Shown here: piece after piece, positions 1-64,000 of the stretch
Layout of the letters: each line of letters begins with the position of its first letter
Numbering within the stretch: the stretch's first letter is position 1
Assembly: GCF_024734385.1 (NCBI RefSeq)
Contig: NZ_JANHAP010000005.1
Coordinates: forward strand, 62,001-126,000
From: Dasania sp. GY-MA-18
GTDB lineage: Bacteria > Pseudomonadota > Gammaproteobacteria > Pseudomonadales > Dasaniaceae
DNA: 64,000 nt
Direction of reading: 5' to 3'
Made by a program: the position numbers and the translations under genes
Notes under the pieces: model-generated
What the model was told of the DNA's origin: nothing
Seen by the model: only the letters and a program-made list of their open reading frames with translations
Database searches by the model: none

Positions 1-79
1 GAGTTTGCGCCCTTTAAAATAACCTCATTTAAATTTCACGTGACCTTTGGTAGGGGCCACCACTGAATAAGGAAAGCAC

Positions 80-2023
80 ATGTCTGCAGTAACTGTAACC
101 CTCCCCGACGGTAGTCAACGCTCATTCGATAACCCGGTCACTATTCACCAAGTGGCTATGGATATAGGCCCCGGTTTAGCCAAGGCAGCGTTAGCGGGTA
201 AGATTAATGGCAAGCCCGTTGATACTTCTTATTTGATCGAGTCTGACGTTGAATTGGCCATAATCACCGAGCGCGATGAAGAGGGCTTAGAGGTGATACG
301 TCACTCTACGGCGCACTTACTGGCGCAGGCGGCGCAGCAGTGCTTCCCCGATATACAGGTAACTATAGGGCCTGTAATCGAAGATGGCTTCTATTACGAT
401 TTTGCCACCGGCCATAACTTTACCCCCGAAGACTTAGCCAAAATTGAAAAGCGCATGGGGGAGATCGTTAAAGAAGATCACCCTATAGAGCGCGTAGTGA
501 TGAGCCGCGACAAGGCGATAGAGACTTTCCGCCAAATGGGTGAGCGCTACAAAGTGCAAATTATTGAAGAGCTGCCCGAAGGCGAGGAGATCTCCTTGTA
601 TAAGCAGGGCGCTTGGATGGACCTGTGTCGTGGCCCGCATGTGCCCAGCACTGGCAAGCTAAAAGTGCATAAGTTGATGAAAGTGGCCGGCGCTTACTGG
701 CGCGGCGACTCTAATAACCAAATGCTACAGCGCATATACGGCACAGCCTGGGCGAATAAAAAAGACCTAAAAGGCTATCTGCATCGTTTAGAAGAGGCGG
801 AAAAGCGCGATCACCGCAAGCTGGGTAAAAAATACGACCTGTTCCATATGCAGGAAGAGGCCCCCGGTATGGTGTTTTGGCACCCTAAGGGCTGGAGTGT
901 ATATAAGACCATAGAAGGCTATATGCGCCAGCAGCAAGACATGAATGGCTACCAAGAGATTAAAACACCACAGCTGGTGGACTTGTCGCTGTGGAAAAAA
1001 TCGGGTCACGCCGACAAGTTTGGCGATGACATGTTTATGCTGGAGTCTGAGGATAAGCAGTTTGCGGTTAAGCCCATGAACTGCCCCTGCCATGTGCAGG
1101 TGTTTAACCAGGGCCTAAAAAGCTACCGTGATTTACCGCTGCGCTTGGCGGAGTTTGGCTCCTGTCACCGCAATGAGCCTTCAGGCTCTTTGCACGGCAT
1201 TATGCGGGTGCGCGGCTTTGTACAGGATGATGCCCATATCTTCTGTGCTGAAGAGGCCATACAGGGTGAGGTTGCCACCTTTATAGACTTTCTGCACTCG
1301 GTGTACGAAGACTTTGGCTTTAGTGAGGTGATTTATCGCCTCTCTACCCGCCCCGAGCAGCGAGTAGGTAGCGACGAAAGCTGGGATAAGGCCGAAAAGG
1401 CGCTGGCCCAAGCCCTGGATAGTAAAGCGCTGCCCTGGGAGGAGCTGCCCGGTGAAGGTGCTTTCTATGGTCCTAAAATCGAATTTTCGCTTAAAGATAG
1501 CATAGGCCGGGTGTGGCAACTGGGTACTATACAGGTGGATTTCTCTATGCCAGGCCGTTTGGATGCCCAGTATGTGGCCGAAGACGGCAGCAGGCAGACG
1601 CCAGTCATGTTGCACCGGGCCATTTTGGGTTCGTTTGAGCGCTTCATCGGTATTTTGATTGAGCACTACGAGGGTAAATTCCCCACGTGGTTGGCACCGA
1701 CTCAGGCGGTAATTGCCAATATTACGGACAAACAGAGCCCCTATGTGCAAAAAGTTGCCGATTCCTTGAAAAATAAAGGCTTTAGAGTGGATGCGGACTT
1801 GAGAAATGAGAAGATCGGCTTTAAAATCCGCGAGCACACAATTCAGAGGGTCCCTTATTTGCTGGTATTAGGCGATAAGGAAGTAGAGACTCAAACAGTA
1901 AGCGTGCGTGCGCGCAATGGTGATGACCTGGGTTCCATGAGCTTAGAGGCTTTTGAACAGCTACTCAGCACCGATATAGCCCAGCGCGGCCGCGTCACTC
2001 AAGAGTCAACAACGGAGAAATAG
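80..2023 (+). CDS. thrS: Threonyl-tRNA synthetase
   Basis: Charges tRNA-Thr with threonine in the cytoplasm. The 647-residue product has the full class II ThrRS layout: an N-terminal TGS domain (about 1-61), the editing domain with [10 protein letters not shown] near residue 75, the catalytic core with the zinc-ligand segment MNCPCH and motif 2 ([12 protein letters not shown]), motif 3 near [13 protein letters not shown], and a C-terminal anticodon-binding domain. Length is close to the usual 640 or so. The ATG follows a purine-rich AAGGAAAG. It heads the conserved translation operon and ends two bases before the infC start codon, so translational coupling is likely. Only 79 bases lie upstream, so its promoter and any leader are mostly outside the window. 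Confidence 0.98.
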
Positions 2024-2025
2024 AG

Positions 2026-2565
2026 ATTAAGCAACAACAAACTAAAGGTAAGAGCAAGCGCGCCACAATCAACGAAGAGATTGAGGCAAAAGAAGTTCGC
2101 TTAATTGGCGCTGACGGTGAGCAGGTCGGCATAGTGTCTATCGAAGAGGCCAGAGCCGCTGCTGCTGAAGCGACGCTTGACTTGGTGCAAATCGCAGATT
2201 CCGATCCGATAGTCTGTAAAATTATGGACTACGGCAAACATGTGTTCGAGGCTAAAAAACAGCAAGCCGCTTCAAAGAAGAAGCAGGTAAGAACACAGGT
2301 TAAGGAGATGAAATTCCGTCCTAATACGGATAAAGGAGATTATGAGGTAAAACTACGCAACCTCACACGTTTCCTTGAACATGGGGACAAAGCCAAGGTG
2401 ACTTTACGTTTCCGCGGCCGCGAAATGGCCCATCAGGAGCTAGGCATGGCCTTACTTAAACGAGTCGAAGTTGACTTGGAAGAGTTGGGCACTGTAGAGC
2501 AGCATCCTAAGATGGAAGGTCGACAGTTGACCATGGTCATAGCCCCTAAAAAGAAGAAAAAGTAA
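2026..2565 (+). CDS. infC: Translation initiation factor IF-3, AUU start
   Basis: IF-3 binds the 30S subunit and checks start-codon and initiator-tRNA fidelity. The first ATG/GTG/TTG in the frame (GTG at 2134) would remove the N-terminal domain. The frame is open upstream to ATT at 2026-2028, two bases after the thrS stop, with GGAG at 2014-2017 at ideal spacing. From there the 179-residue product begins [19 protein letters not shown] and continues [20 protein letters not shown], which matches the family N-domain. The C-domain ([12 protein letters not shown], ending APKKKKK) is intact. In E. coli infC also starts at AUU and IF-3 represses its own non-AUG initiation; the same control is inferred here. 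Confidence 0.95.
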
Positions 2566-2587
2566 GGCTAGCTTTACTTTTTCGCCT

Positions 2588-2654
2588 CTTAGTTAGCAGT
2601 GAGCTCCTAGGGCCTGCTAGTTAAGGGTTTATTTTATTTTGAGTCATAAGACTC
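2588..2654 (+). promoter_or_regulatory. Hairpin leader between infC and rpmI (candidate L20 control region)
   Basis: Two stem-loops lie just before rpmI. The first pairs CTTAGTTAGCAG (2588-2599) with CTGCTAGTTAAG (2614-2625), with one internal GT/GT mismatch, and is followed by a T-rich stretch, like an attenuator. The second is GAGTC-ATAA-GACTC (2641-2654), just before the rpmI ribosome-binding site. L20 is known to autoregulate rpmI-rplT in other bacteria through leader RNA. That role here is inferred from position only. Confidence 0.45.
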
Positions 2655-2676
2655 ACCAAATGCGGAGTATCTAACG

Positions 2677-2871
2677 ATGCCTAAAGCTAAAGTACATAGT
2701 GGGGCTGCCAAGCGTTTTAAAAAGACTGCTGGTGGTTACAAGCGTAAAAGCGCCCACAAGAGCCACATCTTGACCAAAATGACGACCAAGCGTAAGCGTC
2801 AGCTACGTGGTACTTCACTCGTTCATAAGAGTGATGAAGTATTAATCGATCGTATGTTGCGTGCTAAGTAA
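2677..2871 (+). CDS. rpmI: 50S ribosomal protein L35
   Basis: Small basic protein of the large ribosomal subunit. The 64-residue product has the family pattern: [17 protein letters not shown] at the start, a run of Lys/Arg in the middle ([20 protein letters not shown]-like segment) and a short C-terminal tail. The ATG follows GGAG at about nine bases. It lies between the infC leader hairpins and rplT, 35 bases before rplT, in the normal infC-rpmI-rplT order, so co-translation and control by L20 are expected. Confidence 0.97.
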
Positions 2872-2906
2872 GCACACCATTTTTTTAGGTCAAGAGGAGT
2901 CTCACA

Positions 2907-3263
2907 ATGCCTAGAGTAAAACGTGGTGTCACTGCACACCGTCGTCACAAAAAGATTTTAAAGCAAGCCAAAGGTTACTACGGTGCTCGTTCACGTATCT
3001 TCCGTGTTGCTAAGCAAGCTGTTATTAAAGCTGGCCAATACGCATACCGTGACCGTCGCCAACGTAAGCGTCAATTCCGTGCACTATGGATTACCCGTAT
3101 CAATGCACAGTCACGCGCCAATGGTTTGTCTTACAGCCGCTTAATCGCTGGTCTTAAAAAAGCAGAAATCGCTTTAGACCGTCGCGTTTTGGCTGATCTA
3201 GCTGTACACGACAAGTCTGCTTTTGCCGCTGTTGTTGAAAAAGCAAAAGCAGCCTTAGCATAA
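2907..3263 (+). CDS. rplT: 50S ribosomal protein L20
   Basis: Assembly protein of the 50S subunit that binds 23S rRNA and, in studied bacteria, represses its own operon. The 118-residue product starts [19 protein letters not shown] and carries the conserved segment [24 protein letters not shown] strong AGAGGAG site precedes the ATG. It is the last gene before the intrinsic terminator at 3319, so the thrS-infC-rpmI-rplT transcript probably ends there and pheS is transcribed separately. Confidence 0.98.
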
Positions 3264-3318
3264 AACATACGATGACCTTAGGGTCATGGCGTGTTTGCAC
3301 TTTTTAGTGCTGGAAATG

Positions 3319-3354
3319 GGGAAAGGGCTGACGCTCTTTCCCTATTTTTGTTTT
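3319..3354 (+). terminator. Intrinsic terminator after rplT
   Basis: A ten-pair stem, GGGAAAGGGC (3319-3328) with GCTCTTTCCC (3333-3342), one G-T pair and a TGAC loop, is followed by TATTTTTGTTTT. This is a strong rho-independent terminator for the thrS-rplT operon. Confidence 0.85.
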
Positions 3355-3379
3355 AAAGGCAAAAACTTGCGTGCTAATA

Positions 3380-3434
3380 GTGGTTTTAGAAAATGGCCTA
3401 GGGCCGAGGCCTCGCTGATATTTTCTAAAATCAC
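3380..3434. repeat. Long imperfect inverted repeat
   Basis: Arms of 15 bases, GTGGTTTTAGAAAAT (3380-3394) and ATTTTCTAAAATCAC (3420-3434), pair with a single G-T mismatch around a 25-base GC-rich centre that itself contains short palindromes (GAGGCCTC). It lies between the rplT terminator and the REP-like repeats. Function unknown. Confidence 0.6.
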
Positions 3435-3470
3435 TGTTATACAGGCTTAGCGTCTGTGCCCATGGTGGTG

Positions 3471-3618
3471 GATTGCGGGTCAGGCCCGCAATGACAGTAG
3501 AAAGTTTTATTATGTCGTGCCGGCCTTGCGCCGGTATCTAGGGCAGTAGATTGCGGGTCAGGCCCGCAATGACAGCAGAAAGTTTTACTATGTCATACCG
3601 GCCTTGCGCCGGTATCCA
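3471..3618. repeat. Tandem REP-like palindromic repeat, two units
   Basis: Two 70-base units (3471-3540 and 3549-3618, period 78) are nearly identical. Each has two hairpins: a GATTGCGGG / CCCGCAATGAC type palindrome, and a GTCATACCGG / CCGGTATC type palindrome with the loop CCTTGCG. The same second hairpin recurs between pheS and pheT. They resemble REP-type intergenic palindromes. No encoded protein was seen. Confidence 0.75.
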
Positions 3619-3669
3619 TAGGTGTAAAGAATAGAAAATAGTGTAGTTATTTACGACAGCGCTATTTAA

Positions 3670-4719
<1,050 letters not shown>

Positions 4720-4729
4720 GCAAAAAGTT

Positions 4730-4865
4730 ATTCCCGCGAAGGCAGGAATAGAGCAATTAGTCTCTAGTCGTTAGGGTAATGCCCCTAGTCAGCTGTCATA
4801 CCGGCGAACGCCGGTATCCAGAACTTTAAAGAAAGAATATATAGATGCCGGATCAAGCTCGGCAT
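4730..4865. repeat. Three palindromes between pheS and pheT
   Basis: Three hairpins sit within the pheS-pheT gap: ATTCC/GGAAT (4730-4749), ATACCGGCG-AA-CGCCGGTAT (4798-4817), and ATGCCG/CGGCAT (4845-4865). The second is the same family as the repeats before pheS (GTCATACCGG...CCGGTATCCA). They have no T-tract and so are REP-like rather than terminators. They may affect mRNA stability between the two subunit genes. Confidence 0.7.
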
Positions 4866-4898
4866 GACGTAAAGAAAGAATACTTTTAGGAATAAAAA

Positions 4899-7289
4899 AT
4901 GAAATTAAGCGAACAGTGGCTTCGGGAATGGGTAAACCCCAATATCAATACCGACGAATTGGTTGAGCAGCTAACCATGGCGGGGCTAGAAGTTGATGGT
5001 ACCGAGCCCGTTGCTGGTGAATTTACCGGTGTTGTTGTGGGCGAGATATTATCCATAGAGCAACACCCCGATGCCGACAAGTTACGCGTCTGCCAGGTGG
5101 CTGGCGGTGATGAGGTCGTACAAGTGGTGTGCGGTGCCCCTAATGCTCGCGCCGGTATTAAAATCCCTTTTGCTACTGTGGGTGCCAAGCTGCCTACCGA
5201 AGATGGTAAAGGCTTTAAAATTAAAAAAGCCAAACTGCGCGGCGTGGAGTCACACGGTATGTTGTGCTCGCAAGTTGAGTTGGCGATGGGTGAAGACTCA
5301 GACGGTATTTGGGAGCTGGCCGCTGATGCGCCTACCGGCCAGGATATACGTGAATACTTGCAGTTAAACGACACGATTATAGAAGTCGACTTAACCCCTA
5401 ACCGTGCTGACTGTTTAAGTGTTGCGGGTATTGCCCGTGATACTGGCGTACTCAACAAACTGGCGGTTACTGAAGTGGAGGTTGCTGCGGTTGCCGCATC
5501 TATAGAAGACACCTTCCCAGTGGCGGTTTCTGCCAAGGCCGACTGCCCCCGCTATGTGGGCCGTGTCATACGCAATGTTGATGTTTCTAAGCCTAGCCCT
5601 TTGTGGATGCAGGAAAAGCTGCGTCGTGCCGGTTTACGCTCCATAGATGCCGTGGTGGATGTGACCAACTATGTGTTGCTAGAGCTAGGTCAGCCTTTAC
5701 ATGCTTTTGACTTAAACTTATTAAATGGCGGCATAAATGTACGCCTGGCCGAGCAGGGCGAAAAAATCACCTTGCTAGATGGCCAGGAGCTAGCGCTGCG
5801 TGATGACACGCTAGTTATCGCCGATCAGCAGCAGGCCGTTGCCCTTGCAGGCATAATGGGTGGGGCCGCGACTGCAGTTAGTAGTAATACTAAAGATATC
5901 TTTTTAGAGTCGGCCTTTTTTGCGCCGGTCAAAATCGCTGGCCGCGCCCGCTCTTACGGCTTGCACACCGACTCCTCACATCGCTTTGAGCGCGGTGTCG
6001 ATTACCAGCTGCAGGCCAAAGCTTGTGAGCGCGCCACCCAGTTGCTGCTAGATATAGTCGGTGGTGAGGCAGGCCCTATTGTTGAGTTAAGCTCTGAGGC
6101 CGATTTACCTAAGGCGGCCGAGTTAAATCTGCGCGCTAACCGTATAGAGCGGGTGTTGGGCTTAACTATGGAGCGCGCAGAGGTTAAAGATATACTCACT
6201 CGCCTGGGTATGGCGGTAACGGATACCGAGCAGGGCTGGAAGGTCGTTGCCCCTTCATGGCGCTTTGATATGGCTATAGAGGCCGACCTATTAGAAGAGT
6301 TGGCCCGTATCTATGGTTATAACCGCTTGCCGGTCACCAAAATACATGCCGAGTTGAGCTTGCGCGCTAAGCCCGAAGCGCAAACTGAGCTGCAGCTTAT
6401 GCGCCGCCAGCTAGTGGCCAATGGCTACCAAGAGGCCATCACCTATAGTTTTATAGACCCCAAAATGCATGAGCTAGTCTGCCCCAATGATGCGGCGGTG
6501 GCTTTGAGCAACCCTATTTCAGCGGATATGTCGGTGATGCGTACCAGCCTCTGGCCGGGCCTGCTGGCGGCTATGCAGCATAATCTTAATCGCCAGCAAA
6601 GCCGAGTGCGCTTATTTGAGGCGGGCTTGAGTTTTATCCCCGATGGCAGCGAACTACCCAAGCAAGAGCAAATGCTGGCTGGAGCCATTACCGGCAGACG
6701 CCACCCCGAGTCTTGGCTGGAAAATGGTGAAACCGTTGATTTTTACGATTTGAAAGGTGACTTAGAAGGGATTTTATCGCTATGCGACCCTAGCGGCAGT
6801 TTTGAGTTTGTTCGCGGCGAATGTGATGGCCTGCACCCCGGCCAGACCGCAGAAATTCGTCGAAATGGCGAAAACGTCGGCTATATAGGGGCTATACACC
6901 CACAACTGCAGAAAAAACTAGGCATTTCACAGGCGGTGTACCTATTTCAGGTCAATGTGGCAGCGATCAGCCGCGGCGAGGTACCAGCCTTTACTGAATT
7001 ATCAAAATATCCCGAGGTGAGACGTGATTTAGCGGTGATAATAGACCGTGAAATCGAGGCCGGAGCCGTACAAAAAGCGGTCAAAGCCGCTGCCGGCAGT
7101 GACCTAACAAACCTAAGGTTGTTTGATATCTATGAAGGTAAAGGTATTGATACTAAAAGAAAAAGTTTGGCCCTCGGCTTGACGTTTCAGCATTCATCGC
7201 GCACTCTTAACGAAGATGAAGTTAATGTGTGTGTTGATCAAGTGATCAAGGCGCTAGAAACGCAATTTGCAGCAACGCTAAGGAACTAA
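4899..7289 (+). CDS. pheT: Phenylalanyl-tRNA synthetase beta subunit
   Basis: Beta subunit of PheRS; it carries the B3/B4 editing region and tRNA-binding parts. The 796-residue product has an N-terminal EMAP-like tRNA-binding domain (about 39-150, with [12 protein letters not shown] and [10 protein letters not shown]), then B3/B4, the B5 domain around residues 400-475, the catalytic-like core and the C-terminal anticodon-binding ferredoxin fold ([19 protein letters not shown] onwards). The length is normal. The ATG follows TTTTAGGA. It ends four bases before ihfA, so the two are co-transcribed as in other gammaproteobacteria. Confidence 0.98.
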
Positions 7290-7293
7290 CCGC

Positions 7294-7596
7294 ATGCAGG
7301 CTCTCACTAAATCTGAGATGGCTGAACGGCTATACGAAGAGCTGGGGCTAAATAAGCGCGAAGCGAAAGAGGTGGTGGAGCTTTTCTTTGAAGAGATACG
7401 CCACTCGCTAGAGGATAATGAGCAGGTTAAGTTGTCGGGGTTTGGCAATTTCGATCTGCGCGACAAAAGCCAACGCCCGGGTAGGAACCCCAAAACCGGC
7501 GAGGAGATACCCATCTCAGCGCGCCGCGTAGTGACATTCCGCCCCGGTCAAAAGCTAAAATCACGAGTTGAAACCTATGTTGGAACCGAGTCATAA
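7294..7596 (+). CDS. ihfA: Integration host factor alpha subunit
   Basis: Half of the IHF heterodimer, which bends DNA sharply and supports recombination, replication and sigma-54 promoters. The 100-residue product has the HU/IHF fold, starting [33 protein letters not shown], and the DNA-intercalating arm [20 protein letters not shown]. It follows pheT by four bases, the order known from E. coli and Pseudomonas. Its last 20 bases overlap the next gene, which suggests coupling. Confidence 0.97.
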
Positions 7597-7945
7597 CGAC
7601 GAGCTGCCAGTTATACCTGGCAAACGCTATTTTACTATTGGCGAAGTTAGCGAGCTATGCGCGGTAAAACCGCATGTGCTGCGTTATTGGGAGCAGGAGT
7701 TTCCGCAACTAAAGCCTGTTAAACGTCGTGGCAATCGCCGTTACTATCAGCATCAAGATGTGATTTTGATTCGTCAAATTCGCAGCTTACTTTATGATCA
7801 GGGCTATACCATAGGTGGTGCCCGTCAGCGCATGACTGGCGAAGAAGAGACTACAGAACAGGCTAGTAATTCAACAGAATACAAAGCGCTGTTGCGTGAA
7901 GTGATCACAGAACTCGAAGATGTATTAAAAGTTTTAGCCGCATAG
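7577..7945 (+). CDS. MerR-family transcriptional regulator next to ihfA
   Basis: Predicted DNA-binding protein of 122 residues with a MerR-type helix-turn-helix and wing: [25 protein letters not shown] followed by [37 protein letters not shown] (about residues 19-80). The C-terminal part is a short coiled coil without Cys or other effector-binding residues. I chose the ATG at 7577 ([11 protein letters not shown]) over the in-frame TTG at 7568 because the family begins this way. The same gene sits after ihfA in pseudomonads. Its target is not known to me. Confidence 0.9.
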
Positions 7946-8034
7946 CAATTTCGTGTTCACAGCAGCGTTACTTTGCTCTATAATCTCGCCCATCTTAAGG
8001 CGGTAACACATAGATTGTAATGCCTAAGAAGTTT

Positions 8035-8111
8035 CGGGGCGTAGCGCAGTCTGGTAGCGCACCACACTGGGGGTGTGGTGGTCGCAGGTTCAAATCCTGC
8101 CGTTCCGACCA
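8035..8111 (+). tRNA. tRNA-Pro (anticodon GGG)
   Basis: A 77-base cloverleaf with encoded CCA. The acceptor stem is CGGGGCG/CGTTCCG (two G-T pairs), the D arm contains AGCGCAGTCTGGTAGCGC, the anticodon stem is CCACA/TGTGG with loop CTGGGGG (anticodon GGG, reads CCC/CCU), and the T arm is GCAGGTTCAAATCCTGC. The position after the ihfA-merR pair is the same as in Pseudomonas. Confidence 0.97.
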
Positions 8112-8120
8112 TCTTAAATA

Positions 8121-8156
8121 AAAAAGGGCCATGCGATAGCATGGCCCTTTTTTATT
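8121..8156 (+). terminator. Terminator after tRNA-Pro
   Basis: GGGCCATG (8126-8133) pairs with CATGGCCC (8140-8147) around CGATAG and is followed by TTTTTTATTT. This ends the tRNA transcript. A 17-base part of it, including the T-tract, is repeated exactly at 8332-8348, which marks the start of the repeat array. Confidence 0.85.
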
Positions 8157-8790
8157 TAACCTGCCGAAACGGCAGGACTTGCTCGTTAAAGCGCCCAGGT
8201 TCACAGCTTGTCCCTACGGGACAAGATGCTACGAGCCGCATAGCGGCGATGCCCGAAGGGGCAAAACAGCCTCAAGCTGTTTTGATACAATCCTGCAACG
8301 ATAGTTAAACTCGTGCGGTTCTTGTGCGAAAGCATGGCCCTTTTTTATAACAAATTCCATTTAGAATGGAATTTGGACGACATCACAAACTGATGTTGCC
8401 CGCTTGCGGGTTGTAATGCCCCTCAGGGGATTACAATCCAACCTGCCGAAACGGCAGGACTTGCTATTCGCCACATCCTTGTGGCTCACCCTTCGGGTCG
8501 ACCTAAGGGTCGATCAAACAAGCTCCTGCAATTTTGTCGTTAAAGCGCCCAGGTTCACAAATTATCCCTAGGGGATAATTTGGACGAGGAGCAACGCGAC
8601 GATGCCCCGAAGGGGGAATTACAGCATCAAGCTGTAATTCTCAAATCCTGCAACGATCTTCTAGGTATCACCAAAACTACCGCGAAAGCCCCCCCATTTT
8701 TATTACAAATCCCATTTAGAATAGAATTGAGACAACATCACAAAGTGCTGTTGCCCGCTTGCGGGTTGTAATGCCCTTTGGGGGATTACC
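8139..8790 (+). repeat. Hairpin-dense repeat array downstream of tRNA-Pro
   Basis: About 650 non-coding bases made of partly duplicated modules packed with at least ten small hairpins. Exact repeats include 17 bases (8139-8155 = 8332-8348), 26 bases (8158-8183 = 8440-8465), 22 bases (8184-8205 = 8538-8559), 14 bases (8289-8302 = 8644-8657) and 27 bases (8395-8421 = 8750-8776). Between the exact blocks, hairpins keep position but change stem sequence: CTTGTCCC/GGGACAAG versus CAAATTATCCC/GGGATAATTTG, and CAAAACAGC/GCTGTTTTG versus GAATTACAGC/GCTGTAATTC. The block at 8641 shares TCAAATCCTGC with the tRNA T arm. E. coli tyrT has comparable tRNA-tail repeats (rtT). Whether this is a transcribed RNA or a mobile palindrome cluster is not decided by the sequence. 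Confidence 0.8.
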
Positions 8791-9108
8791 ATCAAACCGG
8801 TGAAACGCTGGGTTTGTTCTTTGGCAAGCACCACAATTACGAGCATAGCTACCACGATAATTAAACTCACGCCATTCCAATGCAAAAACGCACAGTTTTC
8901 AAATAAATTTATTGAGCTACAACCCTACACAATAAATCCCTACATCTACCACGCCATCCTTTTTCATCCATCATTACATCAAGCTTATCCCAGTCACCCA
9001 CTCAAAAATTATTAGCAAAAACTTACACTTCCTCGAACCAATGCACTAATAAAGTGCATAAATATCGCTATCAATTAAGGATTAAAAGAAACCATCCTTT
9101 TTCTGGAA

Positions 9109-9140
9109 TCGAGCGATAAGTTAAGGCATTATCGAGTGAT
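9109..9140. promoter_or_regulatory. Candidate operator before the class V aminotransferase gene
   Basis: ATCGAGCGAT (9109-9118) and ATCGAGTGAT (9131-9140) are direct repeats spaced 22 bases, two helical turns, and overlap an inverted repeat CGATAA-N9-TTATCG (9114-9134). Start of the gene is 22 bases further on. A regulator site is inferred; the cognate protein is unknown. Confidence 0.35.
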
Positions 9141-9161
9141 TAATAATCAATAGGCCATATT

Positions 9162-10418
9162 GTGATCATTCAACCTCCGCGACATATCACCCCGCTAGAT
9201 AATATTTTACCGGACGAACCTTTGCTAATGATGGGAGCAGGGCCTGTGCCCATCCCCGAACGAGTAGCTGCGGCTAATTCTATTGTGATCAATCACCTTG
9301 GCGACACCATGGCAAAAATTATTGAGCAGGTAAAAGCCATGTCCCGCTATGTATTTCAAACCCAGTCCGATCATATTCTGGGTGTGGCGGGGCCAGGTTC
9401 TGCGGCTATGGAAATGGCCATTGCCAATATGGTGGTGCCGGGTAGTAAAGTATTAAGTATTTGTAATGGTTTTTTTAGCTCGCGTTTAGCCGACATGGCC
9501 GAGCGTGTAGAAGCAGAGGTAATTAGATTAGAAGTTAACGAAAAAGAAGCAGCCTGCCCGGAAATAGTTGAGGCCTATATAAAAAAACATCAGCCAAAAG
9601 TATTGACCATAGTGCAGGGTGAAACATCGAATACGGTTTGTAATAAACATTTAAAAACCATTGCCGGTATTGCCCGCCAATACGACTGCTTGGTGATTGT
9701 AGATGCGGTGTGTACTTTAAGTACCATGCCATTAGAAATGGAGAACTGGAATATTGATGCCATTATTACCGGCGGCCAAAAGGGGCTGTCTTCTATACCC
9801 GGTGTGTCCTTAATTGCATTTTCAGATCGAGCCTGGGATCACATAGAGGCGAGAAAGGGCAGGTTGCGGCATTGGTGTTTAGATGCCAAGTTGGCCGATC
9901 AATTTTGGTATAAAAAAGCCTACCACTATACGGCACCGGTATCGGGCATTTTGGCTATGCATGAGGCTTTGCGTTTAATATGCCAAGAGACATTGCCTGT
10001 GCGCTTTAAGCGGCATTTACGCTCATCAACTGCTTTGCAGGCAGGTTTAGAAACCATGGGCTTATCACTGTATATAAAACCCGAGGCAAGATTGAACTCA
10101 GTTGTGGGTATTAATTTACCTAAGGATTTAGCGTCTAAAACTCTGCTTACTTATATGTCGGCGCATTACCGGGTAGAAATATCAGGGTCATTTGGCGCTA
10201 ATATTGTTCGCATAGGGCAAATGGGGGAGCAAAGTCGTTCCCACCATATCTTTAGAACATTACACGCACTGGGCGCGAGTATGAAAGCTTTAGGGGTGAA
10301 GGTAGATATCCCTGCAGGGGTTTCGGCATTAGAAAGCACTTTGGAAATCTTTAGTTTTGAGCCTACAGTGAGTGCGGCTTGCTTGCAGGCGCAAGAGGCA
10401 GTGACGTCGTATAGCTGA
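9162..10418 (+). CDS. Class V aminotransferase (alanine-glyoxylate / serine-pyruvate type)
   Basis: PLP enzyme that should move an amino group between an amino acid and a 2-oxo acid such as glyoxylate or pyruvate. The 418 residues show the fold-type I pattern of the family: MGAGPVPIPERV near the start, GVAGPGSAAMEMAIANM (cofactor phosphate region), QGETSNTV and DAVCTLS around 152-186, and the PLP-binding lysine in TGGQKGLSSIPG (K207). GTG at 9162 is the only start that keeps the full N-terminus; the ribosome-binding site is weak. Neighbours (TPP enzyme, second aminotransferase, hydroxyacid oxidases) suggest 2-oxo-acid metabolism. Pyridoxamine-pyruvate or 2-aminoethylphosphonate transaminases are alternatives. 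Confidence 0.85.
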   Translation: MIIQPPRHITPLDNILPDEPLLMMGAGPVPIPERVAAANSIVINHLGDTMAKIIEQVKAMSRYVFQTQSDHILGVAGPGSAAMEMAIANMVVPGSKVLSICNGFFSSRLADMAERVEAEVIRLEVNEKEAACPEIVEAYIKKHQPKVLTIVQGETSNTVCNKHLKTIAGIARQYDCLVIVDAVCTLSTMPLEMENWNIDAIITGGQKGLSSIPGVSLIAFSDRAWDHIEARKGRLRHWCLDAKLADQFWYKKAYHYTAPVSGILAMHEALRLICQETLPVRFKRHLRSSTALQAGLETMGLSLYIKPEARLNSVVGINLPKDLASKTLLTYMSAHYRVEISGSFGANIVRIGQMGEQSRSHHIFRTLHALGASMKALGVKVDIPAGVSALESTLEIFSFEPTVSAACLQAQEAVTSYS

Positions 10419-10456
10419 GTAAATCCCAGCTGAATTTGTTTTTGGTCAGCTGTAGC

Positions 10457-10477
10457 CGCCTATAATTAATATAGGCG
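10457..10477. terminator. Inverted repeat between convergent genes
   Basis: CGCCTATA (10457-10464) and TATAGGCG (10470-10477) form an eight-pair stem with a five-base loop, between the ends of the class V aminotransferase gene and the TPP enzyme gene. No T-tract follows directly, so a bidirectional terminator is only plausible. Confidence 0.4.
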
Positions 10478-10539
10478 AATCATTGTTGACGGTTGCCATT
10501 CACCGATTATGGCAATTTAGTGCTATTTATTTTTTTGCG

Positions 10540-12201
10540 CTATAAAAATGTAGAAGGTGGCTTGGGCATATTAATAAACTCCCATGCAGACTGCTCTGAA
10601 CCTCGCTCAGTAACCACTTCTATCAAGGCTGGGGCGTTATTATTTATCGCTTTTTCCAGCGCTGGCCTAAGTTCATCAGGAGTGGAAACACGGTAGCCAG
10701 CTACATCAAAGCTCTCAGCCATTTTCATAAAGTCTGGGGTTTTTAATTCTGAGCCTATTAAGCGACCTTCAAAACCTAACTGTTGATCACGTCGAACATT
10801 GCCATAGGCCTGATTATTAAAAACGATAGTAACTAGGCCAATATGATGCTGTGAGGCAGTGATCAATTCCTGCATGCCAAACATAAAACCACCATCACCG
10901 GTTACCGAAACAACAGCTTTGTTAGGGTTGGCGACTTTAACACCTAGTGCTGTAGGAAAACCAAAACCTAGGGTTCCTTGGAATCCTTCGGAGATATATG
11001 TGCGGGCTTGATAAAACTCCATACCCCCTGCCCATGTAGCAAACCCCATTTGTGAGAGTTCGGGTACATAGTAACCATCGCGTGGTAAGACCTGACGGAT
11101 AACCTCCAGAAAAGATATTTGCGGTTGAACTTTCTGAATAGCTTTTAGTGCTAGCGCTTTAGCTTCGGCAATTTTTTCAGGCCAATCTCGGTCGGGCTTA
11201 ACCTTGTCCACTAATTGATCGTGTAAGATGCGGCACGCGGCAGCGGAATCTGCGATGATCGCAGCATCAGGTTTGAATATATCCATTTGCGCTGGGTCAA
11301 TATCAATTCTAATTAATTTAGGCCCGCCTTTTGGTTTTTCCTCATAGCTTAAATAATCGTCCCAGCGCATATATGGCATTTCTAGACGCGAGCCTATGCC
11401 AATTAGTACATCAACGCTATCCCATAACTCACGTGCAGCTATTGGCGGTACGCCTAATGGATGGTCTTCCGGCACAACGCCTCTGCCACTGCGAAAAGCG
11501 GTAACAGGGGCATTTAATAATTCTGCTAATGCCAGTACTTGCTCGCTGGCATGTTGAGCACCGGCACCACACATGATCATCGGCTTTTTAGCATTAGTAA
11601 TAATTTTTATCGCTGTTGAAATTTCATCTAGGTTGATAGTGGGCTGATCGATGCCCTCATTACCTGTGCCAATTTCAATCTCTGTAGCTGTTGCCATGGT
11701 ATCCCAGCACATATCAACCGAAATTGGCCCTGGGCGACCGCTATGAGCTTTACGAAAGGCGCTATTAATAATTGCAGAAGTATCTTTCGCATCAGCAATA
11801 TGCAGGGCATCTTTAATAATGGTCTTTAGCGTGCCATTTTGATCGTTGAGTTCATGCAGGTGGCCTCTGCCTCGCCCCAGAAAGCTGCTAGGGACTTGCC
11901 CGGTTAAGCCAACAACTGGGGCACAGGTGCCCATCGCCGTGCACAGGGCGGCGGTGGTATTGAGCATACCTGGGCCGGGAACCACAGAGAAAACACCGGT
12001 TTTGCCCGTTGATTTGGCATAGCCCATAGCCATATAGGCTGCACTTTGTTCATGGCGTGGAACAATCAGTTCCAAAGAGTTTTTATAAATACCGTCAAAT
12101 AGCGGGTAAATCTGTGCTCCGGGAATGCCAAATATTGTGTCGACGCCATTGGCAATAGTGGCTGCAATGATTGCCTCGCCACCGGTTATTGTTGCAGTCA
12201 T
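10540..12201 (-). CDS. Thiamine diphosphate-dependent enzyme (acetolactate synthase-like)
   Basis: Member of the acetohydroxyacid synthase / 2-oxo-acid decarboxylase superfamily, 553 residues. The N-terminal PYR domain has the cofactor-activating glutamate (PRHEQSAAYMAMGYAKS, E51), the middle domain follows, and the C-terminal PP domain has the Mg-ThDP motif (GDGGFMFG to FNNQAYGN). It is not glyoxylate carboligase, which lacks that glutamate. The reaction cannot be read from sequence; candidates are a carboligase or a decarboxylase of a 2-oxo acid supplied by the two aminotransferases and the hydroxyacid oxidases nearby. Upstream bases at 12273-12308 share motifs with the LysR promoter region, so control by that LysR protein is likely. 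Confidence 0.8.
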   Translation of the reverse strand: MTATITGGEAIIAATIANGVDTIFGIPGAQIYPLFDGIYKNSLELIVPRHEQSAAYMAMGYAKSTGKTGVFSVVPGPGMLNTTAALCTAMGTCAPVVGLTGQVPSSFLGRGRGHLHELNDQNGTLKTIIKDALHIADAKDTSAIINSAFRKAHSGRPGPISVDMCWDTMATATEIEIGTGNEGIDQPTINLDEISTAIKIITNAKKPMIMCGAGAQHASEQVLALAELLNAPVTAFRSGRGVVPEDHPLGVPPIAARELWDSVDVLIGIGSRLEMPYMRWDDYLSYEEKPKGGPKLIRIDIDPAQMDIFKPDAAIIADSAAACRILHDQLVDKVKPDRDWPEKIAEAKALALKAIQKVQPQISFLEVIRQVLPRDGYYVPELSQMGFATWAGGMEFYQARTYISEGFQGTLGFGFPTALGVKVANPNKAVVSVTGDGGFMFGMQELITASQHHIGLVTIVFNNQAYGNVRRDQQLGFEGRLIGSELKTPDFMKMAESFDVAGYRVSTPDELRPALEKAINNNAPALIEVVTERGSEQSAWEFINMPKPPSTFL

Positions 12202-12272
12202 AAATACACCCTAGAATTTATGGTAAATCCACGCAGTAGTTGCTTTAAAGTGACTATAGAGATGAATCTAAA

Positions 12273-12308
12273 TCTAAAAAAGAATAAATATTTGCTGGAC
12301 TCAATCTA
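12273..12308. promoter_or_regulatory. Candidate LysR operator upstream of the TPP gene
   Basis: TCTAAAAAAGAATA (12273-12286) and ACTCAATCTA (12299-12308) are both found again, the first in reverse complement, in the lysR-aminotransferase intergenic region at 13376-13404. Shared rare blocks in two promoter regions of one cluster point to a common regulator, most simply the adjacent LysR protein. Confidence 0.5.
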
Positions 12309-12419
12309 AAATTCAGATGATGTTTTGAGGAGGGCGTGGCGCTTGAGGGGGCATGTGCCTATGAGTAGCGCTTTGAAAGGAGGGGATAAGTGGGGGCAGC
12401 CGTTTGTTAGAGAGTCAGC

Positions 12420-13316
12420 TTATTTCATAGTAGAGGACAGCTCGCTAATAATAAGGTCTTTTATCATGGTGCCTGCTTTACCTAGAGGGCGATCAGATGG
12501 GTACACTAGGTGAGGGGTAAAGGATTGATAGGAGCTGCCGCTGTAGTTTAGTTGTACCAAGTCTCCGGCTTGTAACTCTTTAGATATTAAAACTTCTGGC
12601 ATCCAGCCATAGCCTAAGCCCATTAAGAGTGCCTCCTTTTTACTCATAAAATCACTTAAGTAAAACACGCGGTCCCCACCAAACTCTAGGGAGTCTAGCG
12701 TTTCTTTATCGGGGTCGCTGGTATCATGAATGGTTAATTCTACATAGTCATATAGCTGGTTTAAGCTTACCTCAGCCATGCTGGATAACTCATGATCTTT
12801 AGCGGCGACTAATACCACTGCCACAGGGTTCAGTTGTAAGGCTATTAAATTGGGGGCTGGCTTATACTCTTTCACCAGCATCATATCGGACTTGTCTCGT
12901 TCAAAGTGCATTTGCACGCCCCCTAGAAACTCGGTTTTCACTTGGATAATAGTGGGGATATCTTTGCCCATCATTTTCTTTAAAGCCCGCATCACGGGAG
13001 CGAGTGGCAGGGACCCGTCTATGACTAATTCTAATCGGGGCTCCCAGCCTTCGCTGTAACGCTCTGCGAGGCCCTCAATGCGGTGGGCTAGCTCTAGCAT
13101 TTTACAGCCCTCTGTCCACAGCGCTTGGCCTACGGGGGTTAAGGTCGCTCTATACTGGCTGCGGTCAAAAATTTTTGTTCCTAAGTGATCTTCAAGCTTT
13201 TTAATTTGATAGCTAATAGCCGATTGGGCTCTATGTAGCTTGATAGAGGCCTTGGCAAAACTGCCTTCCTGCAAAATGGTATTTAATACATGGAATGTAT
13301 CGATATTTAATCTCAT
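12420..13316 (-). CDS. LysR-family transcriptional regulator
   Basis: 298-residue activator/repressor with an N-terminal winged helix-turn-helix (about 1-60: VLNTILQEGSFAKASIKLHRAQSAISYQIKKLEDHLG) and a C-terminal periplasmic-binding-like effector domain (about 90-290). It is divergent from the class I aminotransferase gene at 13512 and lies behind the TPP enzyme gene on the same strand. Inverted-repeat sites lie in the divergent promoter and upstream of the TPP gene, so it probably controls both. The effector is likely a 2-oxo or amino acid of this pathway, which is inference. Confidence 0.9.
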   Translation of the reverse strand: MRLNIDTFHVLNTILQEGSFAKASIKLHRAQSAISYQIKKLEDHLGTKIFDRSQYRATLTPVGQALWTEGCKMLELAHRIEGLAERYSEGWEPRLELVIDGSLPLAPVMRALKKMMGKDIPTIIQVKTEFLGGVQMHFERDKSDMMLVKEYKPAPNLIALQLNPVAVVLVAAKDHELSSMAEVSLNQLYDYVELTIHDTSDPDKETLDSLEFGGDRVFYLSDFMSKKEALLMGLGYGWMPEVLISKELQAGDLVQLNYSGSSYQSFTPHLVYPSDRPLGKAGTMIKDLIISELSSTMK

Positions 13317-13368
13317 GGGAACTGTTCTTGATGGCTGAGGCTAGAGAATAATTAGACTATCAGCTTTT

Positions 13369-13406
13369 TAGATTAACTCAATCTAGTATCTATTCTTTTT
13401 TAGAAT
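13369..13406. promoter_or_regulatory. Candidate LysR operators between lysR and the aminotransferase gene
   Basis: Two inverted repeats with five-base spacers: TAGATT-AACTC-AATCTA (13369-13385) and ATTCT-TTTTT-AGAAT (13392-13406). The first fits the T-N11-A layout of LysR boxes. Parts of both recur upstream of the TPP gene at 12273-12308. Confidence 0.55.
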
Positions 13407-13511
13407 GGTCTTTGCTAATAAGCTTTAGCAAAAGTTGGCCGCTATCCGTTGTTATAGGGGTTAAAAAGACTGCACAAACTATTAAGCATCAATTATTAAG
13501 AGCCGTAACCC

Positions 13512-14762
13512 ATGAATCTAGACACTGCCAGAACCGACAGCTCGCTATTCTCAAGATTTTCACCCACAGCAGAAGATCCAATATTTAAATTATTGGGGCA
13601 GTTTCGGGCAGATCAAAACCCACAAAAAATTGATCTAGGTATAGGTGTTTATCGCGACGAAAATGGTGGTAGCCCTATTTTTCAAGCGGTGAAGCAATCC
13701 GAAATTATAAAATTGGATACAGAGCTTGAGAAAACTTATATAGGTCCTAGAGGGGATGGCGCATATATAGATGTTATTCAGAAGCTAATATTTAAGCCGC
13801 AGTTTCTTGCCGCAAACAGTTGCCGCTTAGCTTCGTTGCAAACCCCTGGAGGTAGCTGCGCTTTAAGAATGGCTTTTGATTTAGTGGCCAGAGGTCATCA
13901 AGATGCGACGGTTTGGCTAAGCAATCCTACATGGCAGGTGCATCGCCCAATTATCCAAGCCAGCGGTCTGAAAACAGCATCGTATCCATACTATGGCAAG
14001 GCTACCCATAGTCTTGCATTCGCAGAAATGCTGGCAACATTAGCCAGCGCTGAGCCTGGCGATATTGTTTTAATTCAGGCGTCTTGCCAAAATCCAACAG
14101 GTTGCGATATGAATCCCCAGCAATGGGCAGAGTTAACTGAACTACTTAAAAAGAAGCATATAGTTCCTTTAATTGATATGGCTTACCATGGTCTGGGTAA
14201 TGGGCTGGTAGAGGACGCTGCAGGATTAAATATCATGGCAGCAGAATTACCTGAACTGATTGTTAGTTATACCTGCTCGAAAAATTTCGGCCTATATAGA
14301 GATAGAGCAGGGTTGTTAACTGTGTTAAGTGAAAGTCAAAAACAGGCTGATATTATTCAAAATATATTAGTCGATATTGCAACGGGTTTATATTTTACCC
14401 CTCCTTCGCATCCCGGGGCTGTGGTTAAAGAAATACTAACGGATACAGCCCTTAGCGCCTTATGGAAACAAGAGCTCAGTGATGTTCGTAAGCGAATTAA
14501 TTTGGTACGTAGAGAACTCAGCTATAGCTTAATTTCACTGGGTATTGATGCGGGGTATTTAGCCGATCAGAGCGGTATGTTTTCTTTATTGGATTTAACC
14601 TATGAGCAAATAGTTACGATGCGAGAAAAATATAGTATTTATATTGTTGGCTCTGGCAGAATTAATATCGCTGGCATTAATTCGAATAATATTAATTATT
14701 TTATAGATTCGTATTCGAAGGTGGTTGGAGAGTATAGAAGCAAAAAGGCTGTTACTTTTTGA
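13512..14762 (+). CDS. Class I aminotransferase (aspartate/aromatic aminotransferase family)
   Basis: PLP enzyme of the AspC/TyrB group, 416 residues. Visible are the N-terminal DPIFKLLGQFRADQNPQKIDLGIGVYRDE, the substrate/cofactor loop NPTWQVH, CQNPTGCD, and the PLP lysine in SYTCSKNFGLYRDRAG (K257). The C-terminal part departs from standard members: FSLLDLT replaces the usual FSFSGLT-type segment and the conserved Arg for the side-chain carboxylate is not obvious. Substrate is therefore uncertain; aromatic or aspartate-like donors are possible. It is divergent from lysR and shares its operator region. Moderate similarity only to housekeeping AspC suggests a catabolic role. Confidence 0.85.
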   Translation: MNLDTARTDSSLFSRFSPTAEDPIFKLLGQFRADQNPQKIDLGIGVYRDENGGSPIFQAVKQSEIIKLDTELEKTYIGPRGDGAYIDVIQKLIFKPQFLAANSCRLASLQTPGGSCALRMAFDLVARGHQDATVWLSNPTWQVHRPIIQASGLKTASYPYYGKATHSLAFAEMLATLASAEPGDIVLIQASCQNPTGCDMNPQQWAELTELLKKKHIVPLIDMAYHGLGNGLVEDAAGLNIMAAELPELIVSYTCSKNFGLYRDRAGLLTVLSESQKQADIIQNILVDIATGLYFTPPSHPGAVVKEILTDTALSALWKQELSDVRKRINLVRRELSYSLISLGIDAGYLADQSGMFSLLDLTYEQIVTMREKYSIYIVGSGRINIAGINSNNINYFIDSYSKVVGEYRSKKAVTF

Positions 14763-14824
14763 GCGTTTAATCATTTATCTATTTATAGTCAGGACTTATG
14801 AGGGGCAATATGAAGAGGTTAATT

Positions 14825-15964
14825 CTACCAACTAGTCTTACCATATTCCTTCATCTCTCTAGTGATTTCATCCGCTAGCAGCGCAATGACAAACTCAGCA
14901 CCTCTAGACCCTAATGCGGCAGTGCCGTAGTAAAAACTCCTACCCGACATACAAAAATCTGCGCCTAATTCCATCGCGCGCAACACATCTAGTCCCGAAC
15001 GTATGCCGCTATCTATAATCAGTGGTACGCTGTCGCCCACGCTGTCTTTAATACGCGGTAACAAATCTATGGTGGCGGGTGCAGCGTCAAACTGGCGGCC
15101 ACCGTGGTTGGAGATTAATAGGCCATCAGCACCTTGCGCTATGGCTTGGCGGCCTAATTCGTTATCCATAACACCTTTAATAATAAGCTTGCCCTGCCAG
15201 TGTTGGCGGACTTTAGCGAGTAAATCCCAGTCGTACCAGCTATCGCATAGCTCTAGTATGCGATTGTTACCTGCAGTTTTACCCCTATCTTTTTTATCTA
15301 CATAGGCGTTAAGCGTTTTCAGTGTGGGTACGCCTTTGAGAGCTGCTTGTAGTGCCCAAGCGGGTTTACTGCTCACTTGCAGTAATTGTTTTAACGAGGG
15401 TAGGGCGGAAGAGGACATGCCATTGCGCCAATCCCGTTCACGTTTGGAGTATTGTGGGGTGTCTATAGTGACTAATAAGTTTTTAACGCCGTTGCGTGCT
15501 GCTCTATCCATTAGGTCTTGCATAATGGCAAAATCTTTACAGGCATAGAGCTGAAACCAATGGCTGCTTCCTGCTGCTTCGGCTATGGCTTCGATGGTTT
15601 CATTGGAAAAACTGCTTTGGGTAAATGGTATGCCAGCGAGTTGCGCCTGCCTGGCCATTTCTAACTCTGTGCCTGGCCAATTAAGGTCGGCAAAGCCCAC
15701 TGGTGAAATACCTAAAGGCAGGCTCCAGTTTTGTTCAAAGAGTTCTATGGAGCTGTCTATGCTGTCCAACTCGGCTAAAAACTTGGGCACTAACTCGATA
15801 TTATTAAAAGCCTGTTCATTGCGACTTAGGGAGCGCTCACGGCCCAAGCCCCCGGCCAGATAGTCGTATACAAATTTGGGTAGCCGTTGTTTGGCGCGCG
15901 CTTTTAGATCGGTCACCGAGGGATAGTTAGTGGCGCCGCGATGTTCAAGAAAGGGGCGTATCAT
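14825..15964 (-). CDS. FMN-dependent alpha-hydroxy-acid dehydrogenase/oxidase
   Basis: Oxidises an L-2-hydroxy acid (lactate, glycolate, mandelate type) to the 2-oxo acid with FMN. The 379-residue TIM barrel has YDYLAGGLGRERSLSRNEQAF near the start, LPLGISPVGF, QLYACKD, the active-site SNHGGRQFDAAPA segment and DSGIRSGLDVLRAMELGADFCMSGR near the end. ATG at 15964 is preferred over the TTG two codons upstream. It follows the FAD oxidase gene by 29 bases on the same strand, so the two form an operon that probably oxidises both enantiomers of a hydroxy acid. No N-terminal membrane-anchor or extra loop of LldD was seen clearly. Confidence 0.88.
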   Translation of the reverse strand: MIRPFLEHRGATNYPSVTDLKARAKQRLPKFVYDYLAGGLGRERSLSRNEQAFNNIELVPKFLAELDSIDSSIELFEQNWSLPLGISPVGFADLNWPGTELEMARQAQLAGIPFTQSSFSNETIEAIAEAAGSSHWFQLYACKDFAIMQDLMDRAARNGVKNLLVTIDTPQYSKRERDWRNGMSSSALPSLKQLLQVSSKPAWALQAALKGVPTLKTLNAYVDKKDRGKTAGNNRILELCDSWYDWDLLAKVRQHWQGKLIIKGVMDNELGRQAIAQGADGLLISNHGGRQFDAAPATIDLLPRIKDSVGDSVPLIIDSGIRSGLDVLRAMELGADFCMSGRSFYYGTAALGSRGAEFVIALLADEITREMKEYGKTSW

Positions 15965-15993
15965 AAGCAAATGACTCTAAAAAAACAGCGTAA

Positions 15994-17382
15994 TTATTTT
16001 TGTGCAGGTAGGGTTTTACCCGGGTTTAATAAGTTGTTTGGGTCCATGGCTTTTTTCACTGTCCACATCAAAGCGATTTCTGCTGGGCTGCGGGAGTGGT
16101 GCAAGTGCTCGCGTTTTTCTAAACCTATGCCGTGTTCTGCAGAGATTGAACCCTGTAGCTTGGCGATTTCTTGGTAGACGATATTTTCAACTTCACTTTT
16201 GCGCTGCATGCCCTCTTCCCATATACATAGGTGCAGGTTGCCATCGGCCAGATGGCCGAATACCAGCAGTTCATAGTGTTGAAAGGCTTGCTCTAGTTGT
16301 TTATGCAATTGCTCAATGAGTAGTGGCATATCGCCTATGGCTAGGCTGACATCAAAGGTATGTAGGAAGCAGCCAAATTTAGTTTTTTCGGTTTCAGCGT
16401 CATCGCGTATCTCCCACAGGGCGATGCGTTCGGCATCGGATTTGGCGATAACGGCATCCACTATTAACTCCGCCTCAAAGGCTTCGCCCAATATCTTTTC
16501 GAAGTGTTGGGCGTCGCTTGCAGGGTTATTGCCTTGATATTCCAGCAGCACATAGTAGTTGTAATCGGCAGGCATAGGCGGCTTATTGTGGGAGTGCTCA
16601 CCGGTGTTTAGCGCGTAAAAGTCTTGCCACATAACCTCGTAGGCGCTGAGGCCGCCGTTGAATTGCTGGTCTAAATAGCCCAGCAGTTGCGAAACCTGAG
16701 TAAAGTCATCGGTGGCGACTAAAGCCGTTTGGCTGCTTAAGGGTTGTGGCCGCAGGCGCAGTACCGCGCGAGTAATTATCCCTAGGGTGCCCTCACTGCC
16801 TATAAACAATTGTTTAAGGTCGTAGCCGGTGTTGTTTTTTAAATAGGGAGTCATGGATGAGATGATGGTGCCGTCCATTAATACGGCCTCTAGGCCCAGC
16901 ACCTGCTCGCGCATCATGCCATAGCGCAACACGCTATTGCCGCCGGCATTGGTGGCCATCATGCCACCTATAGTACAAGAGCCTCTAGCGCCAAAATCTA
17001 CTGGGAAGGACAGCTGTTGCTCGCATGCCGACTGTTGCAGTTGCTCTAGGATTACGCCGGCTTGCACGGTGGCTGTGCGGTTAGCAGTATCTATCGCTTC
17101 TATGGCGGTCATGCGCTCGGTAGAGAGCACGATATTGTCAGCGCTGGAGTGGTGGCTGTCGACCAGGCTGGTGCAGCCGCCTTGGGTAACAACGGTTTGC
17201 TGTTGCTGTTGGCATAGCTTTAGCACTTCCGCCACTTGTTGCGTGGTCTGCGGCCGTACTAGGGCTTTCGCCTGCAGCGGGCCACCTTGCCAAAAGCCGC
17301 CGCTACGGCTGCTAATGTCGTCGCCTAATAACAAGCCTTTGTCGCCGACTATGTTACGTAACTGGCTGATAAGATCTGTCAT
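15994..17382 (-). CDS. FAD-linked oxidase, GlcD / D-2-hydroxyacid dehydrogenase type
   Basis: 462-residue flavoprotein of the VAO family. The N-terminal FAD domain (about 30-220) has QGGCTSLVDSHHSS, DFGARGSCTIGGMMATNAGGNSVLRYGMM and GSEGTLGIITRAVLRLRP. The C-terminal FAD-oxidase cap ends in HGIGLEKREHLHHSRSPAEIALMWTVKKAMDPNNLLNPGKTLP, typical of D-lactate, glycolate and D-2-hydroxyglutarate dehydrogenases. No separate GlcE/GlcF genes lie nearby, so it is a single-subunit member. It heads the two-gene operon with the FMN oxidase. The exact hydroxy acid is unknown. Confidence 0.88.
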   Translation of the reverse strand: MTDLISQLRNIVGDKGLLLGDDISSRSGGFWQGGPLQAKALVRPQTTQQVAEVLKLCQQQQQTVVTQGGCTSLVDSHHSSADNIVLSTERMTAIEAIDTANRTATVQAGVILEQLQQSACEQQLSFPVDFGARGSCTIGGMMATNAGGNSVLRYGMMREQVLGLEAVLMDGTIISSMTPYLKNNTGYDLKQLFIGSEGTLGIITRAVLRLRPQPLSSQTALVATDDFTQVSQLLGYLDQQFNGGLSAYEVMWQDFYALNTGEHSHNKPPMPADYNYYVLLEYQGNNPASDAQHFEKILGEAFEAELIVDAVIAKSDAERIALWEIRDDAETEKTKFGCFLHTFDVSLAIGDMPLLIEQLHKQLEQAFQHYELLVFGHLADGNLHLCIWEEGMQRKSEVENIVYQEIAKLQGSISAEHGIGLEKREHLHHSRSPAEIALMWTVKKAMDPNNLLNPGKTLPAQK

Positions 17383-17731
17383 GCGTTGGCCTTATTGATA
17401 TCAGTGGGCTAGGAGATGGTATGGGCTACTATGCGGCCAAACAGCTTAAAGAGATTTATGCGAGGCAGATAGTGATTTTTGTTTATAGGTTTGTTCCAAA
17501 AAATCATGAACTCAGAGCATGTTGAACCAGCAATACGCTAAGCCTTAGAAAAACCTCATTAGCTGGTATTTGCTTTATATCTTTATAAGCAGCAGCTAGT
17601 TTTGTTGCGGCTTGGATGCTTATTATTGTTTATAAAGTCAGCACTGTGGCGCCGCACATTGCTCTGGATGTGTTTACGCTGAGTCTGTAAAGTGAGCATT
17701 TAAGGCTGGCAGTTGTAGGGGTTAAAGGGTG
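17383..17731. other. Intergenic region upstream of selO
   Basis: About 350 bases between divergent genes. No RNA gene, strong hairpin or recognisable operator was seen. It should contain the promoters for the FAD oxidase operon and for selO. Confidence 0.5.
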
Positions 17732-19183
17732 ATGAAGTTTTCAAATACCTATGTGGGGTTAGGGCAGCGTTTTTATAATAAATCGCAACCTACAGCGGTG
17801 CGTGCGCCCAAGTTATTTTTATGGAATACGGCGTTAGCTAATAGGCTAAATATTCCAGCGGCGCTGCAACAAGATAGTGAGGCCTTAGCACAATACTTTT
17901 CTGGTAATCAAATACTGGCAGGGGCAGAGCCTATAGCAACTGCCTACGCCGGCCATCAGTTTGGTAGCTTTAACCCGCTGTTGGGTGATGGCCGTGCTCA
18001 TCTCTTGGGCGAGCTGTTGGATGATGAGGGCAGGCGCTGGGATTTGCAGTTAAAAGGTTCCGGTGAGAGTGCCTATTCTAGAGCTGGCGATGGCCGTTGC
18101 GCCTTAGGCCCGGCAGTGCGTGAATTTATTATGAGTGAGGCCATGAGGGCCTTGGGCGTGCCGACCACCGAGTGTTTGGCGGTGGTGACTACCGGTGAGA
18201 CCGTCTACCGGCAGCGAGCTAATCCGGGTGCAGTAGTCACTAGGGTGGCCGCCAGCCATATAAGAGTAGGTAGTTTTCAACTTTTCGCCTCTAGGGGGGA
18301 TGTGGAATCGCTAACCGCGCTGCGTGATTATGCGATAGATAGGCACTTCCCCGAAATTAAACAACAAGCTAGCAATCATTCGGTTGCATTAGTGGATAGC
18401 GTAATAGCAAAACAAATACAGCTAGTGGTTGCTTGGATGCGGGTGGGTTTTATTCATGGCGTAATGAATACCGATAACACTGCTATCTCCGGTGATACCA
18501 TAGATTATGGCCCCTGCGCTATGATGGGGGTTTACGACCCACAGGCCGTATACAGTTCTATAGACCGCAACGGCCGCTATGCTTTTGGCAACCAGCCTAG
18601 GATTGTTAATTGGAATATGGCGCGCTTTGCCGAAAGCCTGTTGGTCTTGCACCCTGAAGATGAACAGCTGCTGGCGCAAATGCAGGAGTTAATAAATGAT
18701 TTTCCTCAGCGCTTTCAGCAGGCGTATAACCGCATGATGGCCGATAAACTGGGGCTGCAAGACTTACAGCCTGGCGATGATGCGCTAATAGAGTCCCTGT
18801 TAGCTAGGTTGGCTGAGTTGAAATTGGACTATACGATAAGCTTTGATCTGCTAACGAAGTCGCTAACGGATAGCAAGGTGCAAACCTTTATTAGTGCCGA
18901 TTTAGGTGATTGTTACCAACAGTGGTGGCAGCGAGTTAACGCACAAGCCCTTAGTGCCGAGCAGTTGCAAGCCGCTATGCGCAACAATAACCCAGTAGTG
19001 ATTCCTAGAAATCATCACATTGAAGCAGTGTTAGCCGATTGCGAAGCGAGCGGTGAAGCTAGTGCAGCTTTGGATTTTCTTGCAGTGTTACGCCAGCCCT
19101 ATGTGGAAACGGAAGAAACCGCCCGATATCAATCGACAGATGACAGTTTTGATCAGGGCTACCAAACTTTTTGCGGAACCTGA
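17732..19183 (+). CDS. selO: Protein adenylyltransferase SelO (YdiU)
   Basis: Pseudokinase-fold enzyme that transfers AMP from ATP to Ser, Thr or Tyr of target proteins, linked in E. coli to redox homeostasis. The product (about 483 residues, normal length) has ATAYAGHQFGSFNPLLGDGRAHLLGE, LQLKGSGESAYSRAGDGRCALGPAVREFIMSEAM, the catalytic segment GFIHGVMNTDNTAISGDTIDYGP and NWNMARFAESL, and ends in DSFDQGYQTFCGT; the conserved C-terminal Cys is near the end as in bacterial SelO. ATG at 17732 is preceded by an in-frame GTG at 17729. It appears to be a single gene, convergent with the diguanylate cyclase gene. Confidence 0.95.
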   Translation: MKFSNTYVGLGQRFYNKSQPTAVRAPKLFLWNTALANRLNIPAALQQDSEALAQYFSGNQILAGAEPIATAYAGHQFGSFNPLLGDGRAHLLGELLDDEGRRWDLQLKGSGESAYSRAGDGRCALGPAVREFIMSEAMRALGVPTTECLAVVTTGETVYRQRANPGAVVTRVAASHIRVGSFQLFASRGDVESLTALRDYAIDRHFPEIKQQASNHSVALVDSVIAKQIQLVVAWMRVGFIHGVMNTDNTAISGDTIDYGPCAMMGVYDPQAVYSSIDRNGRYAFGNQPRIVNWNMARFAESLLVLHPEDEQLLAQMQELINDFPQRFQQAYNRMMADKLGLQDLQPGDDALIESLLARLAELKLDYTISFDLLTKSLTDSKVQTFISADLGDCYQQWWQRVNAQALSAEQLQAAMRNNNPVVIPRNHHIEAVLADCEASGEASAALDFLAVLRQPYVETEETARYQSTDDSFDQGYQTFCGT

Positions 19184-19266
19184 GTATCGGATAACAGGCT
19201 AAATCAATAATGGTGTTATTTAGACGGATCTTGCTGCCTAAATTAAGCGTTTGCCAAGCGTGGTTG

Positions 19267-20976
19267 TCACCCCGTTGCAATTTGATTTCTGCCATTTGCT
19301 TTAGCTTGATATAAGGCGGTATCAGCCCGGTGCATAATGGAGTCATAGCTATCGTGGGTTTGTAATGAGGTAATGCCTATGCTCACAGTGATATTACTGA
19401 TGTTGTGTACGCTAATTTCGGCAATATTACTGCTTAGCCTTTGGCATATAGCGCTAGCTTCATGGATGGCTGTTTCTGGTAAGGCAATGATAAATTCTTC
19501 GCCGCCCCAGCGGTAAACCCTATCATTGGGTCTTAGGCTGTTATTTAGCGTTTGCGCTATGGCGATTAAAATTTGGTCGCCTGTTTGGTGGCCGTAATTG
19601 TCATTGATTTTTTTAAAGTGGTCTATGTCGACTATGCCCAGCACAAAGTTTTGCTGACTAATGCTGTGGCGCTTTATATAGGCTGGTATCTCTTGGTTGG
19701 CCGACCGTCTATTGCTTAGGCTAGTTAAACTGTCAGTGTGAGCGAATGTGCTCATAAGAATAGATGCTTTTTTTAGCTCTTGGTTGCTTTTCTCTAGTTC
19801 TAATGTTCTTTCTTTAATAGTATTTTCTAAGCCAAGATTAAATTGATGCAGTTTTTTTTGTGCGTTTTTTCTTTGTAAAATATTGTTGTATAAGATTACG
19901 ATGACAAGAGATAAAAATAGGAAAATAGCAATAGCGCTATTAATGAGTTTTCTATTTTTAAGGTAAAAGCTTTCAGGTTTGTTATAAATTTTACTGTTTT
20001 TGGGTAAAATGTTTTCGTTGATATGAAAGCGCTGTAGTTGCACATAATCAAACGTAGGGCGGTAAATTGCACTTTCTTTAACGGGAACGTCGCGAGTGTC
20101 TGTGCCTGCAAGAATACTAAGGGCTATTTTGGCGGCATTGCTGCCGTGCTCATAAGGGTTGTTCATCATCCCCCCTATGGCGCCGTTGTTTATCATTAGC
20201 GATCCCCACATGCCATAGATGGGTACGCTACTGCGGGCCGATAAGGGGGGCAAATCTTTCTGAAAAGAGAAGTAGGCCCCCAGTTTGTCTTTGTGTATGG
20301 CCATTAATAATATGGCAGTATCATCTGTTAATTTACTTACTGTGTCGTGCAGTTCTGCTATAGAAAAATCATCTAATAGCTCTATTGTTATATTTCTTTT
20401 GCTGGATTTTTTTTGCCATGAGTTTTTTATTTCTTTGGCTGCGTTAATCATTCTGTGGCCTAGGCCTGTGGTGTCTCCAATCAAGATGATTTTTTTAATG
20501 TTAGGTTGTATTTGAGCGATGAGATTGAGGTTGCCGGCTATGTCCATGCCTTCGGCTATACCTGTTATATTTGGTTTGTTAATTAAGTCGTTATGGTTAA
20601 AGATATTAACACCACAAAATACTATGGGTATATTGGGGAAGAGCCTGTCACCATGCTCTAATAAAAATCGGTAAGCAGCATCGTCACTGGTAATAATGAT
20701 GTCTGGTCTGTAGTGAGCGAACTTGTATTTTAATAAATCGAGAATTTTTTTATTGTATATAGCATCGTCCACATAGCGGCGCTTATCCATATATTCTATA
20801 AAGAGGTTTTCTTGGGCTATATCTTTAGCTAGGGCGTCTCTAACGCCGCGAGTTAGCTCTTCTGTCCAGGCGTATTGTGGGTGGTAGGAGTTAAGCAATA
20901 GTACTTTGTTAGAGCCCAGTGCAGGGTTGCAGCTAATAATAAACAATAGTAATAGGATGAGGCACTGGTAAGGCAT
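19267..20976 (-). CDS. Membrane diguanylate cyclase with periplasmic binding-protein sensor
   Basis: Makes cyclic di-GMP from GTP. The 569-residue product has an N-terminal signal segment, a periplasmic ABC-type substrate-binding-like domain (about 22-330: LLLNSYHPQYAWTEELTRGVRDAL, IITSDDAAYRFLLEHGDRLFPNIPIVFCGVN), one transmembrane helix (about 345-365), a coiled coil, and a C-terminal GGDEF domain with an intact GGEEF active site. An RPND sequence five residues before it is the inhibitory I-site, so product feedback is likely. The sensor ligand is unknown. It overlaps no neighbour and is convergent with selO. Confidence 0.92.
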   Translation of the reverse strand: MPYQCLILLLLFIISCNPALGSNKVLLLNSYHPQYAWTEELTRGVRDALAKDIAQENLFIEYMDKRRYVDDAIYNKKILDLLKYKFAHYRPDIIITSDDAAYRFLLEHGDRLFPNIPIVFCGVNIFNHNDLINKPNITGIAEGMDIAGNLNLIAQIQPNIKKIILIGDTTGLGHRMINAAKEIKNSWQKKSSKRNITIELLDDFSIAELHDTVSKLTDDTAILLMAIHKDKLGAYFSFQKDLPPLSARSSVPIYGMWGSLMINNGAIGGMMNNPYEHGSNAAKIALSILAGTDTRDVPVKESAIYRPTFDYVQLQRFHINENILPKNSKIYNKPESFYLKNRKLINSAIAIFLFLSLVIVILYNNILQRKNAQKKLHQFNLGLENTIKERTLELEKSNQELKKASILMSTFAHTDSLTSLSNRRSANQEIPAYIKRHSISQQNFVLGIVDIDHFKKINDNYGHQTGDQILIAIAQTLNNSLRPNDRVYRWGGEEFIIALPETAIHEASAICQRLSSNIAEISVHNISNITVSIGITSLQTHDSYDSIMHRADTALYQAKANGRNQIATG

Positions 20977-21285
20977 AAGGCAGGGGTGCTTAATAAAAAT
21001 AGGGTTAATTAATTATGATGACTAATGTCTTAAAATCCAGTTTTATGCTGTAGGGATGTGATAGCCCGGTGGTTAATAGTACTATTTTTTATAAGCTGGT
21101 GGGGATAAATATAGCTTTAGAGCCCGGTCCTTAGTATCTAAGAATGCTGTAAGTGGCGGTAGATAGGGGGTTGTGGCGGTAGTGGTGATAGGCGGCGGGA
21201 TGAAGACTGACGATGGCCGTATATGTTTATCAATTATAAGTAGGGAGGCTGTTTGTTTTGATATAGAAGCTATTAGGGCCGGATA
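20977..21285. other. Intergenic region upstream of the diguanylate cyclase gene
   Basis: 309 bases between two minus-strand genes, AT-rich near the cyclase start and G-rich in the middle (runs such as GATAGGGGGTTGTGGCGG). No gene or clear terminator was seen. Confidence 0.45.
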
Positions 21286-22224
21286 TTATTGTAAATAGAG
21301 CTGGTCTAGCCATAGCGTTTGCGGGCTGGCATTGGTAATGAAGAAGCTTACGTCAATGATGTTAGCCATATCCATACGGCGCTGGCTGGGGGCGGCAGCA
21401 ACTGTAGCTAAATCTACGCTGATATGATTCCAGCCGGGTGTAAGTAAAAGCTTTTTGTTAAATCTGTCGTTATAGTCAAAGCCCCGCTCGGGGTGTGGTT
21501 TATCGTATATGCGCAGGGTTATGGTTTGCTGCTGTTTTGTATAGAGGCTGAATCGCAGGCTGTGGTAGTTTTGCCAGTTGCCGGGGAAGTGTTCTAGGCT
21601 TACGCCGCTGTATTGCTCTTTATTGTGCAGGCGTATAGCTAACGCTTGTGAGTTTAAATGCTCAGCTTTATGGTCTAAATGTATCAGCGTGTGCTTCCCT
21701 ATGGCCTTAAAGCGTGAAAGTTCAGTGCTTGAATCAAAGTTGCTGAGTAGGGGGAAGTGTTGTTGGGCTAGGTATTCGTCATAGCGGCTAATAACCAGCG
21801 GCTTAAATGTAGCGAGTATGGCGATGATGCTGGCTATGCGTAAAAACCCTGTAAGTGCTTTATAGTTTTTAGCCAGGTAGTCAGAAAACCAACAAAAAGC
21901 CAGTAATGAGCCCGCAATGTTTTTTAGCAGATCGGATAAGTCCGCGGTTCTAGCAAAGGCAGGTTGTAATAGTTCTATTGATACTCCAAATAGTAGCGGG
22001 TATAGCAAAGCCTCTAGCGCTTCGGCGCGCAAGCTGCTGTGTTGTTGGCGGCGTTCTAGCAGTATTACTGTGCTAAGCAAAAAAAATAAAACGACGTGGC
22101 CTAAGTTCCAGAGCTGATGTACTGAGCGGGGCTCTATACTCTGGGGGCTGGTGATATACAGTGTTAAAAATAAAGCAATAAAAATCAGGCAGGCTATGCC
22201 TTTGACTTGATAAAGTATGCTCAT
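21286..22224 (-). CDS. VanZ-like membrane protein with a C-terminal beta-rich domain
   Basis: The N-terminal 140 residues have four to five hydrophobic helices in a VanZ-like order (KGIACLIFIALFLTLYITSP, HVVLFFLLSTVILL, LYPLLFGVSIELLQPAFARTADLSDLLKNIAGSLLAFCWF), including the HV..F and RTADLSDLLKNIAG signatures of the family. Residues about 165-312 form a soluble domain with a jelly-roll look (SLEHFPGNWQNYHSLRFSLYT, LRIYDKPHPERG, WNHISVDLATV), probably carbohydrate-binding-like and exposed outside the membrane. The function of this fusion is unknown. The following cupin gene lies 43 bases upstream on the same strand. Confidence 0.7.
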   Translation of the reverse strand: MSILYQVKGIACLIFIALFLTLYITSPQSIEPRSVHQLWNLGHVVLFFLLSTVILLERRQQHSSLRAEALEALLYPLLFGVSIELLQPAFARTADLSDLLKNIAGSLLAFCWFSDYLAKNYKALTGFLRIASIIAILATFKPLVISRYDEYLAQQHFPLLSNFDSSTELSRFKAIGKHTLIHLDHKAEHLNSQALAIRLHNKEQYSGVSLEHFPGNWQNYHSLRFSLYTKQQQTITLRIYDKPHPERGFDYNDRFNKKLLLTPGWNHISVDLATVAAAPSQRRMDMANIIDVSFFITNASPQTLWLDQLYLQ

Positions 22225-22267
22225 TTAAGGCTTAGCCCGGTAATAGTGGTAGCTTGGGGTGCGGCAT

Positions 22268-22558
22268 TTACTTTAGCTCTACTTCAACAAAAGCAAAGTC
22301 GTAGTCATTAGCATTAATGACATTATGTTCTATCCCAGCAGGGCGATAATAGGATTGACCTGCTGTTAGTTGCGCGTAGCTTTCGCCTTCTGCCGTTACT
22401 ATTTTTAGTTGGCCATCTTGTTCCGGGATTACAACGTAGTCATAGGCATGTTTATGCCAGCCAGTTTCACCCTTGGGTGGGAAACACCACTCGGTCACAA
22501 TGACGCGATCATTTTCAATTTGCAGTAGGCCTTGGGCGGCGGCGTTTTTATTACACAT
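22268..22558 (-). CDS. Small cupin-domain protein
   Basis: A 96-residue single-domain beta barrel. The metal-binding cupin pattern is visible: GWHKHAYDYVVIPEQDG supplies two His and a Glu, and PAGIEHNVINANDYDFAFVEVEL supplies the later His. Proteins of this size bind a metal and a small ligand; the substrate is unknown. It is upstream of and same-strand with the VanZ-like gene (43 bases apart), and divergent from nhaD. Confidence 0.8.
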   Translation of the reverse strand: MCNKNAAAQGLLQIENDRVIVTEWCFPPKGETGWHKHAYDYVVIPEQDGQLKIVTAEGESYAQLTAGQSYYRPAGIEHNVINANDYDFAFVEVELK

Positions 22559-22769
22559 GGCGTAGCCTCACTTTTGCGATTAAAGTTCAGCATGTTAGTA
22601 CGATACCGGGATTACGTCCATGGCTGGCTGAGCTTATATTTACTGCCTTGCTGTGCGCTCTATATTATGCTTGCTAGCAAGTCATTTATAATGCTAAAAA
22701 TACTGTTTTACAGTACCTTAAAAATTAATGTGCTTGCGCGGGTGCTATCTGCTTTACGGTGAGGTGTTT

Positions 22770-24155
22770 ATGCAGTGTTTGTTGAAGTTGTTTGTGCTTA
22801 TGTTCTTGCCTGCGCAAGTCGCTTTGGCCAGTGAGGCTAAGCCTTTAGATTTAACGACTCATTGGGTAGGTTTTGTCGCCCTGCTGCTCTTTGTGACGGC
22901 TTATATCTTTGTCATCATGGAAGAGCGCCTACATTTGCGAAAATCAAAACCGGTGTTGTTAGCTGCCGGTTTGATATGGGCTTTAATTGCCATAGCCTAT
23001 CGTGAACATTCCTCTTTGATGGTAGAGCATGCTATTAGGCATAATTTCTTAGAGTACGCCGAGCTATTTTTCTTTTTATTAGTGGCGATGACCTATATCA
23101 ATTCTATAATTGAGCGCGGTGTTTTTGATGCACTACGGGATTGGTTAATTGAAAATGGCTTTACTTATAAGGGCTTATTTTGGTTGACTGGCATACTGGC
23201 GTTTTTTATATCACCGGTAGCCGACAACCTCACTACCGCTTTGATTATGTGTGCGGTAGTGATGACGGTGGGTCAGGGACATAAACAATTTATTAATCTG
23301 AGTTGTATTAACATAGTCGTAGCAGCTAACGCCGGCGGCGCGTTTAGCCCCTTTGGCGACATCACTACGTTAATGGTATGGCAAAAAGGTATTGTTGAGT
23401 TTTTTACTTTCTTCCAACTGTTTATACCAGCGGTAGTTAACTTTTTGCTGCCCGCTATTATTATGAGCTTTGCCTTACCCGCGGGCTTGCCTCCCGCTAA
23501 TAATACCCAGAAAACAACGATTAAACTCGGTGGTTTAACGATAGTCGGCTTGTTTATCGTTACTATTGCTACGGCGGTGAGCTTTCATCAATTTTTACAT
23601 CTGCCACCCGTGTTTGGCATGATGACTGGCTTGGCCTATTTAAAACTTTATGGCTTTTATCTACGCAAAAAGAGGCGTGCTGGCCCGCAATCGAGTATTC
23701 CGATTAGTAGACCAGAAAAACCCTTTGATATTTTTGAGCGGGTAGCTCATGCCGAGTGGGATACTCTGTTTTTCTTTTACGGGGTGATTATGGCGGTAGG
23801 TGGTTTGGGCTTTATAGGTTATTTAGAGCTGGCTTCGGCAGCCATGTACGGCCAGTTAGGGCCTACCACCGCCAATGTGTTAGTGGGCTTGTTATCGGCG
23901 GTAGTGGACAATATTCCTGTTATGTTTGCGGTGCTTACCATGCAGCCAGAGATGCCGCAAAGCCAGTGGCTATTGGTAACGCTAACGGCTGGGGTAGGGG
24001 GTAGCTTGCTTTCTATAGGTTCTGCCGCGGGGGTGGCGTTAATGGGCCAGGCTAGAGGCTATTACACCTTTTTCGGTCATATAAAATGGCTGCCTGCTGT
24101 AGCCCTAGGCTATGCCGCTAGTATTTACGTACACTTGTTATTGCAAGGCCTATAG
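22770..24155 (+). CDS. nhaD: Sodium/proton antiporter NhaD
   Basis: Inner-membrane ion exchanger that exports Na+ (or Li+) for H+. The 461-residue product has an N-terminal signal-like helix, then ten or more hydrophobic segments typical of the NhaD/ion-transporter superfamily, including AFFISPVADNLTTALIMCAVVM, NAGGAFSPFGDITTLMVW and VGLLSAVVDNIPVMFAVLTM, the two re-entrant loops with conserved polar residues. ATG at 22770 is chosen over an upstream ATG (22728) because GGTGAGG lies before it and the family starts with the signal segment. Fits a marine or haline lifestyle. Confidence 0.92.
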   Translation: MQCLLKLFVLMFLPAQVALASEAKPLDLTTHWVGFVALLLFVTAYIFVIMEERLHLRKSKPVLLAAGLIWALIAIAYREHSSLMVEHAIRHNFLEYAELFFFLLVAMTYINSIIERGVFDALRDWLIENGFTYKGLFWLTGILAFFISPVADNLTTALIMCAVVMTVGQGHKQFINLSCINIVVAANAGGAFSPFGDITTLMVWQKGIVEFFTFFQLFIPAVVNFLLPAIIMSFALPAGLPPANNTQKTTIKLGGLTIVGLFIVTIATAVSFHQFLHLPPVFGMMTGLAYLKLYGFYLRKKRRAGPQSSIPISRPEKPFDIFERVAHAEWDTLFFFYGVIMAVGGLGFIGYLELASAAMYGQLGPTTANVLVGLLSAVVDNIPVMFAVLTMQPEMPQSQWLLVTLTAGVGGSLLSIGSAAGVALMGQARGYYTFFGHIKWLPAVALGYAASIYVHLLLQGL

Positions 24156-24172
24156 GGGCTTAAGATAGGGGC

Positions 24173-25405
24173 TTAAGATAACCAGCGATCAAAAGGGATA
24201 ACTTCTACCAACTCTCCTGCGGCTATATTAGCTGCCTCGCGGGGGATTTTAATAAAACAGTTAGCCTTGCTTACTGACGATAAAATGCCCGAACCCTGTT
24301 CGCCAGTATCATTAACTACGAGCTGGCCCTTATCATCGCGGCTTAAAATGCCGCGCTGAAAATCTGCCCGGCCCGGTTGTTTTTTGAGTGGGCTGGCTGT
24401 GCGCGCATTTAAAGTAAGCGTGGTTAAATTTTGTTCGCCTGCCAGCGCTCTGAGTATAGGGGTAACTAATTGGTGAAAGGTCACTGTGGCCGCCACCGGA
24501 TTACCCGGCAGGCCAAAGAATAAGGCCTGGCCTATAGTGCCAAAAGCAAAGGGTTTGCCGGGTTTGATGGCGATTTTCCAAAAATTGATTTGGCCGATTT
24601 TACTCAATATATCCTTGGTGTAATCGGCTTCCCCCACAGAGACACCACCAGAGCTAATGATAGCGTCGCAGTCTTGGGCGGCTTGCTGGAATACTTGCTC
24701 CAGCCTTTGCGGGTCATCGGCGATAACGCCTAAATTAAGCACCTCGGCCCCCAAGCGCGTTAACATGGCTGCTACCACATAGCGGTTACTGTCGTAGATG
24801 CAGCCTTTGGCCAGTGCGGTGCCGGGTAACTGCAGCTCATCACCGGTAGAAAACAGGGCTACCTTGGGGCGGCGGTAAACAGTAACTTGGCTAAGGCCTA
24901 CCGAGGCGATTAAACCTATATCCACCGGGCTGAGGCGCTTGCCTTGTTGCAAGATAATGCTGCCGGCGGCTATGTCTTCCCCGGCAAAGCGTATGTTGTT
25001 GTTAACGCTGGCGGCTTGCTGAAAGCTGACGTACTGATCCTGCAGGGTGCAGCGCTCTTGCATAATGACGCAGTCGGCCCCTTCAGGTATTGCGGCGCCG
25101 GTCATAATACGCACGCATTGGCCAGAGCCTAGCGGGCCGGCAAAGGGCGCACCCGCCATGGACTTACCAATCAGTTCTAGGCGGCTGTGTGTTGCTAGAT
25201 CGCCAGCACGTAGTGCGTAACCATCCATCGCCGAGTTATCGTAGCCGGGCACATTAAAGCCTGCTGCTAGGTCACAGGCTAGAACCCTATCCAGGGCCTG
25301 CTCCAGGTCGACGGTTTCGGTGTCGCTGATAGCGCTTACGGCAGCCTGCAGTAATTGTTGGGCGGTCTCTAAGGGCATTAGGCCGTTGCTATCACAGGAG
25401 TCCAT
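24173..25405 (-). CDS. moeA: Molybdopterin molybdenumtransferase
   Basis: Inserts molybdate into adenylylated molybdopterin to complete molybdenum cofactor. 410 residues in the usual domain order: the N-terminal part with DNSAMDGYALR, a barrel with MTGAAIPEGADCVIMQE, the MoCF-binding domain with IISSGGVSVGEADYTKDIL and FGLPGNPVAATVTFHQLVTPIL, and a C-terminal beta barrel ending in GELVEVIPFDRWL. It is convergent with nhaD, 17 bases apart. No other molybdenum cofactor genes are in the window. The start ATG follows GAGGTATAACCCC. Confidence 0.95.
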   Translation of the reverse strand: MDSCDSNGLMPLETAQQLLQAAVSAISDTETVDLEQALDRVLACDLAAGFNVPGYDNSAMDGYALRAGDLATHSRLELIGKSMAGAPFAGPLGSGQCVRIMTGAAIPEGADCVIMQERCTLQDQYVSFQQAASVNNNIRFAGEDIAAGSIILQQGKRLSPVDIGLIASVGLSQVTVYRRPKVALFSTGDELQLPGTALAKGCIYDSNRYVVAAMLTRLGAEVLNLGVIADDPQRLEQVFQQAAQDCDAIISSGGVSVGEADYTKDILSKIGQINFWKIAIKPGKPFAFGTIGQALFFGLPGNPVAATVTFHQLVTPILRALAGEQNLTTLTLNARTASPLKKQPGRADFQRGILSRDDKGQLVVNDTGEQGSGILSSVSKANCFIKIPREAANIAAGELVEVIPFDRWLS

Positions 25406-25728
25406 GGGGTTATACCTCTACATTTATTGAATCATTTGCCAGCTTAACTGTATGCCGAGCGCGAGAGCCTATAAAAAATCGGCCTTCATAAGCAAGTTAT
25501 TTAGTGTTTTAGGCTAGGATATAGCAATGCTGATTAAAGTTTGTACGCTATTTGTGCTGGGCTATATTGTTGCTATGTTTAGTCCATATCAGTATAAATA
25601 CCTCCTATCTTTATTCCATTGTGCTAGCTAGAATTTCTGTTTCAAGTTTTAGTAATAAGCTGTTTTATTGATGAAAATTGCGTTACATACTGACATTTAC
25701 CCAATGACTGGCGGCAGATAGAACTCTC
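25406..25728. other. Intergenic region upstream of moeA and the HDOD gene
   Basis: 323 AT-rich bases between divergent genes. No clear operator, hairpin or RNA was recognised. Confidence 0.45.
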
Positions 25729-27393
25729 ATGAGCAAAGTAGTAGATCAAAAAACCACGGATACAGGTAGCCAAATCGACCGCGCCCCTTGGCTGGACATA
25801 TTGCAAAAAACCGAAATGCGAGCTTTGGCTTCGGTAGGTAGTGAAATTAGTCAGTTAATAGGCGATGCCAATACCAATGCTGGCGGTTTAGCAGAAATTA
25901 TTTTAAAGGATGCCGCGCTGACTTCGCAGGTGTTAAAAATCGCTAATAGCGTGGAGTTTAAGCCCGGCTCGGCCAGGGCTGAGCGGCAAGCGCTAAAAGC
26001 AGCTGAGCAAGAAAGCGCGTTGCGCCAAGCCATAGTGCGCATAGGGTTTAATGGCATACGCTGTATTTGTATATCCATAGCCTTGATTGACAGTATTATT
26101 AAAAAGCCTAATAAGCAAAAACGTTTATTGCTGTGCTTGGCACAGAGTTTTCATACCGCAGTGCACGCGAGAAATATTGCGCAGCAAATGAAAAATTGCC
26201 GCAGTGAAGATGTGTTTATCGCCGGCTTATTGCAAAACTTAGGTGAATTGGTTTTTTGGGCCAGCCCTATAGCCGAAAGCTTGGATTATAAAAAATTAAT
26301 AAAAACCAATAATGGCAGTGCTGCCGTGGCGGCGCAGCAGCTAACAGGTATGTCCTTTACGGATATGTCTAAAGAGTTGGCTGACAGCTGGTCGCTGAGT
26401 GAAACCCTGTCTGATAGTTTTAACCCAGCTAAAAATACGCCTGAAGTGAAAGCGATTAACTTAGGTAATATGATGAGTAGCGGTATAGAGTCGGGCTGGG
26501 ATTCAAAGCAGCTTACTGCCGCTATTAATAAAATTGCCGCAGACTTTTCTTTAAATATAAATAGTTGTATGGATTTACTACGCAGGGGGGCCGATGAGGC
26601 CATGGCCATGGCTAAGGAGTACGGGCCGGGTATAGATGCAGTATTGTTACCACGTGAGCCCGGGTTGGCCGCGGTGGAAAATATAGAGCCGGTGGACGAT
26701 ATAGTCGCTACTGAAAAGGCGCTGAGTGATATTGAATCTTTGTTGGTACGCTCTAGTGGCGATGCTGGTAAAGCAGACCCAGCACAAAGCGGCCAAGACG
26801 AACCCTCGCAATCGGTGGCTAAAAATAATTTGCAGCAACAGGCCATAGCTCAAACTCTAGAGCAGGCAGCTCTAAGGCCAGCCAATAGCGCTAGGCAGGT
26901 AGAGCTTATCGATGAATTATGGGATGCCGCCGAAGGGCAAAATCCTATAACCTCTGTTTGCAAGTTGCTGGCTAACGGTATTTACGAAGCAATTGGCCTA
27001 GAGCGGGTGGCGGTATTTATTAAGCTGAATAAAAAAGAAGAGATAAAACTGGCTTATTTGGCGGGCCAGAATACTGAACACTGGGCGCAGGATTTGGTGC
27101 TCTCCATTAGCGAAACCAATGATTCTATTTTCCGCTATTGTACTCGCAGTTCTGGCCCAGTGTGGGTGTCACCGGGCAAAACCACCGGCCTGGATAAATT
27201 GTTAAGCAAGCCCGTGAAAGCACTAATAGGGGAGCAAAAGCGTTTTATGATGGCACCCGTTAAAAGTGGCCTGCGGGTAGTGGCATTGGTTTATACAGAT
27301 ATGGCCGGTGAAGATTTAGAGCTCAGTGAGCAGCATTTTGCTGATTTTTCACGTTTGATTAAGCAGGCGAGTAGGGCGCTATCCTCTCAGTAG
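25729..27393 (+). CDS. HDOD-domain signalling protein with C-terminal GAF-like domain
   Basis: 554 residues. The N-terminal half (about 20-215) is an HDOD domain, a degenerate HD fold used in signal transduction: ILKDAALTSQVLKIANSVEF, ALRQAIVRIGFNGIRCICISIALID and DVFIAGLLQNLGELVFW. The middle is a low-complexity linker rich in Ser, Gln and Ala. Residues about 400-550 resemble a GAF-type domain (LANGIYEAIGLERVAVFIKLNK to FMMAPVKSGLRVVALVYTDMAG). No catalytic HD pair or GGDEF was seen, so it likely relays a signal by binding partners. It stands alone. Confidence 0.8.
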   Translation: MSKVVDQKTTDTGSQIDRAPWLDILQKTEMRALASVGSEISQLIGDANTNAGGLAEIILKDAALTSQVLKIANSVEFKPGSARAERQALKAAEQESALRQAIVRIGFNGIRCICISIALIDSIIKKPNKQKRLLLCLAQSFHTAVHARNIAQQMKNCRSEDVFIAGLLQNLGELVFWASPIAESLDYKKLIKTNNGSAAVAAQQLTGMSFTDMSKELADSWSLSETLSDSFNPAKNTPEVKAINLGNMMSSGIESGWDSKQLTAAINKIAADFSLNINSCMDLLRRGADEAMAMAKEYGPGIDAVLLPREPGLAAVENIEPVDDIVATEKALSDIESLLVRSSGDAGKADPAQSGQDEPSQSVAKNNLQQQAIAQTLEQAALRPANSARQVELIDELWDAAEGQNPITSVCKLLANGIYEAIGLERVAVFIKLNKKEEIKLAYLAGQNTEHWAQDLVLSISETNDSIFRYCTRSSGPVWVSPGKTTGLDKLLSKPVKALIGEQKRFMMAPVKSGLRVVALVYTDMAGEDLELSEQHFADFSRLIKQASRALSSQ

Positions 27394-27542
27394 CTGCTGT
27401 GAGCAACTTATAACTTAGAAATAGCTATAGAGGTAAAAAACAGAAGCTAGGTTATATTAAAGCTAAAAGTACTAAAAAAACTGTTAATTTTTAATTGGCG
27501 CTTATATTATTGCTGACCCTAAAAATAATAACGGAGCAAAAC

Positions 27543-27764
27543 GTGCCTATAGCTTTATATCAACCCCAGGTAAAAGTCGGGGATAAAGTAATGCTAAAGC
27601 CTAAAAGCCCCCATTTTATGGAGCTAGGGCAAAGCTTAGGTATGGTCGAAGAAGTAGTACTCAATGGCATGGGCTATTGGGATGTGACAGTTGACTATAT
27701 CACCAAAAAAATTCAAGTAGATGCCAGCCAGTTGGGGCTATTCAAAAACAGGCGTCAGGCCTGA
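27543..27764 (+). CDS. Small conserved-looking beta-barrel protein, GTG start
   Basis: 73-residue hypothetical protein. GTG at 27543 is preferred because GGAG lies at 27533-27536, seven bases before; an upstream start at 27495 has no ribosome-binding site and gives a hydrophobic extension. The core (VKVGDKVMLKPKSPHFMELGQSLGMVEEVVLNG to VTVDYITKKIQVDASQLGLF) looks like an SH3/KOW-type small barrel, which often binds RNA or protein. No family was recognised. It follows the HDOD gene by 149 bases on the same strand. Confidence 0.6.
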   Translation: MPIALYQPQVKVGDKVMLKPKSPHFMELGQSLGMVEEVVLNGMGYWDVTVDYITKKIQVDASQLGLFKNRRQA

Positions 27765-27850
27765 TCAATAGTGTTGTTTGTGGCTACTAACTTTAAACAG
27801 TTTATTGCCCAATAACTTCCGCTACTGAGCAATAAACTAGAGGCTGTTGC

Positions 27851-29185
27851 TTATTCTAAATCGGCAGGCTCATGGGCTGTGATGCAGTGCATACCGCCGC
27901 CACCTAAGTTAATCGCATAGGGATTTACACCCACCACACTACGATTTGGAAACACCGATTGCAGTACGCTGATGGCTTGCTGATCGCGTTGTTGCACACC
28001 TAAGTCATCACCCGGCTGATAATACTGCGGCACGATAACCACTCCATTAGCAATAACAAAGTTCATATAGCTGCTAGCCGCGGCGATATAAACCGAGTTG
28101 GGTAGGGGGTCTAAGGTGTCATCAAACAGAAACTCTGACAGCCAGCTGTTCATCGTGTCGCCACGATTAGTCATTTCATAAGACATATCGGTGTGGGGCA
28201 TGCGCACTATAGTAAATGGGTTGCCATCCTGGTCAGTTGCGTTTTGTAATACCTGATAATTCGCTTCCAAACGTTGCTGCGACAGTGCTGCTATGCCTGT
28301 GGGGTCGTTAGCAACTTGCTCGTTGGTGATTTCTGCCAAGGCAATTGTATTAGGCCCTACAAAGCGAGCGTATTCATCTATATGGCCGCCAGTGCCAAAG
28401 GTATAAGCCTTGGTGCCGGGTAGAGGGCCAGGGATGCTGGTAAAGGCGAAGGGATCTTCTACTAGGCCTTGTTCCAACCAGATGATTTTTTCTACGTTGA
28501 AGATACGCTTAAACTCATCTTCGATTATGGCGCGTTTAGTGCCATTTGTGCTGTTATCTTCGCCGTAAATATAGTGTTTAAGCTCCGATTGGCCTTCGGG
28601 GTTACGTTGGTCTTCAACCGCCCAGGTCAGCATCATAGTGCCTTGGCCATTAAATTCGTGGTTACCTCCTTCATGTATTAACCAAGAGCTGTGTATATCT
28701 AAATCTAGCTTTTCGGCCAATAGCTTATCGAGGTTGCCTTCGGTTTGGCTGTAAGGCTCGTATAAGCCATAAGCGCCCCAGCCGGTAAACTGAAAGTCCA
28801 CCATTTCTTTTTTGGTGCCGTTATAGCGAAATACCGGCCCCATATCCCTTATCCACATATCATCGCGGGTGGCGGCTACAAACTCTACATTCGTTAGCGG
28901 AGTGCCGTGATTAGTGATTTGGTTTTTGATGCTGTTGATATTGTTTGCATTTTTGACTTGTACTACCACAGTGGTATGGGCTTGGGCGGCATCAATGATG
29001 TCTAATACCGGTTCGGTGGTGCTAAAACCATTGACGTAGGTATAACTTGGCCAAGCGACCCATAAAGCTTTTTGCGGCTCAAACTCTGCCGGCATTCTAA
29101 TTTCTGCCTGCGCTGCAGGGGTAAAAGATAAGGCTGATGCTGCTATTGCCAAGCCAGCTGCCAAGGTACGGGTTTTGTTTAACAT
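27851..29185 (-). CDS. Exported agmatine-deiminase-family (PAD-type) enzyme
   Basis: Guanidino-group hydrolase family of agmatine deiminases and bacterial peptidylarginine deiminases; they release ammonia and leave a ureido product. The 444-residue product begins with a Sec signal peptide (LAAGLAIAASALSFTPAAQA), so it acts outside the cytoplasm. Active-site landmarks are visible: WVAWPS, DDMWIRDMGPVFRY, HEGGNHEFNGQGTMM, GTGGHIDEYARFV and the nucleophile in GGGGMHCITAHEP (C434). Cytosolic AguA is usually shorter and lacks a signal peptide, so the substrate may be agmatine, free or peptidyl arginine, or another guanidine; this is not decided. It is divergent from a LuxR-type regulator and TonB receptor, which suggests a shared uptake module. 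Confidence 0.85.
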   Translation of the reverse strand: MLNKTRTLAAGLAIAASALSFTPAAQAEIRMPAEFEPQKALWVAWPSYTYVNGFSTTEPVLDIIDAAQAHTTVVVQVKNANNINSIKNQITNHGTPLTNVEFVAATRDDMWIRDMGPVFRYNGTKKEMVDFQFTGWGAYGLYEPYSQTEGNLDKLLAEKLDLDIHSSWLIHEGGNHEFNGQGTMMLTWAVEDQRNPEGQSELKHYIYGEDNSTNGTKRAIIEDEFKRIFNVEKIIWLEQGLVEDPFAFTSIPGPLPGTKAYTFGTGGHIDEYARFVGPNTIALAEITNEQVANDPTGIAALSQQRLEANYQVLQNATDQDGNPFTIVRMPHTDMSYEMTNRGDTMNSWLSEFLFDDTLDPLPNSVYIAAASSYMNFVIANGVVIVPQYYQPGDDLGVQQRDQQAISVLQSVFPNRSVVGVNPYAINLGGGGMHCITAHEPADLE

Positions 29186-29301
29186 GTATGTTCACCTTTT
29201 TTTGTTGTTTTAGGTGGCGCTATTAAATACTGATTAAACGATCAATAAATACCCGCATTCGTGGGGGAGGAAAAAGGCGTTGCATAAATTGTGACGCAGT
29301 T

Positions 29302-29317
29302 GCAATTGGCTAATTGC
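29302..29317. promoter_or_regulatory. Inverted repeat between the deiminase and luxR-type genes
   Basis: GCAATT-GGCT-AATTGC lies in the 286-base divergent intergenic region. A CCCCATGGGG palindrome follows at about 29335. Both are candidate sites for the LuxR-type regulator. No promoter could be assigned with confidence. Confidence 0.35.
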
Positions 29318-29471
29318 ATGCGGCTATAACCTACCCCATGGGGCTATTCTTGCCTAGCTAGGGCTATGCAATAGTTGCTGTGCTTGCGCCCGTAGTGAGG
29401 TCTAAAAATAACTAGCCAGTTAGCCAAAAAAGACGAAAAGTTAGATTAATAAATAATAATAACGGATTAAC

Positions 29472-30356
29472 ATGGGGGCATTTATGGCTATAGCGAACGT
29501 CGTTGCAGATACATTCCGCGCTAAATCAATAAGTGGTCGAGCTGGCTTTGAGAGTCAAAATGCCATGGCCAACTTAATTAATGCATTGCACAGACCAAAT
29601 TTTGCCGACATATGTTTGGATAGCATTAGCAAAGTTAGCCATTTTGATAGTGCGGTGATTATGGCCTATGGCGTAGGGCCAACCCCGAGAATTTTATATG
29701 ATCAATTGGCTGAAGAATACCGTGATGCCTTTTACGATAGGTATTTAAAAGGTGCTTTTATTTTAAGCCCGCTTTATCAAAGCTATAAAAATAACGGAAA
29801 AGGTTTTTTTCATATCGATGAGGTGGCGCCGGAAGGTTTTTTCAAAAGTGAATACCATAAAAAATATTATTGCTATAGCGGTTTAATCGATCAGGTTTTT
29901 TATTTAAAACAATTTAGTGCTGGTGTAGCTATTGTGCTGTCTCTTGCAAGAACCAATAAGTTGAGACCATATAGCCAGCAAGAGATTGCCGATTTAAAGG
30001 CTATAGAACCTACATTAATGGCTTTGCTGGCTAAGAATTGGGAAAAGCTAGCCAGTGATGAACACAATTTTTATGACTACTTGCACAAGGCCTTTGAAAA
30101 CTTTGGTCGTTCAGTGTTGAGTAGGCGCGAGAAAGATGCCGTCAACTGCATGCTTAGAGGTAGCTCTTCCAAGTCGGCTGCTAGAGAGATGGGTATATCC
30201 ACAGAAACAGAGCGCTCCTATAGAAAGACTATCTATAACAAGCTGAATGTTTGTTCGCATTCAGAGATTTACCATTTATTTTTCAAATCTTTGGAATTCG
30301 CTGACAGTGGCGAAGATTGTGATCCGTTAGAGTTGTTATGGAATAGTGCTAAGTGA
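29472..30356 (+). CDS. LuxR-type transcriptional regulator, copy 1
   Basis: 294 residues with a C-terminal LuxR/GerE helix-turn-helix (about 215-275: LSRREKDAVNCMLRGSSSKSAAREMGISTETERSYRKTIYNKLNV). The recognition region reads ETER in place of the usual STVK. The N-terminal part (about 35-200) is not the AHL-binding autoinducer domain; it resembles the N-terminal part of the regulator at 48208 (SPLY motif, FDSA versus IDSA). That suggests a shared small-molecule sensor family. It is followed by a TonB receptor gene 203 bases downstream and is divergent from the deiminase gene, so it probably regulates both. Confidence 0.85.
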   Translation: MGAFMAIANVVADTFRAKSISGRAGFESQNAMANLINALHRPNFADICLDSISKVSHFDSAVIMAYGVGPTPRILYDQLAEEYRDAFYDRYLKGAFILSPLYQSYKNNGKGFFHIDEVAPEGFFKSEYHKKYYCYSGLIDQVFYLKQFSAGVAIVLSLARTNKLRPYSQQEIADLKAIEPTLMALLAKNWEKLASDEHNFYDYLHKAFENFGRSVLSRREKDAVNCMLRGSSSKSAAREMGISTETERSYRKTIYNKLNVCSHSEIYHLFFKSLEFADSGEDCDPLELLWNSAK

Positions 30357-30559
30357 TAGGGAGCTTAATCATCTTATTTTTTTGGATTATAGCTGCTAGG
30401 TAATCTACCCACATTTGAGGGGTTTTTTATTATTGATAGGGGATGCAAGATGTCCCAGTGTGCAGAGGGACTTGTGCGTTTGCAGAATGCCCATGGGCAA
30501 TAACAGGTGCAATTTGCCGCAAGAGTAAATGCATTGAATAATAAAAATGTGAGGACTTA

Positions 30560-32827
30560 ATGAATATACTCAACAAGAAAAAACTAACAAAAATAATAGC
30601 ATTAACTGCGGCTGTAGGTGCTGGCCAGGTTTATTCGGCCGCTCTGGAAGAGGTGCTTGTCACGGCTCAAAAACGTGAGCAAAGTGTACAAGAAGTTCCT
30701 ATTGCCATTACTTCTATAGGCGGTGAGGATTTAAAAAACCTGGGCTTTAAATCTGCCACTGATGTGCAGTTTCAAACGCCGGGTTTAATTGTTTCTTATG
30801 CTTCTAGTAATGCTATCCCCAACTTCACCTTGCGCGGCGTGGGCTTAAACGATTTTACCGCTGTGCAAAGCTCACCAGTAGCCATACATGTAGATGATAT
30901 TTACTACGGCAACTCTACCTTACTTAACTTCGCCTTATTCGATGTCAATAGAGTGGAGGTGTTAAAAGGCCCGCAGGGGACTTTATATGGCCGTAACTCT
31001 ACCGGTGGCGCGGTAAACTTTTTTTCTAATAAACCTACTCAGGAATTCGAGGCTGGTATCGATTTAGGTATAGCAAACTATGACGCTATTACCGCTGAAG
31101 GTTTTGTAAGCGGCCCCTTAAGTGATGATCTTTCAGGTCGTGTATCGGTCACTACAGTTAACCAAAGTGGCGGCCCTTATAAGCATGCTGTACATGGTGA
31201 AATCGGTGATGTTGAAAAATATGCCGTACGCGCTCAGTTACTATGGGATGCCACTGAAAAACTGACCATACATGCCTCCATGTTTGGCGGTAGTGAAGAG
31301 TCAGATGCTGGCCAGTATCACAGCTATCCTACTTTTGCTGGTGACGGTTCCTGGAATGTGTGTGCGCCTATTGCCGCGGGTAATTTAACCGCCTCTAGCG
31401 ACTGCTATTATGATCCCGATACCGCCTCGGTAGGCATAGATGATAATGATGCATACACCACTGATGCCGGTATAGTTAACCGCGATGAAATCGACGTGTT
31501 TGGTGTGTCTGTATCGGTGAATTATGATATGGGCGATTATACATTGACCTCTATCACTGGTTATAACACGGTGGATAGAAAGTCACAGGAAGATGCCGAC
31601 GGCTCACCGTTTCGCTCAATTGATGTAGGTTATGAAACAGAGTTTGAGCAGCTAACGGAAGAGTTACGTTTATCTTATGACAATGGCAGCGGTTGGAATT
31701 CTACCCTGGGCTTGTTCTTGTCTACCGATACCTTAGATACACCCAGAACCGAAACAGATTTAACAGAGATTTATGGTGGTTTCCGTCAAAACCATAGCTA
31801 TGAATTAGAGACCGATTCGGCAGCTATATTCTGGCACAACGAATATGAATTAACCGATGCTTTGACTGCTGTGCTGGGCTTACGTTATACCGATGAAACC
31901 CGTAAGTTTGTGGGTGGTACTTTTAACAATGAACCGGGTGTAGGCCCTGATGCTAGTGGCGACTTTGTGCCTGCGCCTTTATTAACGTCTGATTTAGTGT
32001 ACGCCTTTCTTGATGACGAGGTAGATTTTAAAGAGTCTTCCTATCGCATAGGTTTAAACTATGACCTTAATGACAGCACTATGATATATGCCAGCGTTGC
32101 CAATGGCTTCAAAAGTGGCGGCTTTATTGGTGATATCACCGAACAGGCCATTTTAGAGCAGCCTTATGACGAAGAAACGTTAACCGCGTATGAGCTAGGT
32201 TTTAAATCTGACTTGTTAGATGGCAGCTTGCGCTGGAATGGTTCGGCTTTTTATTACGACTATGAAGACGTTATTCTTGCAATGACTATCGAAGGCGGTG
32301 CCTTAGCGACCTTATTGATCAATGAAAATGCCTCGGATGCCGTTATTAAAGGTTTTGAAACCGATGTTTGGTGGGCACCTACCGATAATATCGACATCAA
32401 GTTGGGTGCGGTTTATTTAGATACCGAGCAAGAAGCTATTGCTACCGAGCCCTTTGAGGTAGCAGCGGGTCGTGATGGTGCGCATATGCCTTATGCACCT
32501 GAGGTTAGCGGTAATGGTTTAATCCGTTATAGCAATACCGTGGCCGATGGTTTGATGGGCTCTGTGCAGTTGGACTTTACCACGCGTGCCCATCACTATG
32601 CAGAAATTGATAATAGTAAAATTTCTAAAATCGATGGTTATACCTTGTTTAATGCGCGTGTAAGCTTAGATGCCGAAGAGAGTAGTTGGTCAGCCTCGCT
32701 ATGGGTAAAAAACATAGCGGATAAAGAGTACACGCAATACATCAACGACCTGCAAGGTTTAGGTGCGGTGTTAACTACACCTAGTTACCCTAGAACTTAT
32801 GGTGTAGACCTGTCATTACGTTTCTAA
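30560..32827 (+). CDS. TonB-dependent outer-membrane receptor 1
   Basis: 755-residue gated beta barrel for energised uptake of a ligand across the outer membrane. It has a signal peptide (to about 27), the plug start LEEVLVTAQKREQSVQEVPIAIT, the plug motif VEVLKGPQGTLYGRNSTGGAVNF, and a barrel ending in an aromatic residue (YGVDLSLRF). No N-terminal FecA-like signalling extension was seen, so it is not a transducer. It sits between a LuxR-type regulator and an NhaC-family transporter, next to the exported deiminase, so its ligand may be a guanidino or arginine-containing compound (inference). Confidence 0.93.
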   Translation: MNILNKKKLTKIIALTAAVGAGQVYSAALEEVLVTAQKREQSVQEVPIAITSIGGEDLKNLGFKSATDVQFQTPGLIVSYASSNAIPNFTLRGVGLNDFTAVQSSPVAIHVDDIYYGNSTLLNFALFDVNRVEVLKGPQGTLYGRNSTGGAVNFFSNKPTQEFEAGIDLGIANYDAITAEGFVSGPLSDDLSGRVSVTTVNQSGGPYKHAVHGEIGDVEKYAVRAQLLWDATEKLTIHASMFGGSEESDAGQYHSYPTFAGDGSWNVCAPIAAGNLTASSDCYYDPDTASVGIDDNDAYTTDAGIVNRDEIDVFGVSVSVNYDMGDYTLTSITGYNTVDRKSQEDADGSPFRSIDVGYETEFEQLTEELRLSYDNGSGWNSTLGLFLSTDTLDTPRTETDLTEIYGGFRQNHSYELETDSAAIFWHNEYELTDALTAVLGLRYTDETRKFVGGTFNNEPGVGPDASGDFVPAPLLTSDLVYAFLDDEVDFKESSYRIGLNYDLNDSTMIYASVANGFKSGGFIGDITEQAILEQPYDEETLTAYELGFKSDLLDGSLRWNGSAFYYDYEDVILAMTIEGGALATLLINENASDAVIKGFETDVWWAPTDNIDIKLGAVYLDTEQEAIATEPFEVAAGRDGAHMPYAPEVSGNGLIRYSNTVADGLMGSVQLDFTTRAHHYAEIDNSKISKIDGYTLFNARVSLDAEESSWSASLWVKNIADKEYTQYINDLQGLGAVLTTPSYPRTYGVDLSLRF

Positions 32828-32843
32828 AGAGTCACTGACGTTT

Positions 32844-32882
32844 GCCTGGAGTGTAATGACCTTGCCTCCAGGCTTTTTTTTT
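32844..32882 (+). terminator. Terminator after TonB receptor 1
   Basis: GCCTGGAG (32844-32851) pairs with CTCCAGGC (32866-32873) and is followed by nine T residues. Confidence 0.85.
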
Positions 32883-32920
32883 GCAATAAATTAGCAGTTA
32901 ATAAGAGTTAAAAGATTTCT

Positions 32921-34261
32921 ATGGCAGATGCAGGCATAGTTAGTGTAATACCTACTTTAATGGTATTAGCTTTTGCAATTTGGACTAAGCGTACCGTTGA
33001 GCCTTTATTGGCTGGAGTTATTATAGGCCTGTTAATACTAGAGCCTACTAAATCCCTGGATAATCTCACCGGTATTATGCTGTCAGTGATGGCTGACGAA
33101 ACTATAGGTTGGGTGATTTTAGTGTGCGGCCTGATGGGGGCACTTATTGCCTTGCTGGTTAAAATTGGTGGCGCTGTTGAATTTGGAAAAATGGTGGCCA
33201 CGCGCATTAAAAGTGGAACTTCTGCATTATTAATGGCTTGGCTATTAGGTTTGCTTATTTTTATAGATGATTATTTAAATACGCTAACCATTAGTTCATC
33301 CATGAAAAAGGTCACTGATAAATACCGTGTTTCCCGTGAGATGTTGGCCTATGTGGTGGACTCTACCGCCGCACCTATTTGCGTATTAATTCCGCTGTCT
33401 ACGTGGGCAGTGTATTTTTCGGCAGTATTAGAAGAAAGTTTAAATATACCTGTGGGTGAAGGTTTTGCCTTATATTTACAAGCCATACCCTATATGTTTT
33501 ACGCTTGGTTTGCCGTGATCTTGGTGCCTTTGGTTATTCTTAAAAAAGTCCCCTTGCTGGGAGCGATGAAAACAGCCGAACACAAAATGCGGGATCATTA
33601 TAATATAGCGGCTGAACCTGTTATCGATGAGGCCGCAGGCTTTAGCCGTCGTGGGGTGTTACTAAACTTTATTATTCCAATAGCTACGTTGATATTTTTT
33701 ACCTGGTATTTGGATATAGATATTTTAAAAGGCGTGATTATCGCCTTGCTAGTAACCCTGGCTTTAAGTTTTAGCCAGCGCATACTGGCGCTTAGTGAAC
33801 TGTTTGATACCTTGTTGGAAGGTTTTAAATCTATGCTATTGCCGTTAGCGACGGTGGTGGCTGGCTTTATGTTAAAAGAGGTTAACGACCAGCTAGGTTT
33901 AACCGTGTTTGTCATCGAGACCATGAAGCCCTTAATGACCGCCCATTGGCTGCCCTTGGTGACTTTTATTACCATGGCCTTAATTGCCTTTGCCACCGGT
34001 TCCTTCTGGGGTATTTTTGCCGTGGCCACACCTATAGTTATGCCCTTGGCGATTAGTGTGGATGCCAATCTGCCCTTGGTCATAGGCGCATTAATTTCGG
34101 CCAGTGTATTTGGTAGCCACGCTTGCTTTTACGGTGACTCCACGGTGTTATCAGCCCACGGCAGTGGCTGTAGTGTAATGGCTCATGCCTTAACGCAGTT
34201 GCCCTATGTATTATTAGCCGCTTCCATAGCTTCCGTGGCCTTTATTGTGCTGGCTTGGTAG
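32921..34261 (+). CDS. NhaC-family sodium/proton antiporter-like transporter
   Basis: 446-residue inner-membrane protein with about eleven hydrophobic segments. It shows conserved features of the NhaC/YuiF group: LGLLIFIDDYLNTLTISSSMKKVTDKYRVSREMLAYVVDSTAAPICVLIPLSTWAVYF and, near the end, ATGSFWGIFAVATPIVMP and FGSHACFYGDSTVLSAHGSGC. Members exchange Na+ and H+ or amino acids such as lysine or arginine derivatives. Its place right after a TonB receptor and near the deiminase suggests it could carry the imported compound rather than only ions; this is inference. A terminator precedes it, so it may have its own promoter. Confidence 0.8.
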   Translation: MADAGIVSVIPTLMVLAFAIWTKRTVEPLLAGVIIGLLILEPTKSLDNLTGIMLSVMADETIGWVILVCGLMGALIALLVKIGGAVEFGKMVATRIKSGTSALLMAWLLGLLIFIDDYLNTLTISSSMKKVTDKYRVSREMLAYVVDSTAAPICVLIPLSTWAVYFSAVLEESLNIPVGEGFALYLQAIPYMFYAWFAVILVPLVILKKVPLLGAMKTAEHKMRDHYNIAAEPVIDEAAGFSRRGVLLNFIIPIATLIFFTWYLDIDILKGVIIALLVTLALSFSQRILALSELFDTLLEGFKSMLLPLATVVAGFMLKEVNDQLGLTVFVIETMKPLMTAHWLPLVTFITMALIAFATGSFWGIFAVATPIVMPLAISVDANLPLVIGALISASVFGSHACFYGDSTVLSAHGSGCSVMAHALTQLPYVLLAASIASVAFIVLAW

Positions 34262-34315
34262 GTGAACACTGCACCAGTGATTGGCTAGTAGTGCGGAATA
34301 TAAAACGCTAAAAAA

Positions 34316-34355
34316 GAAAAAGCGGAATGTGCTAATGCCCATTCCGCTTTTGTGT
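34316..34355. terminator. Bidirectional terminator between convergent genes
   Basis: AGCGGAATG (34321-34329) pairs with CATTCCGCT (34340-34348), flanked by A-run and T-run. It can end both the antiporter and the DUF3334 transcripts. Confidence 0.85.
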
Positions 34356-34373
34356 AATTCTTTTTGAATATTA

Positions 34374-35081
34374 TTAAATACCTAAGGAGTCCATTAAATC
34401 GTCGTTTTCTTGGCTGGAAAGGGCGTGGGCGGCAGCTTGTTTGGCTAGGGCACGTTTGTTGGCTTCCTGGCTGATAATATCATCGGGGCAGGTATCAGCT
34501 TCAACCTCAAACTCTTGCAATTCTATAAACTCGGTCTTATCCATGGCCAATTCTAAAAAGAACACATTGTTTTGATTGGTGCTAAAGGCTACGCGGCGTG
34601 ATTGCGCCAAGTCCATATTGGTATCTATAGACATCGATAAACTTTTATTGATTGCCATCATTTTAGGTTGGTTTTGATTGATAACAGTTTGTAGCTCTTT
34701 ACCGATTTGATTGGTGAAATTGCCCACTATCTGATTCATCAGTTCACCCATTACATCACCGACTTCATCAGCCGTGTGTTGGTTGGCTAATTCATCCTCA
34801 GGCATGCCCATGTGAATCATATAGTCGCGGTATAACTCTACCGCCGCCTGGCTGGAAAAGTTAATAATGACTAAGCCAGAAAAACTGCCGTCAAATAGCA
34901 CAAAGCAACCTAAGTCAGGGCGCAGGCTGGTTTTTTGAATTTTTTGCACCATGGCGGAGTGCTTAACAGGTTTACCCGTTGCTGCGCCCAATACCCCAGT
35001 TACTGAGTGACATAACTTAAGCAGTATATCTTCGGTGCTAACGCGCTTATTTTTTGTTTTTTTGGATTTGCTTACAGCCAT
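34374..35081 (-). CDS. DUF3334-family protein
   Basis: 235-residue cytoplasmic protein of a family found in marine gammaproteobacteria. Recognisable segments are VSTEDILLKLCHSVTGVLGAATGKPV, LRPDLGCFVLFDGSFSGLVIINFSSQAAVELYRDYM, DEVGDVMGELMNQIVGNFTNQIGKELQ and FFLELAMDKTEFIELQEFEVE. The middle part (EVGDVMGELMNQIVG) is similar to CheX/CheC-type phosphatase segments, suggesting a signalling role; this is not proven. It is a single gene, convergent with the antiporter gene. Confidence 0.85.
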   Translation of the reverse strand: MAVSKSKKTKNKRVSTEDILLKLCHSVTGVLGAATGKPVKHSAMVQKIQKTSLRPDLGCFVLFDGSFSGLVIINFSSQAAVELYRDYMIHMGMPEDELANQHTADEVGDVMGELMNQIVGNFTNQIGKELQTVINQNQPKMMAINKSLSMSIDTNMDLAQSRRVAFSTNQNNVFFLELAMDKTEFIELQEFEVEADTCPDDIISQEANKRALAKQAAAHALSSQENDDLMDSLGI

Positions 35082-35341
35082 GAATATACCTTCTATTACA
35101 ATCTACTGGTCAAACGACTAGCTCTAAAGTGGAATAATTGAGTCGACAACTATAGTGCTTAATTGCCGTTTTGACCATCTTTAGCGTATATCTCAAGGCT
35201 TATATGCGGCTGGTTGACAGCCTTTGCGGGCTATTGTTAGAGTTGCGGCCTAGCTGCGCAGATAGCTAGGCCGTATCCAATGGGCTAGCCAATGGACTAC
35301 GAATAAGCACTGATAAGCACTGTAGAGTAGGCACTGACTGA

Positions 35342-35722
35342 ATGAAGAACATACTGTTCTATATCTTGGCAATATGGGTTGCTGTGCAATCTGTATTGGC
35401 AGCGGCAGATGCTCATCAGGTTCATCAGTCCGATGCCAGTTACCATCCTTTAGCCCAGCAGTTATTAGCCGAATTGGATACGGACGAGCAATTGAGCTCG
35501 CCGCCAGATCAAAGCAGTGACCTTAGCACTACTTCCCCCCAAAAAACCGTTACTGTGCTGGATTGTCAGCACTGCTGCCATTGCCATGGTCAGCTAGCCA
35601 AAATACTGGTTTATAGCATGTTCAATGCTAATTTCTCTATTGCTGAAGCGCAGTTTGTTGATTATAGCCACACCCTGCTTAGCGCTCACCCCAACTCCTT
35701 GTTTCGCCCTCCTAGAGTTTAA
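35342..35722 (+). CDS. Small exported Cys/His-rich protein heading the czc operon
   Basis: 126 residues with an N-terminal signal peptide (FYILAIWVAVQSVLAAADA), several early His residues (HQVHQSDASYHP) and a cysteine/histidine cluster DCQHCCHCHG (about 94-103) that looks like a soft-metal site. It lies 81 bases before the TolC-like czcC gene on the same strand. Short proteins of this type (often DUF2946-like) are common at the head of RND metal-efflux operons, where a periplasmic metal-binding role is suspected. The family was not recognised for certain. Confidence 0.65.
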   Translation: MKNILFYILAIWVAVQSVLAAADAHQVHQSDASYHPLAQQLLAELDTDEQLSSPPDQSSDLSTTSPQKTVTVLDCQHCCHCHGQLAKILVYSMFNANFSIAEAQFVDYSHTLLSAHPNSLFRPPRV

Positions 35723-35803
35723 CCCTCCTTAGTCAACGCGATGAGTCGACGCCATTAGTGGCCGTCGCTTATTGGTATTACAGGATAAATCTAGGATGAA
35801 ACC

Positions 35804-37174
35804 ATGTTTTTATTATATGCCACGCATACTGCGTGCCGCCGCCTATACAAGTTTAATAGCCTGGTAGTAGGGCTATCAATCACGCTGCTGTTCACTACTT
35901 CGGCGCAGGCCGCCGGCAGTACTTTGAGCTTGGCCCAGGCCATACAGCAGGCGCTTAGCGCCAACCCCAGTTTAAAAAGTTTTCACTTTCGCGAGCAGCA
36001 ACTCAACAGCCAATTGGCCAGTGCCAAGCTCAGCCCCGCCTATGAGTTGGGGCTAGAGCTAGCAAACTTTGCCGGCTCTGGCGAGTTTAAAGACTTCGAT
36101 CAGGCCGAAGCCACAGTATCGCTGTCGTCCACCCTGGAGTTAGGGGGCAAGCGCGATGCCCGCATTGCTGTAGCCCAGCGCAGTCGCAGCCAGTTTGAAA
36201 CCCAGCGCGAGCTAGAAACCCTAAGCTTGCTGGGCGAGGTAACCCGCCGCTATGTGGCGGTGTTAGCCGCGCAGCAGCGCCTAGCCCTGGCTAACAGTGC
36301 CGAGGCCTTGGCGAAAGAGGCCCGCAATGCCGTGGCCAAACGCGCCCAAGCTGGGGCCAGCCCCAAAGCCGAATTAAAACGCGCCGAAGCTGCCGCCAAG
36401 CAAGCCCATCTCAGCGTCTATGCCGAGCAGCAGCAATTGCGCTATTTAAAAGTGGCCTTGGCAGCGTTGTGGGGTAGTGACAAAGTCAGTTTCGAGTCAG
36501 TGAGTGGGGACTTATACGCCTTTGCTGAGGATGTTGGCTTTGAGGCGCTGTTTACACGCTTGGCGGCTAACCCCGCGATACAGTTGTTTACCGCCGAGCA
36601 GCGTTTAAAAGAGGCTGAGCTGAGTTTGGCCAAAACCGCAGCCAGCATGGATATTAATTGGTCGCTGGGCGTAAAGCATATGTCGGCTAGCGACGATACT
36701 GCGCTAGTGGCAGGGTTTAGCATGCCCTTGTTCACTGGCAGCCGCAATGCTGCGGCACGGCGTGCCGCCACCGCTGCCAGTAATGCTGTGGCTGTGCGCA
36801 AAGAGGCTGCCTTGCTTACTTTACGCACGCAATTGTTTGGCGCTTATAGCAATCGCCAGCAGGCCATACACATAGCCCAAGACCTGCGCCAAGAAATAAT
36901 CCCGGCGCTGCAAACTGCCTTGCAGGAAACCAAACAAGCCTACCAGCGTGGCCGTTATAGCTATCTCGATTATGTTAGCGCTCAACAAGAGCTACTCAAT
37001 GCCCAGCGTAGCTTAATTGCCGCTGCCAGTACCGCGCTGCGTTACGGTGCCGATATAGAGCAGCTTACCGCTCAGCCGCTGGCTGCTAGCCATTATCTTT
37101 CTAGCGGTCTTTCCAGCCATTACCTTTCAAATAGTAACGGCAGCGCACCAACTTTGACAGGATTACAACCATGA
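35804..37174 (+). CDS. czcC: TolC-family outer-membrane efflux protein
   Basis: 456-residue outer-membrane channel subunit of a tripartite metal efflux pump. It has a signal peptide (about 1-37, ending AQAAGS) and the two repeated TolC coiled-coil halves: LSLAQAIQQALSANPSLKSFHFREQQLNSQLASAKLSP, and AYQRGRYSYLDYVSAQQELLNAQRSL near the end. It overlaps the next gene by four bases (ATGA), so the pump genes are translationally coupled. The name follows the CzcCBA order; the metal is not proven. Confidence 0.88.
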   Translation: MFLLYATHTACRRLYKFNSLVVGLSITLLFTTSAQAAGSTLSLAQAIQQALSANPSLKSFHFREQQLNSQLASAKLSPAYELGLELANFAGSGEFKDFDQAEATVSLSSTLELGGKRDARIAVAQRSRSQFETQRELETLSLLGEVTRRYVAVLAAQQRLALANSAEALAKEARNAVAKRAQAGASPKAELKRAEAAAKQAHLSVYAEQQQLRYLKVALAALWGSDKVSFESVSGDLYAFAEDVGFEALFTRLAANPAIQLFTAEQRLKEAELSLAKTAASMDINWSLGVKHMSASDDTALVAGFSMPLFTGSRNAAARRAATAASNAVAVRKEAALLTLRTQLFGAYSNRQQAIHIAQDLRQEIIPALQTALQETKQAYQRGRYSYLDYVSAQQELLNAQRSLIAAASTALRYGADIEQLTAQPLAASHYLSSGLSSHYLSNSNGSAPTLTGLQP

Positions 37175-38064
37175 AAATGATTGCTTTATCACCGTACTTT
37201 TTTGTATTGCTTTTTAGCGGCAAGGTTTTTTATGCCCAGGCCGATGCTGACCATCATGCAGAGGCGATCACTATAAACCCCGCCATCGCCCAACAGTCAG
37301 GTATTAGCACCGCCCCAGCAGGGGCAGGTGAGATACATCAAACCCTTAGTCTGTATGGCAGAGTAGTGGCCGATGCCGATTCGGTTAGCCATATACGGGC
37401 GCGTTTTCCCGGCACTCTGGTCAAGGTGAATGCCAAACTGGGTGAGCGGGTCAATAAGGGGGATGTGCTAGCCGAGGTGGAATCCAACGATAGCCTCAGG
37501 CGCTATCAACTCACCGCACCGCTAAGTGGCATAGTAAGCGAGCGCCATGCCAGCGTGGGTGAAAGCACCGGCGCACAAGTACTATTTACCGTGGCCAACT
37601 TTGATCAGCTGTGGGCCGAGTTACGTATTTTCCCCAGCCAAATGGCGGCGGCCAAGGTGGGGCAGGCGGTTAGCTTAAAACTGGGCGATGCCCAGCTAAG
37701 TACGCAGTTAACACATATTATTCCCGGCGTTAATGATCAGGCTTTTGTCTTGGCCAGGGCAGCTATTGATAACCGCAGCGCGCTGTGGGCACCGGGTATG
37801 CTGGTTGCTGCAGAGCTGAGCATTAGTCGGCAAACCCTACCCTTAGTGGTGGATAATCTAGCCTTGCAATCCATAGCCGGTCAAACGCTAGTGTTTGTAA
37901 AGGAGGGCAATAAATATGAAGCCAGGCCATTAACTTTAGGCCGCAGCGACAGCCACTATAGCGAAGTGTTAGCAGGGCTAAGTGTTGGTGAAAACTATGT
38001 ATTAACTAACAGCTATGTACTCAAAGCCGACTTGCAAAAGTCTGGTGCCGAGCATCAACACTAA
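37171..38064 (+). CDS. czcB: RND efflux periplasmic adaptor (CzcB-like)
   Basis: 297-residue membrane-fusion protein that links the RND pump to the outer-membrane channel. It has a signal segment, a His-rich stretch DADHHAEA, a barrel-sandwich part (VKVNAKLGERVNKGDVLAEVESNDSL, APLSGIVSERHASVGESTGAQVLFTVAN) and a beta-barrel part. It is shorter than CzcB (around 500), lacking the long coiled-coil insert and extra metal-binding domain; many CusB/CzcB-like adaptors of this size exist. It overlaps czcC by four bases and precedes czcA by 12. Confidence 0.88.
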   Translation: MKMIALSPYFFVLLFSGKVFYAQADADHHAEAITINPAIAQQSGISTAPAGAGEIHQTLSLYGRVVADADSVSHIRARFPGTLVKVNAKLGERVNKGDVLAEVESNDSLRRYQLTAPLSGIVSERHASVGESTGAQVLFTVANFDQLWAELRIFPSQMAAAKVGQAVSLKLGDAQLSTQLTHIIPGVNDQAFVLARAAIDNRSALWAPGMLVAAELSISRQTLPLVVDNLALQSIAGQTLVFVKEGNKYEARPLTLGRSDSHYSEVLAGLSVGENYVLTNSYVLKADLQKSGAEHQH

Positions 38065-38067
38065 TAG

Positions 38068-41187
<3,120 letters not shown>

Positions 41188-41201
41188 GCGCTGATAAAAA
41201 A

Positions 41202-41222
41202 GCAGGGGCATATAGCCCCTGC
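41202..41222 (-). terminator. Terminator for aruI
   Basis: GCAGGGGC (41202-41209) pairs with GCCCCTGC (41215-41222). On the minus strand it is followed by TTTTTTATC, so it ends the aruI transcript. A second hairpin (ATCAGGT/ACCTGAT, 41227-41244) is next to it. It may also slow transcription from czcA. Confidence 0.75.
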
Positions 41223-41274
41223 AAAAATCAGGTGGAGACCTGATGAAAAATAAACAGTGAACTAGTTATAGAAA

Positions 41275-42867
41275 CTAGCTAGCAGGTAAAAAATCTGCCT
41301 CTACCACTTCAATTAAAGTAGGCACCGTTTGCTGCTGTGCGGCACGTAGTTGCTCGGTTAATTCATCCAAATTATGAGCGCGGTAAGCGGGGCAGCCGTA
41401 GGCTTGTGCTATGGCCTTAAAGTCTGGGGTGTAAATATCACAGGCTATAGGCTCCATGCCTGCATCGACAAAGTTTTGGGCAATCATTTCATAGCGTTGG
41501 TTATTCCACACTACTATGGCCACGGGGATTTGCGCTTCTATGGCGGTGGAGAGTTCATTGATGGTGAACTGCAGGCCACCATCACCAATTAAACTGATTA
41601 CGGGTAATTCGGGCTGGCCTAATTTGGCACCAAAGGCGGCAGGTAGGGCGTAGCCCAAAGTACCGTAGCCGGTGGCGGCGCTGGCAAAGCGGCGGGCGGC
41701 GGGGGCGTCGTATTGCAGGCCAGCAAAGTAGGCGGGCTGAGTGGAGTCGCCCACTAAAATAGCGCCGGGCAGGGCAACTTGCAGTTGGCTTAAAAAGGCT
41801 TGGAAGCCAGCTACATCATCTACTTTGCGGGCGGCACTGGCGGCGGCGGTGCGCGCGGCACCATTGCTGCAAGGCTGTTTGAGTAAGGGCGTTAAAGCTT
41901 GTGCAAATAAGCCCGAGTCAGCTTGAATCGCAAGATGCGGCAACACATTGCGGCTGAGTTGGGCGCGGTCTATATCCACGCGTATGATTTTGGCGCTGCC
42001 CATATCGAATTGGCCGGTAAAGAAAAAGTCGTAATCGGTTTCGCCAAACTCTGTGCCTATGGCCAACAACACATCCGCATTTTGAAATAATTCGCGGCTG
42101 GCGGTTTGCGAGGGACTGCCGCCCACATACAGCGGGTGTGCGGGGGGCAGTATGCCCTTGGCATTGTGGGTGGTGGTGACGGGGGCACCCAAAGCTTCGG
42201 CCAGTGCCAGCATGTCTTGAGCAGCACCGGCGGCACCGCCGCCTAATAGCAATACCGGATTGGCCGCATTGTTTAATAGTTCGGCTGCGGCCTGTAGTGC
42301 GTCACTAGCCGGGGCAGCTTTGCTGGGCAGCGGCCAGGTTTGTACAGGCACATGGTCGGCATTGGCGGTGATCACGTTCAGTGGCATGGTGATGTGTACC
42401 GGGCCGGGGCGTTCGCTATTGAAAATAGCAAAGGCTCTGGCCATTACCTGCGGTAATTCGTCGGGCCTAGCTAAGGTGTGAGCCCATACCGAGCACTCGG
42501 CCATGGCGGCTTGCAAGTCGCGGGTTTCATGCAGGCGGCCTTCGCCCAAGCCTTTTTGCCAGCTGTTGTTGTCGGCAGAAATCACTAACATGGGCACAGA
42601 GTCTTGCTTGGCTTGGCCCATAGCGGTAGCGATATTGTAAGCACCGGGGCCCGATACGGTTACACAGGCGGCGGGTTTGCCGGTGACTCTAGCGTAGCCA
42701 TCGGCCATAAAGCCCGCACCTTGTTCATGGCGCGGGGTAACGTGGCGCATCTTGGTTTGCGGAATACCGCGGTACAGCTCTATGGTGTGGGTGCCGGGGA
42801 TGCCAAAAATAGTATCCACGCCATAGGCTTCTAATAATTTTGCTAATACTTCACCACAAGTGGCCAT
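41275..42867 (-). CDS. aruI: 5-guanidino-2-oxopentanoate decarboxylase
   Basis: ThDP-dependent enzyme that decarboxylates 2-ketoarginine to 4-guanidinobutyraldehyde, second step of the arginine transaminase pathway. The 530-residue product matches this branch of the acetolactate synthase superfamily: MATCGEVLAKLLEAYGVDTIFGIPGTHTIELYRG at the start, glutamate in TPRHEQGAGFMADGYARVTG (E48), and the ThDP motif GDGGLQFTINELSTA to WNNQRYEMI. The cluster also contains an AruH-like aminotransferase, which supports the call. The last steps (guanidinobutyraldehyde dehydrogenase, guanidinobutyrase) are not in the window. It follows the M20-like gene by 61 bases on the same strand. Confidence 0.8.
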   Translation of the reverse strand: MATCGEVLAKLLEAYGVDTIFGIPGTHTIELYRGIPQTKMRHVTPRHEQGAGFMADGYARVTGKPAACVTVSGPGAYNIATAMGQAKQDSVPMLVISADNNSWQKGLGEGRLHETRDLQAAMAECSVWAHTLARPDELPQVMARAFAIFNSERPGPVHITMPLNVITANADHVPVQTWPLPSKAAPASDALQAAAELLNNAANPVLLLGGGAAGAAQDMLALAEALGAPVTTTHNAKGILPPAHPLYVGGSPSQTASRELFQNADVLLAIGTEFGETDYDFFFTGQFDMGSAKIIRVDIDRAQLSRNVLPHLAIQADSGLFAQALTPLLKQPCSNGAARTAAASAARKVDDVAGFQAFLSQLQVALPGAILVGDSTQPAYFAGLQYDAPAARRFASAATGYGTLGYALPAAFGAKLGQPELPVISLIGDGGLQFTINELSTAIEAQIPVAIVVWNNQRYEMIAQNFVDAGMEPIACDIYTPDFKAIAQAYGCPAYRAHNLDELTEQLRAAQQQTVPTLIEVVEADFLPAS

Positions 42868-42928
42868 AACTACCTCTTAAAAATTTGTTCAACGATGTCT
42901 AGTGCGTGTGTTAAGTGCCGCGGCGCGC

Positions 42929-44533
42929 TTAGTTTTTTTCGTGGGGCTGGGTGGGTATCCACCACTCGTGGCCGCGTTCGGTTTGCACATACTCAGGCCA
43001 GCGGAAGTGTATAGGCGCTGGGTAATCACACAGTGGCGCTACCCACTCGCTGCCGCCTATGCCGCCACCGGTGCGCTCGTTAAATTCTTGCTGGGCTTGC
43101 TCTAGCGCGCCGGGCTTGCATAGCAGATCCAAAATAGTTCCGGCTATAGTTTTACCGGCGGTAAAAATCATAGGGTCTATGGTTTCGGCTATGCCACCTA
43201 GGGCGTTCATTACCCAAGCTGGATATTTACCGCCATTGCCGGGGCTTTTTAACATGGGGCGACCTATGTACAAGCGCACGGTAGGGGCGTGCCAGCAGTA
43301 TTCGGTATAGTCATCGGAGGTAAAGTTTTTTTGCCACTCGGGCAATTCTTTACGCAAAATGGTTTCGGCCTCTTGTGGAGTGATCAGTGTTTCTATGTCC
43401 TCCATAAAGGGTTTATCCATCACTTCCATGCCCAGATTTTTTTGTATCTGCTGGGCCTTGGCGATGGCGGCGGGAGTGTTAAATTGCGGTGCGCCAGCTA
43501 GCTCCAGGTTGTCGTAGGTTAATTGCGCCATAGCGTGGTTGGGTAGGCCGGGGCGTGACTTGGCTATCCAATCTTTTTTCCAAGTGCAGTGCGAGGTGCT
43601 GGCAGCTGCTGCGGCGTTTTGGTCCAGGCCGCGCACTATGCGCTCGGCCATTTCTATGGTGGGCACGCGCATAATGTAATGGATTTGGGCAATCTGTGCG
43701 GGCAGGTTGTCGGCGGTGGCTTGGCCAGCCAGGGTAATACTCTCGTTCATAGACCAACCACAACCGGCGGCCACCAAATGCTCTTTTAGCATTTTTGAGT
43801 TGCTGTACATTTGCACCAGTGCATCATTGGCACCGGGCGCGCGCGCCGAGGCGTGTGAGGCGGCGATAGGCGAGTCGGCTTCGCCGCTGTCCAGCCAAGT
43901 TTCGGGGCTGTTGCATTCAAAGGTATACATCACCACAAAGGCGGCACCGCAGTGGGTGTTCCAGCGGGTGGTATTGGTTAGCGGCAACATATAGCAGGGG
44001 TGAAAGCTAATGGCGGCGTCCATATCGTCGTAATAGCCCTTGGCGGCATGCAGCGGTTTGGAGGCGCGTTGCTTTTCGGCGGGCTCGCCCAAAAACTTTA
44101 AGCGGCCGGGGATGTTGTGTTTTTCCATGGCGGCTTTGGCGGCTAAAAAGCCAGCCAGTGAGCCTATGCCCAAAGCTGAGTGAGGGTCGGTGTGGCCTCC
44201 GGCGTGTTTGCTTAAACCGTCGCGGGGCCTTTCAACCACATCCGCCGCTTGGCAGTTGCCGGGCACGGCGTCGTATTCGGCATAGCCACCTATGGTGGGG
44301 CCGCCTGTGCCGTTTTCCCAAGTGGCACAAAAGGCTGTGGGCATACCGGCGGTGCCTTCTTCTACGGTAAAGCCTTCGGCACGCAGTTTTTCTACATACC
44401 AAGCGCAGGAGCGGTACTCGCGCCAGGCGGTTTCGGCGTAGTCAAAAATGGTTTGGTGCCACTGTGAAATTTCAGGGGCTTGTTGCTCTACCCAATCGTG
44501 GGCGCTGGCTGTGTAATCGGGTTTGTTTGGCAT
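42929..44533 (-). CDS. M20-like amidohydrolase (AbgB-type)
   Basis: 534-residue hydrolase of the family that includes aminobenzoyl-glutamate utilization protein B and aminoacylases, which split amide bonds of N-acyl amino acids. Visible metal-site segments are GGYAEYDAVPGNCQAA, GGHTDPHSALGIGSLAGFLAAKAAM, FLGEPAEKQRASKPLH and FHPCYMLP. The usual GHxCGHN is replaced by a GGHTDPHSALG type, seen in this subfamily. ATG at 44533 is chosen over an ATG 54 bases upstream because AAGAG lies before it. Next to aruI it probably frees arginine or a related amino acid from a conjugate (inference). Confidence 0.75.
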   Translation of the reverse strand: MPNKPDYTASAHDWVEQQAPEISQWHQTIFDYAETAWREYRSCAWYVEKLRAEGFTVEEGTAGMPTAFCATWENGTGGPTIGGYAEYDAVPGNCQAADVVERPRDGLSKHAGGHTDPHSALGIGSLAGFLAAKAAMEKHNIPGRLKFLGEPAEKQRASKPLHAAKGYYDDMDAAISFHPCYMLPLTNTTRWNTHCGAAFVVMYTFECNSPETWLDSGEADSPIAASHASARAPGANDALVQMYSNSKMLKEHLVAAGCGWSMNESITLAGQATADNLPAQIAQIHYIMRVPTIEMAERIVRGLDQNAAAAASTSHCTWKKDWIAKSRPGLPNHAMAQLTYDNLELAGAPQFNTPAAIAKAQQIQKNLGMEVMDKPFMEDIETLITPQEAETILRKELPEWQKNFTSDDYTEYCWHAPTVRLYIGRPMLKSPGNGGKYPAWVMNALGGIAETIDPMIFTAGKTIAGTILDLLCKPGALEQAQQEFNERTGGGIGGSEWVAPLCDYPAPIHFRWPEYVQTERGHEWWIPTQPHEKN

Positions 44534-44728
44534 GGGTGCACTCTTATTGTGATTAGTACAGTGGGTGTGGTTTATATGGGCTAACAATAGGCGGCTGGGG
44601 GCTGGCTTGCTATCCCCTTTTTAGGTGATGCGGGGGCCTATTTGGGGGGGATGTTGACCCTGTTGCGCTGTAGGTAGTTTTTAGCAGGGTTATTCGTTAC
44701 TTTGTCTATTTAATAAACAACTGGATGG

Positions 44729-44756
44729 TATACGCCATTGGCGTATAATGGGTGCA
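44729..44756 (+). promoter_or_regulatory. higBA promoter with palindromic operator
   Basis: A perfect palindrome TATACGCCATTGGCGTATA (44729-44747) overlaps a consensus -10 box TATAAT (44744-44749). HigA-type antitoxins repress by binding such palindromes. No good -35 was seen. The expected start of transcription is close to 44756-44757, where the toxin ATG begins. Confidence 0.7.
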
Positions 44757-45068
44757 ATGGTCATTATTGAAACCTCGGTGTTTACCCGGCTTATTAAAGA
44801 GCTGATGAGCGATGATGAGTATAAGAATCTGCAAGAGGCTTTGGTCAGCCGCCCTAATATGGGGGACTTGATTAAAGGCTCAGGCGGTATACGTAAGGTG
44901 CGCTGGCAACTTGAGGGCAGGGGTAAAAGTGGCGGAGTGCGCGTTATCTATTACTGGGTGGTTAATGATGATCATATTCGTATGTTGTATGTTTACCCCA
45001 AGGGTAAGCAGGTAAGCCTGAGTAAAGCTCAGGTGGCACAGTTAAAAGCCATTGTTGAGAGGTGGTGA
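44757..45068 (+). CDS. higB: HigB-type (RelE superfamily) toxin
   Basis: 103-residue mRNA interferase of the RelE/HigB fold that cuts mRNA on the ribosome. It has IIETSVFTRLIKELMSDDEYKNLQEALVSRPNMGDLIKGSGGIRKVRWQ, GKSGGVRVIYYWVV and IRMLYVYPKGKQVSLSKAQ, including the basic and aromatic residues of the active site. An ATG nine bases upstream overlaps the -10 box and cannot be used from that promoter, so 44757 is chosen. Its stop overlaps the antitoxin start by one base. It lies on the opposite strand, between the M20-like and YjiH-like genes. Confidence 0.85.
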   Translation: MVIIETSVFTRLIKELMSDDEYKNLQEALVSRPNMGDLIKGSGGIRKVRWQLEGRGKSGGVRVIYYWVVNDDHIRMLYVYPKGKQVSLSKAQVAQLKAIVERW

Positions 45069-45361
45069 TGATGGATAAGAAAATGTTTGACGAGCTGCTG
45101 GCCAGTGTTCAGGAAATGGACGGTATTGTTAAAGGCGGTAAAAAGGCATCTAGGCGCTTTGATTTTCCTGAACCTGAAGTCAAAGCTATACGTGAGCGCT
45201 TGGGGGTGTCGCAAGAAAAGTTCGCACTGATTTTGGGGGTGAGCAAACGTACAGTTGAAAACTGGGAGCAAGGTCGTCGCCATCCGACGGGAGCTGCACG
45301 TTCATTGTTAAAAATTGTTGAGGCTGACCCGGAGCATGCCTTGCAGGCCCTGAGTGCTTAA
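45068..45361 (+). CDS. higA: HigA-type Xre-family antitoxin
   Basis: 97-residue DNA-binding antitoxin that neutralises HigB and represses the operon. The helix-turn-helix is clear: EVKAIRERLGVSQEKFALILGVSKRTVENWEQGRRHPTGAARSLLKIVEADPE (about 38-90). ATG at 45068 overlaps the toxin stop (TGATG), which implies coupling. The toxin-first order is typical of higBA. Confidence 0.88.
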   Translation: MMDKKMFDELLASVQEMDGIVKGGKKASRRFDFPEPEVKAIRERLGVSQEKFALILGVSKRTVENWEQGRRHPTGAARSLLKIVEADPEHALQALSA

Positions 45362-45371
45362 ATCTATAAAG

Positions 45372-45434
45372 AGCGCTGTGCTTAGGTTAAGCGCAGCGCT
45401 TTCAGTATGTCATGGGCAGCTGCAAAGGCTGCCC
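45372..45434. terminator. Hairpins between higA and the YjiH-like gene
   Basis: AGCGCTGTGCTTA (45372-45384) pairs with TAAGCGCAGCGCT (45388-45400) with one mismatch, and a second stem GGGCAGC/GCTGCCC lies at 45414-45434. They separate convergent transcripts. T-tracts are poor, so termination is likely but not certain. Confidence 0.55.
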
Positions 45435-45461
45435 AAAACTATACATCTCTACCCCTGATGA

Positions 45462-46838
45462 TTAACCATAAATCATATGTGCAGCTGCGGCTAATATAGG
45501 CAGTACTATGGCTGTGCGTATTAAAAAGATCATCGCCAACTGTTTAAAGCCTATGGGTATGCTGGAGCGCAAAATTAATAGCCCGTTTTCGGCCATGTAG
45601 ATTAGCTGGGTTACTGACAGGCCTGCGAGTACAAAGCGGGTAATGGGGCTGTCGACATTGGTGGAGATTATGGCGGGGATAAACTGGTCAAAAAATCCGA
45701 TCAGGGTACCGGCAGCGGCGGTTTCGGCTTCGGGCAATTGCAGCATTTGCAGTACATAAACCATAGGCGCGCTCAAGGTTTGCAGCAGGCTGCTGTGGTG
45801 ATAAATCACCAGCACAATGAGTTCTATGGTCATGGCGGCGGGTAATACCGCAATAAAAATATCGGTGATAGAGCGGCCAGCCTGGTTGAGTATTTGCTTA
45901 AGGCTGGGGCCGTGTTGGGCGCGGGCCAGCGCGGTTTGGGTGGCGCGCACAAAAATATTGGGGTATGGCTCCACTTGTTCTTCGGCGCGCTGTTCGCGTT
46001 GGTAAAAACGTTGCGGCAAATTAGAGAGTGGTGGCAGCCGTGGGGTGATTAAAGCGGCGGCTATGCCGCACAGGCCTACGGTGCAATAAAACAGTACAAA
46101 CACATCATCAATTTTTGCCATTTGCGCAATCACCACACAAAAGGGCAGCGATACTGCGGAAAAGTTGGTGGCGACAGTGGCAGCTTCGCGGGCGCTGTAA
46201 TGGCCACTTTCGTATTGGCGTATGGTTAAGATGGTGCCTATGCTGGAGTCGCCCACCCAAGAGGTAATGGCATCCAAACCGGCGCGGCCGGGCAGGCGAA
46301 ATAACAGCTGAAAAGGGCGGCTAATAATAGTGCCGACAAATTCTAAAAAACCGTAGTCGGTTAAAAATGACAGCAGTAAGTTGGCAATGGCGATAATACA
46401 AAAAATAACCCCTGCTATTTCCATGTAGGCGACTTGGCCGGTGTCGCTGCCTATGATCCATTCGGGGCCATATTGAAAATACGTCATGGCGCAAAACAGG
46501 CCGCCTAAACCGCGCAGCAGCAACCATAAAGGCGTGGTGGTAAACACATGGCTTAATAAGGGAAAGGAATTTATCCAGCGCGGTTTAAGCAGCGATACAT
46601 AGCTAGACATAATGCCCGATAACACAAAGGTGAGGGTGACGATTAAGGGTAGGGCGGCACCCAGACCTAGCCTGATTGTATCGGCCAGCAAGCCTATCAC
46701 TATGGTTTGTTTACCCTCGTGGGTAATGGGGGTTAAAAATAATAAAACCCCGATGAACGAGGGTAATAGAAACTTGGCGTAGCGCTGCCAGGTAGAGGTA
46801 GTGTTGCGGTTTGCTGCTGAGGTATTGTCTAAGCTCAT
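45462..46838 (-). CDS. YjiH-family (nucleoside-recognition gate) membrane protein
   Basis: 458-residue integral membrane protein with about ten hydrophobic helices. It matches the YjiH type, which carries two nucleoside-recognition gate domains: FIGVLLFLTPITHEGKQTIVIGLLADTIR, SGIMSSYVSLLKPRW, RLPGRAGLDAITSWVGDSSIGTILTIRQYESGHYSAREAATVATNFSAVSLPF and IGFFDQFIPAIISTNVDSPITRFVLAGLSVTQLIYMAENG. Transport of a nucleoside or amino-acid-like compound is suspected for the family. It lies 49 bases after aruH in the same direction, so it is likely the uptake or exchange step for the aru cluster. Confidence 0.8.
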   Translation of the reverse strand: MSLDNTSAANRNTTSTWQRYAKFLLPSFIGVLLFLTPITHEGKQTIVIGLLADTIRLGLGAALPLIVTLTFVLSGIMSSYVSLLKPRWINSFPLLSHVFTTTPLWLLLRGLGGLFCAMTYFQYGPEWIIGSDTGQVAYMEIAGVIFCIIAIANLLLSFLTDYGFLEFVGTIISRPFQLLFRLPGRAGLDAITSWVGDSSIGTILTIRQYESGHYSAREAATVATNFSAVSLPFCVVIAQMAKIDDVFVLFYCTVGLCGIAAALITPRLPPLSNLPQRFYQREQRAEEQVEPYPNIFVRATQTALARAQHGPSLKQILNQAGRSITDIFIAVLPAAMTIELIVLVIYHHSSLLQTLSAPMVYVLQMLQLPEAETAAAGTLIGFFDQFIPAIISTNVDSPITRFVLAGLSVTQLIYMAENGLLILRSSIPIGFKQLAMIFLIRTAIVLPILAAAAHMIYG

Positions 46839-46860
46839 AATTCGGCCATAGCTGGATAGT

Positions 46861-46879
46861 GGCCGGGCAGTGCCCGGCC
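46861..46879. repeat. Perfect palindrome between aruH and the YjiH-like gene
   Basis: GGCCGGGCA-G-TGCCCGGCC forms a nine-pair GC-rich stem. No T-tract lies on the minus strand, so it is more likely an mRNA stability or attenuation element than a terminator. Confidence 0.6.
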
Positions 46880-46887
46880 AGCGTAGA

Positions 46888-48069
46888 TTACTGTTCGGCC
46901 ATTATGGCATTAAAACAAGCGGCGATGCGTTGGCAGGCCTGCTCTAGTACTTCGCAGGGTACGCCTAAGCTGATGCGTATATGGCCTGCAGCACTGGGGC
47001 CAAAGGCTTCACCGGCCAGGGCAGAAACGCCTTCGCGGTCTAATAGTTCATTGGCAAACTGCTGAGCGCTAAGGCCGCTTTTGCGTATGTCTATCATCAT
47101 AAACATGCCGCCAGCAGGCTGGTGGCAGCGTAGGTTGGTGACGGCGTTTAGGTGTTTGTACACCAAGTCGCGTCTATCGCGGTAGGCTAGGCGCATGGCT
47201 TCCACTTCGGTGTCGGAGCCGTTGATGGCAACCACTGCCGCTTTTTGTATAAAAGTGGGTACGCCGTATAACATGGCGGTGACCATATTGCCCAAGTGAT
47301 AGCTAAGGCTTTCGGGGCCTACTATCCAGCCTAAGCGCCAGCCGGTCATGGCGTGGGATTTGGATAAGCTGTTAATGGTGATGGCGCGCTCGGCCATGCC
47401 GGGTAAGCCGGCGATGCTGTGATGGTTTTCGTCGTATACCAGTGAGGCGTAAACCTCGTCTGAAATTACCCACAGGTCATGCTTAATGCTGAGTTCAGCA
47501 ATGGCTTTAATATCCTCTACGCTGAGGGCCGCCCCGGTTGGGTTGTGGGGGCTGTTAAGCATAATGGCGCGGGTTTTATCGGTAATGGCGGCTTCAAAAT
47601 CGGCAATATTAATGCGAAAGCCGTTGTCTGGATCCATGGGTACGTTAATGGTTTTAGCGCCGGTGGCACCGATGACTGCTTCATAGGTAACATAGGTGGG
47701 CTCGGGCACGATGACTTCATCGCCCGGGTCTAGTATGCAGTGGGCGGCGCAATACAGTGCGCACTGGGCACCGGCCAACACTACGATATTGTCTATGCCG
47801 ACTTGCTGGCCGGTGGTTTGCTGATGCAGCTGGGCGATGGCTTGGCGCAGTTCTGGCTCACCGGTAAAATCGGTGTAGTGGGTGTCGCCAGCGCGCAGGC
47901 TGTCTATGGCTGCGTCTACTATGGGTTGGGGGGTGTCAAAGTCTGGATCACCCATAGAGAGTACGATGATATCCTCACCTTTGCGCAGTTTTTCTACGGC
48001 ACGATTGTGTATATCCCAAGCTGCTGCGCCTTCACCGTCTATGCGTTGGGTGTAGTTAGAATATCTCAT
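46888..48069 (-). CDS. aruH: Arginine:pyruvate transaminase
   Basis: PLP enzyme that converts arginine and pyruvate to 2-ketoarginine and alanine, first step of the arginine transaminase pathway. The 393-residue product closely resembles Pseudomonas AruH: MRYSNYTQRIDGEGAAAWDIHNRAVEK, LSMGDPDFDTPQPIV, VVLAGAQCALYCAAHCILDPGDEVIVPEPTYVTYEAV, NSPHNPTGA, and the PLP lysine in NSLSKSHAMTGWRLGW. The C-terminus LAGEAFGPSAAGHIRISLGV also fits. It is first in a minus-strand run with the YjiH-like gene; aruI and the M20-like gene lie past the higBA insert. The start follows TAGGAAAGCT. Confidence 0.85.
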   Translation of the reverse strand: MRYSNYTQRIDGEGAAAWDIHNRAVEKLRKGEDIIVLSMGDPDFDTPQPIVDAAIDSLRAGDTHYTDFTGEPELRQAIAQLHQQTTGQQVGIDNIVVLAGAQCALYCAAHCILDPGDEVIVPEPTYVTYEAVIGATGAKTINVPMDPDNGFRINIADFEAAITDKTRAIMLNSPHNPTGAALSVEDIKAIAELSIKHDLWVISDEVYASLVYDENHHSIAGLPGMAERAITINSLSKSHAMTGWRLGWIVGPESLSYHLGNMVTAMLYGVPTFIQKAAVVAINGSDTEVEAMRLAYRDRRDLVYKHLNAVTNLRCHQPAGGMFMMIDIRKSGLSAQQFANELLDREGVSALAGEAFGPSAAGHIRISLGVPCEVLEQACQRIAACFNAIMAEQ

Positions 48070-48207
48070 AGCTTTCCTAGTGGTACTTAGCCTGTTTACG
48101 TGGCTGGGTTAATGAATAATAGGCAAAGGAGTGTAAAGTAAGGCCAGTACCGCTAATATAACCCATGCTGGCTGGTGGCTTACCTCAAATGGGGGGCAGG
48201 CCGGGCA

Positions 48208-49137
48208 ATGATGTTTATTAAGGGTTTAAGAAGTAGCAATATGAGTACAGTAAAAAATCAACACGATGATTTGTCCACAAGCAGCTCTGCGGGTACTAAC
48301 CTGAGTAACTGGCCCGATGTAGTGGCACCTTTAATTACTGCAGTGAATACCGAAGATTTCCCCAAAGTTTTATTTGAGTGCATTAATCGTATTGCGCCCA
48401 TAGATAGCGCCATAGTGATGTTGTATCGCCCCGATGAAAAACCCTTTTTGTTATACGACGGCCTACACCCCAGCGAGACAGTGTTTTTTGAAGAGTCTTA
48501 TATGGCAGGCGCATATTTATTAAGCCCCTTATATAGATTGTTTCCCAGTATGCGTTCAGGCTTTTATCAGCTTTCGGCTTTGGAGCCTTTATCGTTTGAA
48601 AATAGTGAGTTTGGCCGGGCGTATTTTAATGATTCTGGGCTTTGTGATGATGCCAATTTTTTATTAAAAATTACTGACGATACCGCCTTGGTTGCCAGCT
48701 TTGGTCGCCAGCAAATGCGCTTGCCTTTTAGCGCTATAGAGCTGCAACAGTTGCATATTACTGAGCCGGTAATTAGGGCTGCCATGGAAAAACATTGGCA
48801 GGGCGACTTAACAAAAGAGTCGGGCAGTGTGGCTAGTACCCGAGAAGTACATAACCAACTGCAAACCTCCTTACATAATTTTGGCTTGTCGCTATTAACC
48901 GAGCGCGAGCGTGAGGTGCTGCACTTAATGTTTGAGGGCAAGGCCTCAAAATCAGCCGCCAAGGCGCTTAATATTTCCCCTGAAACTGAGCGTGGCCACC
49001 GTAAAAATATTTACGCCAAGCTCAACGTGGCTTCTCAGGCTGAGTTGTTTTCGTTGATCTTTACCGTTATTGGTGAGGTGTCGGTGAGCGACAACGAAGA
49101 CCCTTTTGTGGTGTATAGCCAGCGTATTAAGCAGTAG
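48208..49137 (+). CDS. LuxR-type transcriptional regulator, copy 2
   Basis: About 309 residues, divergent from aruH. The C-terminal helix-turn-helix (LTEREREVLHLMFEGKASKSAAKALNISPETERGHRKNIYAKLNVASQAELF) has the same ETER replacement as the regulator at 29472, and the N-terminal sensor domain aligns with it (IDSAIVMLYRPDEKPFLLYDGL; SYMAGAYLLSPLYRLFPSMRSGFYQL). The start is uncertain: ATG at 48208, ATG at 48241 (MSTVKNQ) and an upstream GTG at 48175 are all open. It probably regulates aruH and the TonB receptor that follows it by 308 bases. The ligand is unknown. Confidence 0.85.
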   Translation: MMFIKGLRSSNMSTVKNQHDDLSTSSSAGTNLSNWPDVVAPLITAVNTEDFPKVLFECINRIAPIDSAIVMLYRPDEKPFLLYDGLHPSETVFFEESYMAGAYLLSPLYRLFPSMRSGFYQLSALEPLSFENSEFGRAYFNDSGLCDDANFLLKITDDTALVASFGRQQMRLPFSAIELQQLHITEPVIRAAMEKHWQGDLTKESGSVASTREVHNQLQTSLHNFGLSLLTEREREVLHLMFEGKASKSAAKALNISPETERGHRKNIYAKLNVASQAELFSLIFTVIGEVSVSDNEDPFVVYSQRIKQ

Positions 49138-49445
49138 TTAGCCCCTGCTTTAAGCTCTAACCATAGGTCTGCTAACAGCTGCTGCCGGCGGCTTTGCTGG
49201 CTTCTCAATTTTTTATCCCTCCACTTTTTGTGTCTACTCCCCCCTAAGTTTTTTGTAGCCCCCCCTAAATGGTAGTGGCAAACACCACAAATGGGACGTT
49301 TTATCTTCAAGTCGGCTTGCCTAGTATGCGACAACAATAATCATAGGGCAGCCTAGGCCGCGAGCATATTGGTTCTAGCCAGCGTTCAATAAGTATATTT
49401 ATTGAACAGGTTGCATAAAGTTGTAACGGTGAAGAGAGATAAAAC
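49138..49445. other. Regulatory gap before TonB receptor 2
   Basis: 308 bases. It contains CCCCCCTAA at 49239-49247 and again at 49260-49268, spaced 21 bases (two helical turns). A GTGG/CCAC stem is at 49275-49288. These are candidate sites for the LuxR-type regulator. No gene was seen. Confidence 0.5.
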
Positions 49446-51788
49446 ATGAGAGTAGTGTTAAAGAAAAAACCTTTAAGTGCGGCAGTCACAGGTGCGGTGT
49501 TAGCCTCAGGTATGCTGGCCCAAGCGGCGCAAGCAGTTGTGCTAGAAGAGGTGATGGTTACGGCCACCAAGCGTGCTGTTAGTGCCCAGGAAATCCCCTA
49601 CAATATTTCTGCTTTATCAGGTGATGATTTACAAGACCAAGGCATAAGCGATTTATCAAAATTAACCCGTAGCATTCCTGGTGTAAGCTACGTTGATACC
49701 GGCCCACGCAACGCTGGTGTAAGTAGCGGTTTAATTATACGCGGCCTAAATGCCAACCCTCTAGGCCCCAACGACAGCATAAACAACACCTCTGATCCTG
49801 TTTCTACTTACTTAGGTGATATGCCTTTGTTTGTTAACCTGCAGCTTAAAGATATAGAGCGCGTAGAGGTTTTACGTGGCCCACAGGGTACTTTATATGG
49901 TTCGGGTTCTTTAGGTGGCACCATACGTTATATACACAAAGAACCGGACGTGACTGAATTTAGTGCGCAGGTGAACACGCGTATTAGCAACACCAAAGGC
50001 AGCAGCGGCTTAAACACTGACACCGATATTGTTGCTAACATCCCACTCAACGACGACATGGCCTTACGCATAGGCGGCGGCTATGTAGATAACCAAGGTT
50101 TTGTGGATGCCAAAGGCCGTTACGCTTTAGACAGCACTGGCAAAGCTATCGCGGTTAATCCTGCTGATGTTGCAAACAGTGCGCCAGTCTTAGCGCCCCG
50201 TGAAGATGCTAACGACAACAGTGTTACCCATGCCCGCGCCAGTTTTTTATGGGATGCTTCTGAAGAAGTTAAAATTTTAGCCAACTACTTTTATCAAAAA
50301 GATGAAGTAGGTGGCCGCCAGGTAGGCAGCCCGCAAATTGCGGGTGCTGATGATTACTCACACCTTATCCCCTTAGATGAAGACTTAGAGAGTGAAGTGC
50401 ATGCTTGGAGTTTAGACGTAGAAGTAGAGTTAGGCTTTGCTAGCTTCACCTCGTCTACCTCTGGCTATGACTATGACTCATTAGGGCAAAAAGATAACAC
50501 CCAAAGCTACATCAACGATTTTAGCGATTACTACGGTAACTTCCCTCGCTGGGTTGTGGCCAGCTCAGTGGATTATCAGCGTGAAGGTATTTCGCAAGAG
50601 TTTCGCTTAACTTCTGCAGGCGACAGTGATATTGATTGGGTGGCGGGTTTGTACTACACCGATACCGAAAACAACTTATTCCAAAACGATAGCTTCCCCG
50701 GCTATAACGAATGGGCGGCGGTCACCTCAGATCCTGTTGCCGTCACTGGCGGGCCCGCTAATGAATTGGCTTACAGTTTAGACCAAAGCCTGACCTTTAA
50801 AGAAAAAGCGGCCTTTGGTGAAATTACTTACCATATTACAGATTCATGGCAGATGACCGGTGGTGCTCGTTTCTTTAGTCAGACCGTTGGCTCAGATACC
50901 ACTACCTTATTGCCCTATTGTGGTGTTTGGTGTTCTAGCGACGGTGTTAACCCCTTGGGCTTAGTCGAGGCTGAGTTAGAGCGCGATTTAAGCGACAGCA
51001 TTTTCAAATTCAACACCTCTTATGATGTAAATGATGACATCATGTTGTACTTCACCTGGGCCGAAGGTTTCCGTCACGGTGGCGCTAACGCATTACCGAC
51101 CGCCGGTAACTTTGCTGAAGACCCAAGCCTAAACAGCTTTGATGCCGATGAAGCAACAAACTGGGAAGTGGGTGCTAAAGGTGTATTGTTTGAGCGCGTA
51201 GAGTTTACCGCCTCATTGTTTTACATCGATTGGCAAGACATCATCATTAATACTACCTCACCAGTTGCTTCTTTCCCCGTGGCGGTTAATGGTGACGAAG
51301 CTGAGTCTAAAGGTTTAGAGTTAGAGGTTAAATACTACTTTGACCAAGACACTACCATGACTTTAGGTTACGGCTATGTTGAAGCTGAATTAACTAAGGA
51401 CTTTAGTGTGGTAGGCGGTTTAAGCGGTAACAAGGGCGATCAACTGCCCGGTGTTCCTAAGCATAGCGTCATGGTTGCCTTTGATCGCTTCCAAGATTTA
51501 AGTAACGGTATGGAGCTTAAGTATCACCTTAACGCGTCTTACCGTGATGAAATCACCACCTCACTCACTGAAGGCTCTGCAGACTACGCTGTGCTAGATG
51601 CTTACACCATTTGGGATGCTTCGGTAACGCTGAGCAAAGATCAGTGGAAAGCAACCTTATTCATCGATAACTTAACCGATGAGCGTGCAGAAGTTGGTCA
51701 CCGCACTGAAGCTCGTTACGGCAATGGTGCGTTTGATTATATTAACCGCCCTAGAACTGCTGGTGTTGGCTTAGCTTATACTTTTTAA
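49446..51788 (+). CDS. TonB-dependent outer-membrane receptor 2
   Basis: 780-residue outer-membrane receptor with signal peptide (to about 30, GMLAQAAQAVV), plug start LEEVMVTATKRAVSAQEIPYNIS, plug motif VEVLRGPQGTLYGSGSLGGTIRYI, and a beta barrel ending VGLAYTF. It differs from the other three receptors in plug sequence, so the ligand is likely different. No signalling extension was seen. It follows the LuxR-type regulator and the aru genes; uptake of an arginine conjugate is inferred. A terminator follows at 51819. Confidence 0.93.
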   Translation: MRVVLKKKPLSAAVTGAVLASGMLAQAAQAVVLEEVMVTATKRAVSAQEIPYNISALSGDDLQDQGISDLSKLTRSIPGVSYVDTGPRNAGVSSGLIIRGLNANPLGPNDSINNTSDPVSTYLGDMPLFVNLQLKDIERVEVLRGPQGTLYGSGSLGGTIRYIHKEPDVTEFSAQVNTRISNTKGSSGLNTDTDIVANIPLNDDMALRIGGGYVDNQGFVDAKGRYALDSTGKAIAVNPADVANSAPVLAPREDANDNSVTHARASFLWDASEEVKILANYFYQKDEVGGRQVGSPQIAGADDYSHLIPLDEDLESEVHAWSLDVEVELGFASFTSSTSGYDYDSLGQKDNTQSYINDFSDYYGNFPRWVVASSVDYQREGISQEFRLTSAGDSDIDWVAGLYYTDTENNLFQNDSFPGYNEWAAVTSDPVAVTGGPANELAYSLDQSLTFKEKAAFGEITYHITDSWQMTGGARFFSQTVGSDTTTLLPYCGVWCSSDGVNPLGLVEAELERDLSDSIFKFNTSYDVNDDIMLYFTWAEGFRHGGANALPTAGNFAEDPSLNSFDADEATNWEVGAKGVLFERVEFTASLFYIDWQDIIINTTSPVASFPVAVNGDEAESKGLELEVKYYFDQDTTMTLGYGYVEAELTKDFSVVGGLSGNKGDQLPGVPKHSVMVAFDRFQDLSNGMELKYHLNASYRDEITTSLTEGSADYAVLDAYTIWDASVTLSKDQWKATLFIDNLTDERAEVGHRTEARYGNGAFDYINRPRTAGVGLAYTF

Positions 51789-51818
51789 AAGCCTATAGTT
51801 TGATTGGATTGATAATAA

Positions 51819-51846
51819 GGGTCGGCATTGCCGGCCCTTTTTTGTT
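51819..51846 (+). terminator. Terminator after TonB receptor 2
   Basis: GGGTCGGCA (51819-51827) pairs with TGCCGGCCC (51829-51837) with one G-T pair, followed by TTTTTTGTTT. Strong rho-independent terminator. Confidence 0.85.
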
Positions 51847-52024
51847 TAATGGTGTTTATTGAGTTAATAATTGAGGTGCAGATAGTAAGTTCCTTTTTTT
51901 TACTTTTTTCCTAGGGGGTAAGCTATAGGTATTTGTATTAAAGCCACTGGCGGCGGTGCTATATTATGGGGTTGTATAAATAAGATTATTTTTTTCTTTG
52001 GGGCAGAGTGTTTTAATTAGGTAG

Positions 52025-52987
52025 TTATTTCAATGCATTGGCTCGAACTTGACCTGGTGGAATGTCAAACCTGTTTTTAAAAACACGGCTAAAATGTGAT
52101 TGATCAGAAAATCCCCAGCGGTAGGCTAGTTCAGCAATAGAGCGTATGGGGCGACGCGGGTCGGCAAGTGCATCGTAGCATTGTTTAAGTCTACGTTCTT
52201 TTATCCAGCTGGCGACTGTATGGCCGGTAGGTTTGAATATTTGATGTAAGTAACGTAGCGAAATACCACATTGATCTGCTATCTGTTGGGGGGATAAATT
52301 CGGGCTTGATAAATTATGATTGATATAGTTGTTGATTCGATGTAAGTGAGCCTCCTGTGAAGCGCTGTCGGCACAAGGGAGCGCCTCATCGCTAGAGTCC
52401 ATAGTCAATGCTAGCAGATCAATCAGTTGTTCACTGATTTTCAGTTTAGCTGTATCTGGGAGGTCTTTGGAAAATTTCAGTAAAGACTCTAGATAGTTTA
52501 AAAATAATCCATTACTTGCCGTCGATCCTAGAAACGATCTGGCGCAAAAGTCGTCGGCACTTTTAATACGGTCTCGTAATTCATCGCCCGGTATACGAAT
52601 AACAGTCATTTGAGCAGGTTCGTCGTACAAAAAACGGTAGGGGTCAGCGCTACCTTGCAGTATGAAATCGCCAGGTCTACAGTTTACATTCTTACCATTT
52701 TGCGAGAAGGAAACAGCTGATACATTAGGGATAGTAACTAAAAAATAATCTTGGTTTTCTTTACTGATGTCAAAGCGGTCGCGGTGGTAGGTGGTAGGAT
52801 CTGATGCTAGTGTGGTGATTTGAATACTGCCCAATTCTTCGCCGTGAATACGGCCACAAAATTCATCGCAGCTCTTCTTTTTGGTCTCTAGGGTCAGTGA
52901 AAAGTAAGTATCGGTCACGATATCATTCCAGCTTTCAAATTGCCGATTTTTTGGGATGAGATTAGTGCTGAAGTCACTGTAGTTCAT
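52025..52987 (-). CDS. AraC-family transcriptional regulator
   Basis: 320-residue regulator. The N-terminal part (about 1-200) is the AraC-binding-like cupin-type ligand domain (GRIHGEELGSIQITTLAS; RPGDFILQGSADPYRF), and the C-terminal 100 residues have the two AraC helix-turn-helix motifs (LSPQQIADQCGISLRYLHQIFK and SIAELAYRWGFSDQSHFSRVFKNRFDIPPGQVRA). ATG at 52987 is chosen over a GTG four codons upstream because GAGGGGA lies just before. It is divergent from TonB receptor 3 and so likely controls the hydantoinase module. Confidence 0.9.
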   Translation of the reverse strand: MNYSDFSTNLIPKNRQFESWNDIVTDTYFSLTLETKKKSCDEFCGRIHGEELGSIQITTLASDPTTYHRDRFDISKENQDYFLVTIPNVSAVSFSQNGKNVNCRPGDFILQGSADPYRFLYDEPAQMTVIRIPGDELRDRIKSADDFCARSFLGSTASNGLFLNYLESLLKFSKDLPDTAKLKISEQLIDLLALTMDSSDEALPCADSASQEAHLHRINNYINHNLSSPNLSPQQIADQCGISLRYLHQIFKPTGHTVASWIKERRLKQCYDALADPRRPIRSIAELAYRWGFSDQSHFSRVFKNRFDIPPGQVRANALK

Positions 52988-52999
52988 GCTTCCCCTCAC

Positions 53000-53373
53000 A
53001 GGTAATAGATTTTATTAGCTAAACTAAAAGTAGGGGCGGGTTTTCCTTGTTATCTATCTATAAGGCCCCCCTAATTCTCATAATAGCCTTTTTCTTATTT
53101 TGTAGTCTATATAAGCCTAGTTTATGCCTGTATGTCCAGTTTTTATCATTGTTTGTGCACAAATAAACAAGGAATTACACACTTTTGATCAATGAAGGCA
53201 TTAGGTGACGGTGTAGATTAGATCCCTCCATTGATTTATATGGCTATCAGCGATTGATATAAGAGTTTTTGATATGGGCAGAAACTCTTTTAATAATTGA
53301 AAAGAGTGATGGTGGCTGTATTTGGTGGCGGGTTTAAATAAGTAAAATAACTATAAAAATAGGTGATTTAATA
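53000..53373. promoter_or_regulatory. Divergent promoter region of the araC-type gene and TonB receptor 3
   Basis: 374 bases. It contains CCCCCCTAA at 53066-53074, the same motif as before TonB receptor 2, and a perfect 12-base palindrome TTTGTGCACAAA at 53152-53163. Either could be the AraC-type regulator's site. No gene was seen. Confidence 0.5.
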
Positions 53374-55794
53374 ATGAAAAAGAATAGATGTGTTTCGCTG
53401 CCGCATAACATAGGTAAATCTTCCTTGCTTGCTGGTATAGCGGTGGTTGGAATAAATAGTCATATGGTATCTGCAGAAGAGGGGCGTTCTTCAGGTTCTT
53501 TTTTGTTGGAAGAGGTTAGGGTTACAGCGCAAAAACGGGAAGAGTCTGCGCAAGATGTTGGTATTGCTATCTCAAGTTTTTCTGGTGATCAGCTGCGCAA
53601 GCTAGGAGTTGATGATAGTACCGATGTGGCTGCATTTACCCCTGGTGTGTCATTGTCGGGTAGTTTTGCGGGACAGCAAAAGCAGTACTCTATTAGGGGG
53701 GTTACCCAAAATGACTTTAATGATCATGTAGAGTCCCCAAATGCCGTTTACATTGATGAAGGTTATGTCGCTTTCCAGCAAGGTTCTATTTTTGCCACTT
53801 TTGATGTTGCTAGGGTTGAGGTTTTAAAAGGCCCGCAAGGAACGTTATTTGGCCGTAATGCAACCGGTGGCTTGGTTCACTTTATTAGCAATAAACCAAC
53901 TGAAGAGTTTGAAGGTTATCTTGATATTAAGGTGGGCGACTACAACGAAAGGCGTTTAGAGGCGGCTGTTTCAGGCCCAATGACTAACTCCATTCTTTAT
54001 CGAGTTTCTGGTTTTGTCAGTAAGCATGATGGGTATTTAGAAAACGACTACCCCAATAAAACATATGTTAAAGATACAAATAATTCTGCGCCAGCTTTAA
54101 GTAATGGTCCGGGCCTTGCTGGGGCTGGTGATGACTTGGGTGGTGATAAAAGTTGGGCAATTCGTACGCAGCTGGCAATTGATATTGATGATAGATCAAA
54201 TCTATTATTAAGTGGTTTTTATTCAGAGTCTGATCAGTCTACAGGGCCGTATCAGTCCACGCCGACTATCGCTGAGCTAGATGCTAATGGCAATACTTTA
54301 AATACCTATAGAATTTCACCAACTGAAACACGCGAGGCATTCGGGCCTGGCGGCGTACCGGTAGATATATTTTTTGATGGCGATAACGATGCTACCCGGC
54401 CCGCAGGGCGTGATGCCTATGGTTATTTAGATCCCGATGGTAATGATTTCAAAACCTCTAGTGATTTTGCTTTTGATGATGTCAATACCTACGAAACCTT
54501 CGGCGGCACAGTTAATTACAGTGTCGAGCTTAATGATGGTATGACCTTTACATCAATTACTGATTTTAAGAATCACGAAAAATTTACCACTTTAGATCTT
54601 GAGGCGGGTCCGCAGAATCAATTTACCTGGTTTGGCGAAGCTGATATTGACTCAGTAACACAAGAGTTTCGATTGAGTGGCGAGGCTAACAATATGCGCT
54701 GGGTAACTGGATTTTATTATCTAGATATTGATGCGCTAAGTATTGCTGGCTTTAGTGCCTTAACGACTTCAAGCTCAGGATTTCCAGCGAATTTTGATAA
54801 CCCGCGAGTATCCGATTTAAAAACCACTTCATACTCTCTTTTTGGTCAAATCGAGTTTGATATTTCAGATTCCTTAAAATTGGTTACGGGTATTCGCAAT
54901 ACTGAAGAATCCAAAGACTATGTGTTCGACTGGTATTTTGGTAGCAATAATGACCCCTTAGCTTGGGATATTCCATCAGGTGATGGCATTGTTCATATTG
55001 AGGATGATGGTGATGAAAACTTATGGACGGGTAAAATTCAGCTTGATTGGCAGGTGGCTGATAATGTGCTTGTTTACACAGGATTTAATCGCGGTGTGAA
55101 GGCAGGTAGTTTCAACTCCGGTGATCAAACGCTGACACTAGACACGGTTTCCTATGATAAAGAGGTACTGCATGCTTACGAAATAGGTTTCAAATCTGAC
55201 TTAATGGATGGCAAGGTTCGCTTTAACGGTGCTGTTTATTATTATGACTATCAAGATTATCAGGCCGCGCGCTGGACGGGCTTAGGTAATATCATCACCA
55301 ATAATGACTCTACAGTGACTGGTGCTGAATTTGAGCTTAATACATCACCTATAGAAAATGTAGATATTATGCTGACAGCGGCATATATCGATGCCAATGT
55401 TGAAGATTTAGATCTAATTGGTGATGGGTCTATTTTAATTGATGTTAAACCGACATTTTCACCTGATACAACAGTGTCTGCTTTTGTGCGTTATACCTTC
55501 CCCGAAGTTATTGATGGTGACCTAGCATTGCAAGTTAGCAGTAGCTATCAATCTAGTGTGTTTTCTAACCTTTCAAACTTCGATTCAACCAAATTTGATA
55601 GCTGGATTGTGACCAATATTCGCGCAAGTTGGGAGGGTCATGATGGTGTATGGGCCTTAGATTTATTTGTAGATAACGTTTTTGATGAGCGCTACAACGT
55701 TATAGGTTTTGATTTGTCAACAGTTTGTGGTTGCAGCGAAGAGGCGCAAGGCAAGCCGCGATGGGCTGGCGCCTCTGTTCGTTATAACTTCTAA
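53374..55794 (+). CDS. TonB-dependent outer-membrane receptor 3 (hydantoinase module)
   Basis: 806-residue receptor with signal peptide, plug start LEEVRVTAQKREESAQDVGIAISSF, plug motif VEVLKGPQGTLFGRNATGGLVHF and a barrel that ends WAGASVRYNF. It is strongly similar to receptor 4 at 61388, by eye about three quarters identical, including the C-terminal STVCGC cysteine pair. It is first gene of the module with hyuB and hyuA and is followed by a terminator at 55817. Ligand: probably the hydantoin- or imide-like substrate of the module (inference). Confidence 0.93.
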   Translation: MKKNRCVSLPHNIGKSSLLAGIAVVGINSHMVSAEEGRSSGSFLLEEVRVTAQKREESAQDVGIAISSFSGDQLRKLGVDDSTDVAAFTPGVSLSGSFAGQQKQYSIRGVTQNDFNDHVESPNAVYIDEGYVAFQQGSIFATFDVARVEVLKGPQGTLFGRNATGGLVHFISNKPTEEFEGYLDIKVGDYNERRLEAAVSGPMTNSILYRVSGFVSKHDGYLENDYPNKTYVKDTNNSAPALSNGPGLAGAGDDLGGDKSWAIRTQLAIDIDDRSNLLLSGFYSESDQSTGPYQSTPTIAELDANGNTLNTYRISPTETREAFGPGGVPVDIFFDGDNDATRPAGRDAYGYLDPDGNDFKTSSDFAFDDVNTYETFGGTVNYSVELNDGMTFTSITDFKNHEKFTTLDLEAGPQNQFTWFGEADIDSVTQEFRLSGEANNMRWVTGFYYLDIDALSIAGFSALTTSSSGFPANFDNPRVSDLKTTSYSLFGQIEFDISDSLKLVTGIRNTEESKDYVFDWYFGSNNDPLAWDIPSGDGIVHIEDDGDENLWTGKIQLDWQVADNVLVYTGFNRGVKAGSFNSGDQTLTLDTVSYDKEVLHAYEIGFKSDLMDGKVRFNGAVYYYDYQDYQAARWTGLGNIITNNDSTVTGAEFELNTSPIENVDIMLTAAYIDANVEDLDLIGDGSILIDVKPTFSPDTTVSAFVRYTFPEVIDGDLALQVSSSYQSSVFSNLSNFDSTKFDSWIVTNIRASWEGHDGVWALDLFVDNVFDERYNVIGFDLSTVCGCSEEAQGKPRWAGASVRYNF

Positions 55795-55816
55795 GGTATT
55801 TATAGAGCTAGTTTTC

Positions 55817-55857
55817 AGTGTTCGAAGAAATTTAGTTCTTCGAACACTGTTTTTTAT
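55817..55857 (+). terminator. Terminator after TonB receptor 3
   Basis: AGTGTTCGAAGAA (55817-55829) pairs with TTCTTCGAACACT (55836-55848) and is followed by GTTTTTTAT. A 13-pair stem, so strong. The hyu genes therefore need their own promoter or read-through. Confidence 0.9.
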
Positions 55858-55895
55858 AAAACGTAAAGTTGTTATTTAAGTCGCTGTTATAGTCT

Positions 55896-56459
55896 ATGCA
55901 TTTTCTATTCGGGAGTTGTGTTATCAATAAGGTCACTAAATCCGAAACTATCCCTATGTGGCTGGCTATTGCGATTACTGTGGCGATAGTGATGCCATTG
56001 GCTTTATGGCTAGGAGAGTATAGCTTTGCTTTGTGGTGTTCATTTATTGTTTGGTCAGAATTTTTTTTGTTTGGTGCTAATGTTTCTTGCTTGAAGTTAA
56101 TAATTCCTACCTTTTCTTTAGGGGTTGTTTTAACAGCTATAACCTTGTTATCGATACCTGTTTTCGATTTTTTACCTAGTTTGATCAGTCAGTCTGACAT
56201 TTCGTCTATAGTAGCGCTATTTTTGGGGGTGGCATTTATGGCTTATATCATAAACTTATCAGATTATCTTAAGCGTGGAACATTACCGTATTTTAACGGA
56301 GTATCAATGATGTTGGCCATATTTTATACGGGTAGCTTTCCTTCTGATGGGTTAAATCTACCTGATATTGTTGTTGCTTCATTATGGACTGTTTTTTTAG
56401 GGTGTTTTGGTGGCTTGATGGGGGTTTTTACTGTTTGGTTAACTTTTTCTAAAGAATAG
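55896..56459 (+). CDS. Small membrane protein, DUF1097-like
   Basis: 187 residues with five to six hydrophobic helices (IPMWLAIAITVAIVMPLALWLGEYSFALWCSFIVWSEFFLFG; LGVVLTAITLLSIPVF; VVASLWTVFLGCFGGLMGVFTVWLTF). Helix pattern and size fit the DUF1097/YcdZ type, but the match is weak. ATG at 55896 is used; an in-frame ATG at 55956 would also give the first helix. It sits between TonB receptor 3 and hyuB. A transport role in the module is possible. Confidence 0.6.
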   Translation: MHFLFGSCVINKVTKSETIPMWLAIAITVAIVMPLALWLGEYSFALWCSFIVWSEFFLFGANVSCLKLIIPTFSLGVVLTAITLLSIPVFDFLPSLISQSDISSIVALFLGVAFMAYIINLSDYLKRGTLPYFNGVSMMLAIFYTGSFPSDGLNLPDIVVASLWTVFLGCFGGLMGVFTVWLTFSKE

Positions 56460-56817
56460 TTGGTTGTTGATGTTTATTTAATGTGACAAAGTTTTGTTTT
56501 TAGTCGTGTCAATATTATCTATTTATTTTCTTATTTTTATAAAATTTATTTTTACTTCTCTCACTGGCCTTTAGTTCGCTTCTCTTTATGCGATATTTTT
56601 AATATTGCTATTGAAAAGAGTATATAAAAATTAAGTTTAATAAGTCTTTTTTATTAATTTATCTCTATGTGCGCAAATTAACAATAAGTTGATCACTCTG
56701 GGGCAATAGTAAATATCGAATCATACGTATATTAAATCATCATGTCGGGTGTTTCGAAGATAATAGATTTAATGATTCAGAAACAGTTTTTGTATTAAGG
56801 TGAAAAGGAGTAAGAGT
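56460..56817. other. AT-rich gap before hyuB
   Basis: 358 very AT-rich bases. It likely holds the hyuB promoter. No gene, strong hairpin or clear operator was seen. Confidence 0.5.
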
Positions 56818-58587
56818 ATGTCTAATCGCTCAGGCGCAACAAGTGATCCAGTAGTGGACCCGATAACATTAGCGGTGGTTCGTGGTGCTTTAGAGACCAC
56901 TCAGCGGGAAATGACCATGACCCTAGAGAAAACAGGGCGTTCAAGTGTGTTTAATTTGGCGCATGATTATAGTAATGCGCTGTTTGATCATTTACCTGAA
57001 ATGGTTTTACAGGGGCAAGATATTCCCATTCATTTGGGGTCATTAATACCTGCAATGAAAGCCATTGTTGAGTACTTTGGTGATGATATTCATGAAGGCG
57101 ATGTAATCTATCACAATGATCCTGCTTATAAAGGTAGCCATATTTTAGATTGTTGCATGTATAAGCCGGTTTTTTATCAAGGTGAGCTGGTGTTCTGGAC
57201 TGTATGTAAAGGTCACCTCACTGATATTGGCGGACCAGTGCCTGCCGGATATAACCCAGATGCTACAGAGATTTATGCAGAGGGTTTACGAATTTCTCCG
57301 GTTAAGTTATGGGATAAAGGTGAGCGACGTGAAGATGTGATCAACCTTTTGTTGACCAATATGCGAGCTAGACGTGATCAAGAGGGCGACCTCAATGCTC
57401 AGTTTGGTACCTGCAGTGTTGGCGAACGCAACTTAATGGCCCTGTTAGATAAATATGGCGTAAAAACAGTTCGTGATTGTATTGCAGAATTAAAAAATAT
57501 GGCTGACCGCCATATGCGAGCGTTGATTAGTTCGATACCGGATGGAGTCTACAGCGGCGAGGCGCATTTAGAAGATGCCGGCCATGGTTTTGGCATACTT
57601 ACCATTAAAACTGAGATAGAAGTAGTAGGAGACTCAGTGCATATAGCGGTGCAAAGCCCCCCTCAAGTCCCTTATTTCATCAATTCCTATGAAGGTAATA
57701 CCATGTCGGGTATTTATCTTGGCTTGATGATGTTTGCTGAAGTGCCGCCACCTTATAACGAAGGGCTTTATCGCTGTGTAACGGTAGATCTAGGGCCTAA
57801 AGGCACGCTCTGTAATGCGCAGGAACCAGCTCCTCACGTTAACTGTACGACTACCCCTATGGAAACGCTTACTGATGCGGTGCGTGTAGCTTTAGAGCAG
57901 GCGGCACCTGATCGTGTCGCCGCTTCTTGGGGACATGCCAGCGGCATCAATATTACCGGCAAAGATAATCGTTCAGGTGAGGAGTACGTCACCATGGTGT
58001 TGGCTTCGGTTATATCGGGCGCCGGAGCTACTAAAAATATGGATGGTTGGCATTCTTGCGGGCCATTAAGTTGTTTTGGTGCATTGAGCTCGGGCGATGT
58101 TGAGCTGCTCGAATACTCATACCCCATCATCATCCATCGCTACGGTCTGATTCAAGATAGCGGTGGTGCTGGATATTACCGCGGAGGGAGTGGCACAGTT
58201 TGGGAGGTAGAGCCTATCGACCATGAGATGACTGTAATTGGTTTTGGCGAAGGGCGCCAGTTAGCCACTATGGGAGCTGTTGGTGCAGTGAACGGCCTGC
58301 TTGAACCAAAGCTAGGTCGGCTAGAAGTTACTCGTGCTGATGGTAAAAAAGATCATCGTGAAAATGTCATAACGACAATCAAGCCTGGTGAGCGTGCTGC
58401 CAATTATAACCCTGGTGGTGGCGGCTTCGGAAATCCTTTTGAACGCCCAGAAAAGGCAGTGTTACTGGATATAAAAAATGGTTTGGTGACTATCATGGGC
58501 GCGGCAGAAGATTATGGCTTAGTTGTTGATCCCGTCTCGCTAGTTGTTGATAAAGCGGCCACTATAAAACTGGGTAAGCGGGCTTAG
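56818..58587 (+). CDS. hyuB: Hydantoinase/oxoprolinase B subunit
   Basis: 589-residue HyuB-type subunit of the ATP-dependent hydantoinase, N-methylhydantoinase or 5-oxoprolinase family; it hydrolyses cyclic ureides or imides together with HyuA. Family segments are DPITLAVVRGALETTQREMTMTLEKTGRS near the start, GDVIYHNDPAYKGSHILDCCM, GGPVPAGYNPDATEIYAEGLRISP, EGNTMSGIYLG and GGAGYYRGGSGTVWEVEPIDHE. ATG at 56818 has AAGGAG before it; the upstream GTG at 56800 is unlikely. The gene ends 33 bases before hyuA's ATG. B-before-A order. Substrate not decided. Confidence 0.88.
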   Translation: MSNRSGATSDPVVDPITLAVVRGALETTQREMTMTLEKTGRSSVFNLAHDYSNALFDHLPEMVLQGQDIPIHLGSLIPAMKAIVEYFGDDIHEGDVIYHNDPAYKGSHILDCCMYKPVFYQGELVFWTVCKGHLTDIGGPVPAGYNPDATEIYAEGLRISPVKLWDKGERREDVINLLLTNMRARRDQEGDLNAQFGTCSVGERNLMALLDKYGVKTVRDCIAELKNMADRHMRALISSIPDGVYSGEAHLEDAGHGFGILTIKTEIEVVGDSVHIAVQSPPQVPYFINSYEGNTMSGIYLGLMMFAEVPPPYNEGLYRCVTVDLGPKGTLCNAQEPAPHVNCTTTPMETLTDAVRVALEQAAPDRVAASWGHASGINITGKDNRSGEEYVTMVLASVISGAGATKNMDGWHSCGPLSCFGALSSGDVELLEYSYPIIIHRYGLIQDSGGAGYYRGGSGTVWEVEPIDHEMTVIGFGEGRQLATMGAVGAVNGLLEPKLGRLEVTRADGKKDHRENVITTIKPGERAANYNPGGGGFGNPFERPEKAVLLDIKNGLVTIMGAAEDYGLVVDPVSLVVDKAATIKLGKRA

Positions 58588-58620
58588 TTGTCCGAGACTG
58601 AAATTTTAGGAGTAAATAAT

Positions 58621-60702
58621 ATGCGTAGTAAATATCGTCTTGGCATCGATGCAGGTGGCACATTTACAGATTTTGTTTTGGCAGATCTTGATGGTGGTGT
58701 GCGGTTATATAAAAGCCCGTCCACACCCGAGGATGGCACGCGTGCAATTCGCGCGGGGCTTGAGCAAATTAGCCAAGATATAAATAAAAGCATTGAGGAT
58801 ATTATCGCTCAATGTGATTTATGTATAAATGGTACTACTGTTGCACTTAACGCCCTGATTGAAAAAAAGGGCGTAAAAATGGGCTTGCTTTGTACTAGCG
58901 GTCACGAGGACAGTATTGAAATTCGCTTAGGTCATAAAGAAGAAGGCTATCGTTATGACGCTAGCTATCCTCCTGCTGAGATGTTGGTGCCTCGTCACCT
59001 TCGTCGTCCAATTGAGGGTAGAATTTTGTCTGATGGCAGTGAAAAAATTGCTCTGGATGAACAAGCTATTCGTGAAGCAGGACAGTATTTTAAAGAGCAA
59101 AACGTTGAAAGCGTGGCTATTTCGTTTTTGTGGTCAGTACGTGACCCTTCGCATGAACAGCGCGCTAAGTCGATTCTCGAAGAAATGTTGCCGGGTGTTT
59201 TTATCTGCACAGGAAGTGAAGTTTATCCTCAGGTGCGCGAATACACACGAACCTCTACTACAGTTATCAATGCTTATTTAAGCCCAGTAATGGCTAAGTA
59301 TGTTGAGAAAATTGATGATTTCTTTTCCGGCCTTGGTGCTAAGTATCCCGTGCGCTACTTTCAGTCCAATGGTGGTTTAGCGATTGGCAGTGCTATGCGA
59401 GGCCGTGCGGTTAATGCGATTAACTCTGGCCCTGCTTCTGCTCCGCAGGCTGGTCTTTTTAGTGCGGCGCCCTTTGGTGTTGACAATATTATCACCGTCG
59501 ATATGGGGGGAACGTCTTTCGATATCACGCTGACTTATGAAGGACAAACCAATCTCAATAAAAATATAGACTTTCTGCGTTACCGAATTGGCGTGCCTAT
59601 GATTCAAGTTGAAACACTGGGTGCTGGTGGCGGCTCCATAGCTTCGGTCAATGAATTCGGGATGTTACAAGTAGGGCCAGAAAGTGCCGGTGCTACACCT
59701 GGACCTGTTTGTTATGGCAAGGGTGGCACTAAGCCCACAGTAACCGATGCTAATTTAGTGTTGGGTTACCTTAACCCCGATGCGGTTTTAGGCGGCACCA
59801 TATCACTTGATCGTAAGGCGGCTGAAGATGCTATCCGCGAGCACGTTGCTGACCCGTTGGGTATTACTGTAGAAAAAGCTGCTTACGGTATAAGCATGAT
59901 TGTTAATCTTAATATGGTAAACGGCATACGGCGTGTTTCTATTGAGCGTGGTTATGATCCGCGTGACTTTGCCCTAGTTTGTGCTGGTGGAGCCGCGGGT
60001 ATGCATATAGCTGCCCTGGCTGAAGAAATCGGCATTAAAGAAGTATTAGTTCCAAAGGTGGCTTCAGGTTTGTGTGCCTTTGGTCAGACTATTTCTGATG
60101 TTAAGTATAACTATTTGGCAACAAACCCTATGCGTTTAGATACGGGCGCTGACATTAATAGTTTGAATGAAAGTTTTCTGAATATAGAAAAGCAAGGTCG
60201 AGAGAATCTTTTGTCTGATGGATTCAAAGAAGCTGATATTACCGTTGCGCGTAGCATGGAAATGCGTTACGTGGGGCAAATTCATGAATGCACGGTCAAT
60301 ATTAGCAGTGACAAAATTGATGATAAAGGTTTGGATAAAATACTGGCTGATTTTCATGATCGACACAAAAGTCTGTACTCCTATGCGGAGCCGATGAATC
60401 CGGTGGAGTTGGTCAATCTAGAAAGCACTATGACTGCTCATGTGGCCAAGCCAGCCCAGCCGAAGATTGTACCGGGTAATGGTGATTGTTCGGCAGCGCT
60501 TATAGGTCCGCGCGATATGTTGTTTGACGATAGCGGGGGCTGGATGAATGCGCCAGTTTATCAGGGACCTTTATTGAAGGCCGGAGATTGCATTCAAGGT
60601 CCTGCGTTAATCGAGGAGCCTACCATGACATTAGTCGTTCGGCCTGGTTGGCGGGCACAGCTGGAAGAGTCCAATTGCTATCGTTTAATTCAAAATGAAT
60701 AA
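58621..60702 (+). CDS. hyuA: Hydantoinase/oxoprolinase A subunit
   Basis: 693-residue ATP-hydrolysing subunit, paired with HyuB. The N-terminal actin-like ATPase has GIDAGGTFTDFVLADL and VDMGGTSFDITL (phosphate-binding loops), with GTTVALNALIEKKGVKMGLLCTSGHED and NSGPASAP between. C-terminal hydantoinase segment VEPTMTLVVRPGW-like ends the protein. ATG at 58621 with AGGAG at 58608-58612 is preferred over the upstream in-frame TTG at 58588. The subunits together cleave a cyclic amide with ATP; N-methylhydantoin, hydantoin and 5-oxoproline are candidates. Confidence 0.9.
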   Translation: MRSKYRLGIDAGGTFTDFVLADLDGGVRLYKSPSTPEDGTRAIRAGLEQISQDINKSIEDIIAQCDLCINGTTVALNALIEKKGVKMGLLCTSGHEDSIEIRLGHKEEGYRYDASYPPAEMLVPRHLRRPIEGRILSDGSEKIALDEQAIREAGQYFKEQNVESVAISFLWSVRDPSHEQRAKSILEEMLPGVFICTGSEVYPQVREYTRTSTTVINAYLSPVMAKYVEKIDDFFSGLGAKYPVRYFQSNGGLAIGSAMRGRAVNAINSGPASAPQAGLFSAAPFGVDNIITVDMGGTSFDITLTYEGQTNLNKNIDFLRYRIGVPMIQVETLGAGGGSIASVNEFGMLQVGPESAGATPGPVCYGKGGTKPTVTDANLVLGYLNPDAVLGGTISLDRKAAEDAIREHVADPLGITVEKAAYGISMIVNLNMVNGIRRVSIERGYDPRDFALVCAGGAAGMHIAALAEEIGIKEVLVPKVASGLCAFGQTISDVKYNYLATNPMRLDTGADINSLNESFLNIEKQGRENLLSDGFKEADITVARSMEMRYVGQIHECTVNISSDKIDDKGLDKILADFHDRHKSLYSYAEPMNPVELVNLESTMTAHVAKPAQPKIVPGNGDCSAALIGPRDMLFDDSGGWMNAPVYQGPLLKAGDCIQGPALIEEPTMTLVVRPGWRAQLEESNCYRLIQNE

Positions 60703-60890
60703 AATCACAATATTGAATGGTGCATAAATAATAACCCTGCAGATTATATGCCTAGCATGTGGCAGCGCGTACTGTTTAAGTTAACGCAGTTTTGTTGCCT
60801 TATGCGGGGTTACTACTTTTTATTATGCGCCATAACAGTTTATACCTCAAAGTGAATAAAAAAAATAACATCAATAAGTAGGTTCTTATT

Positions 60891-61322
60891 ATGGCTATAT
60901 TAATAACAGATAATAAAGTAGATCCAGACTATTCATACTCAGCGGTTCCAGAGCACGCTAGGATGAATAAAAGCTCATTGACAATGACGTGGTGGTCGCT
61001 CTGCAGCGCAATGATATGGCTGCTAATAAGCGCTACTTTAGCGGTTAACTATGGTTCAGCGAATACGCTGATTGGCTTAGTTTTATCCGTCATTATGTAT
61101 GGCGTTGTTAACGGTATAGTAAGTCGATTTGCTATTAAAACAGGCCTTTCAGTTGGGCTTTTTTCTAGAATGGCTTGGGTTATACCTTCGTTAACTGGTG
61201 TGTTTTTGATGAACTCATCAATATGGTTAAGTCAGTATGCAGCGATTGTAACCATGATCTTATCATTTTCTATCTATTATTTTTCTCTTTCATGTTTTCG
61301 TGAAAGGACTGTCGTTGTATAA
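60891..61322 (+). CDS. Short NCS1-permease-like membrane protein
   Basis: 143 residues. It begins DPDYSYSAVPEHARMNKSSLTMTWWSLCSAMIWLLISATLAVNYGSANTLIGLV and continues GIVSRFAIKTGLSVGLFSRMAWV, which resembles the N-terminal two to three helices of NCS1 nucleobase/hydantoin symporters, a 12-helix family of about 400-480 residues. A fourth and fifth hydrophobic stretch follow, then it ends. There is no remaining permease sequence in the 65 bases before the next gene. It may be a truncated permease or a small stand-alone protein. NCS1 members include the hydantoin transporter Mhp1, so the location next to hyuA is fitting. Confidence 0.55.
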   Translation: MAILITDNKVDPDYSYSAVPEHARMNKSSLTMTWWSLCSAMIWLLISATLAVNYGSANTLIGLVLSVIMYGVVNGIVSRFAIKTGLSVGLFSRMAWVIPSLTGVFLMNSSIWLSQYAAIVTMILSFSIYYFSLSCFRERTVVV

Positions 61323-61387
61323 GTTTTTTGTGGGTAGTTGTGTTTGTTGTTTAGTTTAATGTTAATGGTTTATTTAGGGATAATATT

Positions 61388-63838
61388 ATGTATAAAAATA
61401 TAAGTATTAATAAAGATCATGTATCTAGATTAAAAGAAAATCACGTTTTTGTTAAGAAGGCCTTATGTTGTTGCGTGGCATCGCTTATAGGGTTTAGTCA
61501 GTATTCAAATTCCGCATCGCTGCTTGAAGAGGTAATGGTTACAGCACAGAAACAAGCTGAATCGGCACAGGATGTGGGTATTTCTATGACTGCATTTACT
61601 TCTGATCAACTGGAGAAGTTAGGTGTGGGTGATAGTGTTGATATAGCGCGCTTCACCCCTGGTGTGTCTCTGTCTGGTAGTTTTGCTGGTCAGCAACAAC
61701 AATTTTCTATTCGTGGTGTTACTCAAAATGACTTTAATGACCACGTTGAATCACCAAATGCTGTTTATATAGATGAAGGCTATGTATCTTTTCAACAAGG
61801 CTCTATCTTTGCAACTTTTGATATAGAACGGGTAGAAGTATTAAAAGGGCCGCAAGGTACTTTATTTGGCCGTAATGCCACGGGTGGTTTAGTGCATTAC
61901 ATAAGTAATAGGCCAACCCAGGAGTTAAGTGGTTATATCGAAGCTGAAGTGGGTGATTATAATAAAAAGCGAATTGAAGCAGCTATTTCTGGCCCTGTAA
62001 CCGATGATATTTCTTACAGATTATCGGGGTTTACATCTAAATATGATGGTTATTTAGAGAATGACTACCCTCAAAAAACTTATACTACCAGTGGTAATGG
62101 TGCCGCGCCATTAAGTAACGGCGGTGCTGATTTACCTGGTGCTGGCGATGATTTGGGGGGCGATGAAAGCTGGGCGCTTAGGGGACAGTTAGTTACTGCT
62201 GTTAATGATAATTCGGATTTAAGTCTGATTGGTTTTTATTCAGAGTCTAAACAGTCAACAGGTCCCTATCAAGCAACTCCTACTATTGCCCAGGTTGATG
62301 CTAATGGCAATACTCTTAATACATTCAGAATTGGTCCTAATGAAACCCGTGAAATTATTGGGCCGAATGGTGTGGGGGTAGATGCTTGGTTAGATGGCGA
62401 TAGTGATAATGTACGGCCTGCTGGTCGAACCTTATACGGATATTTAGATCCTGATGGTAATGATTTCACGACTTCAAGTGATTATGCTTTTGATGATATA
62501 AATACCTATAAGACCTATGGTGGTACCGTCAATTACTATCTTGAATTACCAGATGGGATGACATTATCGGCGATAACAGATTTCAAGCATCATGATAAGT
62601 TTACTACGCTTGACTTAGATGCTGGCCCGCAAAGTCAATTTACTTATCTTGGTGAGGCCGATATAGATTCTGTTACACAAGAATTTAGGTTAAGTGGCGA
62701 CTCTGAAGCCGATGGAATGAGGTGGATGGTAGGTTTATTTTACCTAGATATTGATGCGTTAAGTATTGGTGGCTTAAGTGCACTAAAAAACTCTTCTTCA
62801 GGATTTCCTGCAGATTTTGAGCAGCCTAGGGTTTCATATTTAGAAACGAAATCTTATTCGATATTTGGTCAGATGGAGTTCGATTTAACAGAAACCCTTA
62901 AGTTAACAACAGGTTTACGTGGAACTAACGAGTCCAAAGATTATACCTTTGATGTCTACTTTACTATTCCTAACGTTGATCCTAATGGTTGGGAAATTCC
63001 CGATCGCGATGGAGGTTCACCTGCTGTATTTGAAAATCATATCGAAGATGACAATAGTGAAAATCTATGGACGGGTAAAATACAATTAGATTGGCAGGTT
63101 AATGACGATATGCTGATTTACACAGGGTTTAATCGTGGTGTTAAGGCCGGAAGCTTCAACTCTGGTGATCACGCTCTAACGCCTGAGTTAGCACCTTATG
63201 AAAAAGAAGTGCTTCATGCTTATGAACTAGGGATTAAAAGTGAGTGGTTAGAGAATACAGTTCGGATTAATGGCGCGGCTTATTACTATGATTATAAAGA
63301 TTACCAGGCTGCCAGATGGACGGGGTTGGCTAATGTTATCACCAATAATGATTCCACTGTGCAAGGGGTGGAGGTGGAGGTAATTACATCGCCAATAGAT
63401 AATCTTGATGTCATGTTAACAGCTGCATATATCGACGCGAACGTTGAAGATTTAAATCTTATTGGTGATGGTTCAATATTAGTTGATGTTACACCAACAT
63501 TCTCGCCTAAAAAATCATTTTCAGCCTTTATTAATTATACGATAGAGGATGTTTTTGAAGGTGAACTATCTCTGCAGTTAAATAGTAGTTATCAGTCGAG
63601 CATATACTCAAATTTATCTAACTTTGACTCAACCGAGTTTGATAGCTGGACGGTGACAGATGTGCGCGCCAGCTGGGTTAGCTCAGAGGGCAATTGGATC
63701 GTGTCGACTTTTATTAAAAACGTAACTGATGAGCGTTACAATGTTATAGGCTTCGATTTGTCTACCGTCTGCGGGTGTAACGAGGAGGCACAAGGGAAGC
63801 CCAAGTGGGCAGGTGCTTCGGTTAAATATATCTATTAA
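61388..63838 (+). CDS. TonB-dependent outer-membrane receptor 4 (paralog of receptor 3)
   Basis: 816-residue receptor with a long N-terminal extension before the signal helix (KKALCCCVASLIGFSQYSNSAS), plug start LEEVMVTAQKQAESAQDVGISMT, and plug motif VEVLKGPQGTLFGRNATGGLVHYI. Blocks such as FTPGVSLSGSFAGQQ and GRNATGGLVH are shared with receptor 3, and both end STVCGC(S/N)EEAQGKP(R/K)WAGASV. The pair is a likely tandem duplication flanking the hyu genes. It closes the window's gene content; 160 bases of sequence follow. Confidence 0.93.
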   Translation: MYKNISINKDHVSRLKENHVFVKKALCCCVASLIGFSQYSNSASLLEEVMVTAQKQAESAQDVGISMTAFTSDQLEKLGVGDSVDIARFTPGVSLSGSFAGQQQQFSIRGVTQNDFNDHVESPNAVYIDEGYVSFQQGSIFATFDIERVEVLKGPQGTLFGRNATGGLVHYISNRPTQELSGYIEAEVGDYNKKRIEAAISGPVTDDISYRLSGFTSKYDGYLENDYPQKTYTTSGNGAAPLSNGGADLPGAGDDLGGDESWALRGQLVTAVNDNSDLSLIGFYSESKQSTGPYQATPTIAQVDANGNTLNTFRIGPNETREIIGPNGVGVDAWLDGDSDNVRPAGRTLYGYLDPDGNDFTTSSDYAFDDINTYKTYGGTVNYYLELPDGMTLSAITDFKHHDKFTTLDLDAGPQSQFTYLGEADIDSVTQEFRLSGDSEADGMRWMVGLFYLDIDALSIGGLSALKNSSSGFPADFEQPRVSYLETKSYSIFGQMEFDLTETLKLTTGLRGTNESKDYTFDVYFTIPNVDPNGWEIPDRDGGSPAVFENHIEDDNSENLWTGKIQLDWQVNDDMLIYTGFNRGVKAGSFNSGDHALTPELAPYEKEVLHAYELGIKSEWLENTVRINGAAYYYDYKDYQAARWTGLANVITNNDSTVQGVEVEVITSPIDNLDVMLTAAYIDANVEDLNLIGDGSILVDVTPTFSPKKSFSAFINYTIEDVFEGELSLQLNSSYQSSIYSNLSNFDSTEFDSWTVTDVRASWVSSEGNWIVSTFIKNVTDERYNVIGFDLSTVCGCNEEAQGKPKWAGASVKYIY

Positions 63839-64000
63839 GTGTTTGCTTTACTCAGAGTGTTTTCTGGTGAGTGTTTGTAATGTTGAATTAATGGGCTTCA
63901 CCAGTTTTTGAGGCGCTACAGACGGTCAGTATTGCTGCTGGAGATGGCCAAAGGATTTGCCACTAGACTGCTAGCGTCTTGTGATGTCAAGGCTGCTAGC
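63839..64000. other. Right-edge non-coding segment
   Basis: 162 bases after receptor 4 with no recognisable feature before the window ends. Confidence 0.4.

Follow-up and report, generated by a model that had tools for sequence, protein, structure and literature searches.

Four-hairpin cassettes in the T-loops of spare tRNA tails of Dasania and related bacteria

Behind the tRNA-Pro(GGG) gene of Dasania sp. GY-MA-18 lies an array of hairpins that belongs to a wide family of cassettes. Each cassette carries four hairpins (P1 to P4), most cassettes sit in the T-loop of a spare copy of a tRNA 3' tail, they lie there in one orientation, and their modules differ between copies as blocks. The reading that we prefer, with middling confidence, is that of a hairpin cassette family of the DNA level, lodged in the T-loops of spare tRNA tails. 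From the comparison of copies we infer that the cassettes are kept up on the DNA and move as folded strands. Positions are those of the window, the whole stretch of 64,000 nucleotides that was analysed (contig NZ_JANHAP010000005.1, positions 62,001 to 126,000).

The array behind tRNA-Pro and its relatives

The features of the array are collected in Table 1. A preliminary description of this DNA had reported repeats and hairpins in the gap behind tRNA-Pro, and we find them where it placed them: an exact 26-base block starts at 8158 and again at 8440, and the paired stems CTTGTCCC/GGGACAAG stand against CAAATTATCCC/GGGATAATTTG in one contrast and CAAAACAGC/GCTGTTTTG against GAATTACAGC/GCTGTAATTC in a second. 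Direct repeats in the array are spaced 354 to 355 bases apart (106 nt at 87%, 45 nt at 78% and 42 nt at 88%), the 3' half of the palindrome behind the tRNA has a further copy at 8325-8348, and the hairpin that opens unit 1 is found as an other-strand self-match, at 88% in one search and 85% in another. When positions 8112-8800 are folded as RNA the z-score is -12.0, and none of 20 shuffles is equally stable. The cassettes of the window measure about 85 bases, with four hairpins each.

Table 1. Features of the array behind tRNA-Pro(GGG), in window positions; R1 is the covariance model described in the text
Feature	Position	Strand	Evidence or remark
tRNA-Pro(GGG), source of the tail copies	8035-8111	+	ARAGORN; Rfam tRNA 63.3 bits
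Terminator-like palindrome directly 3' of tRNA-Pro, 21-base perfect arms	8114-8159	+	Repeat/palindrome search
Hairpin AACCTGCCGAAACGGCAGGACTTGCT, inverted copy of the tRNA T-arm/acceptor 3' side, opens unit 1	8158-8183	+	
GGTTCA, left half of the split T-loop, unit 1	8198-8203	+	
Cassette 1 (P1-P4)	8204-8288	+	R1 64.7 bits; among the model's own members
AATCCTGC, right half of the split T-loop and T-stem, unit 1	8289-8296	+	tRNA-Pro has GGTTCAAATCCTGC
Cassette 2, four-hairpin layout as in cassette 1, outside any T-loop	8351-8439	+	R1 39.7 bits; not in the model
26-base inverted tail hairpin, second exact copy, opens unit 2	8440-8465	+	
Small further hairpins, doubtful cassette remnant	8465-8536	-	R1 15.8 bits, E 0.075
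GGTTCA, left half of the split T-loop, unit 2	8552-8557	+	
Cassette 3 (P1-P4); P1, P2 and P4 stems differ from cassette 1	8558-8643	+	R1 81.5 bits; model member
AATCCTGC, right half of the split T-loop, unit 2	8644-8651	+	
Decayed tandem duplicate of cassette 2, stems partly unpaired	8706-8794	+	Within the 87% repeat 8693-8798

We use a covariance model, R1, made from 23 aligned cassettes without their flanks, two of which come from the window. R1 finds three copies in the window (E = 9.9e-17, 6.1e-13 and 2.8e-7), the first two being among its source sequences and only the third an independent match. In the tandem duplicate 8338-8443 / 8693-8798 the second copy has several stem changes that lack a compensating partner, so the hairpins of the array are not all kept; R1 gives no match to the decayed cassette at 8706-8794 up to E 5. 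Cassettes 1 and 3 are 0.72 identical and their flanks 0.80 and 0.60, so that a swap of modules is not proven by the window alone and the case is carried by other loci. Leaving aside the array and its inverted part, a search of its own genome gives seven places that resemble it, of which several adjoin tRNA genes.

How widely is the cassette spread? In its own family R1 gives 116 matches at E <= 0.01, with all 10 genomes represented. Two wider searches ran with filters under which weak matches are lost: in the order, 64 of 293 genomes (27 of 118 genera) carry it at E <= 1e-4, and in a sample of the class beyond the order two of 320 genomes do, one of them barely (E 9.6e-5). A pattern for cassette-like DNA picks out 15 candidate stretches in named genome records, with the labels Oceanicoccus, Porticoccus or Porticoccaceae, Zhongshania, Haliea, Mangrovimicrobium, Spongiibacteraceae and, in one case, a Helicobacteraceae MAG, which may be misbinned. 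Phages gave no blastn match to 8112-8800 and plasmids none to 8536-8660; one pattern match in a viral contig looks like coding DNA in a record with no tRNA found, and we take it for chance.

The counts below refer to the fetched loci, over which R1 makes 123 + 100 matches, 218 of them distinct. These come from 155 sources (81 + 74) chosen for matching R1 or the window and form a non-random sample, in which the order-level loci are the best matches of a longer list and from which L164 (overlapping L206) and L179 were left out.

The T-loop as the usual site

Across relatives the units share a common plan: a tRNA gene, often a terminator palindrome, often an inverted copy of the T-arm or the tail, then GGTTC(G/A)A, the four hairpins, and ATCC with more of the tail. 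The cassette usually lies in the T-loop of the copied tRNA 3' tail, after base 57 or 58 (GGTTCRA before the cassette and ATCC after it), the cassette ends being ambiguous by about one base. Units made of the tail, often a terminator, often an inverted T-arm, and the cassette are also found in tandem, where successive copies start roughly 130-355 bases apart.

Strict T-loop flanks, a pattern that misses some real cases, frame 144 of the 218 distinct matches: 65 of 122 in the own family, and 79 of 96 in the rest of the order together with one other genome of the class. A second flank pattern fits 119 of the 218 matches, compared with 0.4% of 20,000 places drawn at random, and no match has both flanks reversed. 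The model itself holds no flanks. The preliminary description had named ordinary scattered palindromic insertions as the outcome that would undo its account; about two thirds of the matches share a single tRNA position, so that scattered insertions do not quite fit.

For the tRNA neighbourhood, the distances vary with the length of flanking DNA retrieved. A same-strand tRNA gene lies at most 450 bases upstream of 141 of the 218 matches; downstream a tRNA lies on the same strand in 10 and on the other strand in three, and in 64 there is none that near in the fetched DNA. Thirteen tRNA types are involved, with Arg (44), Ser (28), Met (16), Leu (11), Pro (10), Val (9) and Phe (9) followed by the rarer Lys (5), Asp (4), Glu (2), His (1), Gln (1) and Gly (1). 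The right flank agrees with the tail of its own upstream tRNA at 9.05 of 12 bases, where permuted pairings give 6.37 (maximum 6.73). Among the T-loop matches, CCA stands at the right distance in 47 of 112 near a tRNA and in 15 of 30 without one. One array with tRNA-Leu-like tails (L009:1424-1850) has no tRNA gene in the 3 kb fetched.

The preliminary description had also tied the copies to tRNA-tail and terminator-like sequence, and this link holds across the loci. A terminator-like hairpin separates the tRNA from the first cassette in 54 of 105 loci (shuffled mean 0.17), and a GAAC/GTTC hairpin is present in 58 of 142 against 8.4 in shuffles; only 36 of 142 have an upstream complement of the tail of at least six bases (permuted mean 14.7, maximum 24). 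More or less of the tRNA 5' side can be kept before the cassette (L054:212, L051:592, L249, L214 and L261); at L249:403-484 and L214:401-485 the tails come with parts of the tRNA 5' side and are not recognised as whole tRNAs. At L045:334-411 a tRNA-Arg tail, a terminator and an inverted tail form one very long palindrome that ends at the T-loop, which suggests strand switching between terminator and T-arm.

Other sites occur as well. Alignment to the tRNAs of the loci places the flanks at L133, L092 and L100 in anticodon loops and those at L129 and L122 in D-loops. We also considered a general hairpin-loop target, which is unsupported: in the joined 40-mer, 32 of 74 non-T-loop junctions fall in a predicted loop, compared with 59 of 144 T-loop junctions and 41.5% of random places. 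The idea of a tRNA intron was likewise set aside, as ARAGORN reads the joined flanks as a whole tRNA in one case of 218 (L046), where an intact tRNA-Arg copy follows.

Some cassette-like blocks lie inside longer repeats away from tRNAs (L097, L098, L099, L102, L106 and L108, in genomes G000 and G001); some of these adjoin palindromes with GAAAGTAACC, and L097 shows apparent empty and filled versions of one repeat. In a further genome, G005, six near-identical 77-base cassettes (L112, L113, L114, L115 and L118) have GGGTC or a near form on both sides, and five of the six end a longer dispersed repeat.

The spare tail and its inverted copy may arise locally, through duplication or through template switching between the T-arm and terminator palindromes, and such an origin on the spot would account for the fit between tail and local tRNA. 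Insertions into the sole intact copy of a tRNA would be lost, and the survivors would therefore be those in spare tails.

Paired stems and the exchange of modules

That the stems covary had been proposed from the window, and it holds over relatives. In an alignment made from sequence only (A1), whose structure is drawn from A1 itself, 91.3% of the cells pair and two-sided changes occur at 19 of 27 pairs. In the model-fitted set A3 (95 distinct sequences) the values are 93.6% and 27 of 27, with 424 two-sided cells against 88.9 in shuffles and a covariation score of 0.490 against 0.129 in shuffles and at most 0.075 for slid structures; pair counts in A2 and A3 lean towards the model structure. 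One-sided standard changes are rare.

The kind of change is informative. G-U pairs account for 100 of the 4,964 paired cells in the cassettes (2.0%, A2 and A3) compared with 167 of 2,717 (6.1%) in 121 tRNAs of the fetched loci, a control in which ARAGORN brackets show standard pairs only (0 of 2,717 others), so that the G-U share is valid and an A-C count would not be fair. The ratio of G-U to A-C in the cassettes is 100:52 (A2 and A3) and uneven by helix, from 46:14 in P4 to 6:9 in P3. Such scarcity of G-U is not the trace expected of slow compensation by way of G-U pairs. Unpaired positions carry on average slightly less information (0.88-0.90 bits) than paired ones (0.98-1.08 bits), and in the AC.AG linker between P1 and P2 some positions are kept at about 80-90% in both alignments.

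Could the folded array, as DNA or RNA, serve the host, with selection keeping P1-P4 for use as a gyrase site, supercoil sink, back-up terminator, trailer RNA or decoy? The two-sided changes at every pair of A3, the conserved linker positions and the constant place behind tRNAs are what such a function would leave, yet we find this explanation rather doubtful: the A3 alignment is fitted to the structure, G-U pairs are few, the distribution over the order is patchy (the 64 of 293 genomes above, with filters losing weak matches), modules are replaced blockwise, and the second copy of window cassette 2 decays without compensation. Moreover, the L262 array is 16 kb away from its tRNA, with an island in between, and the L009 array lacks a tRNA within its 3 kb. 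Of the structured RNA that the preliminary description had in mind, the two-sided covariation stands, while the scarce G-U pairs and the terminator-like hairpin that precedes the first cassette in about half of the loci tell against it.

The same description had left a choice between selection on structure and swapping of hairpin modules. Swapping is what we see directly in other arrays, and selection at the RNA level is not borne out. In the array behind tRNA-Met of genome G000 (L091), five units share flanks at 87-100% identity and differ little in P3 and P4, while P1 reads CCAATTTCGCTTACAGCGGAATTGG in two units and CAAACTGTGTCTACGACACAGTTTG in three and the kind of P2 changes along with it; one unit holds an extra insert of 28 bases. 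At L008 the whole cassette is 0.57 identical between units whose flanks share 93% and 70% identity. A rough pattern for the P2 hairpin, under which 69 of the 218 cassettes stay unsorted, shows two kinds within the same locus in 10 of the fetched loci. Tandem pairs with a mean flank identity of at least 0.7 number 49, and are not independent of each other; their cassettes are below 0.7 in seven and at least 85% alike in 28, the latter being plain duplication. Finally, between the tRNA-Met arrays of G000 and G001 (two species of one genus), one pair of cassettes, chosen for its likeness, differs only at three P1 pairs, all of them compensated. Different P1 and P2 in units with like flanks, together with this compensated pair, point to modules exchanged or rewritten on the DNA rather than to slow compensation at the RNA level.

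A purely mutational history would need neither selection nor mobility: one old insertion into a spare tail, spread by tandem duplication and by recombination among tails, with strand switching keeping the arms complementary. It sits well with the many tandem copies, with two-sided changes where one-sided ones are rare, with three compensated pairs in an otherwise identical cassette, and with the lack of a recent burst described below. We nevertheless think it unlikely, because by itself it leaves unexplained one exact point in the T-loop across the tails of 13 tRNA types, the cassettes in anticodon loops, D-loops and unrelated repeats, and the replacement of hairpins by whole hairpins of another kind.

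On the reading that we prefer, a DNA-level cassette family in spare tRNA tails, a cassette would enter the spare tail and later be exchanged, travelling as a single strand in folded form or recombining through its short conserved links. The hairpins could stay perfect if one arm is copied from the other or if whole modules are exchanged, and a requirement that only the folded cassette be a substrate would add to this.

Mobility and comparison with known systems

Cassettes at different tRNAs within one genome have a mean identity of 0.616, and cassettes from different families one of 0.611; at the same tRNA the values are 0.644 within a family (141 pairs) and 0.723 within a genome (11 pairs). 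Copies of one genome are thus as unlike as copies from different families, and there is no sign of a recent burst or spread; clustering by genome or by tRNA shows almost no sequence signal.

Among known systems, the rtT repeats behind tyrT of E. coli are tandem repeats that include a copy of the tRNA 3' end, and the cassette arrays likewise repeat the 3' end of their upstream tRNA in tandem. We know of no T-loop hairpin cassette in rtT repeats, and the cassette layout, unlike theirs, recurs behind many tRNA species. The resemblance to rtT that had been noted from the window therefore stands for the tandem tRNA-tail repeats and is otherwise an analogy: Rfam at gathering score finds no family but tRNA, and so no RtT, in the whole window, and a permissive search of 8000-8900 up to E 5 gives tRNA and presumed chance matches, again with no RtT. 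Integrases use tRNA T-loops and anticodon loops as sites, and cassettes occupy these same sublocations; in contrast to integrase sites, no long att-core direct repeat surrounds the cassette, no integrase lies in the short units, and the island at L262 is separate.

REP and BIME palindromes, with their RAYT enzymes, are short intergenic palindromes that act as folded single strands and vary in their stems between copies (PMC3733652, PMC8266576). The cassettes share these traits, and a minority carry GTAG or CGTC tags; they differ in that four unlike hairpins follow one another in a set order and have their seat in tRNA T-loops. The repetitive hairpin-forming elements of sponge mitochondria are intergenic and thought mobile, with tandem insertion giving double hairpins, and they fall into two types that differ by a few complementary substitutions, stems being conserved and loops variable within a type (PMC2800124). 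Cassette stems, by contrast, change on both arms, and the cassettes usually sit in a tRNA loop. The nearest kinds are palindromic intergenic repeats (REP, BIME) and tRNA-tail arrays like rtT, and the cassettes fail a tested defining feature of each. At L003:630-670 the sequence GTCATGCCGGGCTCCGGCCCGGCATCCA resembles, by eye, an ordinary CGTC-type REP.

Are the cassettes members or derivatives of REP/RAYT or IS200/IS605-type elements, in which a Y1 transposase acts on folded single strands, cutting them and putting in one strand, always the same way round and without target duplication? One orientation, fixed flanks without a clear target duplication, and recurrent sequences at the borders (TCGA or TTCA on the left in most cases, and likewise ATCA, ATTA or ATTC at the right end) would agree with this, as would REP tags (GTAG or CGTC, on the other strand) beside P1 in 66 of 202 cassettes, a count from which 16 of the 218 with no clear P1 were dropped. 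Both tags are absent from the other 136, however, and none of 12 Y1-transposase loci searched in the family carries a cassette (13 were fetched; L187, overlapping L180, was left out). Four of the 10 family genomes with cassettes, some of them incomplete, have no Y1 match, as in G004 with its 17 R1 matches. We regard such a membership as quite improbable.

That the cassette is the end or attachment site of tRNA-integrated islands is scarcely credible: two solitary cassettes (L262 and L261) do have a tRNA with a similar tail about 16 kb away, and at L262 a tyrosine-recombinase-like gene, recognised by eye, is near the cassette end, but a separate tail copy with its own terminator stands between that gene and the cassette units, the L261 cassette sits in a degenerate second copy of tRNA-Lys where no integrase was recognised by eye, and tandem units start some 130-355 bases apart. 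The island at L262:222-17100, between tRNA-Ser and its array, holds HsdR/M/S-like, Fic-like, DUF262-like and tyrosine-recombinase-like genes (by eye). Because the separate tail copy precedes the cassette units, the island probably split a pre-existing pair of tRNA and array.

Going beyond the DNA-level family that we prefer, the cassettes might be a new class of mobile, modular single-strand DNA elements, with tRNA loops (the T-loop above all) as landing site, spare tails as harbours, exchange of whole hairpins and a putative recombinase; we put this forward tentatively, and the Y1 loci searched in the family yielded no mobilising enzyme linked to the cassettes. We found no described repeat family of this layout in a literature search that reached few subscription journals, and we do not claim its absence from print.

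Changes on both sides of a stem are commonly read as the sign of a functional RNA. This cassette family seems to yield the same signal by replacement of DNA blocks or by copying of one arm from the other, inside units whose flanks are nearly identical. With a repeat that keeps a nearly fixed T-loop position behind many tRNA genes, the question of what writes the hairpins is one that can be tested in culturable marine bacteria.
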